Shown here: piece after piece, positions 1 to 64,000 of the stretch
Position numbering within the stretch: position 1 is the first letter of the stretch
How the letters are laid out: each line of letters starts with the position of its first letter
From: Marivibrio halodurans
GTDB taxonomy: Bacteria > Pseudomonadota > Alphaproteobacteria > UBA8366 > Aestuariispiraceae
Direction of reading: 5' to 3'
Assembly: GCF_017963645.1 (NCBI RefSeq)
Contig: NZ_JAGMWN010000010.1
Location: 1-64,000 of the forward strand
Length of the DNA stretch: 64,000 nucleotides
Notes under the pieces: model-generated
What the model saw: the letters and a program-made list of their open reading frames with translations, nothing else
Told to the model about the DNA's origin: nothing
The model's database searches: none
Made by a program: the position numbers and the translations under genes

Positions 1-799
1 TCTCATCGCCACGTGCCTCCGGGATATCGGATCGGCCGGCGAGGCCTTGAGCGCGTCGCGCGCGCTTTTGCCCGATCATGAACGTATCAAGGGCGAGGAT
101 CATCCCGACACCCTGACGACGCGCCATCTCATCGCCTCGTGCCTCCAGGATATCGGATCGGTCGATGAGGCCTTGAGCGTGTCGCGCGCGCTTCTGCCCG
201 ATCGGGAACGTGTCCAGGGCACGGACCATCCCGGCACCCTGACGACGCGCTATCTCATCGCCTCGTGCCTCCGGGGTATCGGATCGGTCGGTGAGGCGCT
301 GGAGTTCGCGCGCGCGCTTCTTCCCGATCAGGAGCGTGTCCAGGGCGCGGACCATCACGACACCCTGGCGACGCGTTATCTTGTCGCCTCGTGTCTCCAG
401 GATATCGGATCGGTCGATGAGGCCTTGAGCGTGTCGCGCGCGCTTCTGCCCGATTTAGAAAGGGTCAAGGGGGCGGACCATCCCGACACCCTGACGACGC
501 GCCATCTCATCGCCTCGTGCCTACGGGATTCCGGGGCTGTCGGTGAGGCTCTCGAGATGTCGCAAGCGCTGCTGGCGGATCGGGAGCGGGCGATCGGCAC
601 GGACCATCCCGACACCCTGACCACGCGCAGCCTGATCGCCGATTGCCTGCTGGACCGGGGGGAGGTCGCGGCGGCGCGGCGGATGCATGAGGGGGTGCTG
701 GAGGCCCTGCGCGCGACCGGCCGGTCGGACGGGGCGCGCGATTGCAAGCGCGCCCTGGCCGTGGAGGCGCGGATAAGCGCGGCGGAAAAGGACATGTAA
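1..799 (+). CDS. TPR-repeat protein, C-terminal fragment (5' end outside window)
   Basis: The frame is open from the first bases (codons begin at position 2) to TAA at 797-799, so the true start lies upstream of the window. The visible ~265 residues consist of 42-residue helical repeats of the TPR_10/TPR_12 (kinesin-light-chain-like) type, each with the pattern GEAL..SRALLPD.ER followed by DHPDTLTTR and LIASCL.D. The last unit is followed by a short alanine/arginine-rich tail. Such arrays are protein-interaction scaffolds, often placed C-terminal to NB-ARC/STAND NTPase or CHAT domains; the N-terminal part that would decide this is missing. The function is therefore unknown. The repeats are nearly identical at DNA level, which is unusual next to the unique genes around it. 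Confidence 0.85.
   Translation, partial: LIATCLRDIGSAGEALSASRALLPDHERIKGEDHPDTLTTRHLIASCLQDIGSVDEALSVSRALLPDRERVQGTDHPGTLTTRYLIASCLRGIGSVGEALEFARALLPDQERVQGADHHDTLATRYLVASCLQDIGSVDEALSVSRALLPDLERVKGADHPDTLTTRHLIASCLRDSGAVGEALEMSQALLADRERAIGTDHPDTLTTRSLIADCLLDRGEVAAARRMHEGVLEALRATGRSDGARDCKRALAVEARISAAEKDM
2..631 (+). repeat. Five tandem 126-bp coding repeats (42-aa TPR units)
   Basis: The phrase ctcatcgcc or a close variant recurs at 2, 128, 254, 380 (variant cttgtcgcc) and 506, with a degenerate sixth copy at 632, giving a period of exactly 126 bp. The segments around 168-210 and 414-456 are identical over about 40 bp, and other units differ by only a few bases. The array probably continues upstream of the window. 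Confidence 0.9.
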
Positions 800-857
800 G
801 GCGGCGGGGGGGCGTCTTCGTCGGGATGGTGTTGGGCTATTGGGGATTTCCTTCCCC

Positions 858-1985
858 TCACACCACCTGCCGCGAGACCCAGGGGCCCAGCCGGTCGGCG
901 AGCCAGGGGGGCAGCATCCGCCAGGCGCGGGTGATCGGCTCCAGGCGCGGGTTGTTCGCCCGCATGTCGGGCGGTGCGGTGGCGCGGATCAGGGCGACAT
1001 GGCTCGGCAGCGGGGTCGGGGCGAAGCCGAAATTCCGCTTGAAGGCATGGGCGCCGGTGCCGACCGCGCTGCGGCCGAATTCGAAATGGGTCAGGCCCTC
1101 TGCCACCGCGCGCTCCATCGCCGCCGCGTAGAGCGCCGGATAGGCGGAGAGGGCCGCCGCCGCCGGCGCCGCGCCCGCGTGATAGGGCATCATCCATCCC
1201 CGATGCTTGAGCGAGAGGACGGAGGCCACCGCCCGCCCGCGATGCTCCGCCGTCAGGATCTCCGCCTCGTCGCCGAACAGGTCCAGGATCGCCTCGATAT
1301 AGGCGCGCGGCGCGACCGGGCTGCCCAGCCGGTGAACCGCGCGCGCATGCAGCGGGTGGAAGCGCCCGGCATCCGCGTCGCGCACGACCGTGACCCCGGC
1401 CTTGCGCGCCTTGCGCACCTCCGCGCGCTGCTTGCGCGGGATGGTGCCCAGCACCTCGTCCGGGTCGGCCGGCAGGGCGCGGCCGAACAGGGCGTGATGG
1501 TCGAGGCGGTGCCAGGTCGGCGCGCCGCCCAATCTCTCGACCTCCAACCCGTCCGTCCAGGCGCCGCCGCCGCGCAGTTCCAGATAGGCGACGTCCAGAC
1601 GCTCGGCCTCCGCCCGGGCATGCGCGACCAGCGCCAGCGCGGTGGCGCTGTCCGTGGCGAGCGGCCCGGCCGTCACCGCCTGCGGGGCGGAAAGCAGGAT
1701 CGGCCGGCCGATCGGCCGCCGCACGAGATGGAGCGGCAGCACGCCCACCGCGCGCGCGCCGTCCCCGTCAGCCCCGCCGCCCCCGTTCCTTTCGCCGTCG
1801 GTGGCGAGCGCGATCAGCGAGCGGTCCTCGAACCCATACCCCCGGCGCAGCACATCGCGCCAGAGCAGCCGGTGGAAGGGCTGCGCCGCCTCCGCTCCCC
1901 TGATTCCGCTCCCACCCCCATCCCCGCCTTCGACGAAGGCGGTCCAGGCGGGCTCCAACGCCGGGGTCAGCGGCACCACCCTCAT
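858..1985 (-). CDS. FemAB/GNAT-like acyltransferase
   Basis: The product is 375 residues and resembles the FemAB-related GNAT-fold proteins (COG2348/TIGR03019-like) that transfer amino-acyl or acyl groups to cell-surface precursors. Visible features are an N-terminal MRVVPL strand, the central basic segment IPRKQRAEVRKARKAG (about residues 185-205), which is typical of this family, and a C-terminal GNAT half with FEFGRSAVGTGAHAFKRNFG. The ATG at 1985 overlaps the TGA of the upstream methyltransferase gene (ATGA), so it is translationally coupled and last in a five-gene operon. A role in modifying a surface glycolipid or polysaccharide is inferred from the neighbours. The donor and acceptor cannot be read from the sequence. 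Confidence 0.75.
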   Translation of the reverse strand: MRVVPLTPALEPAWTAFVEGGDGGGSGIRGAEAAQPFHRLLWRDVLRRGYGFEDRSLIALATDGERNGGGGADGDGARAVGVLPLHLVRRPIGRPILLSAPQAVTAGPLATDSATALALVAHARAEAERLDVAYLELRGGGAWTDGLEVERLGGAPTWHRLDHHALFGRALPADPDEVLGTIPRKQRAEVRKARKAGVTVVRDADAGRFHPLHARAVHRLGSPVAPRAYIEAILDLFGDEAEILTAEHRGRAVASVLSLKHRGWMMPYHAGAAPAAAALSAYPALYAAAMERAVAEGLTHFEFGRSAVGTGAHAFKRNFGFAPTPLPSHVALIRATAPPDMRANNPRLEPITRAWRMLPPWLADRLGPWVSRQVV

Positions 1986-2746
1986 GGCGCGCCGCCCGGC
2001 GCGGCCTTGCGCAAGACCAGCAGGTTGGAGGCGCCCAGCGGCCGCGCGAGCGGCGAGCGCGCGCCCAGCACCGGCGCCGCCCCACCGGGGCGCGGCGCGA
2101 CGGGCAGCGTCACCCCGGCCCGCGCGACCCGGAAGCCGGTCGCCTCCGCCTCCGCGATCAGGGCCGCCATCGGGTGGTCCACCTGGGGAAAGACGGGGCG
2201 CCCCGCGCGCCGGTCCCGGGCGGAGAGCAGGGCGTTTACCGCGCGGTGCGGCCAGCTGTCCGCCTTGCGCCAAAGCAGGATCAGATGCCCGCCGGGGGCC
2301 AGCACCCGATGCGCCTCCGCCAGGAAGGGCGCGCGCGCGGCCGCCGTCTGCTGGTTCAGGAATTGGCAATTGACCGCATGGCTCAGCGCGCCGTCGGCGA
2401 AGGGCAGGCGGAAGGCGTCGCCGCGCGCGATCCGTACCCCGTTCGCCGCCGCGTCGCGGCAGGCCCGCGCGTTGAAATCGAGGCCGAGGACTCGCGTCCC
2501 CGCCGGCAGCCGCGCGCGCGCCGTCGCATCCCCCAGCATCAGGCCGGACCCGCAGGCGATATCCAGGATGACGGGCGGGTCGTCCCGCCCGGCGGCGGTG
2601 GCGACGACGAGGGCCAGCAGCACCCGTTGCTCCCGCCGGAAGAAACCCGCCGTGACATAGCCGTTGGCACCCGGTCCGGTGCCGCCGAAACGACCGCGCA
2701 GCCCTTGATAGAGGGCATCGACCGTCCTGTCCGCGCGCGCCGTCAT
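1982..2746 (-). CDS. Class I SAM-dependent methyltransferase
   Basis: The 254-residue protein has a Rossmann-type methyltransferase core: motif I VILDIACGSGL (about residues 57-67), an acidic residue after the second strand (GLDFNARA), and RGDAFRLPFADGALSHAV followed by EAHRVLAPGGHLILL, the usual motif II/III arrangement of ubiquinone/lipid-type methyltransferases. The ATG at 2746 overlaps the stop of the upstream flippase-like gene. The substrate is unknown. The operon context (glycosyltransferases, flippase-like protein, FemAB-like protein) suggests a lipid or glycan acceptor. Confidence in fold is high and in substrate low. Confidence 0.8.
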   Translation of the reverse strand: MTARADRTVDALYQGLRGRFGGTGPGANGYVTAGFFRREQRVLLALVVATAAGRDDPPVILDIACGSGLMLGDATARARLPAGTRVLGLDFNARACRDAAANGVRIARGDAFRLPFADGALSHAVNCQFLNQQTAAARAPFLAEAHRVLAPGGHLILLWRKADSWPHRAVNALLSARDRRAGRPVFPQVDHPMAALIAEAEATGFRVARAGVTLPVAPRPGGAAPVLGARSPLARPLGASNLLVLRKAAPGGAP

Positions 2747-3822
2747 GGCGGGCTTCCTCCCCGGCCGGCGCGCGCCGCGCCGCCGGCCGGTCCGGTGACG
2801 AACCATGTCGCGCCCGCATAGAGCGGCGGGAAACCCAGCAGCACCGCGCGCAGCAGCAGGCTCGCCGCCGCCGCCTCGGCCAGGGGCACGCCCGCGACGC
2901 CCAGCATCGCGGTCAGGCCCGCCTCCCCCAATCCGATGCCGCCGATCGTCGGCACCGGCACCGCCATGACGAAGCAGTAGATCACGGTGATCGCGGCCAG
3001 CGTGCCCATGCCGACCGGCAGCGTCATCGCCGCCAGCACGGCCCAAAGCCCGCCGAGCGCCGCCCCCCATTTCGCGACCGTCAGAAGGCCGGCGCGCCGG
3101 CGCGGCAAATGACGATAGAGATGGCGCGCCCACATCCGCGCCTGCAACAGGAAACGCGCGACCACGCGCCCGATCCGCCCGCGCCGGCGCAGCGCGGGGG
3201 CGAGCCACCCGGCCGGCCCCAGGACGCGCTCTGGGCGGTGCAGGAAGAGGAGCGTCGCCGCGACCGCCGCCAGCGCCACCACCCCCATCGCGCCGAGGGC
3301 GGCCGGGGCGACCGGCGCCATGGTGCTTTCCAGGACGAGGGCCAGGAACGCGAGCGGTAGCGCAAGGCCCGCCAGAACGGCCAGATCCAGGAGCCGCTGC
3401 GCCAGGATCGCGATCGCGGCGCCCCCGGCGCTGAGCCCCAGCAGACGGTGCATCGCGATCATGCCCACCGCCTCCCCCAGCCGGGCGGGGAACAGCGCGA
3501 CCGCCAACACGTACCAGCCATTGGCGGCGAAGGCGGCCGCGCGGCGCGGGGCGGGGCGCCCCGGATGGCGCGCGAACTGATGCAGCCGCAGGCTGGCGCA
3601 AACCCCCTCGACCCCCATCAGCGCGATTCCGAGGGCGAGCCAGCCCGGCGCGATCTCGCCCGCGCGCGCGGCGAGCGCGGACCAGTCCGTGCGCGAGACC
3701 ACCGGCACCAACAGAAGGACCGACCCCGCCGCGCCCAGCGTCCAGGCGAACGGCCGGCGCCCGGGGCCCAGATCGACGCCGATCCCCGATCCGCCGCCGC
3801 GCGCGCCCTCATTCGCCGCCAT
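2743..3822 (-). CDS. LPG_synthase_TM (UPF0104) membrane protein, flippase-like
   Basis: The protein has 359 residues and about eight hydrophobic segments. It matches the lysylphosphatidylglycerol synthase transmembrane region family (UPF0104, the membrane half of MprF and of archaeal AglD). The diagnostic part is PARLGEAVGMIAMHRLLGLS near residues 115-135, and VPTIGGIGLGEAGLTAMLG near residue 290. Family members without a catalytic domain are thought to flip or scaffold modified lipids. It overlaps the upstream GT2 gene by 14 bp. AglD carries a GT2 domain and this membrane domain in one chain, so the two adjacent genes here look like a split version of that arrangement (inference). Confidence 0.8.
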   Translation of the reverse strand: MAANEGARGGGSGIGVDLGPGRRPFAWTLGAAGSVLLLVPVVSRTDWSALAARAGEIAPGWLALGIALMGVEGVCASLRLHQFARHPGRPAPRRAAAFAANGWYVLAVALFPARLGEAVGMIAMHRLLGLSAGGAAIAILAQRLLDLAVLAGLALPLAFLALVLESTMAPVAPAALGAMGVVALAAVAATLLFLHRPERVLGPAGWLAPALRRRGRIGRVVARFLLQARMWARHLYRHLPRRRAGLLTVAKWGAALGGLWAVLAAMTLPVGMGTLAAITVIYCFVMAVPVPTIGGIGLGEAGLTAMLGVAGVPLAEAAAASLLLRAVLLGFPPLYAGATWFVTGPAGGAARAGRGGSPP

Positions 3823-4852
3823 CGCCGCCCGCCCCGTGGTCCGTCTCCGGGTTTGTCGGGGAGGCCGTCCGGGGCCCGACGCCCTCCTCCGTCTCGTCCA
3901 GCAGATCGCCGAGCGTCGGGTGGATCGGCGTGCGCGGCTGGTTCGCGCTGTCGAAATTCAGCGCGGAGAGCAGCGCCTGGACCCCCAGGATGATCGGCAG
4001 CGCCGCCAGCATGACCGTGCCCGCCGTCGCCTCCACGCCGCTGGCGCCGGCGCTGGCCCAGGCGCTCGCGCCGAAGATCAGGCCGAACAGGATCAGCGCC
4101 GGGCCGAGCAGCCATTCCAGCGAGGCCACCGAGAAGTCCCGCAGGAAATAGCAATAGACGATGCGCCGCAGGAAATTCGCCCCGTGCCGGCCAAGCAGCG
4201 GCAGGATCATCCGATGCGGCACCAGATGGCTTCGCTCGTCGCCATAGACCGGCTTGACCGGTAGGTCGAGCACGACCGCGCGCAACGTGCCGAGACGATA
4301 GAGCATCTCCGTCTCGAACAGATAGGACCGGTCGATGCGCTCCAGCGGCATCAGCCACAGCACCCGGGCATGGATGGCGGTGAAGCCGTTGGTCGGGTCG
4401 AAGATCTGCCAATAGCCGGAGGAAAACTTGTTCAGGAAGGAAAGCACCGCGTTGCCCACCAGCCTCACCGTCGGCATGGCGGCCACCGTCTCCGGCCGGA
4501 AGAAACGATTGCCCTTCACATAGTCGGCGCGCCCGGCGCGGATCGGCTCCACGAAGGCGGGAATCAGGCGCGGCGCCATCTGGCCGTCGCCGTCGATCTT
4601 GACGATGATCTCCGCGCCGTCGGCCAGCGCCTGGAGGTATCCCGTCGCCATCGCGCCGCCGACCCCCCGGTTACGCGCGTGCCGCAGCACCGTCACGCGG
4701 GGGTCGGCGCATTCGCGTTCCACCAGATCGCCGGTCCCGTCCGGACAGCCGTCATCGACGCAATAGATCCGGTCGACCGGCGGCGGCACCGCCGCGATCA
4801 CGCTCAGCACGGCGGCGGTTTCCCGATAGCAGGGGATGACGACGGCGATCAT
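3809..4852 (-). CDS. GT2 family glycosyltransferase with C-terminal membrane segments
   Basis: The 347-residue protein starts directly with the GT2 nucleotide-sugar fold: MIAVVIPCYRE, the pair YCVDDGCPDGTGD, the conserved HARNRGVGGAMATGY and the DGDGQM metal site (about residues 88-93). This is the dolichol/polyprenol-phosphate mannose synthase (DPM1/GtrB) subgroup. Two hydrophobic helices follow near residues 240-290. Such enzymes make a polyprenyl-phosphate sugar on the cytoplasmic face, which GT-C enzymes then use after flipping. The preceding gene encodes a GT39-like GT-C protein, consistent with that pairing. The start overlaps the upstream stop by 4 bp. Confidence 0.88.
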   Translation of the reverse strand: MIAVVIPCYRETAAVLSVIAAVPPPVDRIYCVDDGCPDGTGDLVERECADPRVTVLRHARNRGVGGAMATGYLQALADGAEIIVKIDGDGQMAPRLIPAFVEPIRAGRADYVKGNRFFRPETVAAMPTVRLVGNAVLSFLNKFSSGYWQIFDPTNGFTAIHARVLWLMPLERIDRSYLFETEMLYRLGTLRAVVLDLPVKPVYGDERSHLVPHRMILPLLGRHGANFLRRIVYCYFLRDFSVASLEWLLGPALILFGLIFGASAWASAGASGVEATAGTVMLAALPIILGVQALLSALNFDSANQPRTPIHPTLGDLLDETEEGVGPRTASPTNPETDHGAGGDGGE

Positions 4853-6354
4853 GGGGATTTCCGCCCTCCCTCGGCGAACGGGTTCAGGCGCCGGGCCGCC
4901 CCGGCCAACGCCACGATCCAGTACCCGAAAATCGCCGCATGGACCACCGTGAGCCCCAAATTATAGCGTGGGATATTGATCGTCGCTCCCGCATGCAGCC
5001 CGGCCAGCAGCAGGAACGGCAGCGCCAGCCAGCAGAGCCCGGCCGCCGCCCCGCGCCGTGCCAGCCCAATCACCATCGGCACGGCCAGCACCAACGCGAT
5101 CAGCCCGGCCAGTTGCCCGACCCAAAGACCGCGCAGGAAAAGCGGCACGGTCGCCGCCAGATGGGCAAGCGGCCGCTCCAGCACCCAATCGCGGATCAGG
5201 ACGCCGGTAAGGCTTTCGCCCCCATCCGCCTCCAGGCGCGCGCGGGCGGCCTCCATCAAGGGTCCATTGCCGATCGCGTAGAATCCGTCCGGCGCGGTGA
5301 AGGCGAGGCGACGATAGGACTCCGGATCGAACAGCGCCGCGGCCAGCGAATCCCCGAAATCCGGCAGCCAATAGACCAACGCCGCCAACCACTCGTCCGG
5401 ACGCATCAAGTCGAAGGCGATACGCTGCGCCAGGATGACGCCGCCATACCCGCCGGTGAAGGCGGGGCTGTCCAACTGGATCATGTTGCGGACGAGATAG
5501 GGCGCGATCGCGAGGCCGAGGCCGAGTGCCAGCCAGCCGGCCGCCCACCGCCGCCCCGGGCGGAGAAGGAGGAAGGGGACGAGCATCGGCACCAGGTAAA
5601 GGGCGCTTGGCCGCAGCAGCGCCGCGACCCCGATCATCGCGCCGGCCGCGAGCCAGAAGAGCGGTCGCTCGCGAAGCAACGCTTGCATGAAAAGGCCGCT
5701 CGCCCCCATCAACGCGGCCAGCGCCGGGCCGTCCGGCAGCGGGCTCGCCGCCATCCGTCCCTGCGGGCCGAGGATGAGCAGTACGCCGAAGGCGGCCCAG
5801 GAAAAGGCGGGCCAAGCAAGGGCGTTTCGCTCCCCCGCCGCCTCGCCGGCCATTCGGCTCATCGCGCGGAAGGCGGCGAAGGCGCCCAGCAGGCCCAAGG
5901 CCATCAATCCCCCTTGAAGCGCGATCAATCCGCGGAATCCGGCTTCCGGACAGGGGCCGGGGGCGTCGCGCATTCCGGCGATGGATTCCGCCCGCGCGCA
6001 ATCCATCGCCGCGCGCAATCCCGGATCGATCGCGGCGAGCCCGGCGAGGATCATGGGATAGAGCGGGGGGATATAATTATCCGGTACGGGCGCCTGCCCA
6101 CCCCCGCCATCGCCGCGCGCGATCGCGGTGGAGAGCGTGCCGCTCGCCGCGATCTCGGACGCCGTCGTCAGATAGAACCGCTCGTCCGGCTGGCGTGGCG
6201 TGGCCTCCCCCAGCAGCGCCTGTCCAAAGATCGCGAGGAGAGCAAGAAGCAAGGCGAATCCATGGGGCCATGCCGTCGGATGCCGGGCCGGGAATCGGAC
6301 GGAAACTCGCCGACGCGCATGGGCGCTTTCGGACATGGTCGGACGCGAGTCCAT
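4849..6354 (-). CDS. GT39/ArnT-like polytopic glycosyltransferase
   Basis: The 501-residue membrane protein has around ten to twelve hydrophobic segments and an early periplasmic acidic motif, RQPDERFYL (about residues 50-58), as in GT-C enzymes of the ArnT/PMT type that use polyprenyl-phosphate sugars. The start at 6354 is chosen because the mRNA carries GGAGGGGGAG about 8 nt upstream. A longer frame to 6555 has no such site and reads through non-membrane sequence. This is the first gene of the five-gene minus-strand operon (4-bp overlap with the GT2 gene). It would add sugar to a lipid or surface acceptor; the sugar is not identifiable. Confidence 0.78.
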   Translation of the reverse strand: MDSRPTMSESAHARRRVSVRFPARHPTAWPHGFALLLALLAIFGQALLGEATPRQPDERFYLTTASEIAASGTLSTAIARGDGGGGQAPVPDNYIPPLYPMILAGLAAIDPGLRAAMDCARAESIAGMRDAPGPCPEAGFRGLIALQGGLMALGLLGAFAAFRAMSRMAGEAAGERNALAWPAFSWAAFGVLLILGPQGRMAASPLPDGPALAALMGASGLFMQALLRERPLFWLAAGAMIGVAALLRPSALYLVPMLVPFLLLRPGRRWAAGWLALGLGLAIAPYLVRNMIQLDSPAFTGGYGGVILAQRIAFDLMRPDEWLAALVYWLPDFGDSLAAALFDPESYRRLAFTAPDGFYAIGNGPLMEAARARLEADGGESLTGVLIRDWVLERPLAHLAATVPLFLRGLWVGQLAGLIALVLAVPMVIGLARRGAAAGLCWLALPFLLLAGLHAGATINIPRYNLGLTVVHAAIFGYWIVALAGAARRLNPFAEGGRKSP

Positions 6355-6534
6355 GGGCGGGCGCTCCCCCTCCAAGGGATGTGCTCTCAAGGGATGGCGC
6401 GACCGATTCGGCCATCCCTCAAAAGGTCGGCGAAGCTTAAGGAACTCACCCGTCGTAACAAGGATGTGTTTTCCATTGCGGTGCCAGGTTCGGTTAAGAA
6501 AAAATTCAGTCTTTTGATCTAAAACCAATACCCA

Positions 6535-6550
6535 TGGGCCGTTTGGCCCA
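6535..6550 (+). promoter_or_regulatory. Leader hairpin ahead of the chemoreceptor gene
   Basis: The inverted repeat TGGGCC-GTTT-GGCCCA forms a perfect 6-bp stem with a 4-nt loop, ending 7 nt before the ribosome binding site GGAGGGA (6558-6564) of the gene at 6568. It lies in the 213-bp divergent intergenic region. The position suggests an mRNA 5' structure, but function is not shown. Confidence 0.35.
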
Positions 6551-6567
6551 GTCATTCGGAGGGATGG

Positions 6568-8076
6568 ATGTTCGGTTCAGGTAGGAAATCGGTCGGTGGT
6601 GTTGCCGGGAAAGGCGCGGACGACACGTTCAAACGGATGTTCGATGCCGTGCCGATCAATGTTATCCGCTGTGGCCTCGACGACATGGTCATCGACTATG
6701 TGAACAAGGCAACCATCGACAATCTGCGCAAGGTGGCGGAGCATCTGCCGATTCCGGTGGAGGAGATCGTTGGCAGTTCGATCGACGTCTTCCACAAGAA
6801 TCCGGCCCATCAGCGCCGCATGCTGGCCGATCCTTCGATCTTCCCGCATGACGCGCTGATCCAGCTCGGCCCGGAACTGCTGGAGCTGCATATCGAGCGC
6901 CTGCCCGGCCGGAACGGGGATCAGGATCACGCGGTGGTTTCCTGGTCGATCGCCACGGAAAAGGTCCGTGCCATCGAATCGACCGAGCGTCAGGGCCAGA
7001 TGCTCGACCAGATGCCGGTCAATGTCATGCTGGCCGACGCCAAGACTTTCGACATCGTCTATGCCAACGAGACCAGCATCGAGACGCTCGCCAAGCTTGA
7101 GCATCTGCTGCCGATCAAGGCGCGCGATCTCGTGGGGTCGAACATCGATATCTTCCACAAGAACCCGGCGCATCAGCGCAAGATGCTGTCCAACCCGGCC
7201 AATCTGCCGCACCGCGCCAAGATCCGGCTCGGCGACGAGGTGCTGGACCTGAAGGTCTCGGCCATCCGGGACGGCAAGGGCGAGGTCACGACGCTATTGC
7301 TGTGCTGGACCGTCGCGACCGCCACGGTCCGCCTCGCCAATCGGTTCGAGCAAGGCGTGAAGTCGATCATGGACACGGTTTCGGCGGCCTCGACCGAATT
7401 GCTTTCCACGTCCGAATCCATGGCGGCGGCGGCCGAGGAGACCAGTTCCCAATCGCAGACCGTCGCCTCCGCGGCCGAGCAGCTCGCGACCTCGATCAAC
7501 GAGATTTCCTCGCAGCTCGCCCGGACAACGGAAGCCGTCACGGCGGCGGTCGACGGCGCGCGGAATTCGAACGATCGCATCACCGCGCTTCAGGCGAAGG
7601 CCGATCAGATCGGGAATATCGTCACCGTGATCAACGATATCGCGGCGCAGACCAATCTCCTCGCCCTCAACGCCACCATCGAGGCGGCCCGCGCCGGCGA
7701 GGCCGGCAAGGGCTTCGCCGTCGTGGCGAACGAGGTCAAGTCGCTGTCCAGCCAGACCGCGAAGGCGACCGAGGATATCGCCCGCGAGATCAAGCAAATC
7801 CAGGACGAGACCAGGGTTTCCGTCGACTCGATCGGTCAGATCATCGGTCTCGTCAACAATATCGCCGAAATGGCCGGCACCATCGCCGGCGCGGTGGAGG
7901 AACAGAACGCCGCCACGCAGGAAGTGACCGTGAATATCACCGGCGTCACCCAGGCGTCCGGCGAGACCGGGGCGGCGGCCAGCCAGACCAACGGCGCGGC
8001 CAAGGAACTGTCCCATCAGGCGGAATTGCTGGGAACCCAGGTTGATGAGTTCCTGGCGGAGGTTCGTGCGATCTAA
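6568..8076 (+). CDS. Soluble methyl-accepting chemotaxis protein with two PAS-like modules
   Basis: The 502-residue protein has no membrane segment, so it should be a cytoplasmic chemoreceptor. Two similar N-terminal modules (about residues 18-118 and 140-240) share the motif I-D-(V/I)-FHKNPAHQR(R/K)ML and the entry pattern MP(I/V)NV; they resemble PAS-type sensors duplicated in tandem. Residues ~260-500 form the MCP signalling coiled coil, with the hairpin tip [20 protein letters not shown] and flanking methylation-helix heptads such as [20 protein letters not shown] lies 3 nt from the ATG. It would signal to CheA/CheW. The ligand or cofactor of the PAS-like modules is unknown. It is a single-gene unit followed by a terminator. 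Confidence 0.92.
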
Positions 8077-8125
8077 CGACGTCCTATCCTGCCCCTCCCA
8101 CTGGACGGGCGAGATCGCACGACGG

Positions 8126-8160
8126 GGGCGGATGCCAATTACGGCGTCCGCCCTCTTTTT
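8126..8160 (+). terminator. Rho-independent terminator after the chemoreceptor gene
   Basis: The stem GGGCGGA (8126-8132) pairs with TCCGCCC (8147-8153), with an inner GCC/GGC pair extending it, and is followed by the T-rich tract TCTTTTT. It lies 50 nt after the chemoreceptor stop and in front of the convergent tamB gene. Confidence 0.8.
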
Positions 8161-8178
8161 CCTACGGCGCCGTTCGGC

Positions 8179-11100
8179 TCAATAATCCCATTTGAACTGA
8201 ACCCCGACATCGCTGTCGCTTTGGCCGGCCTCGGTATTGACGGAAATGTTGGGCGTCACCTCCACTTCCACCTCGACGCTGGTGGAACCGGCGGCCGCGC
8301 CCTGCTTGGCACCGACATAGACGCCGTCGGCGATATATTTACCGGCCCGCACCGCCGCGCCGCCCTGGCCCGTATCGACCTGCAGCACATCCACGCCGAC
8401 GAACTGCCGGATCGTGCCCAGCACGTCGAGGCCACCGCTGCCGCCCGATAGCTCGGCCGCCGAGGCGGCGAGCTGCGCGGCCTCGATCGCCGTCAGCCGT
8501 CCTTTCGACTTGCCGAAGAGAACACGGCTCAGAATCTCGTCGCGCGGCAGCGGCGGTTGGGAATCCAGCACGACCTCCGGGTCGCTGGCCGGGCCCTGTA
8601 ATCGCGCGATGACGGTCAGGTCGTCCGCCTCATGGACGCCTCGGATGCCGAGTTGCGGGTCCACCCGCTCGCCGCCGGAGAATCGGATCGTCGAATCCTC
8701 GATCGCGAAGCTCTTGCCGATCACGTCGAAGCGACCGCGCCGCGCGCGCAATTGCCCGGATATGCGTGGCGTGGCGCTGGTGCCGGCAATCCGCAGTTCG
8801 CCTTCCCATTCGGAATCGACGCCGCGTCCGCGCACGAAAAGCTGCCCGGGGATCGAGACCGTCAGGTCCAGATCGATCACCGGACCCGCCGCCTCTTCCT
8901 CCGCCGTCTCCGCGTCGCGGGGCGGGGCGTCGGCTTCCTCGACGTCGAGGGTGGGGGTGCTGGGCGGCAGGGCCGCACCCAGATTGACCTCGCCGTCGCG
9001 CACGGTAACCCGGCCCGTCAGCGCGGGACGTGAGGCACCCTCCGGCGTCCGCAAATCGATCTCCGCGTCGGTGCCGAGGCGTAGCGCGTCGGTATGGACC
9101 GTCCGCACGCGCGAGAGCGTCAGATGCGCGCGCGCCGAACGGATGGGACGCGCCAGATCAAGGCGCCCCTCCCCCGTTATCCGTCCGCCCTCCGGGTCGC
9201 GCGCCGTCAACTCCTCGATCGTCACCGCGCCGTCCTCGAAGCCGATGCGCCCGGCGATGTCGGTCAGGATCGTGCCATAGGTCAGATGTTCGTACCGCGC
9301 ACCGTCGAGCGTGGCGGACCCCGTCACCTCCGGTGCCTCCGCGGTGCCTCCAAGCCGTGCATCGAGGGTCAGCCGCCCGCTGGCCGAATGTTCGGGGGCC
9401 GGGATATAGGGCCAGAGACGGCCGAGATCGAGCCCGACCCGCGCGGCCCCGTCGATGGGCGCATCCCCCGCCAGTTCGGCCCGCCTTTCGGCAAGCGACA
9501 GGCGCAGCGGCGCGCGAAGCCGCACATCGAGATCGTCGATCCCCGGCCCATCGCCGCCCGCCGTCAGCCCGATCCCCTCCGCATCCAGTGTCCCGTCCAG
9601 GGTGAGCGAGATATCGGCCGGGGTCTCCACCCCCTCCACCGACAGGCCCTCCAGGCGCGCGGAAAACGTGCCCGTGGGCGCCTCGCCCGTCGGTTCGGCG
9701 AGCGACAATCGCGCATCCAGGCGGGCCCGCGCCCCGGGCTGCCCGGCGAGCGCCAGGAACCGGCCGAGCGGCAGGGCCTCGATCCGGGCCGACGCCTCGA
9801 TCCCATCCGTGGCCCGGCCATAGTCGAGGGCGATGCGCCCCCCTTCCAGCGTCAGGGACAGCGCGGTCGCCGCCAGCCCGCCTTGGTCGACCACGAGACG
9901 CGCGGGCTCGGCGAGGGAGAAGGGGATATCCCCCGCCGCGCCCTTGGCCCGGGTGAGGGTCAGGCGCGTTTCCGGCCCGTTCAGCCCCTCGATCCGGCCG
10001 GCGGTATCGAGGGAGAGGGCCATCGCCTCCGCCCCGGCGTCGGGCGGGGCAAGACGCGCCTGCGCATCGAGCGCGATGTCGAGCGCGCCGAGATCCCCGC
10101 CGAGATCCCCGCCGAGCGTCGCGGTCAGTTTCCCCCGGTCGAGTGGATCGGATGCCACATCGTCCATCACGAGCCGGGCGTCGAGCCCGGCCAGCGCGAT
10201 CGCATCCGCAAGCGAGGCCTCCAGCCGGGCCGTGCCCACGCGCGCCGCGCCGTGCGCGATTCCGTCGCCCGCGACATCGAGGTCGACCGCTTGCGCGCCG
10301 CCCTCGCCGGCCCGCAAGGTCGCGGCCGCGCGCACCGAGCCGGACAGGCCCTCCAGGCCGGGAAGCGGCGCGAGGCCCGCGAGATCGCCGCTTTCAAGCG
10401 TGATTCCGCCCGTGGCCGGCAGGTCATAATCGGGCAAGGCCGCCTCGCCCGTCAGGACCGCGCCGAAGCCCTCGGCCTCCAATCCTTCGACGGCCAGCCG
10501 TTCCGGTTCCGCGATGACGCGGCCGGCGAGCCGGATCGGCGCGTCGCGATAGCGCGCGCGGGCGCTCAGGTCGACGGCCGGCACATCCCCTTCCCGCCAG
10601 GCAAGACCGGCGGTCAGCGCGGTATCCGCCAACTCCTGCCCGGCAATGGAAAGGGCGAGCGGCGTCGTCTCCACCCGCGCCGCCGGCGTGGCGAGGGGGC
10701 CGGAAAGACTCGCCGTGAGATCGAGCCGCTCCGCCGCCACCGCGATGTCCGGGGGAAGCGGCAGGGCGGACGGGTCGAGCGCGCCGTCGAACTCCCCCGC
10801 CACCGTTTCGAACCCGGCCGGGAAACGAACCTGCCCGGTAAGGCGGCCGGCCGCCATCCGGGCCGTGATGTCGGAAAGCGTCAGCGCGCCCGCGCCGTCC
10901 AGGGCGACGCGTGTTTCGATCCCCGGGCTTTCGCCGAGCAGCGCCGTCACCGACGGGTCCACCAGGAAGGCATCGGACAGACCGATCGCGAGCGTGCCCG
11001 AGGCGCCCTCCGGGCCCGCGGTCCAATCGGAAAGATCGATCCGCGCCGCGCCCTTCGCCGGAACGCCGATCACGGGGGTCAGGGCGGCCAAGCGGTCAAG

Positions 11101-12774
11101 GGTGATCGCCAGATCCTTCCCGGCCACGCGCCAGGACGTGTCCGGCTTGCCCGCATCGAAGGATACGCCCCCGGTGAGCGCGAGGCCGAGCGGATCGAGT
11201 GTGAAACGGATATCCCGCAAGGCTGAGAAATCGGGCGCGGCCCGCGTCGAAAGGCGCGCCGACGGGTCCGATCCCAGAAGCGCCGACAGCGACGGGTCCG
11301 GCCAGTGCGCCCCGGTAAGCGCGAGGGCCAGCACCGCCGGTCGACCGCCCGTGTCCCCCGGCCCGCCCCCGTCCGGATCGGCGGTCAGGTCGATCCGGAC
11401 CCGATCCGCGCCCAACGGACCGGCACCAAGCCCCCCCGCATCCAAATCCGCGATATCGAGAGAGACCGTGCCGGTCGGTGCATCCAGCGCCCCGCCGAGG
11501 TCGAACCGTGCCGTCGCGGTGGAGAATTCCGGTGTGTCCGGCAGCAGATCGGCGGCCCCGGCATCGAGCGTCAGCGTGCCGCCGGCCTCGAAACCGCCGG
11601 CTTCGGGGTCGAGCCATCCGCGCGCCTCGCCCCGGCCAAGGCCCTCCCGGGCGAAGCGCAGCCGGTCGAGCATCAGGCGTCCGTCGCGGGTCCGGTGCCC
11701 GACATCCAACGTCAGGGCCAGCGGCCCGGCCAGTGCCTCCGGCAGGGCGAGCGCGCCCGGATCGATCAGATCGAACCTGCCCTCGAAGCCGAGTCCCGGC
11801 GTCTCGCCGCGCGGATCGCGCAGGGCGAGCATCCCGTCCAGCCGGGCCAGCCCCTCGGCCTCCGCCCGCAAATCGCCTTGCCAGGCAGCGACCGGCCCGC
11901 TGCCGTCGAGGGTCAAAGTGAAGCGCCGCGCATAGTCCGCCGGTAGATCCGCGAGCCCGGCGATGAGGCCGTCGGCCGGTAAATCGGCATCGAGGGCGAG
12001 CGCCAGGGTCGGCATGGGGGGATCGTCCCCGGCCGCCGGTGTCGGGGATGATGAAGACACCGGGGTCAGCGTCGCGTCGAGCGTGACCCGATCCGCCACC
12101 TTGCCGTCATGCGTCGCCGTGAGGTCGAGACGGGAGGCGAGGCGGCCGTCCTCCTCCGCCGTGGCGGTGCCTTCCGCGCGGGCCCTGAACCGGGTGCCGT
12201 CGCCCGGATCGACCACGATGTCGGGGAAATCCAGCCGCTCGATCAGGATGGCGAGCGGGGGACGAGGAAGCTCCGGCAAGGTGAAGGGGGCGGTTTCCTC
12301 CGGCGGGTCCGGCGCCTCCGCCGTGCCTGACCCGGGCAGGGTAAGGGCGACGCGGGCGGCACCCAACTCGACCACGCGCAATTGCCCGTCGAGCAGCGCG
12401 CCCGGCCGCCAGTCGAGACGCAGGTCGTCGACGGCGAGCGCGAAGCCGTCGGCGCCGGTGAGGCGCAGGCGCGCGATGTCGAGCCTGTCCCACAGGCTGC
12501 CGCGCGCGCCCTCGATCGTGGCTGCCCCGCCGAGTACGCCGGCGAGCGGCCCCTCGACCCAGCCGGCGGCGGTTCGCAGGCCGCTGTCGCTGGCGGTCAA
12601 CCAGGCCCCCGCGCCGAGGGCGAGCATCACCCCGCCCAGCACCAGGCCGAGCGCGCGGCGGCCCCAACGGGGCCGTCCCTTTCCGGAAGTCGGTGGCGAG
12701 GCGCGCCCGGACGTGGGCGGTTCCGGCGCGTCCGGCGGCGTGGCGCCGGCGCGACCGCGCGGGTCGTCGGTCAT
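8179..12774 (-). CDS. tamB: Translocation and assembly module protein TamB
   Basis: The protein is 1531 residues. A proline-rich cytosolic N-terminus is followed by one signal anchor (about residues 41-62, ALGLVLGGVMLALGAGAWL), a very long periplasmic beta-rich region of the AsmA/VPS13-like lipid-groove type, and the conserved C-terminal TamB (DUF490) domain ending in QFKWDY. Near the C-terminus are ISGQLRARRGRFDVIGKSF and PREEILSRVLFGK-like text (DEILSRVLFGK), diagnostic for TamB. It spans the periplasm and works with TamA in outer-membrane protein insertion and/or phospholipid transfer. It lies 31 bp downstream of tamA on the same strand. The length is somewhat above that of the E. coli protein (~1259 aa), within the alphaproteobacterial range. 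Confidence 0.95.
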   Translation of the reverse strand: MTDDPRGRAGATPPDAPEPPTSGRASPPTSGKGRPRWGRRALGLVLGGVMLALGAGAWLTASDSGLRTAAGWVEGPLAGVLGGAATIEGARGSLWDRLDIARLRLTGADGFALAVDDLRLDWRPGALLDGQLRVVELGAARVALTLPGSGTAEAPDPPEETAPFTLPELPRPPLAILIERLDFPDIVVDPGDGTRFRARAEGTATAEEDGRLASRLDLTATHDGKVADRVTLDATLTPVSSSSPTPAAGDDPPMPTLALALDADLPADGLIAGLADLPADYARRFTLTLDGSGPVAAWQGDLRAEAEGLARLDGMLALRDPRGETPGLGFEGRFDLIDPGALALPEALAGPLALTLDVGHRTRDGRLMLDRLRFAREGLGRGEARGWLDPEAGGFEAGGTLTLDAGAADLLPDTPEFSTATARFDLGGALDAPTGTVSLDIADLDAGGLGAGPLGADRVRIDLTADPDGGGPGDTGGRPAVLALALTGAHWPDPSLSALLGSDPSARLSTRAAPDFSALRDIRFTLDPLGLALTGGVSFDAGKPDTSWRVAGKDLAITLDRLAALTPVIGVPAKGAARIDLSDWTAGPEGASGTLAIGLSDAFLVDPSVTALLGESPGIETRVALDGAGALTLSDITARMAAGRLTGQVRFPAGFETVAGEFDGALDPSALPLPPDIAVAAERLDLTASLSGPLATPAARVETTPLALSIAGQELADTALTAGLAWREGDVPAVDLSARARYRDAPIRLAGRVIAEPERLAVEGLEAEGFGAVLTGEAALPDYDLPATGGITLESGDLAGLAPLPGLEGLSGSVRAAATLRAGEGGAQAVDLDVAGDGIAHGAARVGTARLEASLADAIALAGLDARLVMDDVASDPLDRGKLTATLGGDLGGDLGALDIALDAQARLAPPDAGAEAMALSLDTAGRIEGLNGPETRLTLTRAKGAAGDIPFSLAEPARLVVDQGGLAATALSLTLEGGRIALDYGRATDGIEASARIEALPLGRFLALAGQPGARARLDARLSLAEPTGEAPTGTFSARLEGLSVEGVETPADISLTLDGTLDAEGIGLTAGGDGPGIDDLDVRLRAPLRLSLAERRAELAGDAPIDGAARVGLDLGRLWPYIPAPEHSASGRLTLDARLGGTAEAPEVTGSATLDGARYEHLTYGTILTDIAGRIGFEDGAVTIEELTARDPEGGRITGEGRLDLARPIRSARAHLTLSRVRTVHTDALRLGTDAEIDLRTPEGASRPALTGRVTVRDGEVNLGAALPPSTPTLDVEEADAPPRDAETAEEEAAGPVIDLDLTVSIPGQLFVRGRGVDSEWEGELRIAGTSATPRISGQLRARRGRFDVIGKSFAIEDSTIRFSGGERVDPQLGIRGVHEADDLTVIARLQGPASDPEVVLDSQPPLPRDEILSRVLFGKSKGRLTAIEAAQLAASAAELSGGSGGLDVLGTIRQFVGVDVLQVDTGQGGAAVRAGKYIADGVYVGAKQGAAAGSTSVEVEVEVTPNISVNTEAGQSDSDVGVQFKWDY

Positions 12775-12805
12775 CTAGACTGTCTGTCCCAAAATCATCC
12801 GGATC

Positions 12806-14746
12806 CTAGAAGGCCTGCCCCAAGCTCACATAGATCTGGTAGGAATCGTCGATATTTCTACGTTTATTGATCGGTATGGCCACATCAAGGCGAACCGGGC
12901 CGATATCGGTGTAGTAGCGCAGGCCCAGACCGGCGCCCCACAGCAGATCCAGCTCATCGACGGGGGGCAGGTCCTCGCTATAGACATTGCCGCCCTCGAT
13001 GAAGGGGACGAGGCCGATCGTCTCCGTGATCCGGGTGCGCAGTTCCAGCCCGACCTCCATCACCGAGCGCCCGCCGACCGGGTCGAGGTCGCCATCCAGT
13101 GGACCCAGACGTTGATAGCCATACCCACGCACCGAGCCGCCGCCCCCGGCATAGAAACGCTTGCCCGCCGGAATCTCCCGTCGCTCCGCCCCAAGGATGG
13201 CGCCCAGGCGCGCGCGGCCGGCCAGCACGAAGCGCGAATCCGCGTCGATGCTGAGATAGCGCGAGCCGGAAACGGCGCCGCTGACGAACTCGCTGGCCGT
13301 GGCACCGATATCCGTATAGGGCGTCAGGCTGATATCCAGGCGGCCGCCCCTCGTCGGGTTCAGTGGGCTGTCGGTGCTGTCCCGCCGCAGATTGCCCCGC
13401 ATGCCGACCAGGGCGATCTGGTCGTTGCCGGTGTCGTCGGTCTCCTGCTCGATCAGGTCCAGCGTGGGGCCGAGGGTCACCGTCCATACGTCGGACAGGC
13501 GCCGCTCCACGCCGATGAAGGCGCTGGCACGCAATTCGTCGAAGGCGTCGGTCGTTGTGTCCTTGATCTCGCCATCGGCCAGCAGGGCCTGATCGTCCCG
13601 CCGGAAAAAGGGCTTGCGGAAATTCGCCTCGCCGCCCCGCTCGATGGGGGAGGCGGATAGCGTGGTGCGCAGCCGCTCGCCGGATTGGAACAGGTTGCGG
13701 TGCTCCCAAAAGGCGCTGACCCCGGGGCCGACGCTGGTGGAATAGCTGGCGCCGAAGCCGAGCGAACGATGCGCGCGCTCCACCAGTTCCACCCGGACCG
13801 GGACCGCGATCCCCTCGTCCTGGCTCGATTGGTCCACCGCGTTCGGGTCGTCCACCGCCACTGGTGATACCGCGACGCTCTCGAATAGGCCGCTGCTGGC
13901 GAGGTCGCGTTGTGTCTCCTCGACCAGACGGATGTCGTAGCGCGCGCCCTCGCTCCAGGCGGCGTGGCGGGCGATGAAGGCCTGCTCCACGCGTTCCGCC
14001 CCTTCGATCCGCATCGCGCCGAAGTGGGCGAGTGGCCCCGGCGCCAACCGATAGCGGACGGTCATTGTCTTCGTCTCGCGGTCGATCACGGTCTGGCGTC
14101 GCGCGACCTCGGCGAAGGGATGGCCGCGCATGCGGTAACGCCGGGTTAGCGCACCTTCCGCCGTGATGACCGGCTGGGCGGCCGCCGGCTGGCCGATATC
14201 GAGCCCGATGGCGGCGAGCGTCCCTTCGTCCGCCGGGGTCATCGGGGCATCCGGCCCCTCGGCGGTCTCGATCGCCTCGATGACATAGAGCGCGCCCGGA
14301 TCGACATGATAGATCAGACGCCGGGCGCCGCCTTCCCGGTTGCCGTCACGCGGCGTTTCGGCTTCCTCGATCGAGAAACGAACCGTCCCGTCATAGAGAC
14401 CGGCGCCGCGCAGTACTTGGCCGAAGCGTTCCACATCGCGCTCCGCCCGGCGGCGCAACCCGGCGGCGGAACGCGGCGGATCGTCGATCAGATCGAGCGC
14501 GAGGCTCTGCGCGCGCATCTCCTCCTCCAGGTCGGCGTCCGTCTCTGCCAGGCCGTCGAAGGTGACGCTGTAATCGATGCGCTCCGCCTCGCCTTTCGCC
14601 CCGCCGTCCGTCCCGCCGGATTGCTGTGCCGAAACGGGCGACGCGCTCAGACAAGACACCGCGCCGGCCGCGAACACGACCAGCCCCGCCGACAGTAGCC
14701 GGGCGGCGAGCGCGAGACGGGCGGCACTGAACGACACGGGGAGCAT
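12806..14746 (-). CDS. tamA: Outer-membrane assembly protein TamA (Omp85/BamA family)
   Basis: From the ATG at 14746 the product is ~646 residues. It has a signal peptide (cleavage near SPVSAQQ), POTRA-type repeats (about residues 50-280) and a C-terminal 16-strand barrel of the Omp85 family. The barrel shows the RGYGYQRLGP motif (VRGYGYQ, the conserved VRGF/Y-type loop-6 signature), GAGLGLRYYTDIGPVRLDVAIP, and the terminal aromatic QIYVSLGQAF needed for BAM recognition. A GTG at 14761 is in frame and would add MFSRR; neither start has a well-spaced ribosome binding site, so the exact N-terminus is uncertain. It is the first gene of the tamAB pair and inserts substrates with TamB. Confidence 0.93.
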   Translation of the reverse strand: MLPVSFSAARLALAARLLSAGLVVFAAGAVSCLSASPVSAQQSGGTDGGAKGEAERIDYSVTFDGLAETDADLEEEMRAQSLALDLIDDPPRSAAGLRRRAERDVERFGQVLRGAGLYDGTVRFSIEEAETPRDGNREGGARRLIYHVDPGALYVIEAIETAEGPDAPMTPADEGTLAAIGLDIGQPAAAQPVITAEGALTRRYRMRGHPFAEVARRQTVIDRETKTMTVRYRLAPGPLAHFGAMRIEGAERVEQAFIARHAAWSEGARYDIRLVEETQRDLASSGLFESVAVSPVAVDDPNAVDQSSQDEGIAVPVRVELVERAHRSLGFGASYSTSVGPGVSAFWEHRNLFQSGERLRTTLSASPIERGGEANFRKPFFRRDDQALLADGEIKDTTTDAFDELRASAFIGVERRLSDVWTVTLGPTLDLIEQETDDTGNDQIALVGMRGNLRRDSTDSPLNPTRGGRLDISLTPYTDIGATASEFVSGAVSGSRYLSIDADSRFVLAGRARLGAILGAERREIPAGKRFYAGGGGSVRGYGYQRLGPLDGDLDPVGGRSVMEVGLELRTRITETIGLVPFIEGGNVYSEDLPPVDELDLLWGAGLGLRYYTDIGPVRLDVAIPINKRRNIDDSYQIYVSLGQAF

Positions 14747-14875
14747 CCTCCGGGAAAACACCGAACGCGACCAAGCATCAGCATAGTTCGCGCGCCGGCT
14801 GGAACAACCAGCGCATGGATGGAAGATGGATCGGGAGCAAGAAGGACGGCGAACCGTTTGGATTTCGCGTCAATT

Positions 14876-14903
14876 ATAAGGCGACCGCGATAAGGCGACC
14901 GCG
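14876..14903 (+). repeat. 14-bp tandem duplication
   Basis: ATAAGGCGACCGCG occurs twice in direct succession (14876-14889 and 14890-14903). Immediately after, CCGCG-CTT-CGCGG forms a short hairpin. The role is unknown; there is no T-tract to support a terminator. Confidence 0.8.
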
Positions 14904-14984
14904 CTTCGCGGCTAATCAGGAGACAACGGTTCACGATGAAGGGCGTGCCGCAACTCTTGGATGAATATGCAACGCCGACCCACG

Positions 14985-15066
14985 GCGTGGCGTGCCCCAT
15001 AAGGACGAAGTCCGAACTCTACAAAGGTCCGGAAGCGGTGCTCGGCTGAAAGGAGAATGGCGCGCC
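14985..15066 (+). repeat. Distal copy of the tRNA-Arg flanking direct repeat (candidate ancient att site)
   Basis: This 82-bp stretch aligns with 16509-16589 in the same orientation, with about 72 of 82 positions identical by eye. Shared landmarks are AAGGACGAAGTCCGAACTCT, GAAAGGAGAATGGCGCGCC and the 5' GCGTGGCG. The match ends inside the sequence equivalent to the last nine bases of the tRNA-Arg gene. That is the geometry of a duplicated attachment site at a tRNA 3' end, but no integrase is visible. Confidence 0.65.
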
Positions 15067-15200
15067 TAGACGAGGTTTGTTCGAAAGACCTTTTCAGCGC
15101 TTTGGCCGATCGGGGCGAGGTTCTGCGGGACATGGAACCCGACGATTTGCCACCCGAAGCGCCTACGGCGACGACGGGAGCGGAAAGCCTGGAGCCTTGA
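15057..15200 (+). CDS. Possible small ORF, 47 aa, starting inside the direct repeat
   Basis: An ATG at 15057 preceded closely by AAAGGAG opens 47 codons ending in TGA at 15198-15200. The peptide begins MARLDEVCSKDLF and is acidic, ending PTATTGAESLEP. The spacing of the ribosome binding site is too short, and the same GGAGAATGGCGCGCC text is present in the tRNA-side repeat, where it is not a start. It may be chance or a remnant; I do not recognise a family. Confidence 0.2.
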   Translation: MARLDEVCSKDLFSALADRGEVLRDMEPDDLPPEAPTATTGAESLEP

Positions 15201-15286
15201 TTTCGAAGACAGAGCGCGCGCTCGCTAGGTTATTGGTGGTTTGATAGTGTCCCAGGATTAATCGAGTTGCGTGGAAAGGCTGCACA

Positions 15287-15733
15287 TTGGATTTCGACAC
15301 CCCACCGCCGGAGATCGGTCCGCACGAAGACCGCGAACTTGAGCTGATGCTATCCGGCGAAAAACCGCTCGCCTACTTCTCTGAACTGACGCGCGCCGAC
15401 TTCGAATGGCCGGACGAGGAATTCGAACCGTACGTTGAAAGCGGCCGGATAATCAAAAGAGAGATACTGCATGTCGAAATCATTCTCGGCGTCGATGAGG
15501 AGATCCGCTCACTCTATTTCGTCCTGCCGGGTGAGGAATGGCGGATCGACAAGGCCCATGCGAACCGCATTCGGGTATGTCGCACGGCGAAGGACAAAGA
15601 GCGGGACGCCCGCGAGATGGGCGAGTTGCTTGGATACACCCCTCATGAAATTAAAGTTTTTCTGAGGTGGAATGCATATTTGGATAGAGCGATACGCGAC
15701 GGGGACTGGGTCCCGCCGCGTACGCCGCAATAG
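15287..15733 (+). CDS. Uncharacterised acidic protein, 148 aa
   Basis: I do not assign a function. The start is a TTG at 15287, supported by GGAAAGG about 8 nt upstream; no ATG gives the full conserved-looking N-terminus. The product is soluble, acidic in its first half (PHEDRELELMLSGEKPLAYF, then FEWPDEEFEPYVESGR) and ends with a proline-rich tail. There is no signal peptide or membrane segment. The ELELML-G-KPLA-F opening followed by SLYFVLPGEEWRIDK looks like a conserved family rather than a random frame. It ends 5 bp before the convergent peptidoglycan-binding gene. The lower GC and AT-rich codons (for example ATTAAAGTTTTT near 15650) differ from the neighbours and suggest transfer. Confidence 0.7.
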   Translation: MDFDTPPPEIGPHEDRELELMLSGEKPLAYFSELTRADFEWPDEEFEPYVESGRIIKREILHVEIILGVDEEIRSLYFVLPGEEWRIDKAHANRIRVCRTAKDKERDAREMGELLGYTPHEIKVFLRWNAYLDRAIRDGDWVPPRTPQ

Positions 15734-15738
15734 ACCTT

Positions 15739-16071
15739 TTACTTTACCCAGCAGCGGTGACAGAGGCTCGGCGAAAAAACACCGCCATGCAATGCACCGC
15801 ACCTGCTGCAGGTATAGCGCGGCGACCGGGCCGCGAGTTGAGTTTCGGTCGGCCCTTTCGGGCGCATCAAGCCATCGACACGGAGGCCGTTGTCCTTCTG
15901 GAACCGCTTGATTCCCTCGAACATCGGCGTGTCGGGATATTCGGTGATCCCGTATTCGGGTTCATCGTAATATCCCTGCGACTGCAAACGGCGTTTTGTA
16001 TTCAGGACGTCGCTGGGATCGGCCGGATAGCTCGTGCCCAGTGTTTTCTTCAGCCAATAGCGGGTAGCCAT
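15739..16071 (-). CDS. Small peptidoglycan-binding-like protein with C-terminal zinc ribbon
   Basis: The 110-residue protein has two parts. Residues ~1-85 form a peptidoglycan-binding-1-like helical module (LNTKRRLQSQGYYDEPEYG, then MFEGIKRFQKDNGLRVDG). Residues ~88-108 carry CSRC-GALHGGV-…-CHRC, two CxxC pairs about 13 residues apart that could bind zinc. RBS GGAG lies 8 nt before the ATG. From memory, related alphaproteobacterial proteins carry the same N-terminal module in front of variable C-terminal domains, so this may be a short member or one that lost an effector domain (inference). No export signal is visible. It lies inside the tRNA-Arg flanked segment, convergent with the gene at 15287. 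Confidence 0.7.
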   Translation of the reverse strand: MATRYWLKKTLGTSYPADPSDVLNTKRRLQSQGYYDEPEYGITEYPDTPMFEGIKRFQKDNGLRVDGLMRPKGPTETQLAARSPRYTCSRCGALHGGVFSPSLCHRCWVK

Positions 16072-16508
16072 GGTTCACTCCATATCGAACGCGCGCCGTC
16101 GACTGTTGAATTCGACGGGCGTGGCGAATGTTCGTGCCCGCTTGCACTGACTAAACAGCAAAGCGGACGCTCGATTTGCGCTGGAGTGACGTGTTGTCCG
16201 TCAGGTTGTCGGGGGCATTGCGTTGAAGCCCCGGCCTATCGGGCACATCGGTGTGATCCACATGACGGCGCGGTCATCGAATCGGGGTTATCCCCAAGGG
16301 GCCCAAATCTACCTGGGTGAAAAATCACATTATGTCAACCAGAAAGAACAAAAATGCAATATATAGAACGTCAGAAGCACCTTGAAGCGAACGCAAGCGA
16401 TCAAATTCGCCAAATGGCAAGCGCAGAAAATTGGTGACCCGCTGTGCAATAAGCCATTCGGCAATCCATTCATTGCCGAGAAACCTACTTCGACGAATTT
16501 TATGGAAA
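16072..16508 (+). other. Lower-GC stretch without a supported gene
   Basis: From 16072 to the second direct repeat there is no convincing coding frame. The part at ~16320-16420 is AT-rich (AAAAATCACATTATG, then AATATATAG), unlike the rest of the window. Short frames exist, such as a 27-codon frame at about 16353 (MQYIERQKHLEANASDQIRQ), but none has a family I recognise or a convincing ribosome binding site. It could hold decayed mobile-element genes. Confidence 0.5.
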
Positions 16509-16580
16509 GCGTGGCGCGCCCCAAAGGACGAAGTCCGAACTCTTTAAAGAACCGGGAGCGGTGTTCGAGTGAAAGGAGAA

Positions 16581-16589
<9 letters not shown>
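16509..16589 (+). repeat. tRNA-proximal copy of the direct repeat
   Basis: This is the partner of 14985-15066 (one indel and about nine mismatches). Its right end, TGGCGCGCC at 16581-16589, is the complement of the 3' end of the tRNA-Arg gene including the encoded CCA. Its left end carries the same GGCGCGCC string (16513-16520), so the octamer brackets the copy on both sides. Confidence 0.65.
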
Positions 16590-16657
<68 letters not shown>

Positions 16658-17032
16658 TTCGCCGGTGGCCGGCGTGTGCTTCGCGTGGGGGGCGGGGTCG
16701 GTCTCGGACCGGGCCGCGCCGCATGCCGTCGCGATGCGGGCGGGTAGGTACTTGATGCCGTCCGCCTTGGCAAGAGGGAATTCGCGGACGCGTGTAAGGC
16801 GGGCCTGTTGCCCAGGTGCCACTACGTAGGAATCAATGGGAAATCCAATATATTATCCGGGTTGTCGCTCGCGCGGGCCTCAAGTAGTATCCCTCCCGGG
16901 TAGACGTGAATGGGGGATGGCCCAGCCGCGGAAAAGGGGGGTTGGCCGGCCGGTCGAAAGCGACCGCGCGGGCCGGGTGCTCACACCAGGTCGGGCGATC
17001 ACGAAACCGGAAAATAAACGGAAAGTTCAGGT
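16658..17032 (+). other. 375-bp divergent intergenic region between tRNA-Arg and the lipoprotein gene
   Basis: It holds a candidate minus-strand promoter for the tRNA (16745-16773) and an AT-rich patch around 16831-16857 (AATCAATGGGAAATCCAATATATTAT) that may belong to the plus-strand promoter of the gene at 17033. No further gene is seen. Frames here reading VAQLDRASDYGSEGW-type text are the well-known artefact of translating a tRNA gene. Confidence 0.6.
16745..16773 (-). promoter_or_regulatory. Candidate promoter of tRNA-Arg
   Basis: On the minus strand TTGCCA (16768-16773) and TACCTA (16745-16750) are separated by 17 nt, a sigma-70-type arrangement about 87 nt upstream of the mature tRNA 5' end. 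The -10 match is moderate, so this is tentative. Confidence 0.35.
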
Positions 17033-18298
17033 ATGGCTTCGTTCTTCGCTGGGCAGACCGGCCACGCCGGACGCACCGGCCTCGTCCCGAAGGGCGGGTG
17101 CCGCGATTATCGAGTGTCGCCGTTGGGCGGCCGTCTCGCGACGAGCACGCGGGCCGTGGCCTTCGCGCTCGTCGGCCTCGGCCTCGCCGCCTGCGGCGAG
17201 ACGTGGCCGAGTCTGGAGGCAAGCAATCCGGCCGGGTCCGGCGCGGCGACACAACCGGTGCAGGTGGGGGGCTCGTCGGACTCGTCCACATCGGGCAGCG
17301 CGCGATCCACATCGAGCAGCGCGCCACAGCCGGTTTCCGTCGGGCAAAGCCAGAGCACCTCGATCGAATCCGCGAGCGCCACGCGCGAGACCTTCGTCGG
17401 GAACAAGGTTACCCAGATGGAGGGGGACCTGAACAAGCTCGCCGGCAATGTCGAGGGGCTGGCCGGTCGCAAGCAACAGCTCGTTCAGGAAACCTCGTCG
17501 GGTGCCGACACCTATCATGAGCTGGTCGCGCAGATCACCTCGCGGCTGCAGCGGGGCACGACGCCCGGCAACCCGGTTCTGGTCGATTACTGGAACCGCG
17601 CGCAGGTCGAGTTGGAGCAGGTGGCGGAGAAGGTGCCCGCCATGACCAAGCTGTCGAACGACGCCGCCGACGAGGCCGCCTTCGGCCAGTATCTGCTGAA
17701 CGCCGTGCAGGCCACCTATGGCCTTTCCGGCGCGGTGGACGAGGATCACATCCGCCTGCAGCATCTGGAGGACAGCGTCCATCAGGAGCTGGTGGAGATC
17801 GACCGGTTGTTGACCGACCTCAGCCAGGACATCAACCGGCAGACGACCTACGTCAACAACGAGCGGCAGAACATGACCACCCTGTCGCTCGCCATAAAGA
17901 ACGGTGATCTTTACGGTACCAGCTTGGCGACGCGATCCTTCCAGCAGACCGAGAATCTGGCCCGTCAGGCCGCCCGTCAGGCGCAGCCGCAGCCGGGCGA
18001 GCGTCCGCTGGTCATCATCAAGTTCGACCGGCCGAACGTGAATTATCAGTCGGCGCTCTATACCGCCGTCGGCCGCGCGCTGGAGCGCAAACCGAACGCC
18101 ACCTTCGACCTGGTCGCGGTCAGCCCGAGTTCCGGCTCCGCCGCGCAGGAAGCGCTCAACAGCTCCGCCGCCAAGCGCAACGCGGAGGGCGTGCTGCGCA
18201 CGCTCACCGACATGGGCGTGCCGGCGAGCCGGGTGCAGCTTCTGCAGGAGACGGCCGAGGAGGCGGACAACAACGAGGTGCATATCTTCGTGCGGTGA
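17033..18298 (+). CDS. Predicted lipoprotein with serine-rich linker and coiled-coil/OmpA-like C-terminus
   Basis: The 421-residue product has a lipobox LAAC with Cys at residue 54 after the hydrophobic run AVAFALVGLGLAAC, so it should be lipidated. The pre-lipobox region is long, and a later start (for example GTG at 17114) is possible, although GGAAAG lies 8 nt before 17033. A Ser/Thr-rich linker (about residues 75-120) is followed by a helical, probably coiled-coil segment (~125-290). The C-terminal domain (~310-421) contains PLVIIKFDRPNVNYQSALY and AKRNAEGVLRTLTDMGVPASRV, which resembles the fold and motif order of OmpA-like peptidoglycan-binding domains, but the match is loose. A role in the envelope is inferred; the exact function is unknown. 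Confidence 0.72.
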   Translation: MASFFAGQTGHAGRTGLVPKGGCRDYRVSPLGGRLATSTRAVAFALVGLGLAACGETWPSLEASNPAGSGAATQPVQVGGSSDSSTSGSARSTSSSAPQPVSVGQSQSTSIESASATRETFVGNKVTQMEGDLNKLAGNVEGLAGRKQQLVQETSSGADTYHELVAQITSRLQRGTTPGNPVLVDYWNRAQVELEQVAEKVPAMTKLSNDAADEAAFGQYLLNAVQATYGLSGAVDEDHIRLQHLEDSVHQELVEIDRLLTDLSQDINRQTTYVNNERQNMTTLSLAIKNGDLYGTSLATRSFQQTENLARQAARQAQPQPGERPLVIIKFDRPNVNYQSALYTAVGRALERKPNATFDLVAVSPSSGSAAQEALNSSAAKRNAEGVLRTLTDMGVPASRVQLLQETAEEADNNEVHIFVR

Positions 18299-18381
18299 TC
18301 CTCCGGAACCGATCGTCCGTAGTGCTTCCTGGGCATTTCCCCGGAGGCATGGGCTAGGGCGGTCGGTCGATGGAGGTGAAA

Positions 18382-18873
18382 ATGACGCACGGTGCTTGTC
18401 GGATGGTTGGCGCCCTTATCGGGGGCATGGCACTCCTGGCGCTTGGCGCGATGATGGCACCGCCGCCGGGCGGTTCTTCGGCACGGGCCGACATGGTGAA
18501 TGGGGCGCGGGGGATTCAAGCCGCACCCGACCCCGCCATCCTTTCCGTGATCACCACGCAACTCGACGCCTTCCGCATCGGGGATCGGATGACGGCCTAT
18601 GATCAGGCCGCGCCCTTCATCCAGCGGAAATTTCCGGATGCGGACAATTTCATGGATATGGTCGTGCGCGGCTATGCCCCCCTGATCGCGCCGCGGTCGA
18701 CGGATTTCCTGCCGCCGGAGCCGGGCCCGGATGGGCGGGTCGTGCAGCCGATGGCACTGCTCGACGCCGAGGGGCGGGGCTGGATCGCCCGCTACATCAT
18801 GGAGCGTCAAGCCGATGGCGGCTGGAAGATCGCGGGTTGCCGCCTGGAGAAGGCGCCGGCGGCCGCGGTCTGA
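18382..18873 (+). CDS. DUF4864 domain-containing exported protein
   Basis: The 163-residue product has a signal peptide (VGALIGGMALLALGAMMA, cleavage near SARAD) and a DUF4864-like domain covering ILSVITTQLDAFRIGDRMTAYDQAAPFIQRKFPDADNF to the C-terminal WKIAGCRLEK. The ATG at 18382 is chosen over the ATG at 18370 because GGAGG sits 5 nt before 18382. The domain is an NTF2-like cone fold of unknown role found in many alphaproteobacteria. The function remains unknown; periplasmic location is predicted. Confidence 0.75.
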   Translation: MTHGACRMVGALIGGMALLALGAMMAPPPGGSSARADMVNGARGIQAAPDPAILSVITTQLDAFRIGDRMTAYDQAAPFIQRKFPDADNFMDMVVRGYAPLIAPRSTDFLPPEPGPDGRVVQPMALLDAEGRGWIARYIMERQADGGWKIAGCRLEKAPAAAV

Positions 18874-18991
18874 TCCTCCTTCGACGGGACATGGTTCGCG
18901 CCGGGACATGGTTTGTGCGCGCTTGTCGGCGGGGGGCGGGATCGGCTAATCAAAATGCACGGAAACTGTCCACGAGCGCGAGGCCGACCCG

Positions 18992-19495
18992 ATGCCCGAC
19001 CCGTCCCACCCGCCGATCGGCATGGATTTCCCCGTCTCCTGGGAGGAGTTGCACCGCACCGCGCGGGCGCTTGCCTGGCGGTTGCACGATCAATTGGCGG
19101 CGGCGGGGCCGCTCAAGGGAATCGTGGCGGTGACTCGCGGTGGCCTGGTCCCCGCCGCGATCGTCGCGCGGGAGCTCGATGTCCGTCTTGTCGATACGGT
19201 CTGCATCGCCTCCTACCAGCATAAGGAGCAGGGCGCCGCCAATATCCTGAAGGGCGTCGAGGGGGACGGCGAGGGCTGGTTGATCGTCGACGATCTGGTC
19301 GACACGGGAAAGACCGCGCGGATCGTGCGCGACATGCTGCCGAAGGCGCATTTCGCCACCGTTTTCGCCAAGCCCGCCGGCCGGCCGTTGGTCGATACCT
19401 TCGTGACCGAGGTCAGCCAGGACACCTGGATTCTTTTTCCCTGGGACGTCGAACTGGCCTATGCGCAGCCGATCAAGGACCGGCGGGGACAGTAG
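18992..19495 (+). CDS. gpt: Xanthine-guanine phosphoribosyltransferase
   Basis: The 167-residue type I phosphoribosyltransferase has the PRPP-binding motif [13 protein letters not shown] (about residues 90-102) and the early [21 protein letters not shown], closely matching Gpt/XGPRT. The length fits the E. coli enzyme (152 aa) with a short N-terminal addition. It salvages xanthine and guanine to XMP and GMP using PRPP at the inner membrane face or in the cytosol. The C-terminal WILFPWDVE is typical of this subgroup. It stands alone, convergent with cobQ. Confidence 0.9.
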
Positions 19496-19534
19496 GAGCA
19501 GGGGGCGGGCCGCGCGCATCTCCGCCCAGCGGCA

Positions 19535-21016
19535 TCACCGCGCCCGTGCGATCTCCAGGATGCGATCGAGCGACAGATGCGCCTCCAGATGATCGGCCAG
19601 CCGGTCGAGCGTCGTTTCCACCAGATGGTCGAAGGCCGGGCCGGCTTCGAATCCGGGCCTGAGGCCGGCGAGGAAATTCCGACGGAAGGCGTCCGAGGCG
19701 AACAGCCCGTGAAGATAGGTCCCGGCGACGCGGCCGTCGGCGGTCACCGCGCCCTCCGCCGTGCCGTCGTTCCGGGTCAGGAAGGGGCGCGCGCGATCCG
19801 GCCCGTCGGTGACCCCCATATGCATCTCATAACCCGCGACGCTCGCGCCGCCCGCGTGCGCGGTGCCCGCCCGTTCGCTCAAGGTCTTCGGGCCCTTCAG
19901 CACCGTCTCCACGTCGAGCAGGCCGAGGCCCGGGGCCTCCCCCGGCGGCCCCTCGATCCCCTCCGGATCGGCGATGCGGGTGCCCAGCATTTGATAGCCT
20001 CCGCATAGGCCCAGGATATGGCCGCCGCGCCGATGATGCGCCAACAGGTCGATATCCCATCCCTCCGCCCGCAACGCCGCGAGATCGGCGAGCGTCGTCT
20101 TCGAGCCCGGCAGCAGCACCAGATCCGCATCGCCCGGCAATGGCTGGCCCGGCATGACGATGGTCAAGCGCACCGTGGGTTCCGCGCGCAGCGGGTCGAG
20201 ATCGTCGTAATTCGCGATCCGGCCGAGGCGCGGGACGACGACATGGACGCCATCCCCATCTTCCCCGCCCGTGCCGATCCGTCCCGCGTCGAGTGCTACG
20301 GCATCCTCCGCCGGCAGGCGGCCGGCTTCCGTGAAATAAGGCAGGACGCCCAGGCTCGTCAGGCCCGTTCTTTCCGTAATGATACGCAGGCCGTCGTCGA
20401 ACAGGGTGATATCCCCCCGGAACTTGTTGACGATATAGCCCTTGAGGCGCCGCCGCTCCGCCTCCGCGATCACCGCATGGGTGCCGATCAGGCTCGCGAT
20501 CACGCCGCCACGCTCGATATCCGCGACCAGGAGGACGGGCAGGTCCGCCGCTTCCGCGAAGCCCATATTGGCGATGTCGCCCGCGCGCAGATTGACCTCC
20601 GCCGGGCTGCCCGCCCCCTCGACCAGCAGCAGGTCGCGCCCGGCGCCGAGGCGTTCGAAACTCTCCAGCGCATGGGACAGCAGCCGGTCCTTGAGGGTGT
20701 AATAGTCGCGCGCCGTCGCGGTACCGATCACCCGGCCTTGCACGATGATTTGGCTGCCCATGTCGCTTTGCGGTTTCAGCAGCACGGGGTTCATGTCGAC
20801 GCTGGGCGCCAGCCCGGCCGCGCGCGCCTGAAGCGCCTGGGCGCGCCCGATCTCCCCGCCGTCGGGGGTGACGGCGGCGTTGTTCGACATGTTCTGCGGC
20901 TTGAAGGGCGCGACGGACAGACCCCGCCGCCGGAATGCGCGGGCGAGGCCCGCCGTCAACAGGCTCTTGCCGACATCCGAGCCCGTGCCTTGCAGCATGA
21001 TCGCGGGCGGGGTCAT
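19535..21016 (-). CDS. cobQ: Cobyric acid synthase (CobQ/CbiP)
   Basis: The 493-residue protein has an N-terminal ATP-binding domain with the P-loop-like [11 protein letters not shown] (about residues 10-20) and QNMSNNA, and a C-terminal class I glutamine amidotransferase domain with the nucleophile in [11 protein letters not shown] and the catalytic His in GTYLHGLF. It amidates the b, d, e and g side chains of adenosylcobyrinic acid a,c-diamide. It is on the same strand as, and downstream of, the SYLF gene and cobO. No cobalamin riboswitch is recognisable in front of this group. Confidence 0.95.
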
Positions 21017-21059
21017 CGGCGGGTCCGGACTCCGGCTGCGGCGCGTGGATCGCGCCGGA

Positions 21060-21830
21060 TCAGCGCACGGCCTCGCTCAACGCCCGGCGCAGCGAATCCG
21101 CCTGTGGGTTCGCGACCCGGCCATCGAGGACGATCGCCTCCGGCGTCGCGGGCTGGCCGTAATAATCGGCGTTGAGTTCGTCGCGCTTGACGATGACCGA
21201 CCCCTCGAAATTGGCGCCGATATAAAGGCCCTGTGCGACCGAGTAGGAGAGGATATCGACATCCAGATTGGTCGTCGTCGAGGCGTCGAGGCCCGCGCCA
21301 TAGGGGCCGGCCGCGGCATCCAACTCGCCGCCGATCTTGACCTTGTCGTTCAGGATCGACGTCAGGCCGTTGCCGGTCATCACCAGCAGCAGAACCTCCG
21401 ACGATTGGCCGCCGATTTGCAGGCCGATCGAGGCGGCGCCGATGGAGAAGAAGGCGGGATAGCTCCATTGTCCGTTGTCGCCGCGCGCCAGCAGAACGCC
21501 GCTGCCGCCCTCGCCCCCGATGATGAAACCGCCCTTCAGCAGTTGCGGGATGATCAGGATCGCCTTCGCGCGTTTCAAATAGGCCCGGACATAGGGGCCC
21601 AGATCCTCGTGCCGCTGCACCTTGGCGAGGGTCAGTTCGGCCCGCGCGATCAGATCTTCCCCATCCGCCTTGTCGGCGCGCGCCAGACCGGGGAGGAGAG
21701 CCAGCGCCAGGAAGGCCATGGCGGCGAGCAGCAGGGGCAGCAGCGCGGCGCGCTCCCCCTCGGCGGTTCTGGCGACCGCCCGCGCGCGCCTGGATGGGTG
21801 GGCGGCGGGTCGGCTGGTCCGGGTCATCAT
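21060..21830 (-). CDS. SYLF (YSC84) lipid-binding domain protein, exported
   Basis: The 256-residue product starts at ATGATG (21830), preceded by AAGGACG. A hydrophobic signal region ([25 protein letters not shown]) is followed by a SYLF/YSC84 domain, with [29 protein letters not shown] and the repeated GG/Y strand pattern through [24 protein letters not shown] domains bind phosphoinositides in eukaryotes; in bacteria the exported versions have no settled role. The gene sits between cobO and cobQ without an obvious metabolic link. It is probably periplasmic or outer-membrane associated. Confidence 0.85.
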
Positions 21831-21922
21831 GGAGGGATCGTCCTTTCCTGTGATGGCGGTCCTATCGGGAACGGGATTCAATCGGTGCGGCGCCGGCGAA
21901 TCCGGCGGTCGCTTGAAGGTGT

Positions 21923-22546
21923 TCAGAATTCGATGCCGAGCTGCGCCTTCACGCCGCTTCGGAAGGGATGCTTCACCTGCGTCATCTCGGTCACCAGATC
22001 GGCGGCCTCGATCAGCTCCTCCTTGGCGTTCCGGCCGGTGATCACGACATGCTGCATCTCCGGCTTGCCGGCCAGCGTCTCCAGCACCTCGTCCAGCGGC
22101 AGATATTCGTAGCGCAGCACGATGTTGAGCTCGTCCAGGATCACCATCTGATAGCTCGGGTCGGCGATCGCCGCCTTGGCGAAGTCCCAGGCGGCGCGCG
22201 CGGCGGCGATGTCGCGCTGACGGTCCTGGGTATCCCAGGTAAAGCCCTCGCCCATCGCCTTCATGACGCACTGATCGGGAAAATGTTCCAGAACGCGGCG
22301 CTCGCCGGTTTCCCAGGCGCCCTTCACGAACTGGACGACGCAGATCTTCATGCCGTTGCCGATCGCGCGCACGGCGAGGCCCATCGCCCCGGTCGTCTTG
22401 CCCTTGCCCTTGCCGGTATGGACGATGACGAGCCCCTTCTCGACCGTCTTGTCGGCCAGCATCTTCTCGCGCGCGGCCTTCTTCTTGGCCATCTTCTCCG
22501 CGTGACGGCGATTGATCTCGTCCTCGGTCATGCCTTCTGTCTTCAT
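21923..22546 (-). CDS. cobO: Cob(I)yrinic acid a,c-diamide adenosyltransferase (CobO/CobA type)
   Basis: The 207-residue enzyme has the Walker A VHTGKGKGKTTGAMG (about residues 42-56), VVQFVKGAW and the VILDELNIVLRY strand, all diagnostic for CobO/BtuR. The ATG at 22546 has GGAGGAAAGG upstream. The N-terminal charged helix (KMAKKKAAREKMLADK) is typical. It adenosylates the cobalt of cob(I)yrinic acid a,c-diamide or cobinamide from ATP. It is first of the minus-strand group with the SYLF gene and cobQ, and divergent from the membrane protein gene at 22700. Confidence 0.95.
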   Translation of the reverse strand: MKTEGMTEDEINRRHAEKMAKKKAAREKMLADKTVEKGLVIVHTGKGKGKTTGAMGLAVRAIGNGMKICVVQFVKGAWETGERRVLEHFPDQCVMKAMGEGFTWDTQDRQRDIAAARAAWDFAKAAIADPSYQMVILDELNIVLRYEYLPLDEVLETLAGKPEMQHVVITGRNAKEELIEAADLVTEMTQVKHPFRSGVKAQLGIEF

Positions 22547-22699
22547 GGGCGGGCCTTTCCTCCGGCGGAATCGTTGCGCGCAGGGCAGTCTATAGGGGCG
22601 CGGCAATTGGGCAAGAGAATGGCGCGGGCGATCGGACCGGTGCGGGGTGGCGCGAAGCCTCTTGCGGCGGGCGCCGCTTGGGATAGGCTCGACCGCGAG

Positions 22700-24202
22700 A
22701 TGAATGTTCGGATATCGCTCCCCCTATGCTTTCCGATCGCCGCCGCCGGCCTGTCGCTCGGCGCGGGCGCGGCGCATGCCCATACCTCGGAACGCGGCCT
22801 CGTCATGCTGTTGCCGACGGACTACTACCTCGCGGGCGGGGCGCTCGCGGTGGCGGTCAGTTTCGCGGTGCTGGCGCTGGCGCCCATGGGGCGTGGGGAA
22901 TGGCGGGTGGCGGCCCGGGAAGGAGCGGCTGCCAGGGAAGCGGGAGATGGCCAATCGGCGCGCGGCCCGGCCTGGGCCAGTTGGCTCGGCTTTCTGCTGT
23001 TCGCGGCCCTGGTCGTTTCCGGTTTCGTCGGGTCGCGCGATCCGCTCGGCAATCCCCTGTCACTCGGCATCTGGACCGGCCTATGGGTGATGGTGGTGCT
23101 GGCGCATGCGGTGCTGGGCGATCTCTGGCGCGCGATCAATCCGTGGAGCGGGCCGGTGCGGTTGCTGAGCCGCCTGACGGCCCCTCTGGTGGTCCGGCTG
23201 TTCCCGGGGCGCGGGACGGTGCCGCCGTTTCGCCTGCCGGCGCGCATCGGTCATGGGGCGGCGATCGCGCAGTTCCTCGCCTTCGCGTGGTTCGAACTGA
23301 TCGATCCGGCGCCGGATGATCCCGCCCGCCTCGCGGTCGCGGCCGGGGTCTATTGGCTCGTCAACGCGCTCGCCATGCTGCTCTTCGGGGAGGGGGAGTG
23401 GCGCCGCCGGGGGGAAATCTTCTCCGTCTTTTTCGGTTTCATCGCGCTGCTGGCGCCGGTGCGCTGGGTGGAGGGCGGGGGACGGCCGCGCCCACGTCTC
23501 CGCTGGCCCGGCGCGGGCGTCCTGGCGGCGCCGGCGCCCAGCGTCAGCGCCGCCTGCTTCATCGTGCTGGCGCTCGCCACGGTGTCCTTCGACGGGGCCA
23601 GCCGTACCTTCTGGTATCTCGATCTGATTGGGGTCAATCCGCTGGAATTTCCCGGCCGAACGGCGGTGATGGCGGAGAATACGATCGGTCTTCTCGCCGC
23701 CGCGTTGCTGCTGGGGGCGGTTTATTTCGGGGCCGTGGCGTTGGGGCGCCGGCTGGCCGGGACGGGGACGGTTCCGGCCGCCGCCATGTTGGTGACGACC
23801 CTGCTGCCGATCTCGCTTGCCTATCATTTCTCGCATTATCTGACGCAGCTTCTGGTGAATGGCCAGTATATGCTGGCGACGCTCGGCGATCCGCTGGGGC
23901 GCGGCGCGAACTGGCTGGGCTATACGGAACGGCAGGTGACCACCTCTTTCCTCAACGACTATCACGCCGTCGAGTGGATCTGGAACGCGCAGGCCGGCGC
24001 CATCGTGCTGGGCCATGTCTGGGCGGTGTGGCTGGCCCATGTGATGGTCGGTCGCGCGCTGGTCGGCGGCGCGCTGCCCGCCGGGGGCGCCGCGCCGCCG
24101 GATCGGATGCGCGCCACGCTGGCGGAACTGCCGTTGGCCGTGCTGATGATCGGGTACACCGTCTTCGGGCTCTGGCTACTCTCCAGCCCCACCGGCGCGT
24201 AA
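22700..24202 (+). CDS. Polytopic membrane protein of unknown function (often annotated fenitrothion hydrolase-like)
   Basis: The 500-residue product has an N-terminal hydrophobic leader ending GAAHAHTSERG, then about ten transmembrane segments with loops rich in arginine. Distinctive text includes LPTDYYLAGGALAVA, LWRAINPWSGPVRLL, NPLEFPGRTAVMAENT and AYHFSHYLTQLLVNGQY, a conserved family that databases tend to call fenitrothion hydrolase on the strength of one characterised homologue. Histidines in AHTSERG and HFSHYL could bind a metal (inference). The start at 22700 is preceded by GGATAGG with long spacing. It lies 184 bp upstream of the ABC importer's binding-protein gene and may or may not be co-transcribed. 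Confidence 0.65.
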   Translation: MNVRISLPLCFPIAAAGLSLGAGAAHAHTSERGLVMLLPTDYYLAGGALAVAVSFAVLALAPMGRGEWRVAAREGAAAREAGDGQSARGPAWASWLGFLLFAALVVSGFVGSRDPLGNPLSLGIWTGLWVMVVLAHAVLGDLWRAINPWSGPVRLLSRLTAPLVVRLFPGRGTVPPFRLPARIGHGAAIAQFLAFAWFELIDPAPDDPARLAVAAGVYWLVNALAMLLFGEGEWRRRGEIFSVFFGFIALLAPVRWVEGGGRPRPRLRWPGAGVLAAPAPSVSAACFIVLALATVSFDGASRTFWYLDLIGVNPLEFPGRTAVMAENTIGLLAAALLLGAVYFGAVALGRRLAGTGTVPAAAMLVTTLLPISLAYHFSHYLTQLLVNGQYMLATLGDPLGRGANWLGYTERQVTTSFLNDYHAVEWIWNAQAGAIVLGHVWAVWLAHVMVGRALVGGALPAGGAAPPDRMRATLAELPLAVLMIGYTVFGLWLLSSPTGA

Positions 24203-24238
24203 GGGACGCGTGGCGTGTTTTTCACTGGATTTTAAATC

Positions 24239-24252
24239 GTTCGTATACGAAC
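24239..24252 (+). promoter_or_regulatory. Perfect 14-bp palindrome, candidate operator for the ABC importer
   Basis: GTTCGTATACGAAC equals its own reverse complement and lies in an AT-rich patch 135-148 bp upstream of the binding-protein start at 24387. The core TCGTATACGA resembles the GTnnnAC-centred sites of GntR/FCD-type repressors. No regulator gene is adjacent. A T-run follows (ATTTTTTC), so weak termination of the upstream gene is an alternative, but a stem with no loop is a poor terminator. Confidence 0.45.
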
Positions 24253-24386
24253 ATTTTTTCAACCGATCGAAAGGCCGCCCACCCGGGACCCCGGCGTCGG
24301 AAGAAAACGGCCTCGCCCCGCCGCGCGCGCGCGTGCATTATCGCACACAGCCCGGCTCGATGATGGAACAGGAGGCACGAGAGACC

Positions 24387-25754
24387 ATGACGACGTTCAA
24401 GGATCGCCGGCCCGCCGGCGGCAAGGCCAATACCACGGGAGCCGATACCACGGGACTCAAGGGCGCGGACACGAAACCGGCCAAGAGCGGGCCCAGCCGC
24501 CGCGGCGTGCTGGCCGGTCTCGGCGCGGCGGGCGCGCTGACGGCGATGCCCGGCTTCGTGCGCTATTCCCAGGCGCAGAGCGCGGAACCGATCAAGATCG
24601 GATTCCAGGTGCACCGCACCGGCATCGGCGCGGCCTATGGCCGCTGGTACGACCGCACCACCATGGCGGCGACGAAGCTGATCAACGATGCCGGCGGCAT
24701 CAACGGCCGCCCGGTCGAGATCATCGCCGAGGATGACGGCACCGATCCCAAGCGCGGCGCCGAGGTGGTGGAGAAGTTCGCCACCCAGCACGGCTGCGAC
24801 ATCGCCTTCGGCACCCTGTTCAGCCATGTGGTGATCGGCTCCGCCCCGCGTGCGGGCGAGTTGAAGATTCCCTATTTCGTCGTCAGCGAGGGGCATCACG
24901 TCGCCTCCGGCATGCTGAACCGCTATACGCTGCAACCCGGCATCACCGATGTGAAAAGTCAGGTGATCGCGATGGCGCCCTGGGTGTCGGACAATCTCGG
25001 CAAGAAGGTCACGATGATCTTCCCCGACTTCGCCTTCGGCCATAACCACCGCGATTTCTTCACCGAGGCGATGGCGGCCCAGGGCGGCGAGGTGATCGAG
25101 CAGATCGCGATCCCGCCGACGGAAAGCTCCTTCTTCAAGTATTTCCCAAAGATCCCGAGCGAGACCGAGGTGCTCTACCACGTCATGGTCGGCCCGGGCG
25201 TGCTGACCTTCGTTAAGGAGATGGGGGAGTTCTACGGCTCCAACCGGCCGGAGATTTTCGGCTTCATCGACAGCCTGGAGGCGGTCGACATCACCAGCCC
25301 GGGGCTGGAGTTCCTCGACGGCACCTATCTGTGGGAAGGCAATCCGCGTCAGGCCCAGGCCGATCAGTCGGAACACGACAAGTTCTATCGCGAGGCGGTG
25401 GGCGTGGATGCCCGCGGCGCCAGCGTGGACGATCCCAAGGACGTCTCCACCTATGCCCATATGTTCGGCTGCTGGGAGACGCTCAACATCGTCAAGGTCG
25501 GCATGGAAGCTTGCGGCTATTCCGGCACCAAGGATCGCGGCGCGCTGATTGAGGCGGTCGAGGCCATGAAGGACATGCCGGAAAGCCGGGCCCATCCGCA
25601 GGGCGCCAAGGTCTTCAACGGCAAGACCCACCAGGTCTTCGGCCATCAGTTCATCAGCCAGGTCCAGGGTGCCGATCTCGTGAAGGTGCATACCACGCCG
25701 ATCGAGGCCGGCTATTACGAGGACGAGGTCGACTATACGACCCAGCCGCTCTAG
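24387..25754 (+). CDS. ABC importer substrate-binding protein (HAAT family, Tat-exported)
   Basis: The 455-residue protein begins with a hydrophilic N-region, then a twin-arginine-like signal SRRGVLAGLGAAGALTAMPG and cleavage near SQAQSAE. The mature part is a type I periplasmic-binding fold of the branched-chain amino acid/amide group: IKIGFQVHRTGIGAAYGRW, NDAGGINGRPVE, EDDGTDPKRG and VYAHMFGCWE-like C-terminal text (TYAHMFGCWE). ATG 24387 is chosen because GGAGG lies 11 nt upstream; ATGs at 24360/24363 are in frame but lack a site. It delivers an amino acid, amide or related ligand to the LivHMGF-type permease encoded next. The ligand cannot be told from sequence. Confidence 0.9.
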   Translation: MTTFKDRRPAGGKANTTGADTTGLKGADTKPAKSGPSRRGVLAGLGAAGALTAMPGFVRYSQAQSAEPIKIGFQVHRTGIGAAYGRWYDRTTMAATKLINDAGGINGRPVEIIAEDDGTDPKRGAEVVEKFATQHGCDIAFGTLFSHVVIGSAPRAGELKIPYFVVSEGHHVASGMLNRYTLQPGITDVKSQVIAMAPWVSDNLGKKVTMIFPDFAFGHNHRDFFTEAMAAQGGEVIEQIAIPPTESSFFKYFPKIPSETEVLYHVMVGPGVLTFVKEMGEFYGSNRPEIFGFIDSLEAVDITSPGLEFLDGTYLWEGNPRQAQADQSEHDKFYREAVGVDARGASVDDPKDVSTYAHMFGCWETLNIVKVGMEACGYSGTKDRGALIEAVEAMKDMPESRAHPQGAKVFNGKTHQVFGHQFISQVQGADLVKVHTTPIEAGYYEDEVDYTTQPL

Positions 25755-25885
25755 CGCGGCAAGGCCGTCCGACGCCCGGCCCCGGCCTTCCCCCTCCCTG
25801 ATGCGGAGCGGGCGGTCGGGGCAGGGCGGTCGCGCAGCCACCTCTTCTCCGCTTCCCTCTTCGACCGACCCGAGCATCGTCGCCC

Positions 25886-26767
25886 ATGGATTTCGGCCCC
25901 TATTTCCTGCTCGCCTCGCTGGAGGGTGCCGTCGGCGCCGCCGTCCTGGCGGTCACCGCGCTTGGCCTGTCGCTGGTCTTCGGCGTCATGCGCATCGTCA
26001 ATGTCGCGCATGGCGAGTTCTTCATGCTGGGCGCGGTCATCGCCTGGTGGGTGGCGAGTCTTATCGGCATTCATCCGGCGGTCGGATTCCTGGCGGCCCT
26101 GGTGGTAAGCCCGCTCGTCGTCGGGTCGGTCGCGATCCTGGCGGAACGCACGGTGTTGAGCCGCCTGCACTACGACCCGGAAGCGACCATCGTCGCCACC
26201 ATCGGCATGCTCTACGTCATCCAGCAGGCGGTGCTGATGACCTATGGGCCGGAGGCGCGGCCGGTGCAACCGCCCTTCGATTTCCGTATCCAACTGCCCT
26301 GGTTCGGTTATTCGGCCTATAAGCTGTTCGTGATCCTGGCCGCCGTCGTCTTGCTGCTGGCGGTCTGGTGGGGACTGACCCGCACCCGGCTCGGGCTGAT
26401 GATGCGCGCGACCCAGATCGACCGGGAGACCGCGCGTGCCTTCGCGATCCCCGTAGACCGCGTCTATGCCGGGGTGTTCGCGGTGGGCGCGGCGCTGGCG
26501 GCCCTGGGCGCGGTCCTGGTCGTGCCGGTTCAGCAGGCGCATTACCTGATGGGGCACGATCCGCTGCTGCTCTCCTTCATCACGGTGATCATCGGCGGGC
26601 TGGGCAGTCTGCGTGGCACGGTGCTGGCGGCCGTCATCATCGGGATGAGCGACGGGATCATCTCCGTCTTCTTCTCGCCGACGCTGGCCAAGATCATCGC
26701 CACGCTGGCGGTCGCCATGGTGCTGGTCGCCCGCCCGCAGGGCCTGTTCGGGGAGCGCGCGCCGTGA
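25886..26767 (+). CDS. livH: Branched-chain amino acid/amide ABC permease, LivH type
   Basis: The 293-residue inner-membrane protein has about eight hydrophobic segments and the LivH signatures GLSLVFGVMRIVNVAHGEFFMLGA (early; broken here by I/V changes) and ITVIIGGLGSLRGTVLAAVIIG near the C-terminus. It forms the translocation pore with the LivM-type subunit. It overlaps the next gene by 4 bp (GTGA). Its start lies 131 bp after the binding-protein gene. Confidence 0.92.
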   Translation: MDFGPYFLLASLEGAVGAAVLAVTALGLSLVFGVMRIVNVAHGEFFMLGAVIAWWVASLIGIHPAVGFLAALVVSPLVVGSVAILAERTVLSRLHYDPEATIVATIGMLYVIQQAVLMTYGPEARPVQPPFDFRIQLPWFGYSAYKLFVILAAVVLLLAVWWGLTRTRLGLMMRATQIDRETARAFAIPVDRVYAGVFAVGAALAALGAVLVVPVQQAHYLMGHDPLLLSFITVIIGGLGSLRGTVLAAVIIGMSDGIISVFFSPTLAKIIATLAVAMVLVARPQGLFGERAP

Positions 26768-27747
26768 GCGAAAGCACAGCCGTCCTCTCTACCCCGCCCG
26801 CCGCGCCGCCGACGGCCCGGATTCTCGGCCTGCACCTGGGTGTCCTGGCGGTGCTGTTCGCGCTACATTTCGTGCTGCCGGATTATCACCATATCAGCCT
26901 GTCGCGGATCATGGTGCTGGCCTGTTTCGCCATGGGCTACAATCTGGCCTTCGGCTATTCCGGGCTGCTCAGCCTCGGCCATGCGATGTTCTTCGCCGCC
27001 GGGCTCTACGCCGCCGGGCTGGTGGCGCAGTTCGCCGATATCGCGGCGCCGGGCGGTTTCCTGATCGGGGTCGCGGCGGCGGCCCTGGTGGCGCTGACGC
27101 TGGGGGCGATCGCGCTGCGCACCGGCGGGGTCTCCTTCATGATCGTGACCCTGATGTTCGCGCAGGCGGTGTTCCTGATCATCTATTACTTCGGGACCTA
27201 TACGCGCGGCGACGAGGGCTTCGTGGTGCCGGATGCGATGCGCGTCCTCCTCGGTCTCGACCTCGCCGATCCGACGGTGCGCTACATGACGGCGCTGGCG
27301 CTCTTCGCGGCCTGCCTGATGGGCTCCTTGGCGCTGGCGCGCTCCAATCTCGGCCGCGTGCTGATCGCGATCCGCGAGAACGAGGATCGCGCGCGGATGC
27401 TGGGCTACGACGTCTATCGCTACAAGCTGACGGCGCTGACGCTTTCCGCCGTGATGGCGGGGGCGGCGGGGGCGGCCTATGGGCTGCTGTTCGGCTATGT
27501 CGGGGCCAGCTTCGCCTCGATCCAATATTCGATCTATCCCCTGCTCTGGGTATTGATGGGCGGGGCCGGCACGGTGCTGGGGCCGTTCCTCGGCACGGTA
27601 TTGATGTTCTATCTGGTCGATCTGACCAGCGCGGCGACCACCGCCTATCTGTTGGTGGTGGGGCTGGTGCTGATCGCGCTGATCCTGTTCTTCCCCAAGG
27701 GTATCCTCGGCACCGTGCGGGAGCGGTATCTGCCATGGCTGCCGTGA
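26764..27747 (+). CDS. livM: Branched-chain amino acid/amide ABC permease, LivM type
   Basis: The 327-residue membrane protein starts at a GTG at 26764 that overlaps the livH stop. LivM features are AMGYNLAFGYSGLLSLGHAMFFAAGLYAAG and the cytoplasmic coupling segment AIRENEDRARMLGYDVYRYKL, followed by GGAGTVLGPFLG. It pairs with LivH in the pore. The end overlaps the livG start by 13 bp, so the four transport genes are one translation-coupled unit. Confidence 0.92.
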   Translation: MSESTAVLSTPPAAPPTARILGLHLGVLAVLFALHFVLPDYHHISLSRIMVLACFAMGYNLAFGYSGLLSLGHAMFFAAGLYAAGLVAQFADIAAPGGFLIGVAAAALVALTLGAIALRTGGVSFMIVTLMFAQAVFLIIYYFGTYTRGDEGFVVPDAMRVLLGLDLADPTVRYMTALALFAACLMGSLALARSNLGRVLIAIRENEDRARMLGYDVYRYKLTALTLSAVMAGAAGAAYGLLFGYVGASFASIQYSIYPLLWVLMGGAGTVLGPFLGTVLMFYLVDLTSAATTAYLLVVGLVLIALILFFPKGILGTVRERYLPWLP

Positions 27748-28499
27748 GCGGAACCGAGATGGGGCGGGAGCCCGAGCTGCTGCTGGAGACGCGCGGCCTG
27801 AGCCGGCATTTCGGCGGGCTGACGGCGGTAGACGGGGTCGATTTCCAGTTGCGCCGGGGGGAGGTGCGCGCGCTGATCGGTCCGAACGGCGCGGGCAAGA
27901 CCACCTTCGTCAGCCTGCTGTCCGGCCGCATCCGGCCGAGCGCCGGCGCCATCGCCTTCGAGGGGCGGGACGTCACCCGCCTCAAGGCGCACGCCCGTGT
28001 CGCGCGCGGCATCGCCTATACCTTCCAGATCACCAGCGTCTTCCAGGCCTTGAGCGCGCGGGAGAACGTGATGCTGGCGGTGCAGCGGCGCCTGACGCGC
28101 GGCCTGTTCGGGCCCAGCCATGCATCCCTTGCCGCGGAGGCGGACAGCGCGCTTGCCCGCGTCGGGCTGGCCGGGCGCGCGGACGAGGCGTCGGGTAATC
28201 TAAGCTACGGCCATCAGCGCCTGCTGGAGGTGGCGATGGGCCTCGGCATGCGCCCGCGCCTGCTGATCCTGGACGAGCCGACCCAGGGTCTTTCCGACGA
28301 GGAGGTGGCCGCCTTCATCGCCCTGATCCGGGAGCTTTCGGAAAGCGCGACTGTCCTGTTGATCGAGCACAACATGCATGTGGTGATGGGGCTGGCCGAC
28401 CGGATCACGGTGCTGGATCGCGGCCGCGTGCTGGCCGAGGGCGCGCCGGAGGCGATCCGCGCGGACGAGGCGGTGCAACGCGCCTATCTGGGCGGTTGA
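27735..28499 (+). CDS. livG: ABC importer ATPase, LivG type
   Basis: The 254-residue ATPase has Walker A GPNGAGKTT (about residues 49-57), signature LSYGHQRLLEVAMGL (the usual LSYGQQR with a His), Walker B LLILDEPTQGLS and the H-loop IEHNMHVVMGLADRI. The LivG-type C-terminal extension continues to AYLGG. The ATG at 27735 and a GTG at 27744 (GTGA overlap) are both possible starts. It energises uptake together with LivF. Confidence 0.92.
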   Translation: MAAVSGTEMGREPELLLETRGLSRHFGGLTAVDGVDFQLRRGEVRALIGPNGAGKTTFVSLLSGRIRPSAGAIAFEGRDVTRLKAHARVARGIAYTFQITSVFQALSARENVMLAVQRRLTRGLFGPSHASLAAEADSALARVGLAGRADEASGNLSYGHQRLLEVAMGLGMRPRLLILDEPTQGLSDEEVAAFIALIRELSESATVLLIEHNMHVVMGLADRITVLDRGRVLAEGAPEAIRADEAVQRAYLGG

Positions 28500-28547
28500 A
28501 CATCTGGTCGGTTGACGTCTGATCGGGTGAAGGGGGAGTTTGAGGCG

Positions 28548-29252
28548 ATGTTGCGGGTAAGCGGCCTCGATTGCGGCTATGGGCGCACGCCGGTGCTGCG
28601 CGATTTCGCCTTGAGCGTCGAGGCGGGCGAGATCCTCTGCCTGCTGGGTCGCAACGGCGCGGGCAAGACGACCGCGATGAAGGCGATCATGGGGTTGCTG
28701 ACGCCCAGCGCCGGCACGGTCGAGATCGACGGCGTCGATATCGCGCGCCTGCCGGCGGAGGCGGCGCCGCGCCACGGCCTCGGCTATGTGCCGCAGGGGC
28801 GGCGGCTCTTCGCGGACCTGACGGTGGCGGAGAATCTGGAGATCGGTCTGATGGCGGGCCACGGGCCGGAGGGGCCGCGGCGCGAGTCGGCGCTGGAATT
28901 GTTCCCCGTGCTGCGCGAGCGCCTGGACCAGCGCGCGGGCACGCTGTCCGGGGGGGAGCAGCAGATGCTGGCGATCGCCCGCGCGCTTTGCCTGGAGCCG
29001 AAGGTCCTGTTGCTGGACGAGCCGACGGAGGGTCTGATGCCCGCCATGATCGCGCGTATCCGCGCGGTCGTCACCGCGCTGAAGGGGCAGGGCGTGGCGA
29101 TCCTGCTGGTCGAGCAGCGGGTCGACGCGGTGATCGAGATCGCGGACCGTGTCCTCTTCGTCGAGAACGGACGGGCACGCGATACCTTACCCGCCGCCGC
29201 GCTCAAAAACCGGCCCGATCTGCTGGAGCGTTATGTCGGGGTGGGCGACTGA
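28548..29252 (+). CDS. livF: ABC importer ATPase, LivF type
   Basis: The 234-residue ATPase has Walker A GRNGAGKTT, signature LSGGEQQMLAIARAL, Walker B LLLDEPTEGLMPAM and the LivF-specific GLGYVPQGRRLFADLTV. The ATG at 28548 is preferred over a TTG at 28512 because GGGGGAG lies about 10 nt upstream and because the family normally begins at this point (MLRVSGLDCGYG). It is the last gene of the importer operon, 113 bp before the histidine kinase gene. Confidence 0.92.
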   Translation: MLRVSGLDCGYGRTPVLRDFALSVEAGEILCLLGRNGAGKTTAMKAIMGLLTPSAGTVEIDGVDIARLPAEAAPRHGLGYVPQGRRLFADLTVAENLEIGLMAGHGPEGPRRESALELFPVLRERLDQRAGTLSGGEQQMLAIARALCLEPKVLLLDEPTEGLMPAMIARIRAVVTALKGQGVAILLVEQRVDAVIEIADRVLFVENGRARDTLPAAALKNRPDLLERYVGVGD

Positions 29253-29365
29253 CCGCCGAAAGTCCGGCTTTTCATCTTAAAGGTTTGGCAAGAACCCGGC
29301 CCTATGGTGCGCCGCGCTATGCGGGGCCGGATTGGTCGTGTCCCCGCGTGTGTGGGACGAAGACC

Positions 29366-31660
29366 ATGACCGACAAGACCACGGGTTATCCGAAAAATAT
29401 TTATCCCGCCCTGGCGATCGGCGTCAGCTTCGCGGTCGCGATGACGCTGGCCGGGCTGGTCGGCGGTATAGGAAAGGGCGGGGTCGGGGAGCGTGCCGGG
29501 GCGTGGATCGATGTCCTGTCCGGATTCATCGCATCCCACAGCGTGCTGCGCGACGGCCTCCTGGGCCTTATGGTCCTGGTGCTTTTCGGCGTGGTCGTTT
29601 TCCTGCTCCACCGGATCGACCGGATGCACCGTCTCCATCAGGGGGCGCTCGCCCATGTGGAGGCGCTCTACGAGAATTCGCCGGACGGTACCATCAGTGT
29701 CGATGCCGAGGGGCGGATTCTGCGCTGCAACGACGCAACCGTCGCGATGCTCGGCTACCCCCGGCGGGAACTGATCGGCCGTCCGGTCGACAGCCTTGTC
29801 CCGGCGGAGGCGCGCGGCCGGCACGAAGGTTTGCGCCGCGGGTTCTTCGCCGGGAGCGAGAACCGGCTCATGCGGCCGGAGAAGCCCGTGGTAGCGCTTG
29901 CCCGCGACGGTCGCCGGCTGCCGGTGGATATCAGCCTGTGCCGCGCCCGCACGCCGGATGGCGAGGTGGTCATCGCCACCATGCGCGATGTCAGCCAGCA
30001 GCAGCGGATGGTCGAACGGTTGACGGAGGCGACCCGCGCGGCGGAGATCGCCAATCGCACCAAGTCCGATTTCCTGACCAGCGTCAGCCGCGAGATCCGC
30101 GCGCCGCTCAACGGCGTTCTGGACATGATGACGTTGATCGAGCGCGAGCCCCTGTCGCGTTCCGTGCGCGAGAAGGTGCGCAGCGCGGAGGAATCCGGTG
30201 CTTTTCTCCTGGCGCTCATCAATCAGCTTGAGGATTTCGCCGCCATAGAGGCGGGACATGTCGAGATGCGCGAGGAAGCGTTCGATCTTACCGCGATGCT
30301 CGACGGGTTGCATGCGATGTTCTCGCCGCCCGCGCGGGAGAAGGGTCTCAACCTCGATATCCGCGCGGTGCCGTCCGATCCGCCCACGCTGATCGGTGAC
30401 TACACCCATATCCGGCAGGTGATCTTCAATCTCCTCGGCAATGCGGTCAAATTCACCGATACCGGGAGCGTGCGGCTGGAGACGACGCTCAGCCTGTCCG
30501 ACGGGGCCGATGCCGGCATGTTGAGCTGCACCGTGCGCGACAGCGGCCCGGGAATCGCCGCCGGCGCGGTTAATACCATCTTTGAGAGGTTCGCCCAGAC
30601 GGAGGAGGGGCGTAAGCGTGGCGGCACCGGTCTCGGCCTCAGCATCTCCCGGGATCTGGCGGAGCGCATGGGAGGGCATCTTACCGTGACCTCCACCCCG
30701 GGTGTCGGCAGTCTCTTTACCCTGACCCTGCCGATCCGGCGTGCCAACGGAAGCGCGCTCCGCCCCGTCGATGGCGAGACCGACGCCAAGCCCGAGGCGC
30801 CCAGTACTTCGCCCAGTACTTCGCCCAATACTTCGCCAACCACATCGCCGGTCGATTCTTGCGCCAGACCGTTGCGAATCCTGGTGGCGGAGGACAATAG
30901 CGTCAATCAGGTCGTCATTGCCTCCATCCTGCGGCGGGAAGGGCACGACGTCGAGGTGGTCAATGACGGACGCCTGGCGCTCGACCGCGTCGGCGCGGCC
31001 GAGGCCGGGGACGAATCCGGCCTCGATATTTTGCTGATGGATATCCGGATGGCGGAAATGGACGGTCTTGCCGCTACCCGGGCGATCCGCGGGATCGGCG
31101 TTCCGGCGGAACGCCTGCCGATCATCGGTCTGACGGGACAGGACGATCCGGACGCGCACGCGCGCTATGTGGAGGCCGGCATGCAGGACGTGCTGACGAA
31201 GCCGTTGCGGGTGGCCGACCTGCGCGAGGCCATCGCCCGGAACATGCCCGCAGCCGTTCCGTCCATGCACGTCGCGTCCGGCCGGGATGCGGAGGACGCC
31301 GCGACCCTGATCGACCGGAATATCGTCGATCAATTGATCGAGACGCTTCCGACCGACCGGATGCGCGCCCTGATGGCGCGTTTGGGCGGCGAGACGGATC
31401 GCCTCGCCGCCATCCTGCGTGCGCCGGAGAGCGATCTCGGGGCCCGGCGGGCGGCGGCGCACGAATTACGCGGCATGCTGGGGAATTATGGGCTCGACGC
31501 GGCGGCGCTGTGCGCGGCGCGGTTCGAGCGCGTCGGGATGAGCCGGAACGAGCGGGAGAAGGAAGCCGCGCGTCTGGTCATGCTCGCCCTGCGCGGCATC
31601 ACGGCGATCGAGGCGTTGCTGGACGCGCCCGCCGATGCCTCTACCGGGTCGGCGCGATAG
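29366..31660 (+). CDS. Hybrid sensor histidine kinase with Arg in place of the H-box His (HK-REC-HPt)
   Basis: The 764-residue membrane kinase has two transmembrane helices (about residues 13-34 and 62-82), a PAS domain (~95-215), HisKA (~230-295), HATPase_c (~335-460; N box NLLGNAVKF, DSGPGIA, GGTGLGLSI), a repeat-containing linker, REC (~505-625; phospho-acceptor Asp559 in LLMDIRM, Lys in LTKPL) and a C-terminal HPt (~660-755; His699 in AAHELRG). The H-box reads SREIRAPLNG instead of SHEIRTPLNG: residue 242 is Arg (CGC at 30089-30091), one transition away from CAC His. So the ATPase, REC and HPt look intact while the canonical autophosphorylation site is absent. The 3' end overlaps the hemerythrin gene by 20 bp, convergently. 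The stimulus is unknown. Confidence 0.92.
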   Translation: MTDKTTGYPKNIYPALAIGVSFAVAMTLAGLVGGIGKGGVGERAGAWIDVLSGFIASHSVLRDGLLGLMVLVLFGVVVFLLHRIDRMHRLHQGALAHVEALYENSPDGTISVDAEGRILRCNDATVAMLGYPRRELIGRPVDSLVPAEARGRHEGLRRGFFAGSENRLMRPEKPVVALARDGRRLPVDISLCRARTPDGEVVIATMRDVSQQQRMVERLTEATRAAEIANRTKSDFLTSVSREIRAPLNGVLDMMTLIEREPLSRSVREKVRSAEESGAFLLALINQLEDFAAIEAGHVEMREEAFDLTAMLDGLHAMFSPPAREKGLNLDIRAVPSDPPTLIGDYTHIRQVIFNLLGNAVKFTDTGSVRLETTLSLSDGADAGMLSCTVRDSGPGIAAGAVNTIFERFAQTEEGRKRGGTGLGLSISRDLAERMGGHLTVTSTPGVGSLFTLTLPIRRANGSALRPVDGETDAKPEAPSTSPSTSPNTSPTTSPVDSCARPLRILVAEDNSVNQVVIASILRREGHDVEVVNDGRLALDRVGAAEAGDESGLDILLMDIRMAEMDGLAATRAIRGIGVPAERLPIIGLTGQDDPDAHARYVEAGMQDVLTKPLRVADLREAIARNMPAAVPSMHVASGRDAEDAATLIDRNIVDQLIETLPTDRMRALMARLGGETDRLAAILRAPESDLGARRAAAHELRGMLGNYGLDAAALCAARFERVGMSRNEREKEAARLVMLALRGITAIEALLDAPADASTGSAR
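30800..30847 (+). repeat. 12-bp tandem repeat in the kinase linker
   Basis: CCCAGTACTTCG occurs twice (30800-30811, 30812-30823), followed by CCCAATACTTCG and the degenerate CCAACCACATCG. They encode STSP-STSP-NTSP-TTSP between HATPase and REC. The period of 12 keeps the frame, so copy number can vary without harm. Confidence 0.85.
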
Positions 31661-32171
31661 CCGCGGACCCGACCGAGGGGCCGAGCAGCATGTCTCGTTC
31701 GACCGCGACCTGACGGCGCAGATTACCGAACAGCCCGCGCAGCATGTAGCCGGTCGCCTCCTTCTCGGCCCGGCCGGTGCACAGACCCCATTCCATGAGG
31801 ACCTCGGCGACTTCCTCGGCGAAGCCCTCGTCCTCGCGGTGCTCGTGTGAAAGCCGGGCCAGCATGTCCTCTATCCGGGGTGTGGCGCCGAGCCGCGCCC
31901 GGACGGCGGGAAACAGGCGATCCTCCTCGAAGCGATGGGCGGCCCGGAGCGCCGGGACCAAAATCCGCGCGATGCCGAGGCATTCGGCGATGTCGATCCC
32001 GTCGGGTAGCGAATCCGCGATCCGCTCCAGCCGGTCGCACAGGCTCAATAGGCGGGCATGGTGTCCCTGCGTCACCTCGACGATATCGTCCCATCGCGCG
32101 CCTGGCAGGGTTGGCGGAATCGGGATTTCCGCCCGGTGAAAGTGGTGCTCCGGCTCGCCCTGCGTCGTCAT
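31641..32171 (-). CDS. Hemerythrin-like (HHE) domain protein
   Basis: The 176-residue soluble protein has the hemerythrin/HHE cation-binding pattern: His in TQGHHARLL (about residues 33-40), [13 protein letters not shown] (HxxEE type, ~80) and [11 protein letters not shown] (~112), enough ligands for a diiron site. The ATG at 32171 has GAGGAAA about 10 nt upstream. Such proteins bind O2 or NO or respond to iron/oxygen stress. It is divergent from ccoN, and the FNR/FixK-type box between them could regulate both. Its 3' end overlaps the kinase gene by 20 bp. Confidence 0.85.
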
Positions 32172-32289
32172 GGTCGGTGTTTCCTCGAACGCTATGGCCT
32201 CGAACGGTCCGAAATTGAGCGTCGTCGCCCTGGCCTTTCCATCCAACCGGCCTTTCCACCCAAAATGTCGCGGCTGGCGACGGCGTTCG

Positions 32290-32303
32290 TTGATCTCGAT
32301 CAA
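32290..32303 (+). promoter_or_regulatory. FNR/FixK-type anaerobox
   Basis: TTGATCTCGATCAA is a perfect match to the TTGATnnnnATCAA consensus of FNR/FixK/Anr regulators. It lies 77 bp before the ccoN start and 119 bp from the divergent hemerythrin start. It predicts low-oxygen induction of the cbb3 oxidase, as is known for ccoN operons in Rhodobacter and rhizobia; that the same box also acts on the hemerythrin gene is inference. Confidence 0.85.
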
Positions 32304-32379
32304 GGACGGCATCGGAAACCGGCGGCATGGTCGGATCGCTCCGGGCCATGTCCGGCCCCGACGATGCGAGGTGGAGACA

Positions 32380-34029
32380 ATGAACCAAGCTGCTCAGGTG
32401 ATCGCCGTGGCCGCGGCGGCGCTGCTCGCGCTGTTCGGCGCGGCGCTCGGCCGCGATCCGCTCTTCCAGGCCCATGCCTGGATTCTGTTCTTCGTGCTGG
32501 TCGCGGCATCCTATCTGCTGCTTCAGCGCAAGCCGGCGGAGGCCGCGGCCATCCCGTTCAAGGGAGCGACCACGAAATCCGGGGACGCCGTGTCGGCGGC
32601 ACCGGCCTATCTGGACGGGCCGATCCGCTATGGCGCGGTCGCGACGGTGTTCTGGGGAATCGCCGGGTTCCTGGTCGGCGTGGTGATCGCCGCCCAACTG
32701 GCTTGGCCGAACCTGAACCTCGAACCCTATCTGAATTTCGGCCGGCTGCGTCCGCTGCACACCTCGGCGGTGATCTTCGCCTTCGGCGGCAACGCGCTGA
32801 TCTGCACCAGTTTCTGGGTGGTGCAGCGGACCAGCCGCCAGCGGCTGTTCGGCGGCGATCTCGCGTGGTTCGTCTTCTGGGGTTATCAGCTCTTCATCAT
32901 CATGGCGGCGACGGGCTATCTGCTCGGCGTCACCCAATCGCGCGAATATGCGGAGCCCGAATGGTACGTCGATCTCTGGCTGACCATCGTGTGGGTCGCC
33001 TATCTGGTCGTCTTCCTCGGCACCATCATGACCCGGCGCGAGCCGCATATCTATGTCGCCAACTGGTTCTATCTCAGCTTCATCGTGACCGTCGCGATGC
33101 TGCATGTGGTGAATAATCTGGCGCTGCCGGTCTCGCTGATGGGGGTGAAGAGCTATTCCCTCTTCGCCGGGGTGCAGGATGCGCTGACCCAATGGTGGTA
33201 CGGGCATAACGCGGTCGGCTTCTTCCTGACGGCCGGGTTCCTCGGCATGATGTACTATTTCATGCCGAAGCAGGCGGAGCGGCCGGTCTATAGCTACCGC
33301 CTCTCCATCGTCCATTTCTGGTCGCTGATCTTCCTCTACATCTGGGCCGGGCCGCATCACCTGCATTATACCGCGTTGCCGGACTGGGCGCAGACGCTGG
33401 GCATGGTGTTCTCGGTCATGCTGTGGATGCCCAGCTGGGGCGGCATGATCAACGGGCTGATGACCCTGTCCGGCGCCTGGGACAAGGTGCGCACCGATCC
33501 GCTCATCCGCATGATGGTGATCGCGCTCGCCTTCTACGGCATGTCGACCTTCGAGGGGCCGATGATGTCGATCAAGTCGGTCAACTCGCTCAGCCACTAT
33601 ACCGACTGGACCATCGGGCACGTGCATTCCGGCGCGCTCGGCTGGGTCGGCATGATCAGCTTCGCGGCGATCTACTATCTCGTGCCGAAGCTTTGGGACC
33701 GCAGCCGGCTCTACAGCCTGCGCATGGTCAACTGGCACTTCTGGCTCGCGACGCTGGGCATCGTGATCTACGCGGCCGTCATGTGGGTCTCCGGCATCAC
33801 CCAGGGCCTGATGTGGCGGGAATACGACCAGGAAGGCTTCCTCGTCTATTCCTTCGCCGAGACGGTGGCCGCCATGCATCCCTACTACGCGATGCGGGTC
33901 TTCGGCGGGCTGCTCTATCTGGCGGGCGCCCTCGTCATGGCCTTCAACATCTACCAGACCATCCGCGGCCGGCAACGCCAGGAGCGCCCGCTCGTCACCG
34001 CCGCCACCGCCGCGCAGCCGGCCGAGTAA
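32380..34029 (+). CDS. ccoN: cbb3-type cytochrome c oxidase subunit I
   Basis: The 549-residue membrane protein is the catalytic heme-copper subunit. It shows the low-spin heme ligand region [15 protein letters not shown], the CuB histidines in [11 protein letters not shown] and GPHHLHYT, and the later [17 protein letters not shown] carrying heme b and b3 ligands. An N-terminal extra helix pair ([18 protein letters not shown]) precedes the ~12-helix core. RBS GAGGTGGAG lies just upstream of the ATG. First gene of the ccoNOQPGHIS cluster; reduces O2 with high affinity. Confidence 0.97.
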
Positions 34030-34044
34030 GGGGAGCATCGACCC

Positions 34045-34776
34045 ATGGCCCTCATGGACAAGCATCAGATCCTGGAGAAGAACGCGTCCCTGCTTCTCGT
34101 CTTCTCCTTCCTGGTGGTGACGATCGGCGGCATCGTGGAGATCGCCCCGCTCTTCTACATCGACAACACGGTCGAGAAGGTGGAGGGCGTGCGGCCCTAC
34201 TCCCCGCTCGAACTCAAGGGGCGCGAGGTCTATGTGCGCGAGGGGTGCTATCTCTGCCATTCGCAGATGATCCGCCCCTTCCGGGACGAGACCGAGCGTT
34301 ACGGCCATTACTCGCTGGCGGCGGAGTCGATGTACGACCATCCGTTCCAGTGGGGCTCGAAACGCACCGGGCCGGATCTGGCACGCGTCGGCGGGCGCTA
34401 TTCCAACGCCTGGCACGTGCAGCATCTGACCGACCCGCAGTCGGTGGTGCCGGAATCGGTGATGCCGCGCTACGGCTTCCTGGCCGGTCAGGAGATCGAC
34501 CCAAGCCTGATCGCCGAGACGTTGAGGACCAACCGCGCGGTCGGCGTGCCCTATAGCGACGAGATGATCAAGCAGGCGGCCGCCGATCTGGCGGCGCAGG
34601 CCGACCCCAATGCCGATACCTCCGGCGTGACGGGGCGCTATCCCAAGGCCGTGACCGGCGATTTCGACGGCGATCCGAAGCGGCTGACCGAGATGGATGC
34701 CCTGATCGCCTACTTGCAGATGCTCGGCACGCTGGTCGATTTCGAGGCCTATCAGGCCGACGCCTTCGTGCGCTGA
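34045..34776 (+). CDS. ccoO: cbb3-type cytochrome c oxidase subunit II (monoheme)
   Basis: The 243-residue subunit has one N-terminal membrane anchor ([19 protein letters not shown]) and a single c-type heme site CYLCHSQM (CxxCH), with PRYGFL providing the distal Met-region context seen in CcoO. It passes electrons from CcoP to CcoN on the periplasmic side. It lies 15 bp after ccoN with GGGGAG as ribosome binding site. Confidence 0.97.
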
Positions 34777-34823
34777 AACCGCCCGTCCGAGGCCCCGAGG
34801 CCCGAGGCTCTAGGAGCGAGACC

Positions 34824-34985
34824 ATGGACTACGAAACCTTCCGGCATTTCGCCGACAGTTGGGGGTTGCTCTATCTGGTGATCCTGTTCGTCGGGATCGT
34901 TGCCTTCACCTTCCGCCCCGGTGGCTCGAAGGCGGCCCGGAACGCGGCCCATATCCCGTTCGAGCGTGGAGAGAACGATGAGTGA
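34824..34985 (+). CDS. ccoQ: cbb3-type cytochrome oxidase subunit CcoQ
   Basis: The 53-residue protein begins MDYETFRHFADSWGLLYLVI and has one transmembrane helix (about residues 13-30) and the family end FTFRPGGSKAARNAA. Length and position between ccoO and ccoP are typical. It stabilises the oxidase complex. Its stop lies inside ccoP: the ccoP ATG at 34978 overlaps the last eight bases of ccoQ. Confidence 0.93.
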   Translation: MDYETFRHFADSWGLLYLVILFVGIVAFTFRPGGSKAARNAAHIPFERGENDE

Positions 34986-35850
34986 CAAGCCCCATGTGGA
35001 CGAAATCTCGGGCGTCGAGACCACCGGTCACGAGTGGGACGGCATCCGCGAATTGAACAATCCCCTGCCGCGCTGGTGGGTGTGGATCTTCTACGCCACG
35101 ATCGTCTTCTCGATCGGCTATGCGATCTACTATCCCTCCATCCCGCTGTTGAACGACTTCACCAAGGGCGTGGGCGGTTATTCCAGCCGGGCCGAGCTCA
35201 ATCAGGAACTCGACGCGGCGGCGGCGGCCAAGGCGGGGCTTCTGGCACGCCTCGCGGAGACCGACGTCACCGAGATTCCCTCGGACCCGGAGCTGATGCG
35301 CTTCGCGGTCTCCGGCGGGGCGGCGGCCTATCGGGTCAATTGCTCGCAATGCCACGGATCGGGCGCGCAGGGCGGCTTCGGCTATCCCAACCTGAACGAC
35401 GACGCCTGGCTGTGGGGCGGCGATCTGCAATCGCTCTACACCACGATCGCGCACGGCATTCGCTTCGAAACGGACGACCAGACCCGCTATTCCGAAATGC
35501 CGGCCTTCGGGCGGGACGGGATCCTGGACCGCCAGCAGATCAAGGCGCTGGCGCTCTATGTCCGCTCGCTCGCCGGCCTGGATGACGGCTGGGTGGACGC
35601 CGGGGAGACCGAGCAGAGCTTCCTCGACAACTGCGCCGCCTGCCATGGCGAGGACGGCAAGGGCATGGCGATGATGGGCGCGCCGAACCTGACCGACGCG
35701 ATATGGCTCTATGGCAGCGAGACCGACCAGATCATCCGCCAGATCAGCGAGCCCCGTCACGGCGTCATGCCGGCCTGGGGCGACCGGTTGGGCGATGTGA
35801 CGGTCAAGCAGCTTACCCTCTATGTCCATCAGTTAGGCGGTGGCGAGTAA
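34978..35850 (+). CDS. ccoP: cbb3-type cytochrome c oxidase subunit III (diheme)
   Basis: The 290-residue subunit has a hydrophilic N-terminus, one membrane helix (PRWWVWIFYATIVFSIGYAIYY region, about residues 30-52), then two c-type heme domains with CSQCHGSG (~125) and CAACHGED (~220), each followed by Met-bearing loops (YSEMPAFG, GVMPAWG) that give the sixth ligands. It accepts electrons from cytochrome c or the bc1 complex. It overlaps ccoQ by 8 bp. Confidence 0.97.
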   Translation: MSDKPHVDEISGVETTGHEWDGIRELNNPLPRWWVWIFYATIVFSIGYAIYYPSIPLLNDFTKGVGGYSSRAELNQELDAAAAAKAGLLARLAETDVTEIPSDPELMRFAVSGGAAAYRVNCSQCHGSGAQGGFGYPNLNDDAWLWGGDLQSLYTTIAHGIRFETDDQTRYSEMPAFGRDGILDRQQIKALALYVRSLAGLDDGWVDAGETEQSFLDNCAACHGEDGKGMAMMGAPNLTDAIWLYGSETDQIIRQISEPRHGVMPAWGDRLGDVTVKQLTLYVHQLGGGE

Positions 35851-35881
35851 CCCGCCCCCTTCTCAAGATGCGAGACGTGCC

Positions 35882-37480
35882 ATGAGCACAGCCGATTCAG
35901 CCGCCGATCGTGCCGCCGGCGACCCCGTTTCGCGGAGCGGCGGCCCCGACCGCTACGATGTCGAGCCGGTCAACCGCCGCGACCGGCAACAGCCCCTCTA
36001 CGCGCCGAAGAAGAAGATCTATCCGAAGCGCGCGGAGGGGTATTTCCGGCGGCTGAAATGGCTGATCATGGCCGTCACGCTGACGATCTATTACGTTACC
36101 CCCTGGCTGCGCTGGGATCGGGGGGAGTTCGCGCCCGATCAGGCGGTCCTGATCGACCTGATGAACCGGCGCTTCTATTTCTTCATGATCGAGATTTGGC
36201 CGCAGGAATTCTACTATGTGGCCGGCATGCTGGTGATGGCGGGAATCGGGCTGTTCCTCGTCACCAGTTCGGTCGGGCGGGCTTGGTGCGGCTATGCCTG
36301 TCCGCAGACGGTGTGGGTCGATCTCTTCATCTGGGTCGAGCGGCTGGTGGAGGGCGACCGCAACAAGCGCATGCGCCTCGACCAGCAGCCCTGGGGGCCG
36401 GGCAAGATCGCCAAGCGCGTGGTGAAGCACGGCATCTGGCTCGCCATCGCGGTGGCGACCGGGGGCGCCTGGATCTTCTATTTCGCCGACGCGCCGACGC
36501 TCTTCACCGACCTGTTCACCGGCGAGGCGGCCGGCATCGCCTATTCCACCGTCGCGGTCCTGACCTTCACCACCTATACGCTGGGCGGTCACATGCGCGA
36601 GCAGATCTGCACCTATATGTGCCCCTGGCCGCGCATTCAGGGGGCGATGCTGGACGAGAACTCGCTGACCGTCACCTATAACGACTGGCGGGGCGAGCCG
36701 CGCTCGCGCCATCAGAAGAAATCGGCGCATGAGGGCCGGGTCCTCGGGGATTGCGTCGACTGCAATGCCTGCGTCGCCGTCTGTCCGATGGGCATCGACA
36801 TCCGCGACGGCCAGCAGCTGGAGTGCATAACCTGCGCGCTGTGCATCGACGCCTGCGATTCGGTGATGGGGAAACTCGGCCGGCCGGGTGGGTTGATTTC
36901 CTACGCCACGCTCAACGACTACAACGCCAATATGGCGTTGGCGAAGGATTCGGCCGGGCGGATCGACCCCGCGCGCGTGCGCCGGGCGGACGGCACGCTC
37001 TCCGACGCGGTGCGGCACACCACCTGGCGCTCGATCATGCGGCCGCGCACATTGATCTATTTTCTGGTCTGGGCGGCCATCGGTCTGTTCATGGTCTGGC
37101 ATGTGTCGGCCCGCGAACGCCTGGACCTCAACGTCCTGCACGATCGCAATCCGCAGTTCGTCCAGCTTTCCAACGGCGATGTGCGCAACGGCTACACCAT
37201 CAAGATCCTGAACATGATGCCGGAGCCGCGCACCCTGCGCCTGACGGTCGAGGGGCTGCCCGGCGCCCTGATGACCATGCCGGGGGCGGGTGACGCGCCG
37301 CGCCGGGCGATCTTCCTCGACGCCCGGCCGGACCAGCTTCGCGCGCAGCGCATATTCGTGCAGGCTGATCCGGATCAAACCGGCGCCGGCGATCACGGAA
37401 TACGGTTCCGCATTCATGACGTCTTCGGGTCCGAGGACGCGTCCTACGAGGCGAGCTTCGTCGCCGGTGATGGGAGATAA
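35882..37480 (+). CDS. ccoG: Cytochrome oxidase assembly ferredoxin-like protein CcoG
   Basis: The 532-residue membrane iron-sulfur protein has several hydrophobic helices and cysteine motifs WCGYACPQTVW, CTYMCPWPRIQ and a pair of 4Fe-4S sites, CVDCNACVAVCPMGID and CITCALCIDACD. A C-terminal periplasmic Ig-like (FixG) domain ends the protein. CcoG reduces Cu(II) to Cu(I) for CcoN maturation. The ATG at 35882 is chosen as the start of the conserved part. Confidence 0.95.
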   Translation: MSTADSAADRAAGDPVSRSGGPDRYDVEPVNRRDRQQPLYAPKKKIYPKRAEGYFRRLKWLIMAVTLTIYYVTPWLRWDRGEFAPDQAVLIDLMNRRFYFFMIEIWPQEFYYVAGMLVMAGIGLFLVTSSVGRAWCGYACPQTVWVDLFIWVERLVEGDRNKRMRLDQQPWGPGKIAKRVVKHGIWLAIAVATGGAWIFYFADAPTLFTDLFTGEAAGIAYSTVAVLTFTTYTLGGHMREQICTYMCPWPRIQGAMLDENSLTVTYNDWRGEPRSRHQKKSAHEGRVLGDCVDCNACVAVCPMGIDIRDGQQLECITCALCIDACDSVMGKLGRPGGLISYATLNDYNANMALAKDSAGRIDPARVRRADGTLSDAVRHTTWRSIMRPRTLIYFLVWAAIGLFMVWHVSARERLDLNVLHDRNPQFVQLSNGDVRNGYTIKILNMMPEPRTLRLTVEGLPGALMTMPGAGDAPRRAIFLDARPDQLRAQRIFVQADPDQTGAGDHGIRFRIHDVFGSEDASYEASFVAGDGR

Positions 37481-37485
37481 CGGCC

Positions 37486-37968
37486 ATGTTGCGATCGATC
37501 TTCGCGCCCGCGCGCTTCACCGGCTGGCACATGGCGGGGGTGCTCGGCCTCTTCTTCGGGACGATCATTCTGGTGAACGCGACGCTGGCGATCTTCGCGA
37601 GCGGTACCTGGACCGGCCTCGTGGTCAAGAATTCCTATGTCGCGAGCCAGCATTTCAATGAAAGCATGGCGGCGGCCGAGGAACAGGCCGCGCTCGGCTG
37701 GAGCGGCCGTCTCGCCCTGCATGGGAACCGGTTGGAGTTCCGCCTGACGGATGCCGACGGCGCCCCGGTGGCGGTGGAACGCGTGGTCGCCAGCCTCGGC
37801 CGGCCGGCGCATGAGGGGGCGGATCACGACGTGCTCCTCGCGCCGCTCGGCGACGGCGCGCATGGCGCCACCGACGTGCTGGCGCCCGGCCCCTGGAAAG
37901 CCGATTTGGTCGCCGATCTGCCGGGCGGCGGCGTGTGGCGCATGCGCTATCGCTTCACGGCCAAGTAG
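37486..37968 (+). CDS. ccoH: Oxidase assembly protein CcoH/FixH
   Basis: The 160-residue protein has one N-terminal membrane helix (HMAGVLGLFFGTIILVNATLA) and a periplasmic FixH domain, with the conserved VKNSYVASQHFNE just after the membrane. It starts 5 bp after ccoG. It works with CcoI in copper delivery to, and stable assembly of, the cbb3 oxidase. Confidence 0.93.
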   Translation: MLRSIFAPARFTGWHMAGVLGLFFGTIILVNATLAIFASGTWTGLVVKNSYVASQHFNESMAAAEEQAALGWSGRLALHGNRLEFRLTDADGAPVAVERVVASLGRPAHEGADHDVLLAPLGDGAHGATDVLAPGPWKADLVADLPGGGVWRMRYRFTAK

Positions 37969-38012
37969 ACCGGGCCGAGTTCGGCCGCGATCCGGAAAGG
38001 ACGGTTCCGCAG

Positions 38013-40307
38013 ATGAGTTGTTGCCTGCCGACCAGCGAGAGCGCCGCCGGCGCCGCCGCGCCCCCGCGCGAGGCGGTGCTGGCCGCCAGCCGCGACCTGG
38101 GCGACGGCACGATCGAAAGCCATTTCGCCGTCCCGGCGGTCCATTGCGGCGGCTGCATCCGCGCGGTCGAGGGGGCGGTCGGCGCCCTGGCGGCGGTGCG
38201 GACCGCGCGCCTCAACCTCTCGACCAAGCGGCTCGCCGTTACCTGGAGCCGTGAGGCGGCCGATCCGGCGGCGGTCTTCGTGGCGCTCGACCGGCTCGGC
38301 TATGCCGCCCATCCGGTGGAGGCGGAGAGCGCGGAGGGCGATCCGACGCTGAAGCGCCTGATCCTGCAACTCGGCGTCGCGGGCTTCGCGGCGGGCAATA
38401 TCATGTTGTTGTCCGTTTCCGTCTGGTCGGGGGCGGAAGGGACGACGCGCGATCTGTTCCACTGGATATCGGCCCTGATCGCGATTCCAGCGGTCGCCTT
38501 CTCCGGTCAGGCCTTCTTCCGGCCGGCGGCGGCCGCGCTCGCGCGGGGGCGGCTGACGATGGACGTGCCGATCGCGCTCGCCGTGCTGCTGGCCGTGGGC
38601 CTCAGCCTGTTCGAGACCATGACCCATGGGGCGGAAGCCTATTTCGACGCATCGGTCAGTCTGCTTTTCTTCCTGCTGATCGGCCGGACGCTGGACCATG
38701 TGATGCGGGAACGCGCGCGCAGCGCGGCCTCCGCGCTCGCCCGGATGACGCCGCGCGGTGCGCGCGTCGTACTGGCGGACGGCACGCGTGTCTGGCGCCC
38801 GCTGTCGGAAATCGCGGTGGGCGACCGCCTCGTCGTCGCGGCGGGGGAACGCGTGCCGGTCGATGCCCGCGTCGTGGATGGCGCGGGCGAGGTCGATTGC
38901 GCCATCGCCACGGGCGAGAGCCTGCCCGTCGCGGCGCGCGAGGGCACGCGCCTGCCCGCCGGTGCCCTCAATCTGAGCGGGCCCTTGACGCTGGAGGCGG
39001 AAAAGCCCGCCGCGCGGTCCTTCCTGGCCGAGATGACGGCGATGCTGGAAGCGGCGGAGAGCGCCAATCCCCGCTTTCGCCGCATCGCCGACCGGGCGGC
39101 GGCGATCTATGCCCCGGCGGTGCATCTGGCGGCCTTGCTCACCTTCCTCGGCTGGGGTGTCCTGGGCGGGGACTGGTATCTCGCGATCAAGATCGCGATC
39201 GCGGTGCTGATCATCACCTGTCCCTGCGCGCTCGGCCTCGCGGTGCCGATCGTCCAGGTGGTGGCGGCCGGGCGTCTGTTCCGTCACGGCATCCTGGTGC
39301 GCGACGGCGCGGGGTTGGAGCGGTTGGCCGAGATCGACCGTGTCGTGCTCGACAAGACGGGCACGCTGACCGTGGGGCGGCCGCGTCTGTTGAGGGCGGA
39401 GGCCGTGCCGGACGACACGCTGGCATTGGCCGGTGCCCTGGCGGCGGGCAGCCGACACCCCTATTCGATGGCGATCCGCGCGGCGGCGGTGGCGCGCGGT
39501 CTCGACGTCCCCGAGCGGTTAGGCGAGCGATTGGAGGATATGCGGGAGGAGGCGGGCCAGGGCCTGACCGCCCATCGCGCGGACGGCGCCGTCCTGCGCC
39601 TCGGGCGGCCGGGCTGGGCGGCGCCCGGCGCGCCGGAGGAAGGCGACGAGGCGAGCGTGCTGCTCTCCCTCGACGGACGGGTTCTCGCCCGATTCGCCTT
39701 CGAGGATGCGCCGCGTCCCGGCGCGGCCGGGGCCGTCGCCTGGCTGGAGGCGCGCGGCGTCATGCCGGAAATCCTGTCCGGTGACCGGCCGGGTCCCGTC
39801 GCGGCGACCGCGCGGACGCTTGGGGCCGCGCGCTGGCGCGCGGGTCTGACCCCGGCGGGGAAGATCGACCATATCCGCGCCCTTCAGGCGGCGGGGCACC
39901 GGGTGCTGATGGTCGGCGACGGCATCAACGACGCACCCGCGATGAGCGCGGCCGACGCCGCCATCGCCCCCGGCACGGCCGCCGACATCGGTCGGCGCGC
40001 GGCCGGGTTCGTCTTCCTGCATGAGGGGTTGGAGGCGGTGCCCATCGCGATCCGCGTCGCGCGTCGGGCGAAGCGATTGGTTTTCCAGAACTTCGCCCTG
40101 GCCGCGCTCTATAACATGATAGCCGTGCCGCTGGCGGTGGCGGGCCATGCCAGCCCGCTGGTGGCGGCGCTGGCCATGTCGGGATCCTCCATCCTGGTGG
40201 TCGCCAACGCGCTGCGGCTTGATCCGCGGTCGGTGGACCGGCGCGATCCGGCGTCACGGTCGGATGAGACCGCCCGGCGGGCCGGCCTCGCGGAGGTGCG
40301 GCCGTGA
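38013..40307 (+). CDS. ccoI: Copper-exporting-type P1B ATPase CcoI/FixI
   Basis: The 764-residue P-type ATPase has an N-terminal CC pair, one heavy-metal-associated domain with HCGGCIRAVEG (about residues 48-58), the translocation motif CPC in IITCPCALGLAVPI, phosphorylation DKTGTLTVG and hinge VGDGINDAPAMSAADA. CcoI/FixI transports Cu(I) for insertion into CcoN and is distinct from detoxifying CopA. GGAAAGG lies upstream of the ATG. It is followed with a 4-bp overlap by ccoS. Confidence 0.95.
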   Translation: MSCCLPTSESAAGAAAPPREAVLAASRDLGDGTIESHFAVPAVHCGGCIRAVEGAVGALAAVRTARLNLSTKRLAVTWSREAADPAAVFVALDRLGYAAHPVEAESAEGDPTLKRLILQLGVAGFAAGNIMLLSVSVWSGAEGTTRDLFHWISALIAIPAVAFSGQAFFRPAAAALARGRLTMDVPIALAVLLAVGLSLFETMTHGAEAYFDASVSLLFFLLIGRTLDHVMRERARSAASALARMTPRGARVVLADGTRVWRPLSEIAVGDRLVVAAGERVPVDARVVDGAGEVDCAIATGESLPVAAREGTRLPAGALNLSGPLTLEAEKPAARSFLAEMTAMLEAAESANPRFRRIADRAAAIYAPAVHLAALLTFLGWGVLGGDWYLAIKIAIAVLIITCPCALGLAVPIVQVVAAGRLFRHGILVRDGAGLERLAEIDRVVLDKTGTLTVGRPRLLRAEAVPDDTLALAGALAAGSRHPYSMAIRAAAVARGLDVPERLGERLEDMREEAGQGLTAHRADGAVLRLGRPGWAAPGAPEEGDEASVLLSLDGRVLARFAFEDAPRPGAAGAVAWLEARGVMPEILSGDRPGPVAATARTLGAARWRAGLTPAGKIDHIRALQAAGHRVLMVGDGINDAPAMSAADAAIAPGTAADIGRRAAGFVFLHEGLEAVPIAIRVARRAKRLVFQNFALAALYNMIAVPLAVAGHASPLVAALAMSGSSILVVANALRLDPRSVDRRDPASRSDETARRAGLAEVRP

Positions 40308-40546
40308 ACCACCTCGTCCTGCTGATTCCGGCGGCGTTGCTGCTTGGCCTGCTCGGCCTCGCGGCGTTTCTCTGGTCCCTCAAATCCGGTCAGTACAACG
40401 ACCTGGACGGCGCCGCCTGGCGCGCTATCACGGACGAGGAGGAGGACCGGACGGCCGGGCCGGCGGCTGGTCCGGCGGCTGGGCCGGCGGCTGGGCCGGC
40501 GGACGGGGACGAGAGGCCCGCGCGGGATCGCGCGCGCGGCGGCTGA
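40304..40546 (+). CDS. ccoS: cbb3 oxidase maturation protein CcoS
   Basis: The 80-residue protein starts at a GTG (40304) overlapping the ccoI stop. One membrane helix (LVLLIPAALLLGLLGLAAFLW) is followed by the family core SLKSGQYNDLDGAAWRAITDEE. The C-terminal tail is unusual: 12-bp repeats encode PAAG units. CcoS is needed for heme b/copper incorporation into CcoN. It ends the cluster, 5 bp from the convergent cobW gene. Confidence 0.93.
   Translation: MNHLVLLIPAALLLGLLGLAAFLWSLKSGQYNDLDGAAWRAITDEEEDRTAGPAAGPAAGPAAGPADGDERPARDRARGG
40460..40507 (+). repeat. 12-bp tandem repeat in the ccoS tail
   Basis: CCGGCGGCTGG(T/G) occurs three times with a fourth diverged copy (40460-40471, 40472-40483, 40484-40495, 40496-40507), encoding PAAG. 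It extends CcoS beyond its normal end and keeps the frame. Confidence 0.85.
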
Positions 40547-40551
40547 AAAGT

Positions 40552-41610
40552 CTATTCCGCCGCCGCCGAGGCTTCCTCCTCTCCCCGGATCGTCGCCTCG
40601 ATCGCCGCGCGGTCCAGGCCGGTGCGTCCGATCACCACGATCTCCGACCGCCGCGCCTCGTCCGTGCGCCAGGCCCGGTCGAAATAGCGTTGCAGGCGCG
40701 GTCCGACTCCCTGGATCACCTCGCGCCGCTCCGCGTCCGGCCGGTCCAGGAAGCCCTTGATGCGCAGGATGTCGTGGGCGGCGACGGCCGCGCCGATCCG
40801 TCGTTCCAGCGCGCCCACATCCTCGATCGCGGGCAGGCGCATGGAGAAACTCTCGAAATCGTCATGGTCGTGGTCGTCGCCGACATCGTCATGATGGCTC
40901 GGCCGCGCGTCGAGGTCGGATTCCGCCGCCGCGCCGAGGCCCAGCAGCACCGCCGGATCGACCGCCGCGTTGCTGGCCCGCACGGTGCGCACGCCCGCGC
41001 GCAGCTTGGCGGCCAGATCGGCCGACAGCGCCTCCATCGCGTCCGCCGCCAGCAGGTCGGTCTTGTTCAGCACCACCATGTCGGCGCAGGAAAGCTGGTC
41101 CTCGAACACCTCCTCAAGCGGGTTCTCGTGGTCGAGCGCCGGGTCGGCCTCGCGCTGGGCCTGGACGGCGGCCTCGTCCTCGGCGAACTGACCGGCGGCG
41201 AGCGCGGCGGCATCCACCACCGTGATCACGCCGTCGACCGTCACCCGCGCGCGCACCTCCGGCCAGGAGAAGGCCTTCACCAGTGGTTTCGGCAGGGCCA
41301 GGCCGGACGTCTCGATCAGGATATGCTCCGGCGGTTCCGGCCGGGCCAGGATGGCCTCGATGGCGGGCAGGAAATCGTCGGCGACGGTGCAGCAGATACA
41401 GCCATTGGCAAGCTCGACCACATCCTCTTCGTCGCAGCCCTCGATTCCGCAGCCCAGCAGCAATTCCCGGTCGATGCCCAGATCGCCGAACTCGTTGATC
41501 AGGAAGGCGAGGCGGCGGCCCCGGCTATTCTCGATCATATGCCGGATCAGGCTGGTCTTGCCCGCGCCGAGAAAGCCGGTGACGACGGTCGCCGGAATTC
41601 GCTGTGCCAT
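40552..41610 (-). CDS. cobW: CobW-type metal chaperone GTPase
   Basis: The 352-residue G3E GTPase has Walker A GFLGAGKTSL, the metal-binding GCICC motif (about residues 71-75), the NKTD guanine-specificity motif, and a His/Asp-rich loop HHDDVGDDHDHDD (~240) for metal binding. The C-terminal CobW_C domain starts near DHDDFESFSM. In cobalamin clusters it is thought to supply cobalt to CobNST. No cobN is in the window; cobU is immediately upstream on the same strand (52 bp). Confidence 0.92.
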   Translation of the reverse strand: MAQRIPATVVTGFLGAGKTSLIRHMIENSRGRRLAFLINEFGDLGIDRELLLGCGIEGCDEEDVVELANGCICCTVADDFLPAIEAILARPEPPEHILIETSGLALPKPLVKAFSWPEVRARVTVDGVITVVDAAALAAGQFAEDEAAVQAQREADPALDHENPLEEVFEDQLSCADMVVLNKTDLLAADAMEALSADLAAKLRAGVRTVRASNAAVDPAVLLGLGAAAESDLDARPSHHDDVGDDHDHDDFESFSMRLPAIEDVGALERRIGAAVAAHDILRIKGFLDRPDAERREVIQGVGPRLQRYFDRAWRTDEARRSEIVVIGRTGLDRAAIEATIRGEEEASAAAE

Positions 41611-41662
41611 TTGCTGTTCACTCCACCTTTATCGCCGGCCGGCGGCTCGATGCCGACCGCGT

Positions 41663-42235
41663 CTATCCCTTCATCCGCAGGGCGAGGCCCGCGGCCATGA
41701 ACTCCACCCGGTCGGCCATGGCCGCCACCTGCTGGTGCAGCCGCCCGGCCTCGTCCCGGAAAGCCCGGGCGAGCGCATTGTCCGGCACGATGCCGAGGCC
41801 GACTTCGTTGGAAACGACCGCGATGGGCCCGGCCGCGTCCTCGCGCGCGACGGTCAGCGCCGCGATCAGATCGGCGCCCGCCGCCTCCACGTCATAGTCC
41901 GCCAGCATCAGGTTGGTGACCCACAGGGTCAAGCAATCGACCAGCAGGACGGTGTCCGGCGCGGCCGCCGCCGCGATCGCCTCGGGCAGGTCCAGCGGCG
42001 CCTCGCGGGCACGCCAATGGGGGCCGCGCTCCGCCTTGTGGGCCTCGATCCGCGCGCGCATTTCCGCGTCGTGCGCCTGGGCCGTCGCGATATAGATGGG
42101 CGTCAGGCCGCGTGTCGCGTGCGCTTCTTCCGCGATCGCGATCGCGCGGGCGGTCTTGCCGCTGCGCGCGCCGCCCAGCAGGAAATGCGTGCCGCGTGCA
42201 AGCGGCTCCGGGGTCGGCCAATCCATTTCGCTCAC
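41663..42235 (-). CDS. cobU: Adenosylcobinamide kinase / guanylyltransferase
   Basis: The 190-residue bifunctional enzyme (CobU/CobP) has the P-loop FLLGGARSGKTARA, the RIEAHKAERG segment carrying the guanylylated His, and VDCLTLWVTNLM followed by VVSNEVGLGIVP. It phosphorylates adenosylcobinamide and transfers GMP to it. The GTG at 42235 overlaps the upstream stop (GTGA); an ATG lies 9 nt further in. It is part of a minus-strand group ending in cobW. Confidence 0.95.
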   Translation of the reverse strand: MSEMDWPTPEPLARGTHFLLGGARSGKTARAIAIAEEAHATRGLTPIYIATAQAHDAEMRARIEAHKAERGPHWRAREAPLDLPEAIAAAAAPDTVLLVDCLTLWVTNLMLADYDVEAAGADLIAALTVAREDAAGPIAVVSNEVGLGIVPDNALARAFRDEAGRLHQQVAAMADRVEFMAAGLALRMKG

Positions 42236-42780
42236 GATCCCAATGTTCCGATCGCCGGCTGGCCCTGGATCCCGCCATCGACGACGCTCGGCCGATCCGC
42301 GCCGATCACGATCGCCTGGAAGACCAGCGCGCAGTTGACCGGCAGGTCGAAGGGCGCCACCTCGAATCCCCGCTCATGGACGCTCACGCCCGGGGGCGTA
42401 TCCGGCGCGGGGCCGAAATGCTCGACATAGCGGGCGTCGATCATCCGCGCCCCGGCCGGGAAGGCGACGGTCAGCGGGCGCAGATGATCCCCCGCCGAAA
42501 TCGATAGTCCGCCCCGGTTCATCACCGCCAGCCGCAGCAGGTACGCCTCCCCCTTGGCCTTCCCCATCGCCTTCGCGGCGTCCTCCAACATGGCGGCGAA
42601 GCTTCGGGCCAGTTCCGGGTTGGCCGCGCCCGCCGGCTCGCACACGAAATCGTAGCAGTAATCCCAGTCGAGCGGCGCATGGCGCGGCCGCTTGGCATAG
42701 CGCCACATCACCAGGAAGAAGCCGAGTACCAGCACGGCTCCGATCCACCATTGCGGCTCGCTCAGATGCTGCTGCAGCAT
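42232..42780 (-). CDS. Single-pass membrane protein of unknown function
   Basis: I do not recognise a family. The 182-residue product has one membrane helix (WWIGAVLVLGFFLVMW, about residues 11-27) and a soluble domain with DWDYCYDFVCEPAGAANPELARSF, then MNRGGLSISAGDHLRPLTVAFP. The latter wording resembles accessory proteins that describe saturated binding surfaces, but that is not enough for a call. The start at 42780 directly follows the stop of the upstream epimerase gene by 10 bp, and its stop overlaps cobU, so it is in the same operon. Confidence 0.65.
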   Translation of the reverse strand: MLQQHLSEPQWWIGAVLVLGFFLVMWRYAKRPRHAPLDWDYCYDFVCEPAGAANPELARSFAAMLEDAAKAMGKAKGEAYLLRLAVMNRGGLSISAGDHLRPLTVAFPAGARMIDARYVEHFGPAPDTPPGVSVHERGFEVAPFDLPVNCALVFQAIVIGADRPSVVDGGIQGQPAIGTLGS

Positions 42781-42790
42781 CGCCCGGGCC

Positions 42791-43717
42791 CTAGTCCGGC
42801 CGTCCGGCCGGATGGTGGGACTCATTCTCGGCGGCCTGTTGGGCGGCCAGCCCCTCGCGATAGGTGGGGTAGGCGAGGCGCACGCCGAGCGCCCGCTTGA
42901 TGCGGTCGTTCCGCACCCGCTTGTTGTCGCGATAGAAGCTGCGGGCCATGTCGGACAACTCGGCCGCGTCGAAGGGGATTTCCGGCGGCGGCTCCACCCC
43001 CAGAAGATCGCAGGCATGCGCGATCACGTCCTGGGGCGGCGCGGCCTCGTCGTCGCAGACATTATAGGCCGCCCCGGCTTCCGGCCGGTCGACGGAGGCC
43101 TCCAGCACGGCGGCGATATCCTCGACATGGATGCGGCTGAAGACCTGCCCCGGCTTGACGATGCGGCGGGCCCGGCCCTTGCGCACCGTGTCGAGGGCGC
43201 TGCGCCCCGGCCCGTAGATCCCGGCGAGGCGGAAGCGCATCACCGGCCCCAGATCGCCGAGCGTGTCCCATGCCCGTTCCGCGTCCACCCGGCGTTGGCC
43301 GCGCGCGCCGGTCGGCTCCAAGGCGCTGTCCTCGTCGACCCATCCGCCGTCCCGGTCGCCATAGACCCCGGTGGTGGAAAGATAGCCGATCCATTCATAG
43401 GGCGCGCCCGCCCGGATCGCGGGGCCCAGCGCCGCCAGCGCCGGGTCGCCGCCCTCGACCGCCGCCTCGCCCCGGCCCGGCGGGATGGAGGAGAGCAGAT
43501 GCGTCGCGCGCGCGCAGGCCGCCTCCGCCCCCTCGAACGGCCGGCCCGGCGCCGCGCCGAGGTCGAGCACATGCGCGCGAATGCCTTCCGCCTCCAACCG
43601 GGCGGCCTTCTCCGGGGTGCGGCATGTCGCCTCGATCGCGAAGCCGCGCGCGCGCAGACGCGCCGCGAAGGCGGCCGCCGAGAAGCCATGGCCCAGGATC
43701 AACAGCGTCTTCGTCAT
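42791..43717 (-). CDS. NAD(P)-dependent epimerase/SDR protein (YeeZ-like)
   Basis: The 308-residue Rossmann protein starts MTKTLLILGHGFSAAAFAARL (nucleotide-binding GxGxxxxxxA), continues with SSIPPG, YLSTTGVYGDRDGGWVDE (the active-site Ser/Tyr region) and RLAGIYGPGRS. This matches the YeeZ/atypical extended SDR group, often labelled NAD(P)-dependent oxidoreductase. The substrate is unknown. It is first of the minus-strand group with the membrane protein, cobU and cobW. Confidence 0.8.
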   Translation of the reverse strand: MTKTLLILGHGFSAAAFAARLRARGFAIEATCRTPEKAARLEAEGIRAHVLDLGAAPGRPFEGAEAACARATHLLSSIPPGRGEAAVEGGDPALAALGPAIRAGAPYEWIGYLSTTGVYGDRDGGWVDEDSALEPTGARGQRRVDAERAWDTLGDLGPVMRFRLAGIYGPGRSALDTVRKGRARRIVKPGQVFSRIHVEDIAAVLEASVDRPEAGAAYNVCDDEAAPPQDVIAHACDLLGVEPPPEIPFDAAELSDMARSFYRDNKRVRNDRIKRALGVRLAYPTYREGLAAQQAAENESHHPAGRPD

Positions 43718-43814
43718 GGCCTCGGGTCCGTTGGAATCCGGCGCGGACGGAATTCAGGGCGGGCACGCATCGCTCGGGCTTGCGCGCGAGCCTCGGGACG
43801 GCGACTTTAGGGCC

Positions 43815-44672
43815 ATGTTCCGCGCCCCTCAACCCACCGTCCGCCGATCGTCTCGCCGCGCGCTCCTGCTCCCCGTCCTGCTGGTCACGGTGTTCGCGGC
43901 GCCCCCCGCCGTCGCCCAGCAGATCGAGACGCTGGAGGTGCGCGAATACGAAGCCTGCATGCAGCTCGTCAATATCGAGCCCGACCGGGCCTTCGAGCGC
44001 GCCCTGCAGATGCAGGATTCGGGCTTCGGCGCGCCGGCGCGGCATTGCGCGGCCGCCGCGCTGGCCGCCGGGGGCCATCACGAGGAGGCGGCCAAGCGGT
44101 TCGAGGCGCTGGCCGCCGACATGCCCGACAGCGCGCCCGCCAGCATCGTCGCCAATATCCTGGGACATGCGGGGATATCCTGGCTCGCCGCCGGGAAGCC
44201 GGGGCAGGCTTATTCAGTGCAGACGGCGGCCCTCGACCTCGCGCCGCGTTCGGCCGATATCCTGGTGGACCGGGCGATGACGCTGGACGAGTTGGATCGG
44301 CTATGGGAGGCGGTCGACGACCTCGACGCCGCGCTGGAGATCGATCCGGGGCGGGTGGATGCGCATGTGCTGCGGGCCTCGGCCTATCGTCAGCTCGATG
44401 TGCTCGACCTCGCGATGGAAAGCGTGAACCGCGCGCTGAAGCTGGAGCCCGACGATCCGGAAGGTCTGCTGGAACGCGGTATCATTCACCGACTGAACGG
44501 CGATCTCGACGCCGCGCGGGCCGATTGGATCAAGGTGATCGAACTGCATGACGGTCGCCCGGCCGCCGAGATGGCGCGGCGCAATCTCGACCGGCTGGAT
44601 TTCGGCCCGCCGGAAGAGGACGGGACGCAAGACGGGCAGGCCGGAGAGAACCAGGCGGACCCGGCGGAGTGA
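43815..44672 (+). CDS. Exported TPR protein
   Basis: The 285-residue product has a signal peptide (RRALLLPVLLVTVFAAPPAVAQQ) and TPR repeats covering residues ~75-260 (for example AVDDLDAALEIDPGRVDAHVLRA and AMESVNRALKLEPDDPEGLLE), with an acidic Gln-rich tail. Periplasmic location is predicted; the role is unknown. It is divergent from the epimerase gene (97 bp) and convergent with gshB. The start ATG at 43815 has no strong ribosome binding site, but the signal peptide begins there. Confidence 0.8.
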   Translation: MFRAPQPTVRRSSRRALLLPVLLVTVFAAPPAVAQQIETLEVREYEACMQLVNIEPDRAFERALQMQDSGFGAPARHCAAAALAAGGHHEEAAKRFEALAADMPDSAPASIVANILGHAGISWLAAGKPGQAYSVQTAALDLAPRSADILVDRAMTLDELDRLWEAVDDLDAALEIDPGRVDAHVLRASAYRQLDVLDLAMESVNRALKLEPDDPEGLLERGIIHRLNGDLDAARADWIKVIELHDGRPAAEMARRNLDRLDFGPPEEDGTQDGQAGENQADPAE

Positions 44673-44702
44673 CGCGGCCCGCCCCCGTTATGGGGAATCC
44701 GT

Positions 44703-45650
44703 CTACAGCCGCCGCTCGATCGCGTCCCAGATTCGGGCTTCCAGGCAGGTTTCGTCGAAGCGGTTGACCTCCTGCAACCCGGTGGGCGAGGTCACGTTGA
44801 TTTCCGTCAGATAGCCGCCGATCACGTCGATGCCGACGAAGATCAGGCCGCGCTCCTTCAGCATCGGGCCGATCGCCTCGCAGATTTCCAGATCGCGGGC
44901 GGTCATGACGTCCTTAACCGGCCTGCCGCCCACATGCATGTTCGACCGGCTCTCGCCCTTGGCCGGCACCCGGTTGATGGCGCCCACGGCCTCGCCGTCG
45001 ATCAGGATCACGCGCTTGTCGCCCTGACGCACGGCGGGCAGGTATTTTTGCACCATGAAGGGTTCGCGCGGGAAGCCGATGGCGAACATCTCCAGCAGCG
45101 AGGCGAGGTTCTCGTCCCCCTCCTGCAACCGAAAGACCCCCGCCCCGCCATTGCCGAAGAGAGGCTTGACGATGATATCCTTGAACTCCTCCCGGAAGGC
45201 CTCGACATCCGCCTTGGAACTGGTGATCAGCGTCGGCGGCATGAATTGCGGGAACTGGGTGACCAGCAATTTCTCCGGCGCGTTGCGCACATGGGCCGGG
45301 TCGTTCACCACCAGCGTCCGGGGGTGGATATGCTCCAGGATATGGGTCGCGGTGATATAGCCCATGTCGAAGGGCGGATCCTGGCGCATCAGCACCACAT
45401 CGACATCCGCGAGATCGAGAATGCGCGATTCCCCCAGGGTGAAATGATCGCCCTTCACCCGGCGCAGGCTCATCGGGCGGGCGTGGGCCCAGACCTTGCC
45501 GTCGCGGAAATTCAGATCGCGCGGTTGGTAGTGATAGAGCTGATAGCCGCGCTTCTCCGCCTCCAGGCCGAGGACGAAGCTGCTGTCGCCGTTGATATCG
45601 ATGCTCTCGACCGGATCCATCTGGATCGCGACGCTTTTCTGGGTGCTCAT
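44703..45650 (-). CDS. gshB: Glutathione synthetase
   Basis: The 315-residue ATP-grasp enzyme begins [19 protein letters not shown], typical of GshB, with [30 protein letters not shown] and the C-terminal [19 protein letters not shown] metal/ATP motifs. It joins gamma-glutamylcysteine and glycine. It is downstream of, and on the same strand as, the SirB1-like and BON genes, 20 bp from the former. Confidence 0.96.
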
Positions 45651-45670
45651 TATGGGGGGTCCGGATTCCG

Positions 45671-46528
45671 TCAGTTGGTCTTTTGGCGCAGTTCGGCCAG
45701 CAATTCGGCCGCTTCGCGGCGTTGCGCCTCGCGGGTTTCGCGCTCGATATAGGTTTCGAGCGCGGCGATCGCCGTCCTGTGATTGCCGATATGGGCGTTC
45801 AGCAACCCCGCTTCCCGCCATAGGGTGGCGCGTTCCGGCGCGATGGTCAGCATGCCGTCGACGATCTCCGCGGCGCGGTCGACCTGCTGGCGCTGGATCA
45901 GGCGGAGCTTGAGGTTGTTCTGCAGGCGGAGCAGCACGTCCTTATCCGCCGCCGGTTCGTAATGGCGCTGGGAAAGCTCCGCGTCGGCGCCGAGCGTCGT
46001 CTTGAGCATGCCACGCAGGGAGGCCGCGTCGCGCGGGGCGCCGCCGTCGAAAGGGTCGATTACCCGGCGCTCCCCGCCGCTATCCACCCGGACCAGGAAA
46101 TGACCGGGAAAGTCGAGGCCGACCGCGTCGATCCCCACCGCGCGCGCCAGCGTGATGTAAAGGATGCCGAGCGCCACCGGCAGCCCCTTCCGCCGGTCGA
46201 TCACGCGAATCAGGTTCGCGTTCTGCAAATCGTCATAGGTCTCGTGATCGCCCTGATAACCGTGCAGGCCGTAGAGCACATGGGCGATCGCGTCGCAGGC
46301 CTCCGCCACGGGCAGCGAACCGGCCGGTGCGTCGCCCACGATCTCGCGGACATCGGCGGTCATGCGTTCGATATGCGCGCGGTAGGTATCGAGACGCGCC
46401 GCCGGCGCCTCGCCCGCCGCCAACGCCAGCGCGCCCAGACCAAGCGGCAGGCGCGCGTCCCGGCTGCGTCCGATATCGCGCAGGATCTGGCGGGCGGTTA
46501 TATCCGTTTCAGTATCGGCAAGCGTCAT
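45671..46528 (-). CDS. SirB1 family protein (transglutaminase-like plus TPR)
   Basis: The 285-residue protein has an N-terminal transglutaminase-like fold with [27 protein letters not shown] and [20 protein letters not shown] (SirB1/DUF3857-type core), [12 protein letters not shown], and a C-terminal TPR pair ([19 protein letters not shown]). The classical Cys of active transglutaminases is not evident in this core. Bacterial SirB1 proteins have no firmly established activity. The ATG overlaps the upstream BON gene stop (ATGA). Confidence 0.85.
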
Positions 46529-47268
46529 TGCGAGGCTCCCGGATCGGGGGTCCCGTCGTCTTCCGCCCCATCCTGTTCCGCTTCCTGCTCGGCCAACGCC
46601 TCGAGGATGGAGGCGCGGCGCGGGCCGTCCTTCAACAGCATGTGGTTGACGATTCGCCGCACATTCGCGATCCGCCGCGCATGCGCCTGGACCCGGTCGA
46701 TCTCCGCCCGGTTCTGGGCGATACCGAAGAGGTACAGCGTGCCGCCGACCGCCTCCAGATCGTAGTTCACGGCGCGAACCTTGCCGTCGAGTGTGATATC
46801 GGCGCGCAGTTCGCTGGTGATCCGCAGATCGTAGCTGGTATCGATCGTCCCGATGCCCTCGCCGATCAGGATCTCGTTGATGACATCGACGATCCCATCG
46901 GTCGCCCAGGCGACGCGCACCGCCTCCACCCGATCGTCCGCCTCCGGGACGATGCCGGTCAGTAGCACGCGACCCTCGTGAACCGATACGCCGACGCGGC
47001 GGAAGGTATCGAAACGATAATCCGCCAGTCGCTTCAGGATTGAAACCTCGTCCGACTTGTCGCTCAAGGATTGTTCGAGGCCCCGTTCCTCCATCGCGGC
47101 CGAGCCGGCCACGGCGCCCGCGCCGACCGCCACGCCCACCGGCGAGCACGCCCCCAGCGGCCCGGCAAGCAGGGCCATCAGGCAAAGGGTGGCAAGGCCC
47201 CGGGACAGATGCGCGGACAGACATGCCGGCGGGCGAGCGGAAAAGCGGTAGGGCGGGCGATGGATCAT
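46525..47268 (-). CDS. BON-domain lipoprotein (DolP/OsmY-like)
   Basis: From the ATG at 47268 the product is 247 residues. A lipobox LGAC after ATLCLMALLAGP gives a lipidated outer-membrane or periplasmic protein. Two BON domains follow: FRRVGVSVHEGRVLLTGIV (about residues 85-103) and KVRAVNYDLEAVGGTLYLFGIA (~165-186). Such proteins (DolP/YraP, OsmY) support outer-membrane integrity. An ATG at 47298 is also in frame; neither has a good ribosome binding site. First gene of a three-gene minus-strand unit with the SirB1-like gene and gshB. Confidence 0.85.
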   Translation of the reverse strand: MIHRPPYRFSARPPACLSAHLSRGLATLCLMALLAGPLGACSPVGVAVGAGAVAGSAAMEERGLEQSLSDKSDEVSILKRLADYRFDTFRRVGVSVHEGRVLLTGIVPEADDRVEAVRVAWATDGIVDVINEILIGEGIGTIDTSYDLRITSELRADITLDGKVRAVNYDLEAVGGTLYLFGIAQNRAEIDRVQAHARRIANVRRIVNHMLLKDGPRRASILEALAEQEAEQDGAEDDGTPDPGASQ

Positions 47269-47387
47269 GGAACCGATACCGATCTTCGATACAACCATCC
47301 AGGAAAGTTAAACTAGGCGCGCCGTCGCGCCGCCGCAATCCACATGAACGGACCCGGTCTCATGAGGGTCTCATGACGGGGGGCGAC

Positions 47388-48683
47388 TCACGCGGCCGCG
47401 GACTTGCCGACGGGCCCGTCCGGCGGATCGGTTTCGATGACCACGGAATGGGCGCCCTCCGCCTCCTCCGTCATGTCCGCGCCCTCAGCGTCGTGGGCGG
47501 GTTCGTCTCCGACGGCCTTGGCGAGCCAGGTCCGCGCCGCCTCCAGATCGCCGTGCTCCTCCTCCTCCAGCCGCGCCATCAGGCGGCAGACACGCGGGCT
47601 GGGCTCGCGTTCCGCGATCGGCTTCAGGTGACGGCGCGCATCGCCCCAGAGCTGCGCGTCCAGCGAGGTGACGGCCCGCGCCACATGGCTTTCCGGATGA
47701 TCGGGCGCCTGCGCGGTCAGCTTCTCCATCCGTTTCACCTGACCCAGCGCGGTGGTGCCGGTCGGCGCCAGGTCGCGATAAAGCTCGGCCAGAAGCGGGT
47801 CCGGCTCGATATGCCAGGCATCCTCGACCAGCCGCTCCGCCTTGCGCGCCTTGCCCTCGTCGCGCAGCAGCGTCGCGGCCATCCGGATCGCCTCGATCGA
47901 GCCGGGATCGGCCTTGCGCGCCTGCTGGGCGGTTTTGAGAGCGGTGCGCGTCAAGCCGTCGCGGCGCTCCCGTCGCGCGCGTTCCATCAACAGCGCGGCG
48001 CGGCGACGCCCGATCTCGTCGGTCGGAATCGCACGCTCCTTCGCGGCCCGGTCGAGGGTTTCCAGCGCGGCGTCGGTCTGTCGGTGCTCGACCTGCAATT
48101 CCAGTAACTCGCGCAGCACCCAGGGCGTACCGGGCCGCAGGCGATAGGCGCGCTCGGCCATCTCCAGCGCGGCGGTGCGGTCGCCGGCCTTCAGCGCCTG
48201 GATCATCAGCCCGCGCACGCCCATGAAGGCGGTGTTGGGATCGTCCAGCATGCCCTCGAAATAGCGCCGCGCGGCGTCATCCTCGCCGTTGAGCTGCGCC
48301 GACTGGGCGGAGAGCAGCCGGGTCAGCGCCGGATCGTCGAGCAGGGCGTTCGCCCGCTTTGCCTGTCGCGCGGCCTCGTTCGCGTCGCCGGCGGCGGCCG
48401 CGACCAGCCCCTGGGTCAGGGCCTTGTAGCCCTTGGTCTGGCGGGTGCGGCGGCGATAGTCGCCGATGCGCCCGGGCAGGCGCACGATCCCCCGCCGGAT
48501 ACGGTCGCCGAAGGCGAGCAGCACCGCGAGTACCAGCATCGCCAGCACCAGGATGCCGACCGGCATGTCCGCGCGCCAGTCCTGGAATTGGATCGTGACG
48601 GCACCCGGATTGCTTACGAAATAAGCGACCAGCGCCCCGAGGATGCCGAGCTTGACGAGGAAGAAGAGCGCGCGTCCGGTCAT
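47388..48683 (-). CDS. hemY: HemY-like membrane TPR protein
   Basis: The 431-residue protein has two N-terminal membrane segments (ALFFLVKLGILGALVAYFV and MPVGILVLAMLVLAVLLAFGD) and the HemY_N region with DWRADMP between them, then TPR repeats to about residue 390. This is the HemY of proteobacterial hem operons (not protoporphyrinogen oxidase), of unclear biochemical role. RBS GGAGG lies 8 nt from the ATG at 48683. It starts 4 bp after the hemD-mitofilin fusion gene. Confidence 0.92.
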   Translation of the reverse strand: MTGRALFFLVKLGILGALVAYFVSNPGAVTIQFQDWRADMPVGILVLAMLVLAVLLAFGDRIRRGIVRLPGRIGDYRRRTRQTKGYKALTQGLVAAAAGDANEAARQAKRANALLDDPALTRLLSAQSAQLNGEDDAARRYFEGMLDDPNTAFMGVRGLMIQALKAGDRTAALEMAERAYRLRPGTPWVLRELLELQVEHRQTDAALETLDRAAKERAIPTDEIGRRRAALLMERARRERRDGLTRTALKTAQQARKADPGSIEAIRMAATLLRDEGKARKAERLVEDAWHIEPDPLLAELYRDLAPTGTTALGQVKRMEKLTAQAPDHPESHVARAVTSLDAQLWGDARRHLKPIAEREPSPRVCRLMARLEEEEHGDLEAARTWLAKAVGDEPAHDAEGADMTEEAEGAHSVVIETDPPDGPVGKSAAA

Positions 48684-48687
48684 GATC

Positions 48688-51351
48688 TCAGCCTCCCTCC
48701 TGGCCGGCTTGGTTCGCCCGGCCGGTGTCGCCGGTCTGGGTGTCGCCGGTCTGGGTGTCGCCGCTCTGGGTGTCGCCGCTCTGGGCGCCGCCGGTCTGGC
48801 CCACACTCGTCTGGGCGGAGAGCCGCGCGATCGCCGCCTCGCGCAGTGCCGTCCCGGCCGCCTCGGCGTCGAGCCGGGCCTCCGCCGCGTCGAGCCACGC
48901 GGCCGCCCGCGGGCTGGCCTCCCGGATTTCGGAGAGTGCGGCGACCGCGCCGGCGAGATCGCCGCGGGCCAGCGCGGCCTCCGCCCGGCTGACCGGCGGC
49001 CGGTCGGCCGCCTCGCCGGTCTGGCGGACGCTGACGAGGCCGGTGAGCCGGTCGACCGCCTGATCCACCCAGCCGCCGTCGGATGCGCTCGCGTCATGCA
49101 TCGCGGAGGCTTCCGCCTCGAAGCGGCGCAGCAGGGCGGCGCGGGTCGCGACACCCGCCGCCGCATGGGGGGCCAGCCGCGCGACCGCGTCGGCGAACGC
49201 CCCGTCCGCCGGTGCCAGTTGGCGGACCCGTTCCAGCGGTGCATCGAACGGCCGGCCTGCGGCCAGCGCGTCCTGCACGGAGCCGACGGCGATCACCGTC
49301 GCCGCCTGCTGCGCGCCCTTGAGCGCCGGCGCCTCGGCGACCTCCTCGACGCGGGTACCGACCTGCTCGATCCGGCTTTCCAAGGCGGCGACCCGATCGC
49401 GCAGGGCGGTCAATGCCTCGGTCCCGGCCGCCTTGTCGAGTTCGGCGGAGAGATTGTCGATCCGATCCTCCAGCGCGCCCGTCGTCTCCGTGACGGCATC
49501 CAGCATCGCGCCGGGGGTCATGCCGCCTTCCGCGCCGAGCGGCAGGGACTCCAGCGCGTCCAAACGCGCGCGCAAGGCGTCGATCACCTCGTTATCGACG
49601 CTTCCGGCCGCGTTCCCCCCGGTCTGGTTCGATGCGGCCTCGATCGCTTCGGAGGTTCGCGCGGCCAAGTCCTCGACCCGGCCGCCCAGGCTTTGGACCC
49701 GGTTCGCCAGGTCCTCGATCCGCGCCGGATCGACGCGCGGCGCCTCCTCCGGCAGATAGCGGCCGAGAACGGGGTCGAGCATCGCGTCGACGGAGGTGCG
49801 CCAATAGGGTTCCGTCAGCACCGCCAGGATCGCGACCAGGGCGATCAAGGCCGCGAAAGCGCCGGCGAGGCCGCCGGCCCCGGTTCCGCCCTTGTTTTCG
49901 GGGAATTTTCCGTGACGGTCCGCAGCTTTCGGGGCGGCCGTCTTCGCGTCGGTCTCGGCGTCGGATGGTGTTTCGTCGGTTTCCCCGGCCGTCTCGTCAT
50001 CATGCGCCGCGTCGTCCGATGCCTCTTCCTCGTGCGTCTCGTCGCCGTCGGCTTCCTCCCCGGCTGTTTCATCTCCGTCCGTTTCGGGGGCATCTCCAAC
50101 GGGTTCGGCCTCCACGGGGTCGGCCCAGGGGCCGGTTTCGTCGCCCAGCGCGGCGTCGTCCTCCGCGACCTCATGCCCGGCGTGCCGGCCGGCGCCCTCG
50201 GTCAGTTTGGCGAGGTCGACCCCGGCGGCGGAGGCGGCGGCGATGATGTCGCGCCAGCGCGATTCGGGAATATGGTTGCGTGCCTTCCAGCCCTGGACCG
50301 TGCTGACGGCGACCTTCAATCGCGTGGCCATCGGGCGGATGCCGCCGAAGGCCTCGATCACCGCATCCGCGCCGGGTGTGCCCGGCGCGGGCGCGGCTTC
50401 GCCGATGTCTTTCTCCGATTCCGTCTCGCCGGCCGTTTCCCTATCCGACGTTTCGGTATCCTCGGCCTTCCTGTCGTCGTTCATCATCGCCCCTTCATTC
50501 GACCCATTCGCGTCCGGACCGCCGCCGGCCGCGTCCTCGCCGCCCTCGATCTTATCAGCTTTCGCGGCACTGTCAGTCGGCGTCTCGTCCTCTCGTACGC
50601 GTACACCCGTCGCCGCGCGCAGCGCACTGACCATGTCGGCGGCCTCCGGCCGGTCCGCCAACACGACGTGGCTAAAGGTAAGGCCGGAAAGCCGATCCGC
50701 AACGGCCGGGCTGAGACAGGCCGCCGTCATGCCGCCCATCGCCTCGACCAGCCCCGCCTCCGTGACCAGTTGCCGGAAGGTGTCCGCCGTTCGCGGCGAG
50801 AACAACACGACCGCCTCGATTTCCCCGGCCGCGATGGCCGCGCGCGCGGGCGCGTCGAGGGCGCTCGCCACCTCGGCGCGGTAGAGCGCGCGCTTGGTCA
50901 CGCCAAAGCCCGCGGCCCCGAGCCGCCCGGCGAGATCGCCCGCCAGATCGCTGCCCGCCGCGTGGAACAGGCCGCCGTCCGACGGGTCGAGGCGTTCGGT
51001 CACCAGCGCCGATAAGGCCGCGACATCGCCGGTCGCCGTCTCGACCCGCGAGAAGCCGGCGAGCCGCGCCGCCGCCGCCGTCGCGGGCCCGACGCAATAG
51101 GTCGGCAGGTCGCGCGCCTTGTGCAGCCGGGCGAAGGCCCGCGCGCCGTTCGCCGAGGTGAAGAGCAGCGCCTGGACATCCGCCAGATCCTCCGCCAGCG
51201 CCCCGGCTTCGGGCGTTAGCGGGCGGATCGTCAACAGGGGCTCCGGCATCACGCCGAATCCGGCGGCCTCCAGCAGGGCGATCAGATCGCCCGCATCCTC
51301 CGCCGGACGGGTGACGAGGACCGTGGGCGCGCGGTCAGTCGAAGAAGCCAT
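48688..51351 (-). CDS. hemD: HemD-mitofilin (Mic60-like) fusion protein
   Basis: One uninterrupted 887-codon frame. Residues ~1-248 are a full uroporphyrinogen-III synthase (VLVTRPAEDA, LFTSANGARAF, VLFSPRTADTF). Residues ~255-325 are acidic linker; ~326-385 hold a small HTH-like carph-isopro module (FGGIRPMATRL, STVQGWKARN); ~385-480 are acidic; a membrane helix lies at ~492-513; coiled coil and mitofilin/COG4223 sequence extends to the end. In most alphaproteobacteria HemD and the mitofilin-like protein are separate neighbouring genes. The ATG at 51351 overlaps hemC by 17 bp. An in-frame ATGATG at 50482-50487 (residues 289-290), with AAGGGG close upstream, could also start a separate mitofilin product. 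Confidence 0.88.
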   Translation of the reverse strand: MASSTDRAPTVLVTRPAEDAGDLIALLEAAGFGVMPEPLLTIRPLTPEAGALAEDLADVQALLFTSANGARAFARLHKARDLPTYCVGPATAAAARLAGFSRVETATGDVAALSALVTERLDPSDGGLFHAAGSDLAGDLAGRLGAAGFGVTKRALYRAEVASALDAPARAAIAAGEIEAVVLFSPRTADTFRQLVTEAGLVEAMGGMTAACLSPAVADRLSGLTFSHVVLADRPEAADMVSALRAATGVRVREDETPTDSAAKADKIEGGEDAAGGGPDANGSNEGAMMNDDRKAEDTETSDRETAGETESEKDIGEAAPAPGTPGADAVIEAFGGIRPMATRLKVAVSTVQGWKARNHIPESRWRDIIAAASAAGVDLAKLTEGAGRHAGHEVAEDDAALGDETGPWADPVEAEPVGDAPETDGDETAGEEADGDETHEEEASDDAAHDDETAGETDETPSDAETDAKTAAPKAADRHGKFPENKGGTGAGGLAGAFAALIALVAILAVLTEPYWRTSVDAMLDPVLGRYLPEEAPRVDPARIEDLANRVQSLGGRVEDLAARTSEAIEAASNQTGGNAAGSVDNEVIDALRARLDALESLPLGAEGGMTPGAMLDAVTETTGALEDRIDNLSAELDKAAGTEALTALRDRVAALESRIEQVGTRVEEVAEAPALKGAQQAATVIAVGSVQDALAAGRPFDAPLERVRQLAPADGAFADAVARLAPHAAAGVATRAALLRRFEAEASAMHDASASDGGWVDQAVDRLTGLVSVRQTGEAADRPPVSRAEAALARGDLAGAVAALSEIREASPRAAAWLDAAEARLDAEAAGTALREAAIARLSAQTSVGQTGGAQSGDTQSGDTQTGDTQTGDTGRANQAGQEGG
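48725..48799 (-). repeat. 15-bp tandem repeat near the C-terminus of the fusion protein
   Basis: Five consecutive 15-bp units (plus-strand GTGTCGCCGGTCTGG with G/C variants; last unit GCGCCGCCGGTCTGG) encode QTGDT/QSGDT/QTGGA on the minus strand. They lie just before the C-terminal ANQAGQEGG. Confidence 0.88.
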
Positions 51352-52276
51352 CGCCCATCTCCGCCTTGAGGCGCCGCCCGGCCGCCCGGCCGACGGCGAG
51401 CGGATCGTCGATCGGTCCTTCTTCCTCCACCCGCAGGAGCCGGGTCCCGTCCTCGCGCGCGACAAGGCCCCGGAAACGGAGCCGCGTGCCGACGCATTCC
51501 GCCAGACCGGCGATCGGCGTGCGGCAGGAACCATCGAGCACGGCCAGATAGGCGCGCTCGCATGTGACCCGCGTCAGGCTCTCCGCATGGGTCAGCGGCT
51601 CCAGGATCGTCTTCACGTCTGTTTCGTCCTCGCGGCAGGCGATGGCGATGGCGCCCTGGGCCACGGCGGGCATGAAGCCGTCCGCCTCCAGCGCGCGGGC
51701 GCCGGCGGCTTCCACCATGCCAAGGCGGTTCAGCCCCGCCATGGCGAGCATCGTGGCATCCGCCACCCCTTCCGCCAGCTTGCGCAGGCGGGTTTGCACA
51801 TTGCCCCGGAACAGCACCACCTTCAGATCGGGCCGCATGGCCCGGAGCTGCGCCTGCCGGCGCAGGCTGGCGCTGCCGACGGTCGCCCCATCGGGCAGGT
51901 CGAGGGGGCCGGCGGCCTTGGGGCTGAGCCAGGCGTCGCGCGGATCCTCGCGCTCCAGCACCGCGCCGATGGCGATCCCGTCCTCCAGGATCGTCTCCAT
52001 GTCCTTCATGGAATGGACGGCCGCCGTGCAGCGCCGTTCCTGCAACGCCCGGTCGAGTTCCTTGGTGAACAGCCCCTTGCCCCCGACCTCCGCGAGCGGC
52101 CGGTCGGTGATGGCGTCGCCGGAGACCTTGATCTCCACGATCTCCACCGGCAGGCCGGGCCAGTGCCGCGCGAGGAGGCGCCGTGCCTCCTCCGCCTGGG
52201 CCATGGCGAGGGGCGAGCCGCGCGTCCCCAGGGTGAAGGGGTGCTCGGCCGTGAAACGCTTGATCGGATCGGTCAT
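51335..52276 (-). CDS. hemC: Hydroxymethylbilane synthase (porphobilinogen deaminase)
   Basis: The 313-residue enzyme has GTRGSPLAMAQA, EIKVSGDAITDRPLAEVGGKGLFTKELD, VHSMKD, SLRRQAQL and the dipyrromethane cofactor Cys in LDGSCRTPIAG. It polymerises four porphobilinogens to hydroxymethylbilane, the substrate of HemD encoded next (17-bp overlap). Length is typical. First gene of the minus-strand hem operon, divergent from tsaD over 97 bp. Confidence 0.97.
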   Translation of the reverse strand: MTDPIKRFTAEHPFTLGTRGSPLAMAQAEEARRLLARHWPGLPVEIVEIKVSGDAITDRPLAEVGGKGLFTKELDRALQERRCTAAVHSMKDMETILEDGIAIGAVLEREDPRDAWLSPKAAGPLDLPDGATVGSASLRRQAQLRAMRPDLKVVLFRGNVQTRLRKLAEGVADATMLAMAGLNRLGMVEAAGARALEADGFMPAVAQGAIAIACREDETDVKTILEPLTHAESLTRVTCERAYLAVLDGSCRTPIAGLAECVGTRLRFRGLVAREDGTRLLRVEEEGPIDDPLAVGRAAGRRLKAEMGDGFFD

Positions 52277-52373
52277 GCGCTAGCTGTAGCCTATCGGCCC
52301 GCCATAGGCTACACCCGCCAGCGGGAACGATGCCGCCCGGGGCGGCGCGCGGCGACGGAGAAGGGCGAGCATC

Positions 52374-53501
52374 ATGCGTATCCTGGGAATCGAGACGTCC
52401 TGCGACGAGACGGCGGCCGCGATCGTCGAGCGCGACGCGAACGGGCGCGGGCTGATTCGCGCCAATGTCGTGCTCTCGCAATTGGACGAGCATCGCGCCT
52501 ATGGCGGTGTCGTGCCGGAGATCGCGGCGCGCAGTCATCTCGACCATCTCGACCGGCTGATCGCCCAGGCGCTGGAGGAGGCCGGCAGCGGCTTCGACGA
52601 TCTGGACGGAATCGCGGCCACCGCCGGGCCCGGACTGATCGGCGGTGTCATGGTCGGCGCGCTGACCGCCAAGGCGATCGCCTGGGCGCGCGGCTTGCCC
52701 TTCATCGCGGTCAACCATCTGGAGGGGCACGCGCTGACCGCGCGGCTTACCGCCGACGACCCGGCGGAGGCCGCCTTTCCCTATCTGCTGCTGCTGGTAA
52801 GCGGCGGGCACTGCCAACTCCTCGCGGTCGAGGGGGTGGGACGCTATCGCGTGCTCGGCACCACGGTCGACGATGCGGTGGGCGAGGCCTTCGACAAGAC
52901 GGCGAAGCTGCTCGATCTCGGCTATCCGGGCGGACCGGCGGTGGAGCGCGCGGCCGAACGCTCGGCCCGGCGGCGCGCCGAGGCAGGGGAGGAAACCCCG
53001 CGCTTTCGTCTGCCGATTCCGATGCGGGGCCGGGATGACTGCGCCTTCTCCTTCTCCGGACTGAAGACGGCGGTCCGCCAGCAGTTGGAGCGCCTCGACA
53101 CCCCGCCCGGCGAAGCCGAGCGCGAGGATCTCGCGGCCGCCTTCCAGACCAACGCCGCGCGCTCCATCGCCGACCGCACGGCGCGTGCCTGCGCCCGCTT
53201 CACGGCGGAGGTGGCGCCGGGCCGCCCCCTGGTCGTCGCCGGCGGCGTCGCGGCGAACAAAGTGATCCGCGCCGAGCTGGCCCGGGTGGCGGACGCGGCG
53301 GGCATGACCTTCCTCGCCCCGCCGCTGAAATTGTGCACGGACAACGCGGCGATGATCGCCTGGGCCGGGGCGGAGCGGCTGGCGCTGGGCTTGACCGACG
53401 GTCTCGACTTCCGGCCCCGCCCGCGCTGGCCGTTGGCGGACCTCGCGGACCGGGCGCCGCCCGGCGCTGGCGCCGCCGCCCAAGCGGAGGCAGGGGCATG
53501 A
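52374..53501 (+). CDS. tsaD: tRNA N6-adenosine threonylcarbamoyltransferase TsaD
   Basis: The 375-residue ASKHA-fold protein begins [19 protein letters not shown], with the metal-binding [12 protein letters not shown] (HxEGH-type), [11 protein letters not shown] and [13 protein letters not shown]. It makes t6A37 in ANN-decoding tRNAs with TsaB/TsaE. The C-terminal tail beyond [10 protein letters not shown] is a little longer than usual and alanine-rich. It overlaps gpsA by 4 bp (ATGA). Confidence 0.97.
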
Positions 53502-54517
53502 CGGCATATGGGAACGTATCCGGTCCGATCACTATCCTTGGCGCGGGGGCCTGGGGTACCGCGCTCGCTTGCGTCGCGCGGCGGGCGGGGCGGCCCGTCC
53601 GGCTGTGGGGCCGGGACGAGGCCGTGTTGGCCGCGATCGCGGAAGGGCGCGGCAATCCGGTCTATCTGCCCGGCATCCCGCTGGAGCCGGGAATCGAGAC
53701 CACGGCGGACATCAAGGCTGCGCTCGACGGGTCGGCGGCGGTTCTGTTGGTCTGTCCGGCCCAGGCGGTCCGGGCGGTCACGGCGCGCGCCGCCCCCTAT
53801 ATTTCCGACGATCTGCCGGTCGCGCTCTGCGCCAAGGGGGTGGAGCGCGACAGCGCCCTGCTGATGAGCGAGGTCCTGGCGGAGACGGTACCCGGCGCCG
53901 CGCCGGCCGTGCTCTCCGGCCCGACCTTCGCGGCGGAGGTGGCCAAGGGACTGCCGACGGCGGTGACGCTCGCCGCGCGCGACCCTGCCATGGGGCGGTT
54001 CCTGCAAGGTGCCCTCGCGGGGGAACGGTTCCGGCCCTATCTCTCCGACGATGTCATCGGCGTCGAGGTCGCGGGCGCGGCGAAGAACGTGATCGCGATC
54101 GCCTGCGGCATCGCCTGGGGCCTGGGGCTGGGCGAGAATGCCTGCGCCGCGCTTCTGACGCGTGGGCTGGCGGAGATCGGACGGCTCGCCGGCGCGCTGG
54201 GCGGCCGGGCGGAAACGATGGCGGGGCTCTCCGGCCTCGGTGATCTGACCTTGACCGCCGGCAGCAAGACAAGCCGGAACACGCGCTTCGGAATCGTGCT
54301 GGGCGAAGGCGGGACGCCCGCCGATCCGGGGTCGCGTCCCGCGCTGACGGAGGGGGTGGCGACGGCGGCGGCGATCGTGGCCTTGGCCGAACGCGCCGGG
54401 GTCTCCGACATTCCGATCATCTGTGCCGTCGATGATGTGCTGGCCGGGAGGCTGAGCACCGAGGAGGCGATTCGGCGGCTTCTCGCCCGCCCTGTCGGCA
54501 ATGAAGGGGCCGGCTGA
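53498..54517 (+). CDS. gpsA: Glycerol-3-phosphate dehydrogenase [NAD(P)+]
   Basis: The 339-residue protein has the dinucleotide motif [35 protein letters not shown] and the catalytic Lys context [30 protein letters not shown] precedes the ATG. It makes sn-glycerol-3-phosphate for phospholipids. The tsaD-gpsA order is common in alphaproteobacteria. Confidence 0.96.
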
Positions 54518-54661
54518 ATCGGTCCCCGTACGGCATGTGCTTTTCGCGCTCGGCCTTGCGTTTCTCGGAAAAGACCCTACGTCGCTTGATGCAAGCGCCC
54601 GCGCGGGCGTTCGGGACGGGGCACCATCGAGAACAAGCCTTAACAGGAGGGCGATTAGGAG

Positions 54662-55090
54662 ATGATGCAGATCAAGGACTCGAACGGGTTCCGCCGCGTG
54701 GCGTTGGCGCTGGCGATGGTGATGGCCTTGGCGAGCCTGCCGCTGGGCGTGGCCAATGCCGGCATGGTGACCACCGACCGGGCCATCGGCCAGGGTCAGG
54801 CGGCCGAGGCGCGCGAGACGATCAAGGGCTTCATGGCCCGCGACGCGGTCGAGGAGGAACTGACCGCGCTCGGCGTCGATCCGGCCGAGGCGCAGGCGCG
54901 CGTCGGCACCCTGAGTGACCAGGAGGCGGTCGACCTCGCCCAGCGAATCGACGAAATGCCCGCCGGCCAGGGCGTCGGCGCGATCATCGGCGCGGGCGTC
55001 TTCATCTTCATCGTGTTGCTGATCACCGACCTGCTCGGCTTCACCCACGTCTTCGATTTCACCGACAAGGGCAGCGCCAACCCGACCTGA
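54662..55090 (+). CDS. PA2779 family protein
   Basis: The 142-residue protein has a signal-like N-terminus (VALALAMVMALASLPLGVANAGM), a short charged domain with MVTTDRAIG and FMARDAVEEELTALGVDPAEA, and a C-terminal membrane helix (GVGAIIGAGVFIFIVLLITDLLGF) with the conserved end THVFDF. This matches the PA2779/DUF6627 family, which is usually next to a PA2778-type peptidase, as here (9 bp later). Upstream GGAGGGCGATTAGGAG supports the ATG at 54662. The molecular role is unknown. Confidence 0.88.
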   Translation: MMQIKDSNGFRRVALALAMVMALASLPLGVANAGMVTTDRAIGQGQAAEARETIKGFMARDAVEEELTALGVDPAEAQARVGTLSDQEAVDLAQRIDEMPAGQGVGAIIGAGVFIFIVLLITDLLGFTHVFDFTDKGSANPT

Positions 55091-55099
55091 TCGCGGCGC

Positions 55100-56080
55100 A
55101 TGCTTTTCCTCGGTAATGGACGCGGCGGCGCGGCGTTCGGCCTGAAAGGGCCGGCCGCCGCGCTGTTCGCGCTTTTCCTCGCGGGCTGCGCCGGTACGCC
55201 GGTGACGGATTCGTTGACCGGCGCGGCGGGCACGGCGCCGGACGATCTGCCGCCCAAGGCGGAGCTTTCCGAAGCGCCTTTCTTCCCCCAAACGGCCTTT
55301 CATTGCGGGCCGGCGGCGATGGCCGCCGCGCTCAACGATACCGGGCTCGACACCACGCCGGACGGGCTGGCGGAGGCGCTCTTCACGCCCGGCCGCCAGG
55401 GGACCTTCAAGAGCGATGTGATCGCATCCGCCCGGCGCAACGGTCGTCTGGCCCTGCCGGTCCTCGGCATGACGGGCGGGCTGCGGCGCGTGGCGGATGG
55501 GCGGCCCGTCCTGATCCTCCAGAATCTCGGGCTGGAAATGGCCCCCAAATGGCATTACGCGCTGCTGATCGGCTATGACCTGGAAGCGGGCGAGGCGATC
55601 CTGCGTTCCGGCACGACGCGGCGCCAGACCATGGCGCTCGGCACGTTGGAGCACACCTGGCGACGCGGCGGCTTCTGGGGCGTTACTGTGGTCCCGCCCG
55701 AAGGACCGGTGCCCACGGCCACCCCATCCGGCGCCTGGATGGCCGAGGCGACGGGGATCGAGCGGGCGGGCCTGACCCAGGCCGCGCGCACCGCCTACCG
55801 CACCGCGGCCGAGACTTGGCCGGACGCGGCGGAACCGGCCCTGGCGCTCGGCAATCTGGCCTATGGTTCGGGTGACCTCGCCGCCGCCGAACGGGCGTTC
55901 GAGGAGGCGGCCGCGCGCGATCCGACGAACGATGCCGCCCTGAACAATCTGGCCTATACGCGGTTGAAGCGCGGCGACCTCGCCGGTGCCGAATCGGCCG
56001 TGGAGCGGGCCATCGCGCTCGACGGGCCGAACCGGTCCGAGGCGGAGGCGACGCGCGCGGAGATCGAGGCCGCCCGATAA
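55100..56080 (+). CDS. PA2778 family cysteine peptidase with TPR, lipoprotein
   Basis: The 326-residue product has a lipobox (LFLAGCAG, Cys near residue 30), a C39-like cysteine peptidase domain with FFPQTAFHCGPAAMA (Gln/Cys, about residues 62-76) and KWHYALLIGYD (His, ~152), and a C-terminal TPR region (~215-320). It is paired with the PA2779-type gene. Its substrate is unknown; bacteriocin-type C39 cleavage of a small secreted partner is one possibility (inference). Confidence 0.88.
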   Translation: MLFLGNGRGGAAFGLKGPAAALFALFLAGCAGTPVTDSLTGAAGTAPDDLPPKAELSEAPFFPQTAFHCGPAAMAAALNDTGLDTTPDGLAEALFTPGRQGTFKSDVIASARRNGRLALPVLGMTGGLRRVADGRPVLILQNLGLEMAPKWHYALLIGYDLEAGEAILRSGTTRRQTMALGTLEHTWRRGGFWGVTVVPPEGPVPTATPSGAWMAEATGIERAGLTQAARTAYRTAAETWPDAAEPALALGNLAYGSGDLAAAERAFEEAAARDPTNDAALNNLAYTRLKRGDLAGAESAVERAIALDGPNRSEAEATRAEIEAAR

Positions 56081-56129
56081 ACCGGCCGCGCGCTCTTTCT
56101 CGCCGCCGAATCGCGGTACCGTGCGGGCC

Positions 56130-59100
56130 ATGCGAACGGTCTTCACGATTTCCCCGACGCGCCCCTTCGTCGACGCCCTGGCAGAGGGGCTGCTGGCGGA
56201 GGCGTGCGCGCATCCGACCGGGCTGGAGCGTCTGGCGGATTATCTGGTGTTGCTGCCGACGCGGCGCGCCTGCACCGCGCTGGGGGAAGCCTTCCTGCGG
56301 GCGAGCGGCGGGCAGGCGTTGCTGCTTCCCCGCCTGCAGCCGATCGGCGATATCGACGAGGAGGATCTGATGCTGGCCGCCGCCGGCAACGCGGCGGCGG
56401 CGCGCGCCGATCTCCTCGACCTGCCGCCGGCGATCGATCCCTTGCGGCGGCGCTTCCTGCTGGCCCGACTGATCCGGAACATGCCGGATATCGGCGGCAC
56501 GCGGGAGACGCCGTCCCCCGACCGGGCGCTGATGCTGGCGGACGAGCTCGGCCGGCTGCTCGACCAGGTGCAGACGGAAGGGTTGAGCCTGGAGGCGGTC
56601 GAGAAGCTGGTACCGGAACTCTATGCCGACCACTGGCGGGTGACGGTGGAGTTCCTGGATATCCTGAAGACCCATTGGCCGATCCTGCTGGACGCCATCG
56701 GCGCGATCGATCCGGCGGCGCGGCGCGACCGCCTGATTCGCGCCCAGGCCGAGGCCTGGATGGAGACTCCGCCGGATTTCCCGGTGGTCGCGGCGGGCTC
56801 CACCGGATCGATCCCGGCCACGGCCGACCTGCTGGCCACCGTGGCGGGCCTGCCGGCGGGCCGCGTGGTGCTACCGGGCCTGGACCGGTATTTGTCCGAG
56901 GAAGATTGGCATGCCGTCCTGGAGGCGCCGACCCACCCGCAACATGGCCTGGCCCGGCTGATCGCGCGTCTGGGCCTCGACCGTGCGACGGTCGCGGATT
57001 GGCCGGAGACGGAAGCCGGGACGGAACCGGGCGGCCACGCCCGCGCCCGGTTGGTGGCTGAGGCGCTGCGCCCGGCGGAGACCACCGGCGCCTGGATGAC
57101 GGCCGGCGACATCCCGGCCGAGGCCGTCACCGGCGTCGATTGGCTGGAGGCGCCGAACGCCGCCGCCGAGGCCGGGGCCATCGCGCTGGCGCTGCGCGAG
57201 ACGCTGGAGACCGACGGTCGCACCGCCGCCCTGGTGACGCCCGACCGGACACTGGCCCGTCGGGTCGCCGCGGCGATGGAGCGCTGGGGCATCGCGGTCG
57301 ATGATTCCGCCGGGCGGCCGCTTTCCAACACGCCGGCCGGTATCTTCCTGCGTCTGGTGGGGGAGGCGGCGCTGACCGGCTTAGCCCCGGTCGCGCTGCT
57401 GGCGTTGTTGAAGCATCCGCTGGCGGGTCTCGGCCTCGCGCCCGCCGCCCTGCGCCGGGACATAAGGCGGCTGGAAATCGCCGTGCTGCGCGGACCGAAG
57501 CCGGGCCCGGGTGCGGCCGGGCTGCACGCCGCGCTCGACGCCGCAGATGTGGCGGCCGGTGCGGAGGGGGACCGGCTGACGGCGCTGGTCGAGCGGATCG
57601 AGGCGGCGCTGGGCCCGTTGATGGCGGCCCTTTCCCCCGGCGGGGAGGCCCCACCCACCATGCAGGCCGCGAGCCTGATCGAAACGCATATCGCGGCGGC
57701 GGAAGCCGTCGCCGCGACGGAGACGGAGGAGGGTGCCGCCCGCCTCTGGCGTGGGGAGGACGGGGAGGCGCTGGGCGAATTGCTGGCCGGGGCGCTGGAT
57801 GCCGCGGGCGCCGACCATGCGCTGGAAGCGATCGCGGGCGGCGATTATCCGGCCGTGCTGGAAGCGCTGATGATCGGCGTCAATGTCCGCCCGCGCCACG
57901 GCCGCCATCCGCGCGTCTTCATCTGGGGGCCGCTGGAGGCGCGGTTGCAGCATGCGGACCTGATCGTCCTCGGCGGGTTGAACGAGGGGACATGGCCGAT
58001 GGAGCCGGAGGCCGATCCCTGGATGTCGCGGCCGATGCGCCGGGATTTCGGCCTGCCGGCGCAGGAACGGCGCATCGGCCTCGCCGCGCATGATTTCGCC
58101 CAGGCCTTCGCCGCGCCGCGCCTGCTGCTGACCCGCGCCAGCAAGATCGACGGCCAGCCCACGGTGCCGAGCCGTTGGTTGGAACGCCTCGCCGTCGTGC
58201 TGGCCCGGGCCGGACTGTCCGACCGGTTGGCGCCGAACCGGGGCTGGGCCGGCCGTCTGGTGGATTGGGAACGCGCGCTGCACGCGGAAAGCACGCGGCG
58301 CTTCCTGGAGCCGCCGGCACCCCGCCCGCCGGTCGCGGCGCGCCCGCGCGCGCTGTCCGTCACGCGGGTGGAGACATGGCTGCGCGATCCCTATTCGATC
58401 TTCGCCGAACGTATCCTGGGGCTGCGCCGCCTGGACGATATCGATGCCGATTTCGGCGCGGCGGAACGCGGCAGCTTCATCCACCGCGCGCTGGAGCTGT
58501 TCGTCGAGCGCGCGCCGCCCGACCGGCCCTTGCCGTCGGAGGAGGAGGCGCTCTCCCTGCTGCTGCGTTGCGGGGAGGAGGCGTTCGGCCCGCACGCCCT
58601 CGACCGGCCGGAGGTCCATGCCTTCTGGTGGCCGCGCTATGAGCGGATCGCGCGCTGGTTCCTCGCCCGCGAGATCGAACGGCGGGAGACCCAGGGCCTC
58701 GTCGCCAGCGCGACGGAGATCAAGGGGCGCCATGTCATCGACGGCCCCGCCGGTCCCTTCACCCTGAGCGCGACGGCGGACCGGATCGATCTTCTGCATG
58801 GCGGGGGATACGCCATCATCGACTACAAGACCGGCACCCCGCCGAGCGCCAGGGACCTGAAGGCCGGCTATGCCCCGCAATTGCCGCTGGAAGCCGCCAT
58901 GGCGATGGAGGGCGCCTTTCCCGACCTGCCGCCCGCGGCGGTGGTGGAACTGGCCTATTGGCGGCTTTCCGGTGGCGACCCACCGGGCGAGGTCAAGACG
59001 CCCAATGTCGATATCGGCCAGATCGCGCCGGAGGCGCTGGACGGGCTGCACCGGCTGGTCGCGCGCTTCGACGACCCGGCGCGCGCCTATACCGCCCTGC

Positions 59101-59195
59101 CCCGACCGGCCCGCGCGCCGCGTTTCAACGACTACGCCCATCTGGCCCGCGTGGCGGAATGGGCGCGCGCGGATCTCGGCGGAGGCGAGGGATGA
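56130..59195 (+). CDS. addB: Double-strand break repair nuclease subunit AddB (alphaproteobacterial type)
   Basis: The 1021-residue protein begins VFTISPTRPFVDALAEGLL, with an inactivated helicase-like region (LVLLPTRRAC; no Walker A) and a C-terminal PD-(D/E)xK nuclease with RGSFIHRALELF and IIDYKTGTPPS (catalytic Asp and Lys). The four cysteines that hold the Fe-S cluster in Gram-positive AddB are not seen in the C-terminal part, as expected for this subgroup. It pairs with AddA to resect breaks for RecA. A 22-nt gap precedes addA. Confidence 0.95.
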   Translation: MRTVFTISPTRPFVDALAEGLLAEACAHPTGLERLADYLVLLPTRRACTALGEAFLRASGGQALLLPRLQPIGDIDEEDLMLAAAGNAAAARADLLDLPPAIDPLRRRFLLARLIRNMPDIGGTRETPSPDRALMLADELGRLLDQVQTEGLSLEAVEKLVPELYADHWRVTVEFLDILKTHWPILLDAIGAIDPAARRDRLIRAQAEAWMETPPDFPVVAAGSTGSIPATADLLATVAGLPAGRVVLPGLDRYLSEEDWHAVLEAPTHPQHGLARLIARLGLDRATVADWPETEAGTEPGGHARARLVAEALRPAETTGAWMTAGDIPAEAVTGVDWLEAPNAAAEAGAIALALRETLETDGRTAALVTPDRTLARRVAAAMERWGIAVDDSAGRPLSNTPAGIFLRLVGEAALTGLAPVALLALLKHPLAGLGLAPAALRRDIRRLEIAVLRGPKPGPGAAGLHAALDAADVAAGAEGDRLTALVERIEAALGPLMAALSPGGEAPPTMQAASLIETHIAAAEAVAATETEEGAARLWRGEDGEALGELLAGALDAAGADHALEAIAGGDYPAVLEALMIGVNVRPRHGRHPRVFIWGPLEARLQHADLIVLGGLNEGTWPMEPEADPWMSRPMRRDFGLPAQERRIGLAAHDFAQAFAAPRLLLTRASKIDGQPTVPSRWLERLAVVLARAGLSDRLAPNRGWAGRLVDWERALHAESTRRFLEPPAPRPPVAARPRALSVTRVETWLRDPYSIFAERILGLRRLDDIDADFGAAERGSFIHRALELFVERAPPDRPLPSEEEALSLLLRCGEEAFGPHALDRPEVHAFWWPRYERIARWFLAREIERRETQGLVASATEIKGRHVIDGPAGPFTLSATADRIDLLHGGGYAIIDYKTGTPPSARDLKAGYAPQLPLEAAMAMEGAFPDLPPAAVVELAYWRLSGGDPPGEVKTPNVDIGQIAPEALDGLHRLVARFDDPARAYTALPRPARAPRFNDYAHLARVAEWARADLGGGEG

Positions 59196-59216
59196 GGAAG
59201 AAGAGGATGGCATGCC

Positions 59217-62200
59217 ATGACCGCTGACCTCTCCCCCAGCGCGATCCAGCGCGGCGCGGCTGATCCGATGTCGAGCGTCTGGGTCGAGGCCAATGCCGGC
59301 AGCGGCAAGACCAAGGTGCTGACCGACCGCGTGCTGGCCCTGATGGTGAACGGCACGCCGCCGGAGAAGATCCTGTGCATCACCTTCACCAAGGCGGCGG
59401 CGGCGGAGATGGCGAACCGCCTGAACCGGCGGCTGGGGGAATGGACGGGGCTGGGCGACGCGGCGCTTCGCGCGGCGATCCGCGACCTCGACGGCGGCGC
59501 GGTCGGGCCGGAGAAGCTGGCCCGCGCGCGCCGCCTGTTCGCCACCGTCCTCGACGTGCCGGGCGGGCTGAAGATCCAGACGGTGCACAGCTTCTGCCAG
59601 TCGCTGCTGGGTCGCTTCCCGCTGGAGGCCGGGGTCAGCCCGCGCTTCGAGGTGATGGAGGAACGCGAGGCCGCGGAGCTGATGCGCATCGCCCGCGATA
59701 CCGTGCTGCGCGCGGCGCGCGGCGGCGGGCCGATCGCCGACGCGCTGGGCGCCGTCACCCGGCGCGCGCAGGAGGATCAGTTCGCCGACCTGATGCGCGC
59801 CCTGTCCAGCGAACGCGCGCGCCTTGCCCGCGCGCTGGGACCGGAGCGGGATGTCGAGGGGGCCGTCGCGCGGCTGGCCGACGTGCTGGACGTCGATCCG
59901 GCGGGCAGCGAGGCCGCGATCCTCGAGGCCGCCTGCGACGACGCGGCCTTCGACCTGATGGGTTTGCGCGGCGCGGCCCAGCGGTTGCTGGAGGACCCGC
60001 AGGCGAAGAAGACGGATCAGGACACCGCGCGCCTTCTCCTCGGCTGGATCGCGGGCGGGCCGGAGAGCCGGGTGGCGCGCTTCGCCGACCACATGGAACG
60101 CTTCCTGGCCAAGAGCAAGGATTACGCGCCGAAGGAGATGAAGTCGCTCGCCACCAAGAAGATGCTGGAGGTCTATCCCGATATCGAGGGCATCCTGCTG
60201 GGCGAGCAGCGCCGGCTTCAGTTCGTCGACCAGCGCCTGCGCCGGCAGGCGACCTTCGAGGCGACGGCGGGGCTGATCCGCCTCGGCGCGCGCATCCTGG
60301 ACGCCTATGACCGGGCGAAGGCGGCGCGCGCGCGCCTCGACTACGACGACCTGATCGTCAAGGCGCGCGACCTGCTGGCCGGGGACGGGGCGCCGCCCTG
60401 GGTTCTGTTCAAGCTCGATGGCGGGTTGGAGCATATCCTGATCGACGAGGCCCAGGACACCAATCCGGAGCAATGGGAGATCGTCGGCGCGCTGGCCGAC
60501 GAGTTCTTCGCCGGCGAGGGGACGGCCGGCGCGATGCCCCGCACGGTCTTCGCCGTCGGCGACGCGAAGCAATCGATCTACAGCTTCCAGCGCGCGGACC
60601 CCCGCGCCTTCCAGGCGATGCGCCATCACTTCGCCGCGCGCGCGCGGGAGGCGGGCCAGGGATTCCGGGGCGTCGGCTTCGATTTCTCCTTCCGCTCCGC
60701 CGAGGCGGTGCTGCGGGCGGTCGACGCCACCTTCGCCGAACGGCCCGCCGCCGACGGCGTGCGGGGGGAGGACGGCATCGTCCGCCACCGCCCGCAGCGC
60801 GCCGGCCATGGCGGGCGGGTCGAGCTCTGGCCCCTGATCGGTCCCGGCGACGCGGTGGAGGAGGAAGACGCCTGGTCCCCGCCCGAGGCCAGCGCCATCG
60901 CCGACAGCCCGGGCTATCGCCTGGCCGAGGGGCTGGCGCGGGAGATCGCCGGCTGGATCGGCGCGGAGCCGGTGCCGAGCCTGGGGCGCCCGGCGCGCGC
61001 GGGCGACATCATGGTGCTGGTGCGCCATCGCACCGGCTTCGTCGATCAACTGGTCCGCGCGTTGAAGCGGCGCGACGTGCCCGTCGCCGGCGTCGACCGC
61101 ATGGTCCTGACCGAGCAGATCGCGGTCATGGACCTGTTGGCGCTGGGTCATTTCCTGCTGCTGCCGGAGGATGACCTCAGCCTCGCCGCCGTGCTGAAGA
61201 GCCCGCTGATCGGCCTCGACGACGATGATCTGTTCCGCCTCGCCCACGCGCGCGGGAAGAAGAGCCTGTGGCGCCGCCTGCGCGAGGTGGCGGAGGAGGA
61301 CCCGAGGCTCGCGGAAATCCGCGACTGGCTGGCCGGTCATCTGGCCGACGCCGACCGGCGCCCGCCCTTCGAGCTTTACCACGACGTGCTGACCCGCCCC
61401 GCCCCGGCGCCCGTCGGGCCGGAGGGCGAGACGGTGCCCGGGCGCCGGGCGATGATCGCGCGGCTGGGAACGGAGGCGGAGGATCCGCTCGACGAGTTCC
61501 TGTCGCTGGCGCTCGGCCATGAGCGCAGCGGCCCCGCCTCCCTCCAGGGCTTCCTCGCCTGGTTCGCGCGCGGCAAGGCGGAGATCAAGCGCGACCTGGA
61601 AACCGGCCAGCGCGACGAGGTGCGTATCCTGACCGTCCACGGCGCCAAGGGGCTGGAGGCGCCGATCGTGGTGTTGCCCGACAGCGTCTCGAAGCCGCGC
61701 GGCGGGCAGGGACCGGCTCTGCGCTGGATGACCGTGCCGCCGCGTCCCGGCGCGCGCGCGGGCGCCTATGACGCGGAAAGCCGGGTGCTGCCCCTGTGGA
61801 CGCCGAAGGCGCGCTATCAGGAGGAGCATGCCGCCGACCTGAAGCTCGACGAGGACGCGGCGCGCGCGCAGGAATATCGCCGCCTGCTCTATGTCGCGAT
61901 GACGCGCGCGGCCGACCGGCTGATCGTCTGCGGTCATCACGGGGCGACCGCCCCGGCGGAGGATTGCTGGTACCGGCTGGTCCAGGCGGGGCTGGAGCGG
62001 TTGGCGGACGAGTCGATCCTGACCCGGGAGGAGAACTGGACGGTGGCGGCCGACAGCCCGGTCGCCTGGAGCGGGGAGCGGCTGATCCTGGAACGCCCGC
62101 AGAGGGAAGAGGTCGCGGCGCCCGAGGCCGCCGACGCCGCGCGCGCCGTGGCCGCCGTGCCGGATTGGATCGATGCCCCGCCCCCGGCGGAACCCTCGCC

Positions 62201-62798
62201 GCCGCGCCCGCTGGCCCCCTCGCGCCCGCGCGACGCCGACCCGCCGGTACGCTCGCCGCGCGGCAGCACGGCCAATGCCGTGGGGTTCCTCAGCGTGCGG
62301 CGCGGGCGGCTCGTCCACCGGCTGTTGCAGACCCTCCCCGACCTGCCGGCCGGAACCCGGGCGGAAGCCTGCCGGCGCTTCCTCGCCCGGCCGAGCCATG
62401 GGCTGAGCGAGGCGGAGGTCGATGCACTGACGGCGGAGGTGATGGGCGTGATCGACGCGCCGGACCTCGCCCCCCTCTTCGCGCCGGGCAGCCGGGCGGA
62501 GGCGCCGCTGGTCGGCCTCGGCCCGATCGACGCGGAGGGCGGGCGCGCCGTCGTCACCGGTCAGGTCGATCGGCTTGCCGTGACCCCGGCCGGCATCTTC
62601 GTCGCGGACTACAAGACCTTGCGCCCGCCACCCGTCGATCCGGCCGACGCCCCCATCGCCTATCTGCGGCAGATGGCGCATTACCGCGCGCTGCTGCGGG
62701 AGATCTACCCGGGGCGGCCGATCGCCTGCGCGCTGGTCTGGACCGACGGGCCGCGCCTGGCGCTTCTGCCGGACGGGTTGCTGGACAGCGTCCTTTAA
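59217..62798 (+). CDS. addA: Double-strand break repair helicase/nuclease AddA
   Basis: The 1193-residue UvrD-type helicase has Walker A EANAGSGKTKVL, motif Ia CITFTKAAAAEMANRL, Walker B ILIDEAQDTNPEQW, motif III GDAKQSIYSFQRADP, motif V LTVHGAKGLEAPIV, motif VI LLYVAMTRAADRL, and a C-terminal nuclease motif VADYKTLRPP. It unwinds and cuts DNA ends with AddB. The long length fits alphaproteobacterial AddA. GAGGA lies about 10 nt before the ATG. Confidence 0.96.
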   Translation: MTADLSPSAIQRGAADPMSSVWVEANAGSGKTKVLTDRVLALMVNGTPPEKILCITFTKAAAAEMANRLNRRLGEWTGLGDAALRAAIRDLDGGAVGPEKLARARRLFATVLDVPGGLKIQTVHSFCQSLLGRFPLEAGVSPRFEVMEEREAAELMRIARDTVLRAARGGGPIADALGAVTRRAQEDQFADLMRALSSERARLARALGPERDVEGAVARLADVLDVDPAGSEAAILEAACDDAAFDLMGLRGAAQRLLEDPQAKKTDQDTARLLLGWIAGGPESRVARFADHMERFLAKSKDYAPKEMKSLATKKMLEVYPDIEGILLGEQRRLQFVDQRLRRQATFEATAGLIRLGARILDAYDRAKAARARLDYDDLIVKARDLLAGDGAPPWVLFKLDGGLEHILIDEAQDTNPEQWEIVGALADEFFAGEGTAGAMPRTVFAVGDAKQSIYSFQRADPRAFQAMRHHFAARAREAGQGFRGVGFDFSFRSAEAVLRAVDATFAERPAADGVRGEDGIVRHRPQRAGHGGRVELWPLIGPGDAVEEEDAWSPPEASAIADSPGYRLAEGLAREIAGWIGAEPVPSLGRPARAGDIMVLVRHRTGFVDQLVRALKRRDVPVAGVDRMVLTEQIAVMDLLALGHFLLLPEDDLSLAAVLKSPLIGLDDDDLFRLAHARGKKSLWRRLREVAEEDPRLAEIRDWLAGHLADADRRPPFELYHDVLTRPAPAPVGPEGETVPGRRAMIARLGTEAEDPLDEFLSLALGHERSGPASLQGFLAWFARGKAEIKRDLETGQRDEVRILTVHGAKGLEAPIVVLPDSVSKPRGGQGPALRWMTVPPRPGARAGAYDAESRVLPLWTPKARYQEEHAADLKLDEDAARAQEYRRLLYVAMTRAADRLIVCGHHGATAPAEDCWYRLVQAGLERLADESILTREENWTVAADSPVAWSGERLILERPQREEVAAPEAADAARAVAAVPDWIDAPPPAEPSPPRPLAPSRPRDADPPVRSPRGSTANAVGFLSVRRGRLVHRLLQTLPDLPAGTRAEACRRFLARPSHGLSEAEVDALTAEVMGVIDAPDLAPLFAPGSRAEAPLVGLGPIDAEGGRAVVTGQVDRLAVTPAGIFVADYKTLRPPPVDPADAPIAYLRQMAHYRALLREIYPGRPIACALVWTDGPRLALLPDGLLDSVL

Positions 62799-62884
62799 GG
62801 CCGCTCGCGAAAGGGACGGTTGGGACCGGGCGGCTCAAGACCAATTCCCACCGGCCGTATCGACGGATGCATGGCGGGCGGGTA

Positions 62885-63499
62885 ATGAATGCCGTCATGC
62901 TCCCCTTCGCCGCCGCCGTCTTCTTCCTGATCGTCACCCCCGGGCCGGGGGTGCTGTCCATCGCCGGTGTCGGCTCCGGCTTTGGGGTCGCGGCCGGGAA
63001 CCGCTATCTGATCGGACTTTGGATCGGCAATAACGCGGTCGCGGCGATGGTGGCGAGCGGGCTGGCCGCCATCGTCCTGGCCGAGCCGACGGTGCGCGCG
63101 GTGCTGCTCTATCTCTCCGTCGCCTATCTTTTCTACCTGGCGGCGCGGATCGCGCTCGCCGGCTCCGACATCGCCTTCGTGGAGAAGGAGAAGGCTCCCG
63201 GAATCCTGAATGGCGTGACGCTGCAACTGATCAATCCGAAGGCCTATGCCGTCCACACGACCCTGTTCGGCGGCTTCGCCTTCCTGCCCGCCCAGCCGCT
63301 GGCCGAGATCGGGCTGAAATTCCTGATAATGAACGCGATCTGGATTCCGCTGCATTATCTCTGGCTCGGTGCCGGGGTCACGCTGCGCCGGCTGGATCTG
63401 GCGCCGCGCACCCACCGGGCGATCAATATCCTGATGGCGCTCTCGATGCTCGCGGTCGTCGTGCTCGCCCTATTGGCTCAGAAGGACGCGATCGGATGA
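62885..63499 (+). CDS. LysE/RhtB family amino-acid exporter
   Basis: The 204-residue membrane protein has about six helices and the LysE/RhtB signatures FFLIVTPGPGVLSIAG near the start, GFGVAAGNRYLIGL, and NPKAYAVHTTLF in the middle. The ATG at 62885 is preferred over 62867 because it gives the usual family length. Substrates are amino acids or derivatives, not predictable. It ends with a 4-bp ATGA overlap with the oxidoreductase gene, so the two are probably co-transcribed. Confidence 0.88.
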   Translation: MNAVMLPFAAAVFFLIVTPGPGVLSIAGVGSGFGVAAGNRYLIGLWIGNNAVAAMVASGLAAIVLAEPTVRAVLLYLSVAYLFYLAARIALAGSDIAFVEKEKAPGILNGVTLQLINPKAYAVHTTLFGGFAFLPAQPLAEIGLKFLIMNAIWIPLHYLWLGAGVTLRRLDLAPRTHRAINILMALSMLAVVVLALLAQKDAIG

Positions 63500-64000
63500 A
63501 TGGCCCGCATAACGGCCCGCATGTCGCCGTCGTCGGCGCCGGAATCGTCGGCGCGGCCTGCGCCCTTTACCTCGCCCGCGCGGGCGCGCGGGTTACCGTG
63601 GTCGATCGCGCGGATGGTCCGGGCCGGGGCGTCACGGCGGCCAGTTTCGGCTGGGTCGGGCTGCTCGCCGGGCTGGACGAGCAGGATGACGACGCCTTCG
63701 CCCGGCGGCTGGAGGCGGTCGCGGAATGGCGCCGGCTGATCGAGGTGATGGGCTCCGCCCTGCCGGCGCGGCGGGTCGGCGCGATCGCCTGGGGCGACGA
63801 GGCCCCGGCGGCGGGAAAGCTGGCCGAGAATCCTCGCCTTCGCGCCGCCGGGATCGCCCTGATCGCCCGTGCCGAGATCGCGGCGCGGGAACCGGCGCTG
63901 CGTCACCCCCCGCCCCATGCGGCCTTGGCGGCCGACGAATGGGCGGTGGAGACGGAAGCGGCGGCCCAGATGCTGCTCCGCGCGGCGGCGGAGGCGGGCG
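63496..64000 (+). CDS. FAD-dependent oxidoreductase (DadA-like), N-terminal part, runs off window
   Basis: The open frame starts at ATG 63496 and has no stop before the window end. The first 168 residues show the FAD-binding motif VAVVGAGIVGAACALYLARAG with acidic VVDRADG, then RGVTAASFGWVG, as in D-amino-acid/glycine oxidase-like (DAO) enzymes. The N-terminus carries a small duplication NGPHNGPH from a repeated 12-bp unit. Coupling to a LysE exporter suggests amino-acid metabolism (inference). Confidence 0.85.
   Translation, partial: MNGPHNGPHVAVVGAGIVGAACALYLARAGARVTVVDRADGPGRGVTAASFGWVGLLAGLDEQDDDAFARRLEAVAEWRRLIEVMGSALPARRVGAIAWGDEAPAAGKLAENPRLRAAGIALIARAEIAAREPALRHPPPHAALAADEWAVETEAAAQMLLRAAAEAG

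Follow-up and report, generated by a model that had tools for sequence, protein, structure and literature searches.

A sensor kinase of Marivibrio halodurans with Arg at the phospho-acceptor site: a probable pseudo-histidine kinase retaining its ATPase motifs and its REC and HPt phosphorylation residues

Kinases of the HisKA type autophosphorylate on the histidine of their H-box, and the gene described here raises the question of what such a protein can do once this residue has been replaced: whether its function is lost, or whether it has been kept for the sake of its other domains. The gene lies in a 64,000-nt stretch of Marivibrio halodurans DNA (assembly GCF_017963645.1, contig NZ_JAGMWN010000010.1), hereafter called the window; this genome and contig are referred to below as G000 and C1. 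The H-box of the encoded protein, FLTSVSREIRAPLNGV, has Arg as residue 242. An initial annotation of the window had read it as SREIRAPLNG, with Arg242 in place of the acceptor His, and this reading was correct to the base, while the open reading frame, its coordinates and the positions of Asp559 and His699 had also been rightly placed (Table 1).

The frame is uninterrupted across its 764 codons, with a GC3 of 0.74-0.87 along the gene and of 0.87-0.90 in four neighbour genes. HisKA, HATPase_c and REC each scored over their Pfam cut-offs; the Hpt match (aa 677-739) reached 21.7 bits in the protein scan, below the cut-off of 24.6, and 26.4 bits, above it, in the genome search. The order HisKA-HATPase_c-REC-HPt is that of the unorthodox hybrid kinases. 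The whole protein was modeled with AlphaFold2 (mean pLDDT 78.2, pTM 0.42); domain packing was left uninterpreted, and the linker region between CA and REC (aa 464-499) was of low confidence.

Table 1. Features of the kinase gene, with positions in the window (aa, residues of the protein; relatives, the 29 homologous kinases that were read).
Feature	Position	Strand	Remarks
Kinase gene, TM-PAS-HisKA-HATPase_c-REC-HPt	29366..31660	+	764 aa + stop, ATG start
N-terminal membrane region running into PAS	29366..29653	+	predicted helices aa 13-34, 44-103 (low confidence before aa 60); hydrophobic stretches by eye
PAS, aa 97-209	29654..29992	+	Pfam PAS 59.9 bits
HisKA (DHp), aa 233-297, degenerate	30062..30256	+	Pfam HisKA 30.8 bits
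Thr238 in place of Ala	30077..30079	+	Ala in 28/29 relatives
Arg242 (CGC) at phospho-acceptor His site	30089..30091	+	His in 29/29 relatives
Ala246 (GCG) at conserved Thr of HisKA phosphatase activity	30101..30103	+	Thr 28/29, Ser 1/29 relatives
Asp253 (GAC) in place of Gly	30122..30124	+	Gly in 29/29 relatives
Glu289 (GAG) in place of Leu, DHp helix 2	30230..30232	+	Leu in 28/29 relatives
HATPase_c (CA), aa 344-458	30395..30739	+	Pfam 98.2 bits
CA-REC linker repeat: short direct repeat encoding STSP/NTSP/TTSP units	30800..30850	+	by eye
REC, aa 505-623	30878..31234	+	Pfam Response_reg 75.0 bits; Asp559 codon 31040-31042
HPt, helices aa 663-753	31352..31624	+	four predicted helices; His699 codon 31460-31462

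Two activities are usually attached to the DHp domain, and the residues needed for both have been replaced. Self-phosphorylation at H1 is not expected of a protein with Arg242 where all 29 relatives have His, as the initial annotation had supposed. Thr or Asn four residues past the His is reported to be needed for the phosphatase activity of CrdS and of other HisKA kinases (PMC3510030), and the T428A change in the HExxT motif of RetS to abolish phosphatase activity (PMC5992135); the kinase has Ala246 at this position. With neither the acceptor His nor the phosphatase Thr present, the two classical DHp activities are not expected. From established HisKA chemistry, we infer that the protein would be unable to autophosphorylate at H1 and would not be a classical transmitter phosphatase, and we hold the loss of H1 chemistry with high confidence. 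A phosphatase role had been among the options of the initial annotation; in the ordinary HisKA sense it falls, the required Thr/Asn being Ala246, and because His and Thr are missing it would need another route, such as back-transfer via HPt and REC, through which a drain of phosphate is still possible. The changes T246A, G253D, L289E and A238T had not been recorded in that annotation.

The damage was concentrated in DHp. Conserved columns were defined as those with the same residue in 28 or all of the 29 relatives, which gave 48 columns, and the kinase departs at seven of them: A238T, H242R, T246A, G253D and L289E in DHp, and P563A and A591G in REC. This amounts to 5/13 columns in DHp, 0/19 in CA and 2/16 in REC (Fisher, DHp versus CA, p = 0.0064; DHp versus CA and REC together, p = 0.011), values to be taken as indications given the few columns and the related sequences. 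When the relatives were treated likewise, the next worst departed at 3/14 columns in DHp, four had one departure and 24 of the 29 had none. Since four more DHp columns conserved at this level are changed besides the acceptor, the condition of DHp cannot be put down to a single base.

Leave-one-out profile scores, for which 15 relatives could be used in HPt and 24 in PAS (the remainder being without that segment), gave a graded picture: the HisKA of the kinase was the lowest of 30 (z -4.3), with helix 1 at z -5.0 and helix 2 second lowest, REC was third lowest of 30 (z -1.9), CA sixth lowest (z -1.3), and HPt ninth lowest of 16 (z -0.1). Pfam scores followed the same pattern, with 30.8 bits for HisKA versus 65.3, 67.0, 75.8 and 63.3 in four clade-mates, and 98.2 bits for HATPase_c versus 95.3, 99.5, 89.9 and 96.9 in the same four. 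The CA motif positions Asn355, Asn359, Asp392, Gly394, Gly396 and Gly420/422/424 are kept, and the residues of the N, G1, F and G2 boxes are conserved. REC keeps Asp510, Asp559, Thr590 and Lys612, with Pro563 changed to Ala and Ala591 to Gly. His699 is the sole invariant column across 13 aligned HPt segments, and the model puts it inside one of the four helices. The HATPase, REC and HPt motifs had been described as intact, and this was borne out for the 19 CA columns and for the phosphorylation residues, the two REC replacements being the addition to be made.

The origin of the Arg residue was sought among the relatives. A search over 59 genomes returned 42 matches besides the query, of which the 29 with loci (L002-L030) were read and the 13 without loci left out; these 29 come from 21 genomes, the kinase's own among them. 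The nearest (L002, genome G010) is 44% identical and has the H-box SHEIRTPLNG. A tree from which DHp helix 1 was left out placed the kinase with six of these relatives (support 98/97), in a bootstrap that had not fully settled and with the exact sister not fixed; all six have His at the site and belong to the same taxonomic family. Because all clade-mates and relatives carry His, Arg is derived in the lineage of this kinase. The initial annotation had held that Arg found only in this assembly, with His in every orthologue, would point to an error or a strain mutation. Taken literally, this is what was found, but the relatives compared are at most 44% identical. Neither the family (14 genomes) nor the order (43 genomes) held anything nearer than L002, and 385 genomes drawn evenly from the class, at an E limit of 1e-95 and with two candidates per genome scored among the matches listed, gave nothing nearer either. 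A scan of contigs for closer orthologues gave 14 distant loci only, the best by E-value being 35% identical over aa 210-630, and 17 plasmid records held relatives at 33-37%, none closer. The sister species (G001) showed no orthologue at such a level: L006, its best match, groups with another kinase of G000. Its ABC-transporter ATPase and ccoN genes are found on separate contigs, where they adjoin genes for a beta-eliminating lyase and a Crp-type regulator.

The other kinases of the same genome offer a second comparison. Among its 36 HisKA matches, 34 have His at the site (L088 and L093 among them), one has Tyr (L074) and one, the present kinase, has Arg. Four residues further on, the residue in 34 of the 36 rows is Thr (22), Asn (5), Ser (3), Ala (2), Gln (1) or Gly (1), the second Ala being that of L092, a HisKA match below the family cut-off. 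The Tyr bearer L074 (G000:C22:114407-114610; SYELRSPL) supplies the positive control, a pseudo-kinase of known type, because it has several PAS matches and DivL (4q20) as its best PDB match. Its good HisKA match (63.3 bits) and weak HATPase_c match (49.1 bits) are the mirror image of what is seen in the Arg242 kinase.

A partner was also looked for. Contig C1 (120,807 bases) holds no HisKA or REC match besides those of the kinase itself. Near the kinase gene lie an operon for a branched-chain/urea-type ABC transporter and a locus with hemerythrin and cbb3 oxidase genes, which give a faint hint of low oxygen and nitrogen limitation as cues. The hemerythrin-domain frame (31641-32312, minus strand), beside the cbb3 oxidase genes, is convergent with the kinase gene, and their 3' ends overlap by 20 bases. 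A scan of 29150-32450 for sigma-70-like promoters, which carries little weight in DNA of this kind, gave no hit. The genome as a whole has 45 REC and 8 Hpt matches, and only one other frame in it has both HisKA and Hpt matches: a frame of 1219 residues on the minus strand of contig C11, with HisKA at 618136-618333, two REC, Hpt at 616435-616632 and a canonical H-box (L060), adjoined by a REC frame (C11:615702-616037). By architecture alone, this frame is a candidate partner.

On balance, we find it moderately probable that the protein is a long-standing pseudo-histidine kinase, selected for its other domains and working via another hybrid kinase. A catalytic residue has been lost while the fold, as predicted, is kept. 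By analogy with RetS and RcsD, phosphate would pass between it and another hybrid kinase via Asp559 and His699, and the protein would probably work only together with another sensor kinase. These two residues would take phosphoryl groups from the partner and hand them to a response regulator, or the flow may be reversed, draining from the regulator through HPt and REC to water. How the kinase engages its partner may be set by input from PAS and the membrane, along with the ATP state of CA. That CA is intact points to one of two roles: the kinase may phosphorylate in trans the His of its partner in a heterodimer, or CA may have an ATP-dependent conformational role. The initial annotation had offered both a phospho-sink and reliance on a kinase in trans, and each agrees with the retention of the residues of REC, HPt and the ATPase domain, so that both are kept here as possibilities. 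Against this reading as a long-standing pseudo-kinase are to be counted the lack of a linked partner and of a sister-species orthologue, the REC changes P563A and A591G, and the low REC and helix 2 scores. Another arrangement, which we regard as fairly unlikely, is a split sensor kinase, in which the CA domain would be fully conserved because it phosphorylates the His of another kinase in an obligate heterodimer, and the phosphate would return to its own REC and HPt; neither protein would then signal without the other, and the C11 frame would be the candidate partner.

The most serious competitor, a minority possibility with a real if limited chance, is that the gene is an early pseudogene, whose function was lost in this lineage and whose decay has struck DHp first. 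The sister species has neither the orthologue nor the same neighbourhood, so that the Arg form cannot be shown to be conserved and the gene may be in early decay; this form occurs in only one of the genomes searched, no partner is linked to it on C1, and the poorly scoring DHp and the two changed columns of REC point the same way. Neutral decay, however, should not leave CA untouched while altering 5/13 columns in DHp, and all 764 codons are open, with coding GC3 throughout, no CA column lost, and His699, Asp559, Asp510 and Lys612 kept. The open frame, the GC3 and the retained CA, REC and HPt phosphorylation residues favour a kept pseudo-kinase over a pseudogene, as judged from the sequence of one genome, which is not proof.

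A role like that of DivL, in which the protein would signal by binding a regulator or a kinase and REC/HPt phosphotransfer would be irrelevant, appears improbable to us. DivL itself has Tyr at the acceptor site (Ala in one species) and, reportedly, no kinase or phosphatase activity (PMC4211667), and the presence of L074 in the same genome indicates that such signaling exists in the organism's kin. Yet DivL is reported to bind ATP weakly (PMC4211667) and L074 has a weak HATPase_c and a good HisKA, the opposite of the Arg242 kinase, which moreover keeps the REC and HPt phosphorylation residues that such a role does not need. A sequencing or assembly error, or a very recent A-to-G change in the His codon of an otherwise working kinase, is quite improbable: CAC to CGC is indeed a single transition, at a site that is His in every relative, but A238T, T246A, G253D and L289E in the same domain are left unexplained by one error. 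The recent one-base loss put forward by the initial annotation is thus not upheld for the domain, while the Arg codon by itself may still have arisen at the level of the strain. As for autophosphorylation on another DHp residue, it is hardly conceivable, the hairpin having no other His and the nearest, His298, lying beyond the modeled helix 2 (aa 265-295).

Comparison with known systems places the kinase more precisely. TorS, BarA, ArcB and GacS are unorthodox hybrids with the same order of HisKA, HATPase_c, REC and HPt; the NCBIfam models for TorS, BarA and ArcB ranked among its best matches, although each score fell far short of the cut-off, and the GacS core (7z8n) was a PDB match both by sequence (third of four) and by fold (rank 11). 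It differs from these hybrids in having neither the phospho-acceptor His nor the phosphatase Thr. Pseudo-kinases are a known kind, to which DivL, RetS and RcsD belong, and a dead DHp with an intact ATPase is a variant of it. To our knowledge, Caulobacter DivL is without REC or HPt, both of which are present here, and RcsD is without a working REC. RetS of Pseudomonas aeruginosa is described as having no autophosphorylation, its REC taking phosphoryl groups from the HisKA His of GacS, whose autophosphorylation it inhibits (PMC5992135); its core (6dk7) was a fold match of the kinase. RetS, however, keeps its HExxT H-box and an active transmitter phosphatase and has a degenerate HATPase (PMC5992135), which is the reverse pattern. 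DivL, in Caulobacter and other alphaproteobacteria, shares a non-His acceptor site (PMC4211667), but it has Tyr versus Arg, several PAS domains versus one and weak ATP binding versus an intact CA, and L074 is the better DivL candidate. RcsD is reported to sit in the membrane and to combine PAS-like, HATPase and HPt parts, with the HPt relaying phosphate from RcsC to RcsB, and to possess an ABL domain (PMC7418988); its likeness to the kinase is by description. MA_type 2 kinases (RdmS) of Methanosarcina acetivorans, which are without an H-box, are reported to bind and hydrolyse ATP with no autophosphorylation under fully reducing conditions (PMC11784639). They differ in being archaeal and cytosolic and in having no H-box region, and Tyr phosphorylation had been reported earlier for them under oxidising conditions (PMC11784639). 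A search of openly licensed papers gave no report of a hybrid kinase with an Arg H-box among the matches listed, which is not proof of absence.

In RetS and DivL, it is the ATPase that is degenerate or the binding of ATP that is weak, whereas here the acceptor and phosphatase residues are gone and ATPase, REC and HPt are intact. The kinase thus offers a natural test of whether an ATPase half and a REC-HPt half are still of use to a kinase whose H1 site no longer works. It also calls for caution against annotating this gene as an active sensor kinase. The case is that of one gene in one genome.

The genes around the clade-mates were inspected for a response regulator shared among them, and no conserved partner emerged; by eye, no response regulator was seen near L007 in genome G004. 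Around L002, REC-only genes were found, two confirmed by Pfam and two more by eye. L002 sits in a conjugative-type island (L054, G010:C16:41001-60000), with a T4SS-type ATPase, a coupling protein, an ArdC-like protein, a relaxase and a serine recombinase. Two kinases of the query's clade occur close together on opposite strands, convergent, in each of genomes G011 (L094) and G009 (G009:C1:460436-464402); the pairs are L003/L024 and L004/L025, and L003 and L024 have 5TM-5TMR_LYT N-termini. Because clade-mates pair up in these two genomes, joint action of such kinases is plausible in the group. One relative, L022 (G010:C2:12815-14683), has a single TAG inside the matched stretch and is possibly a broken gene.
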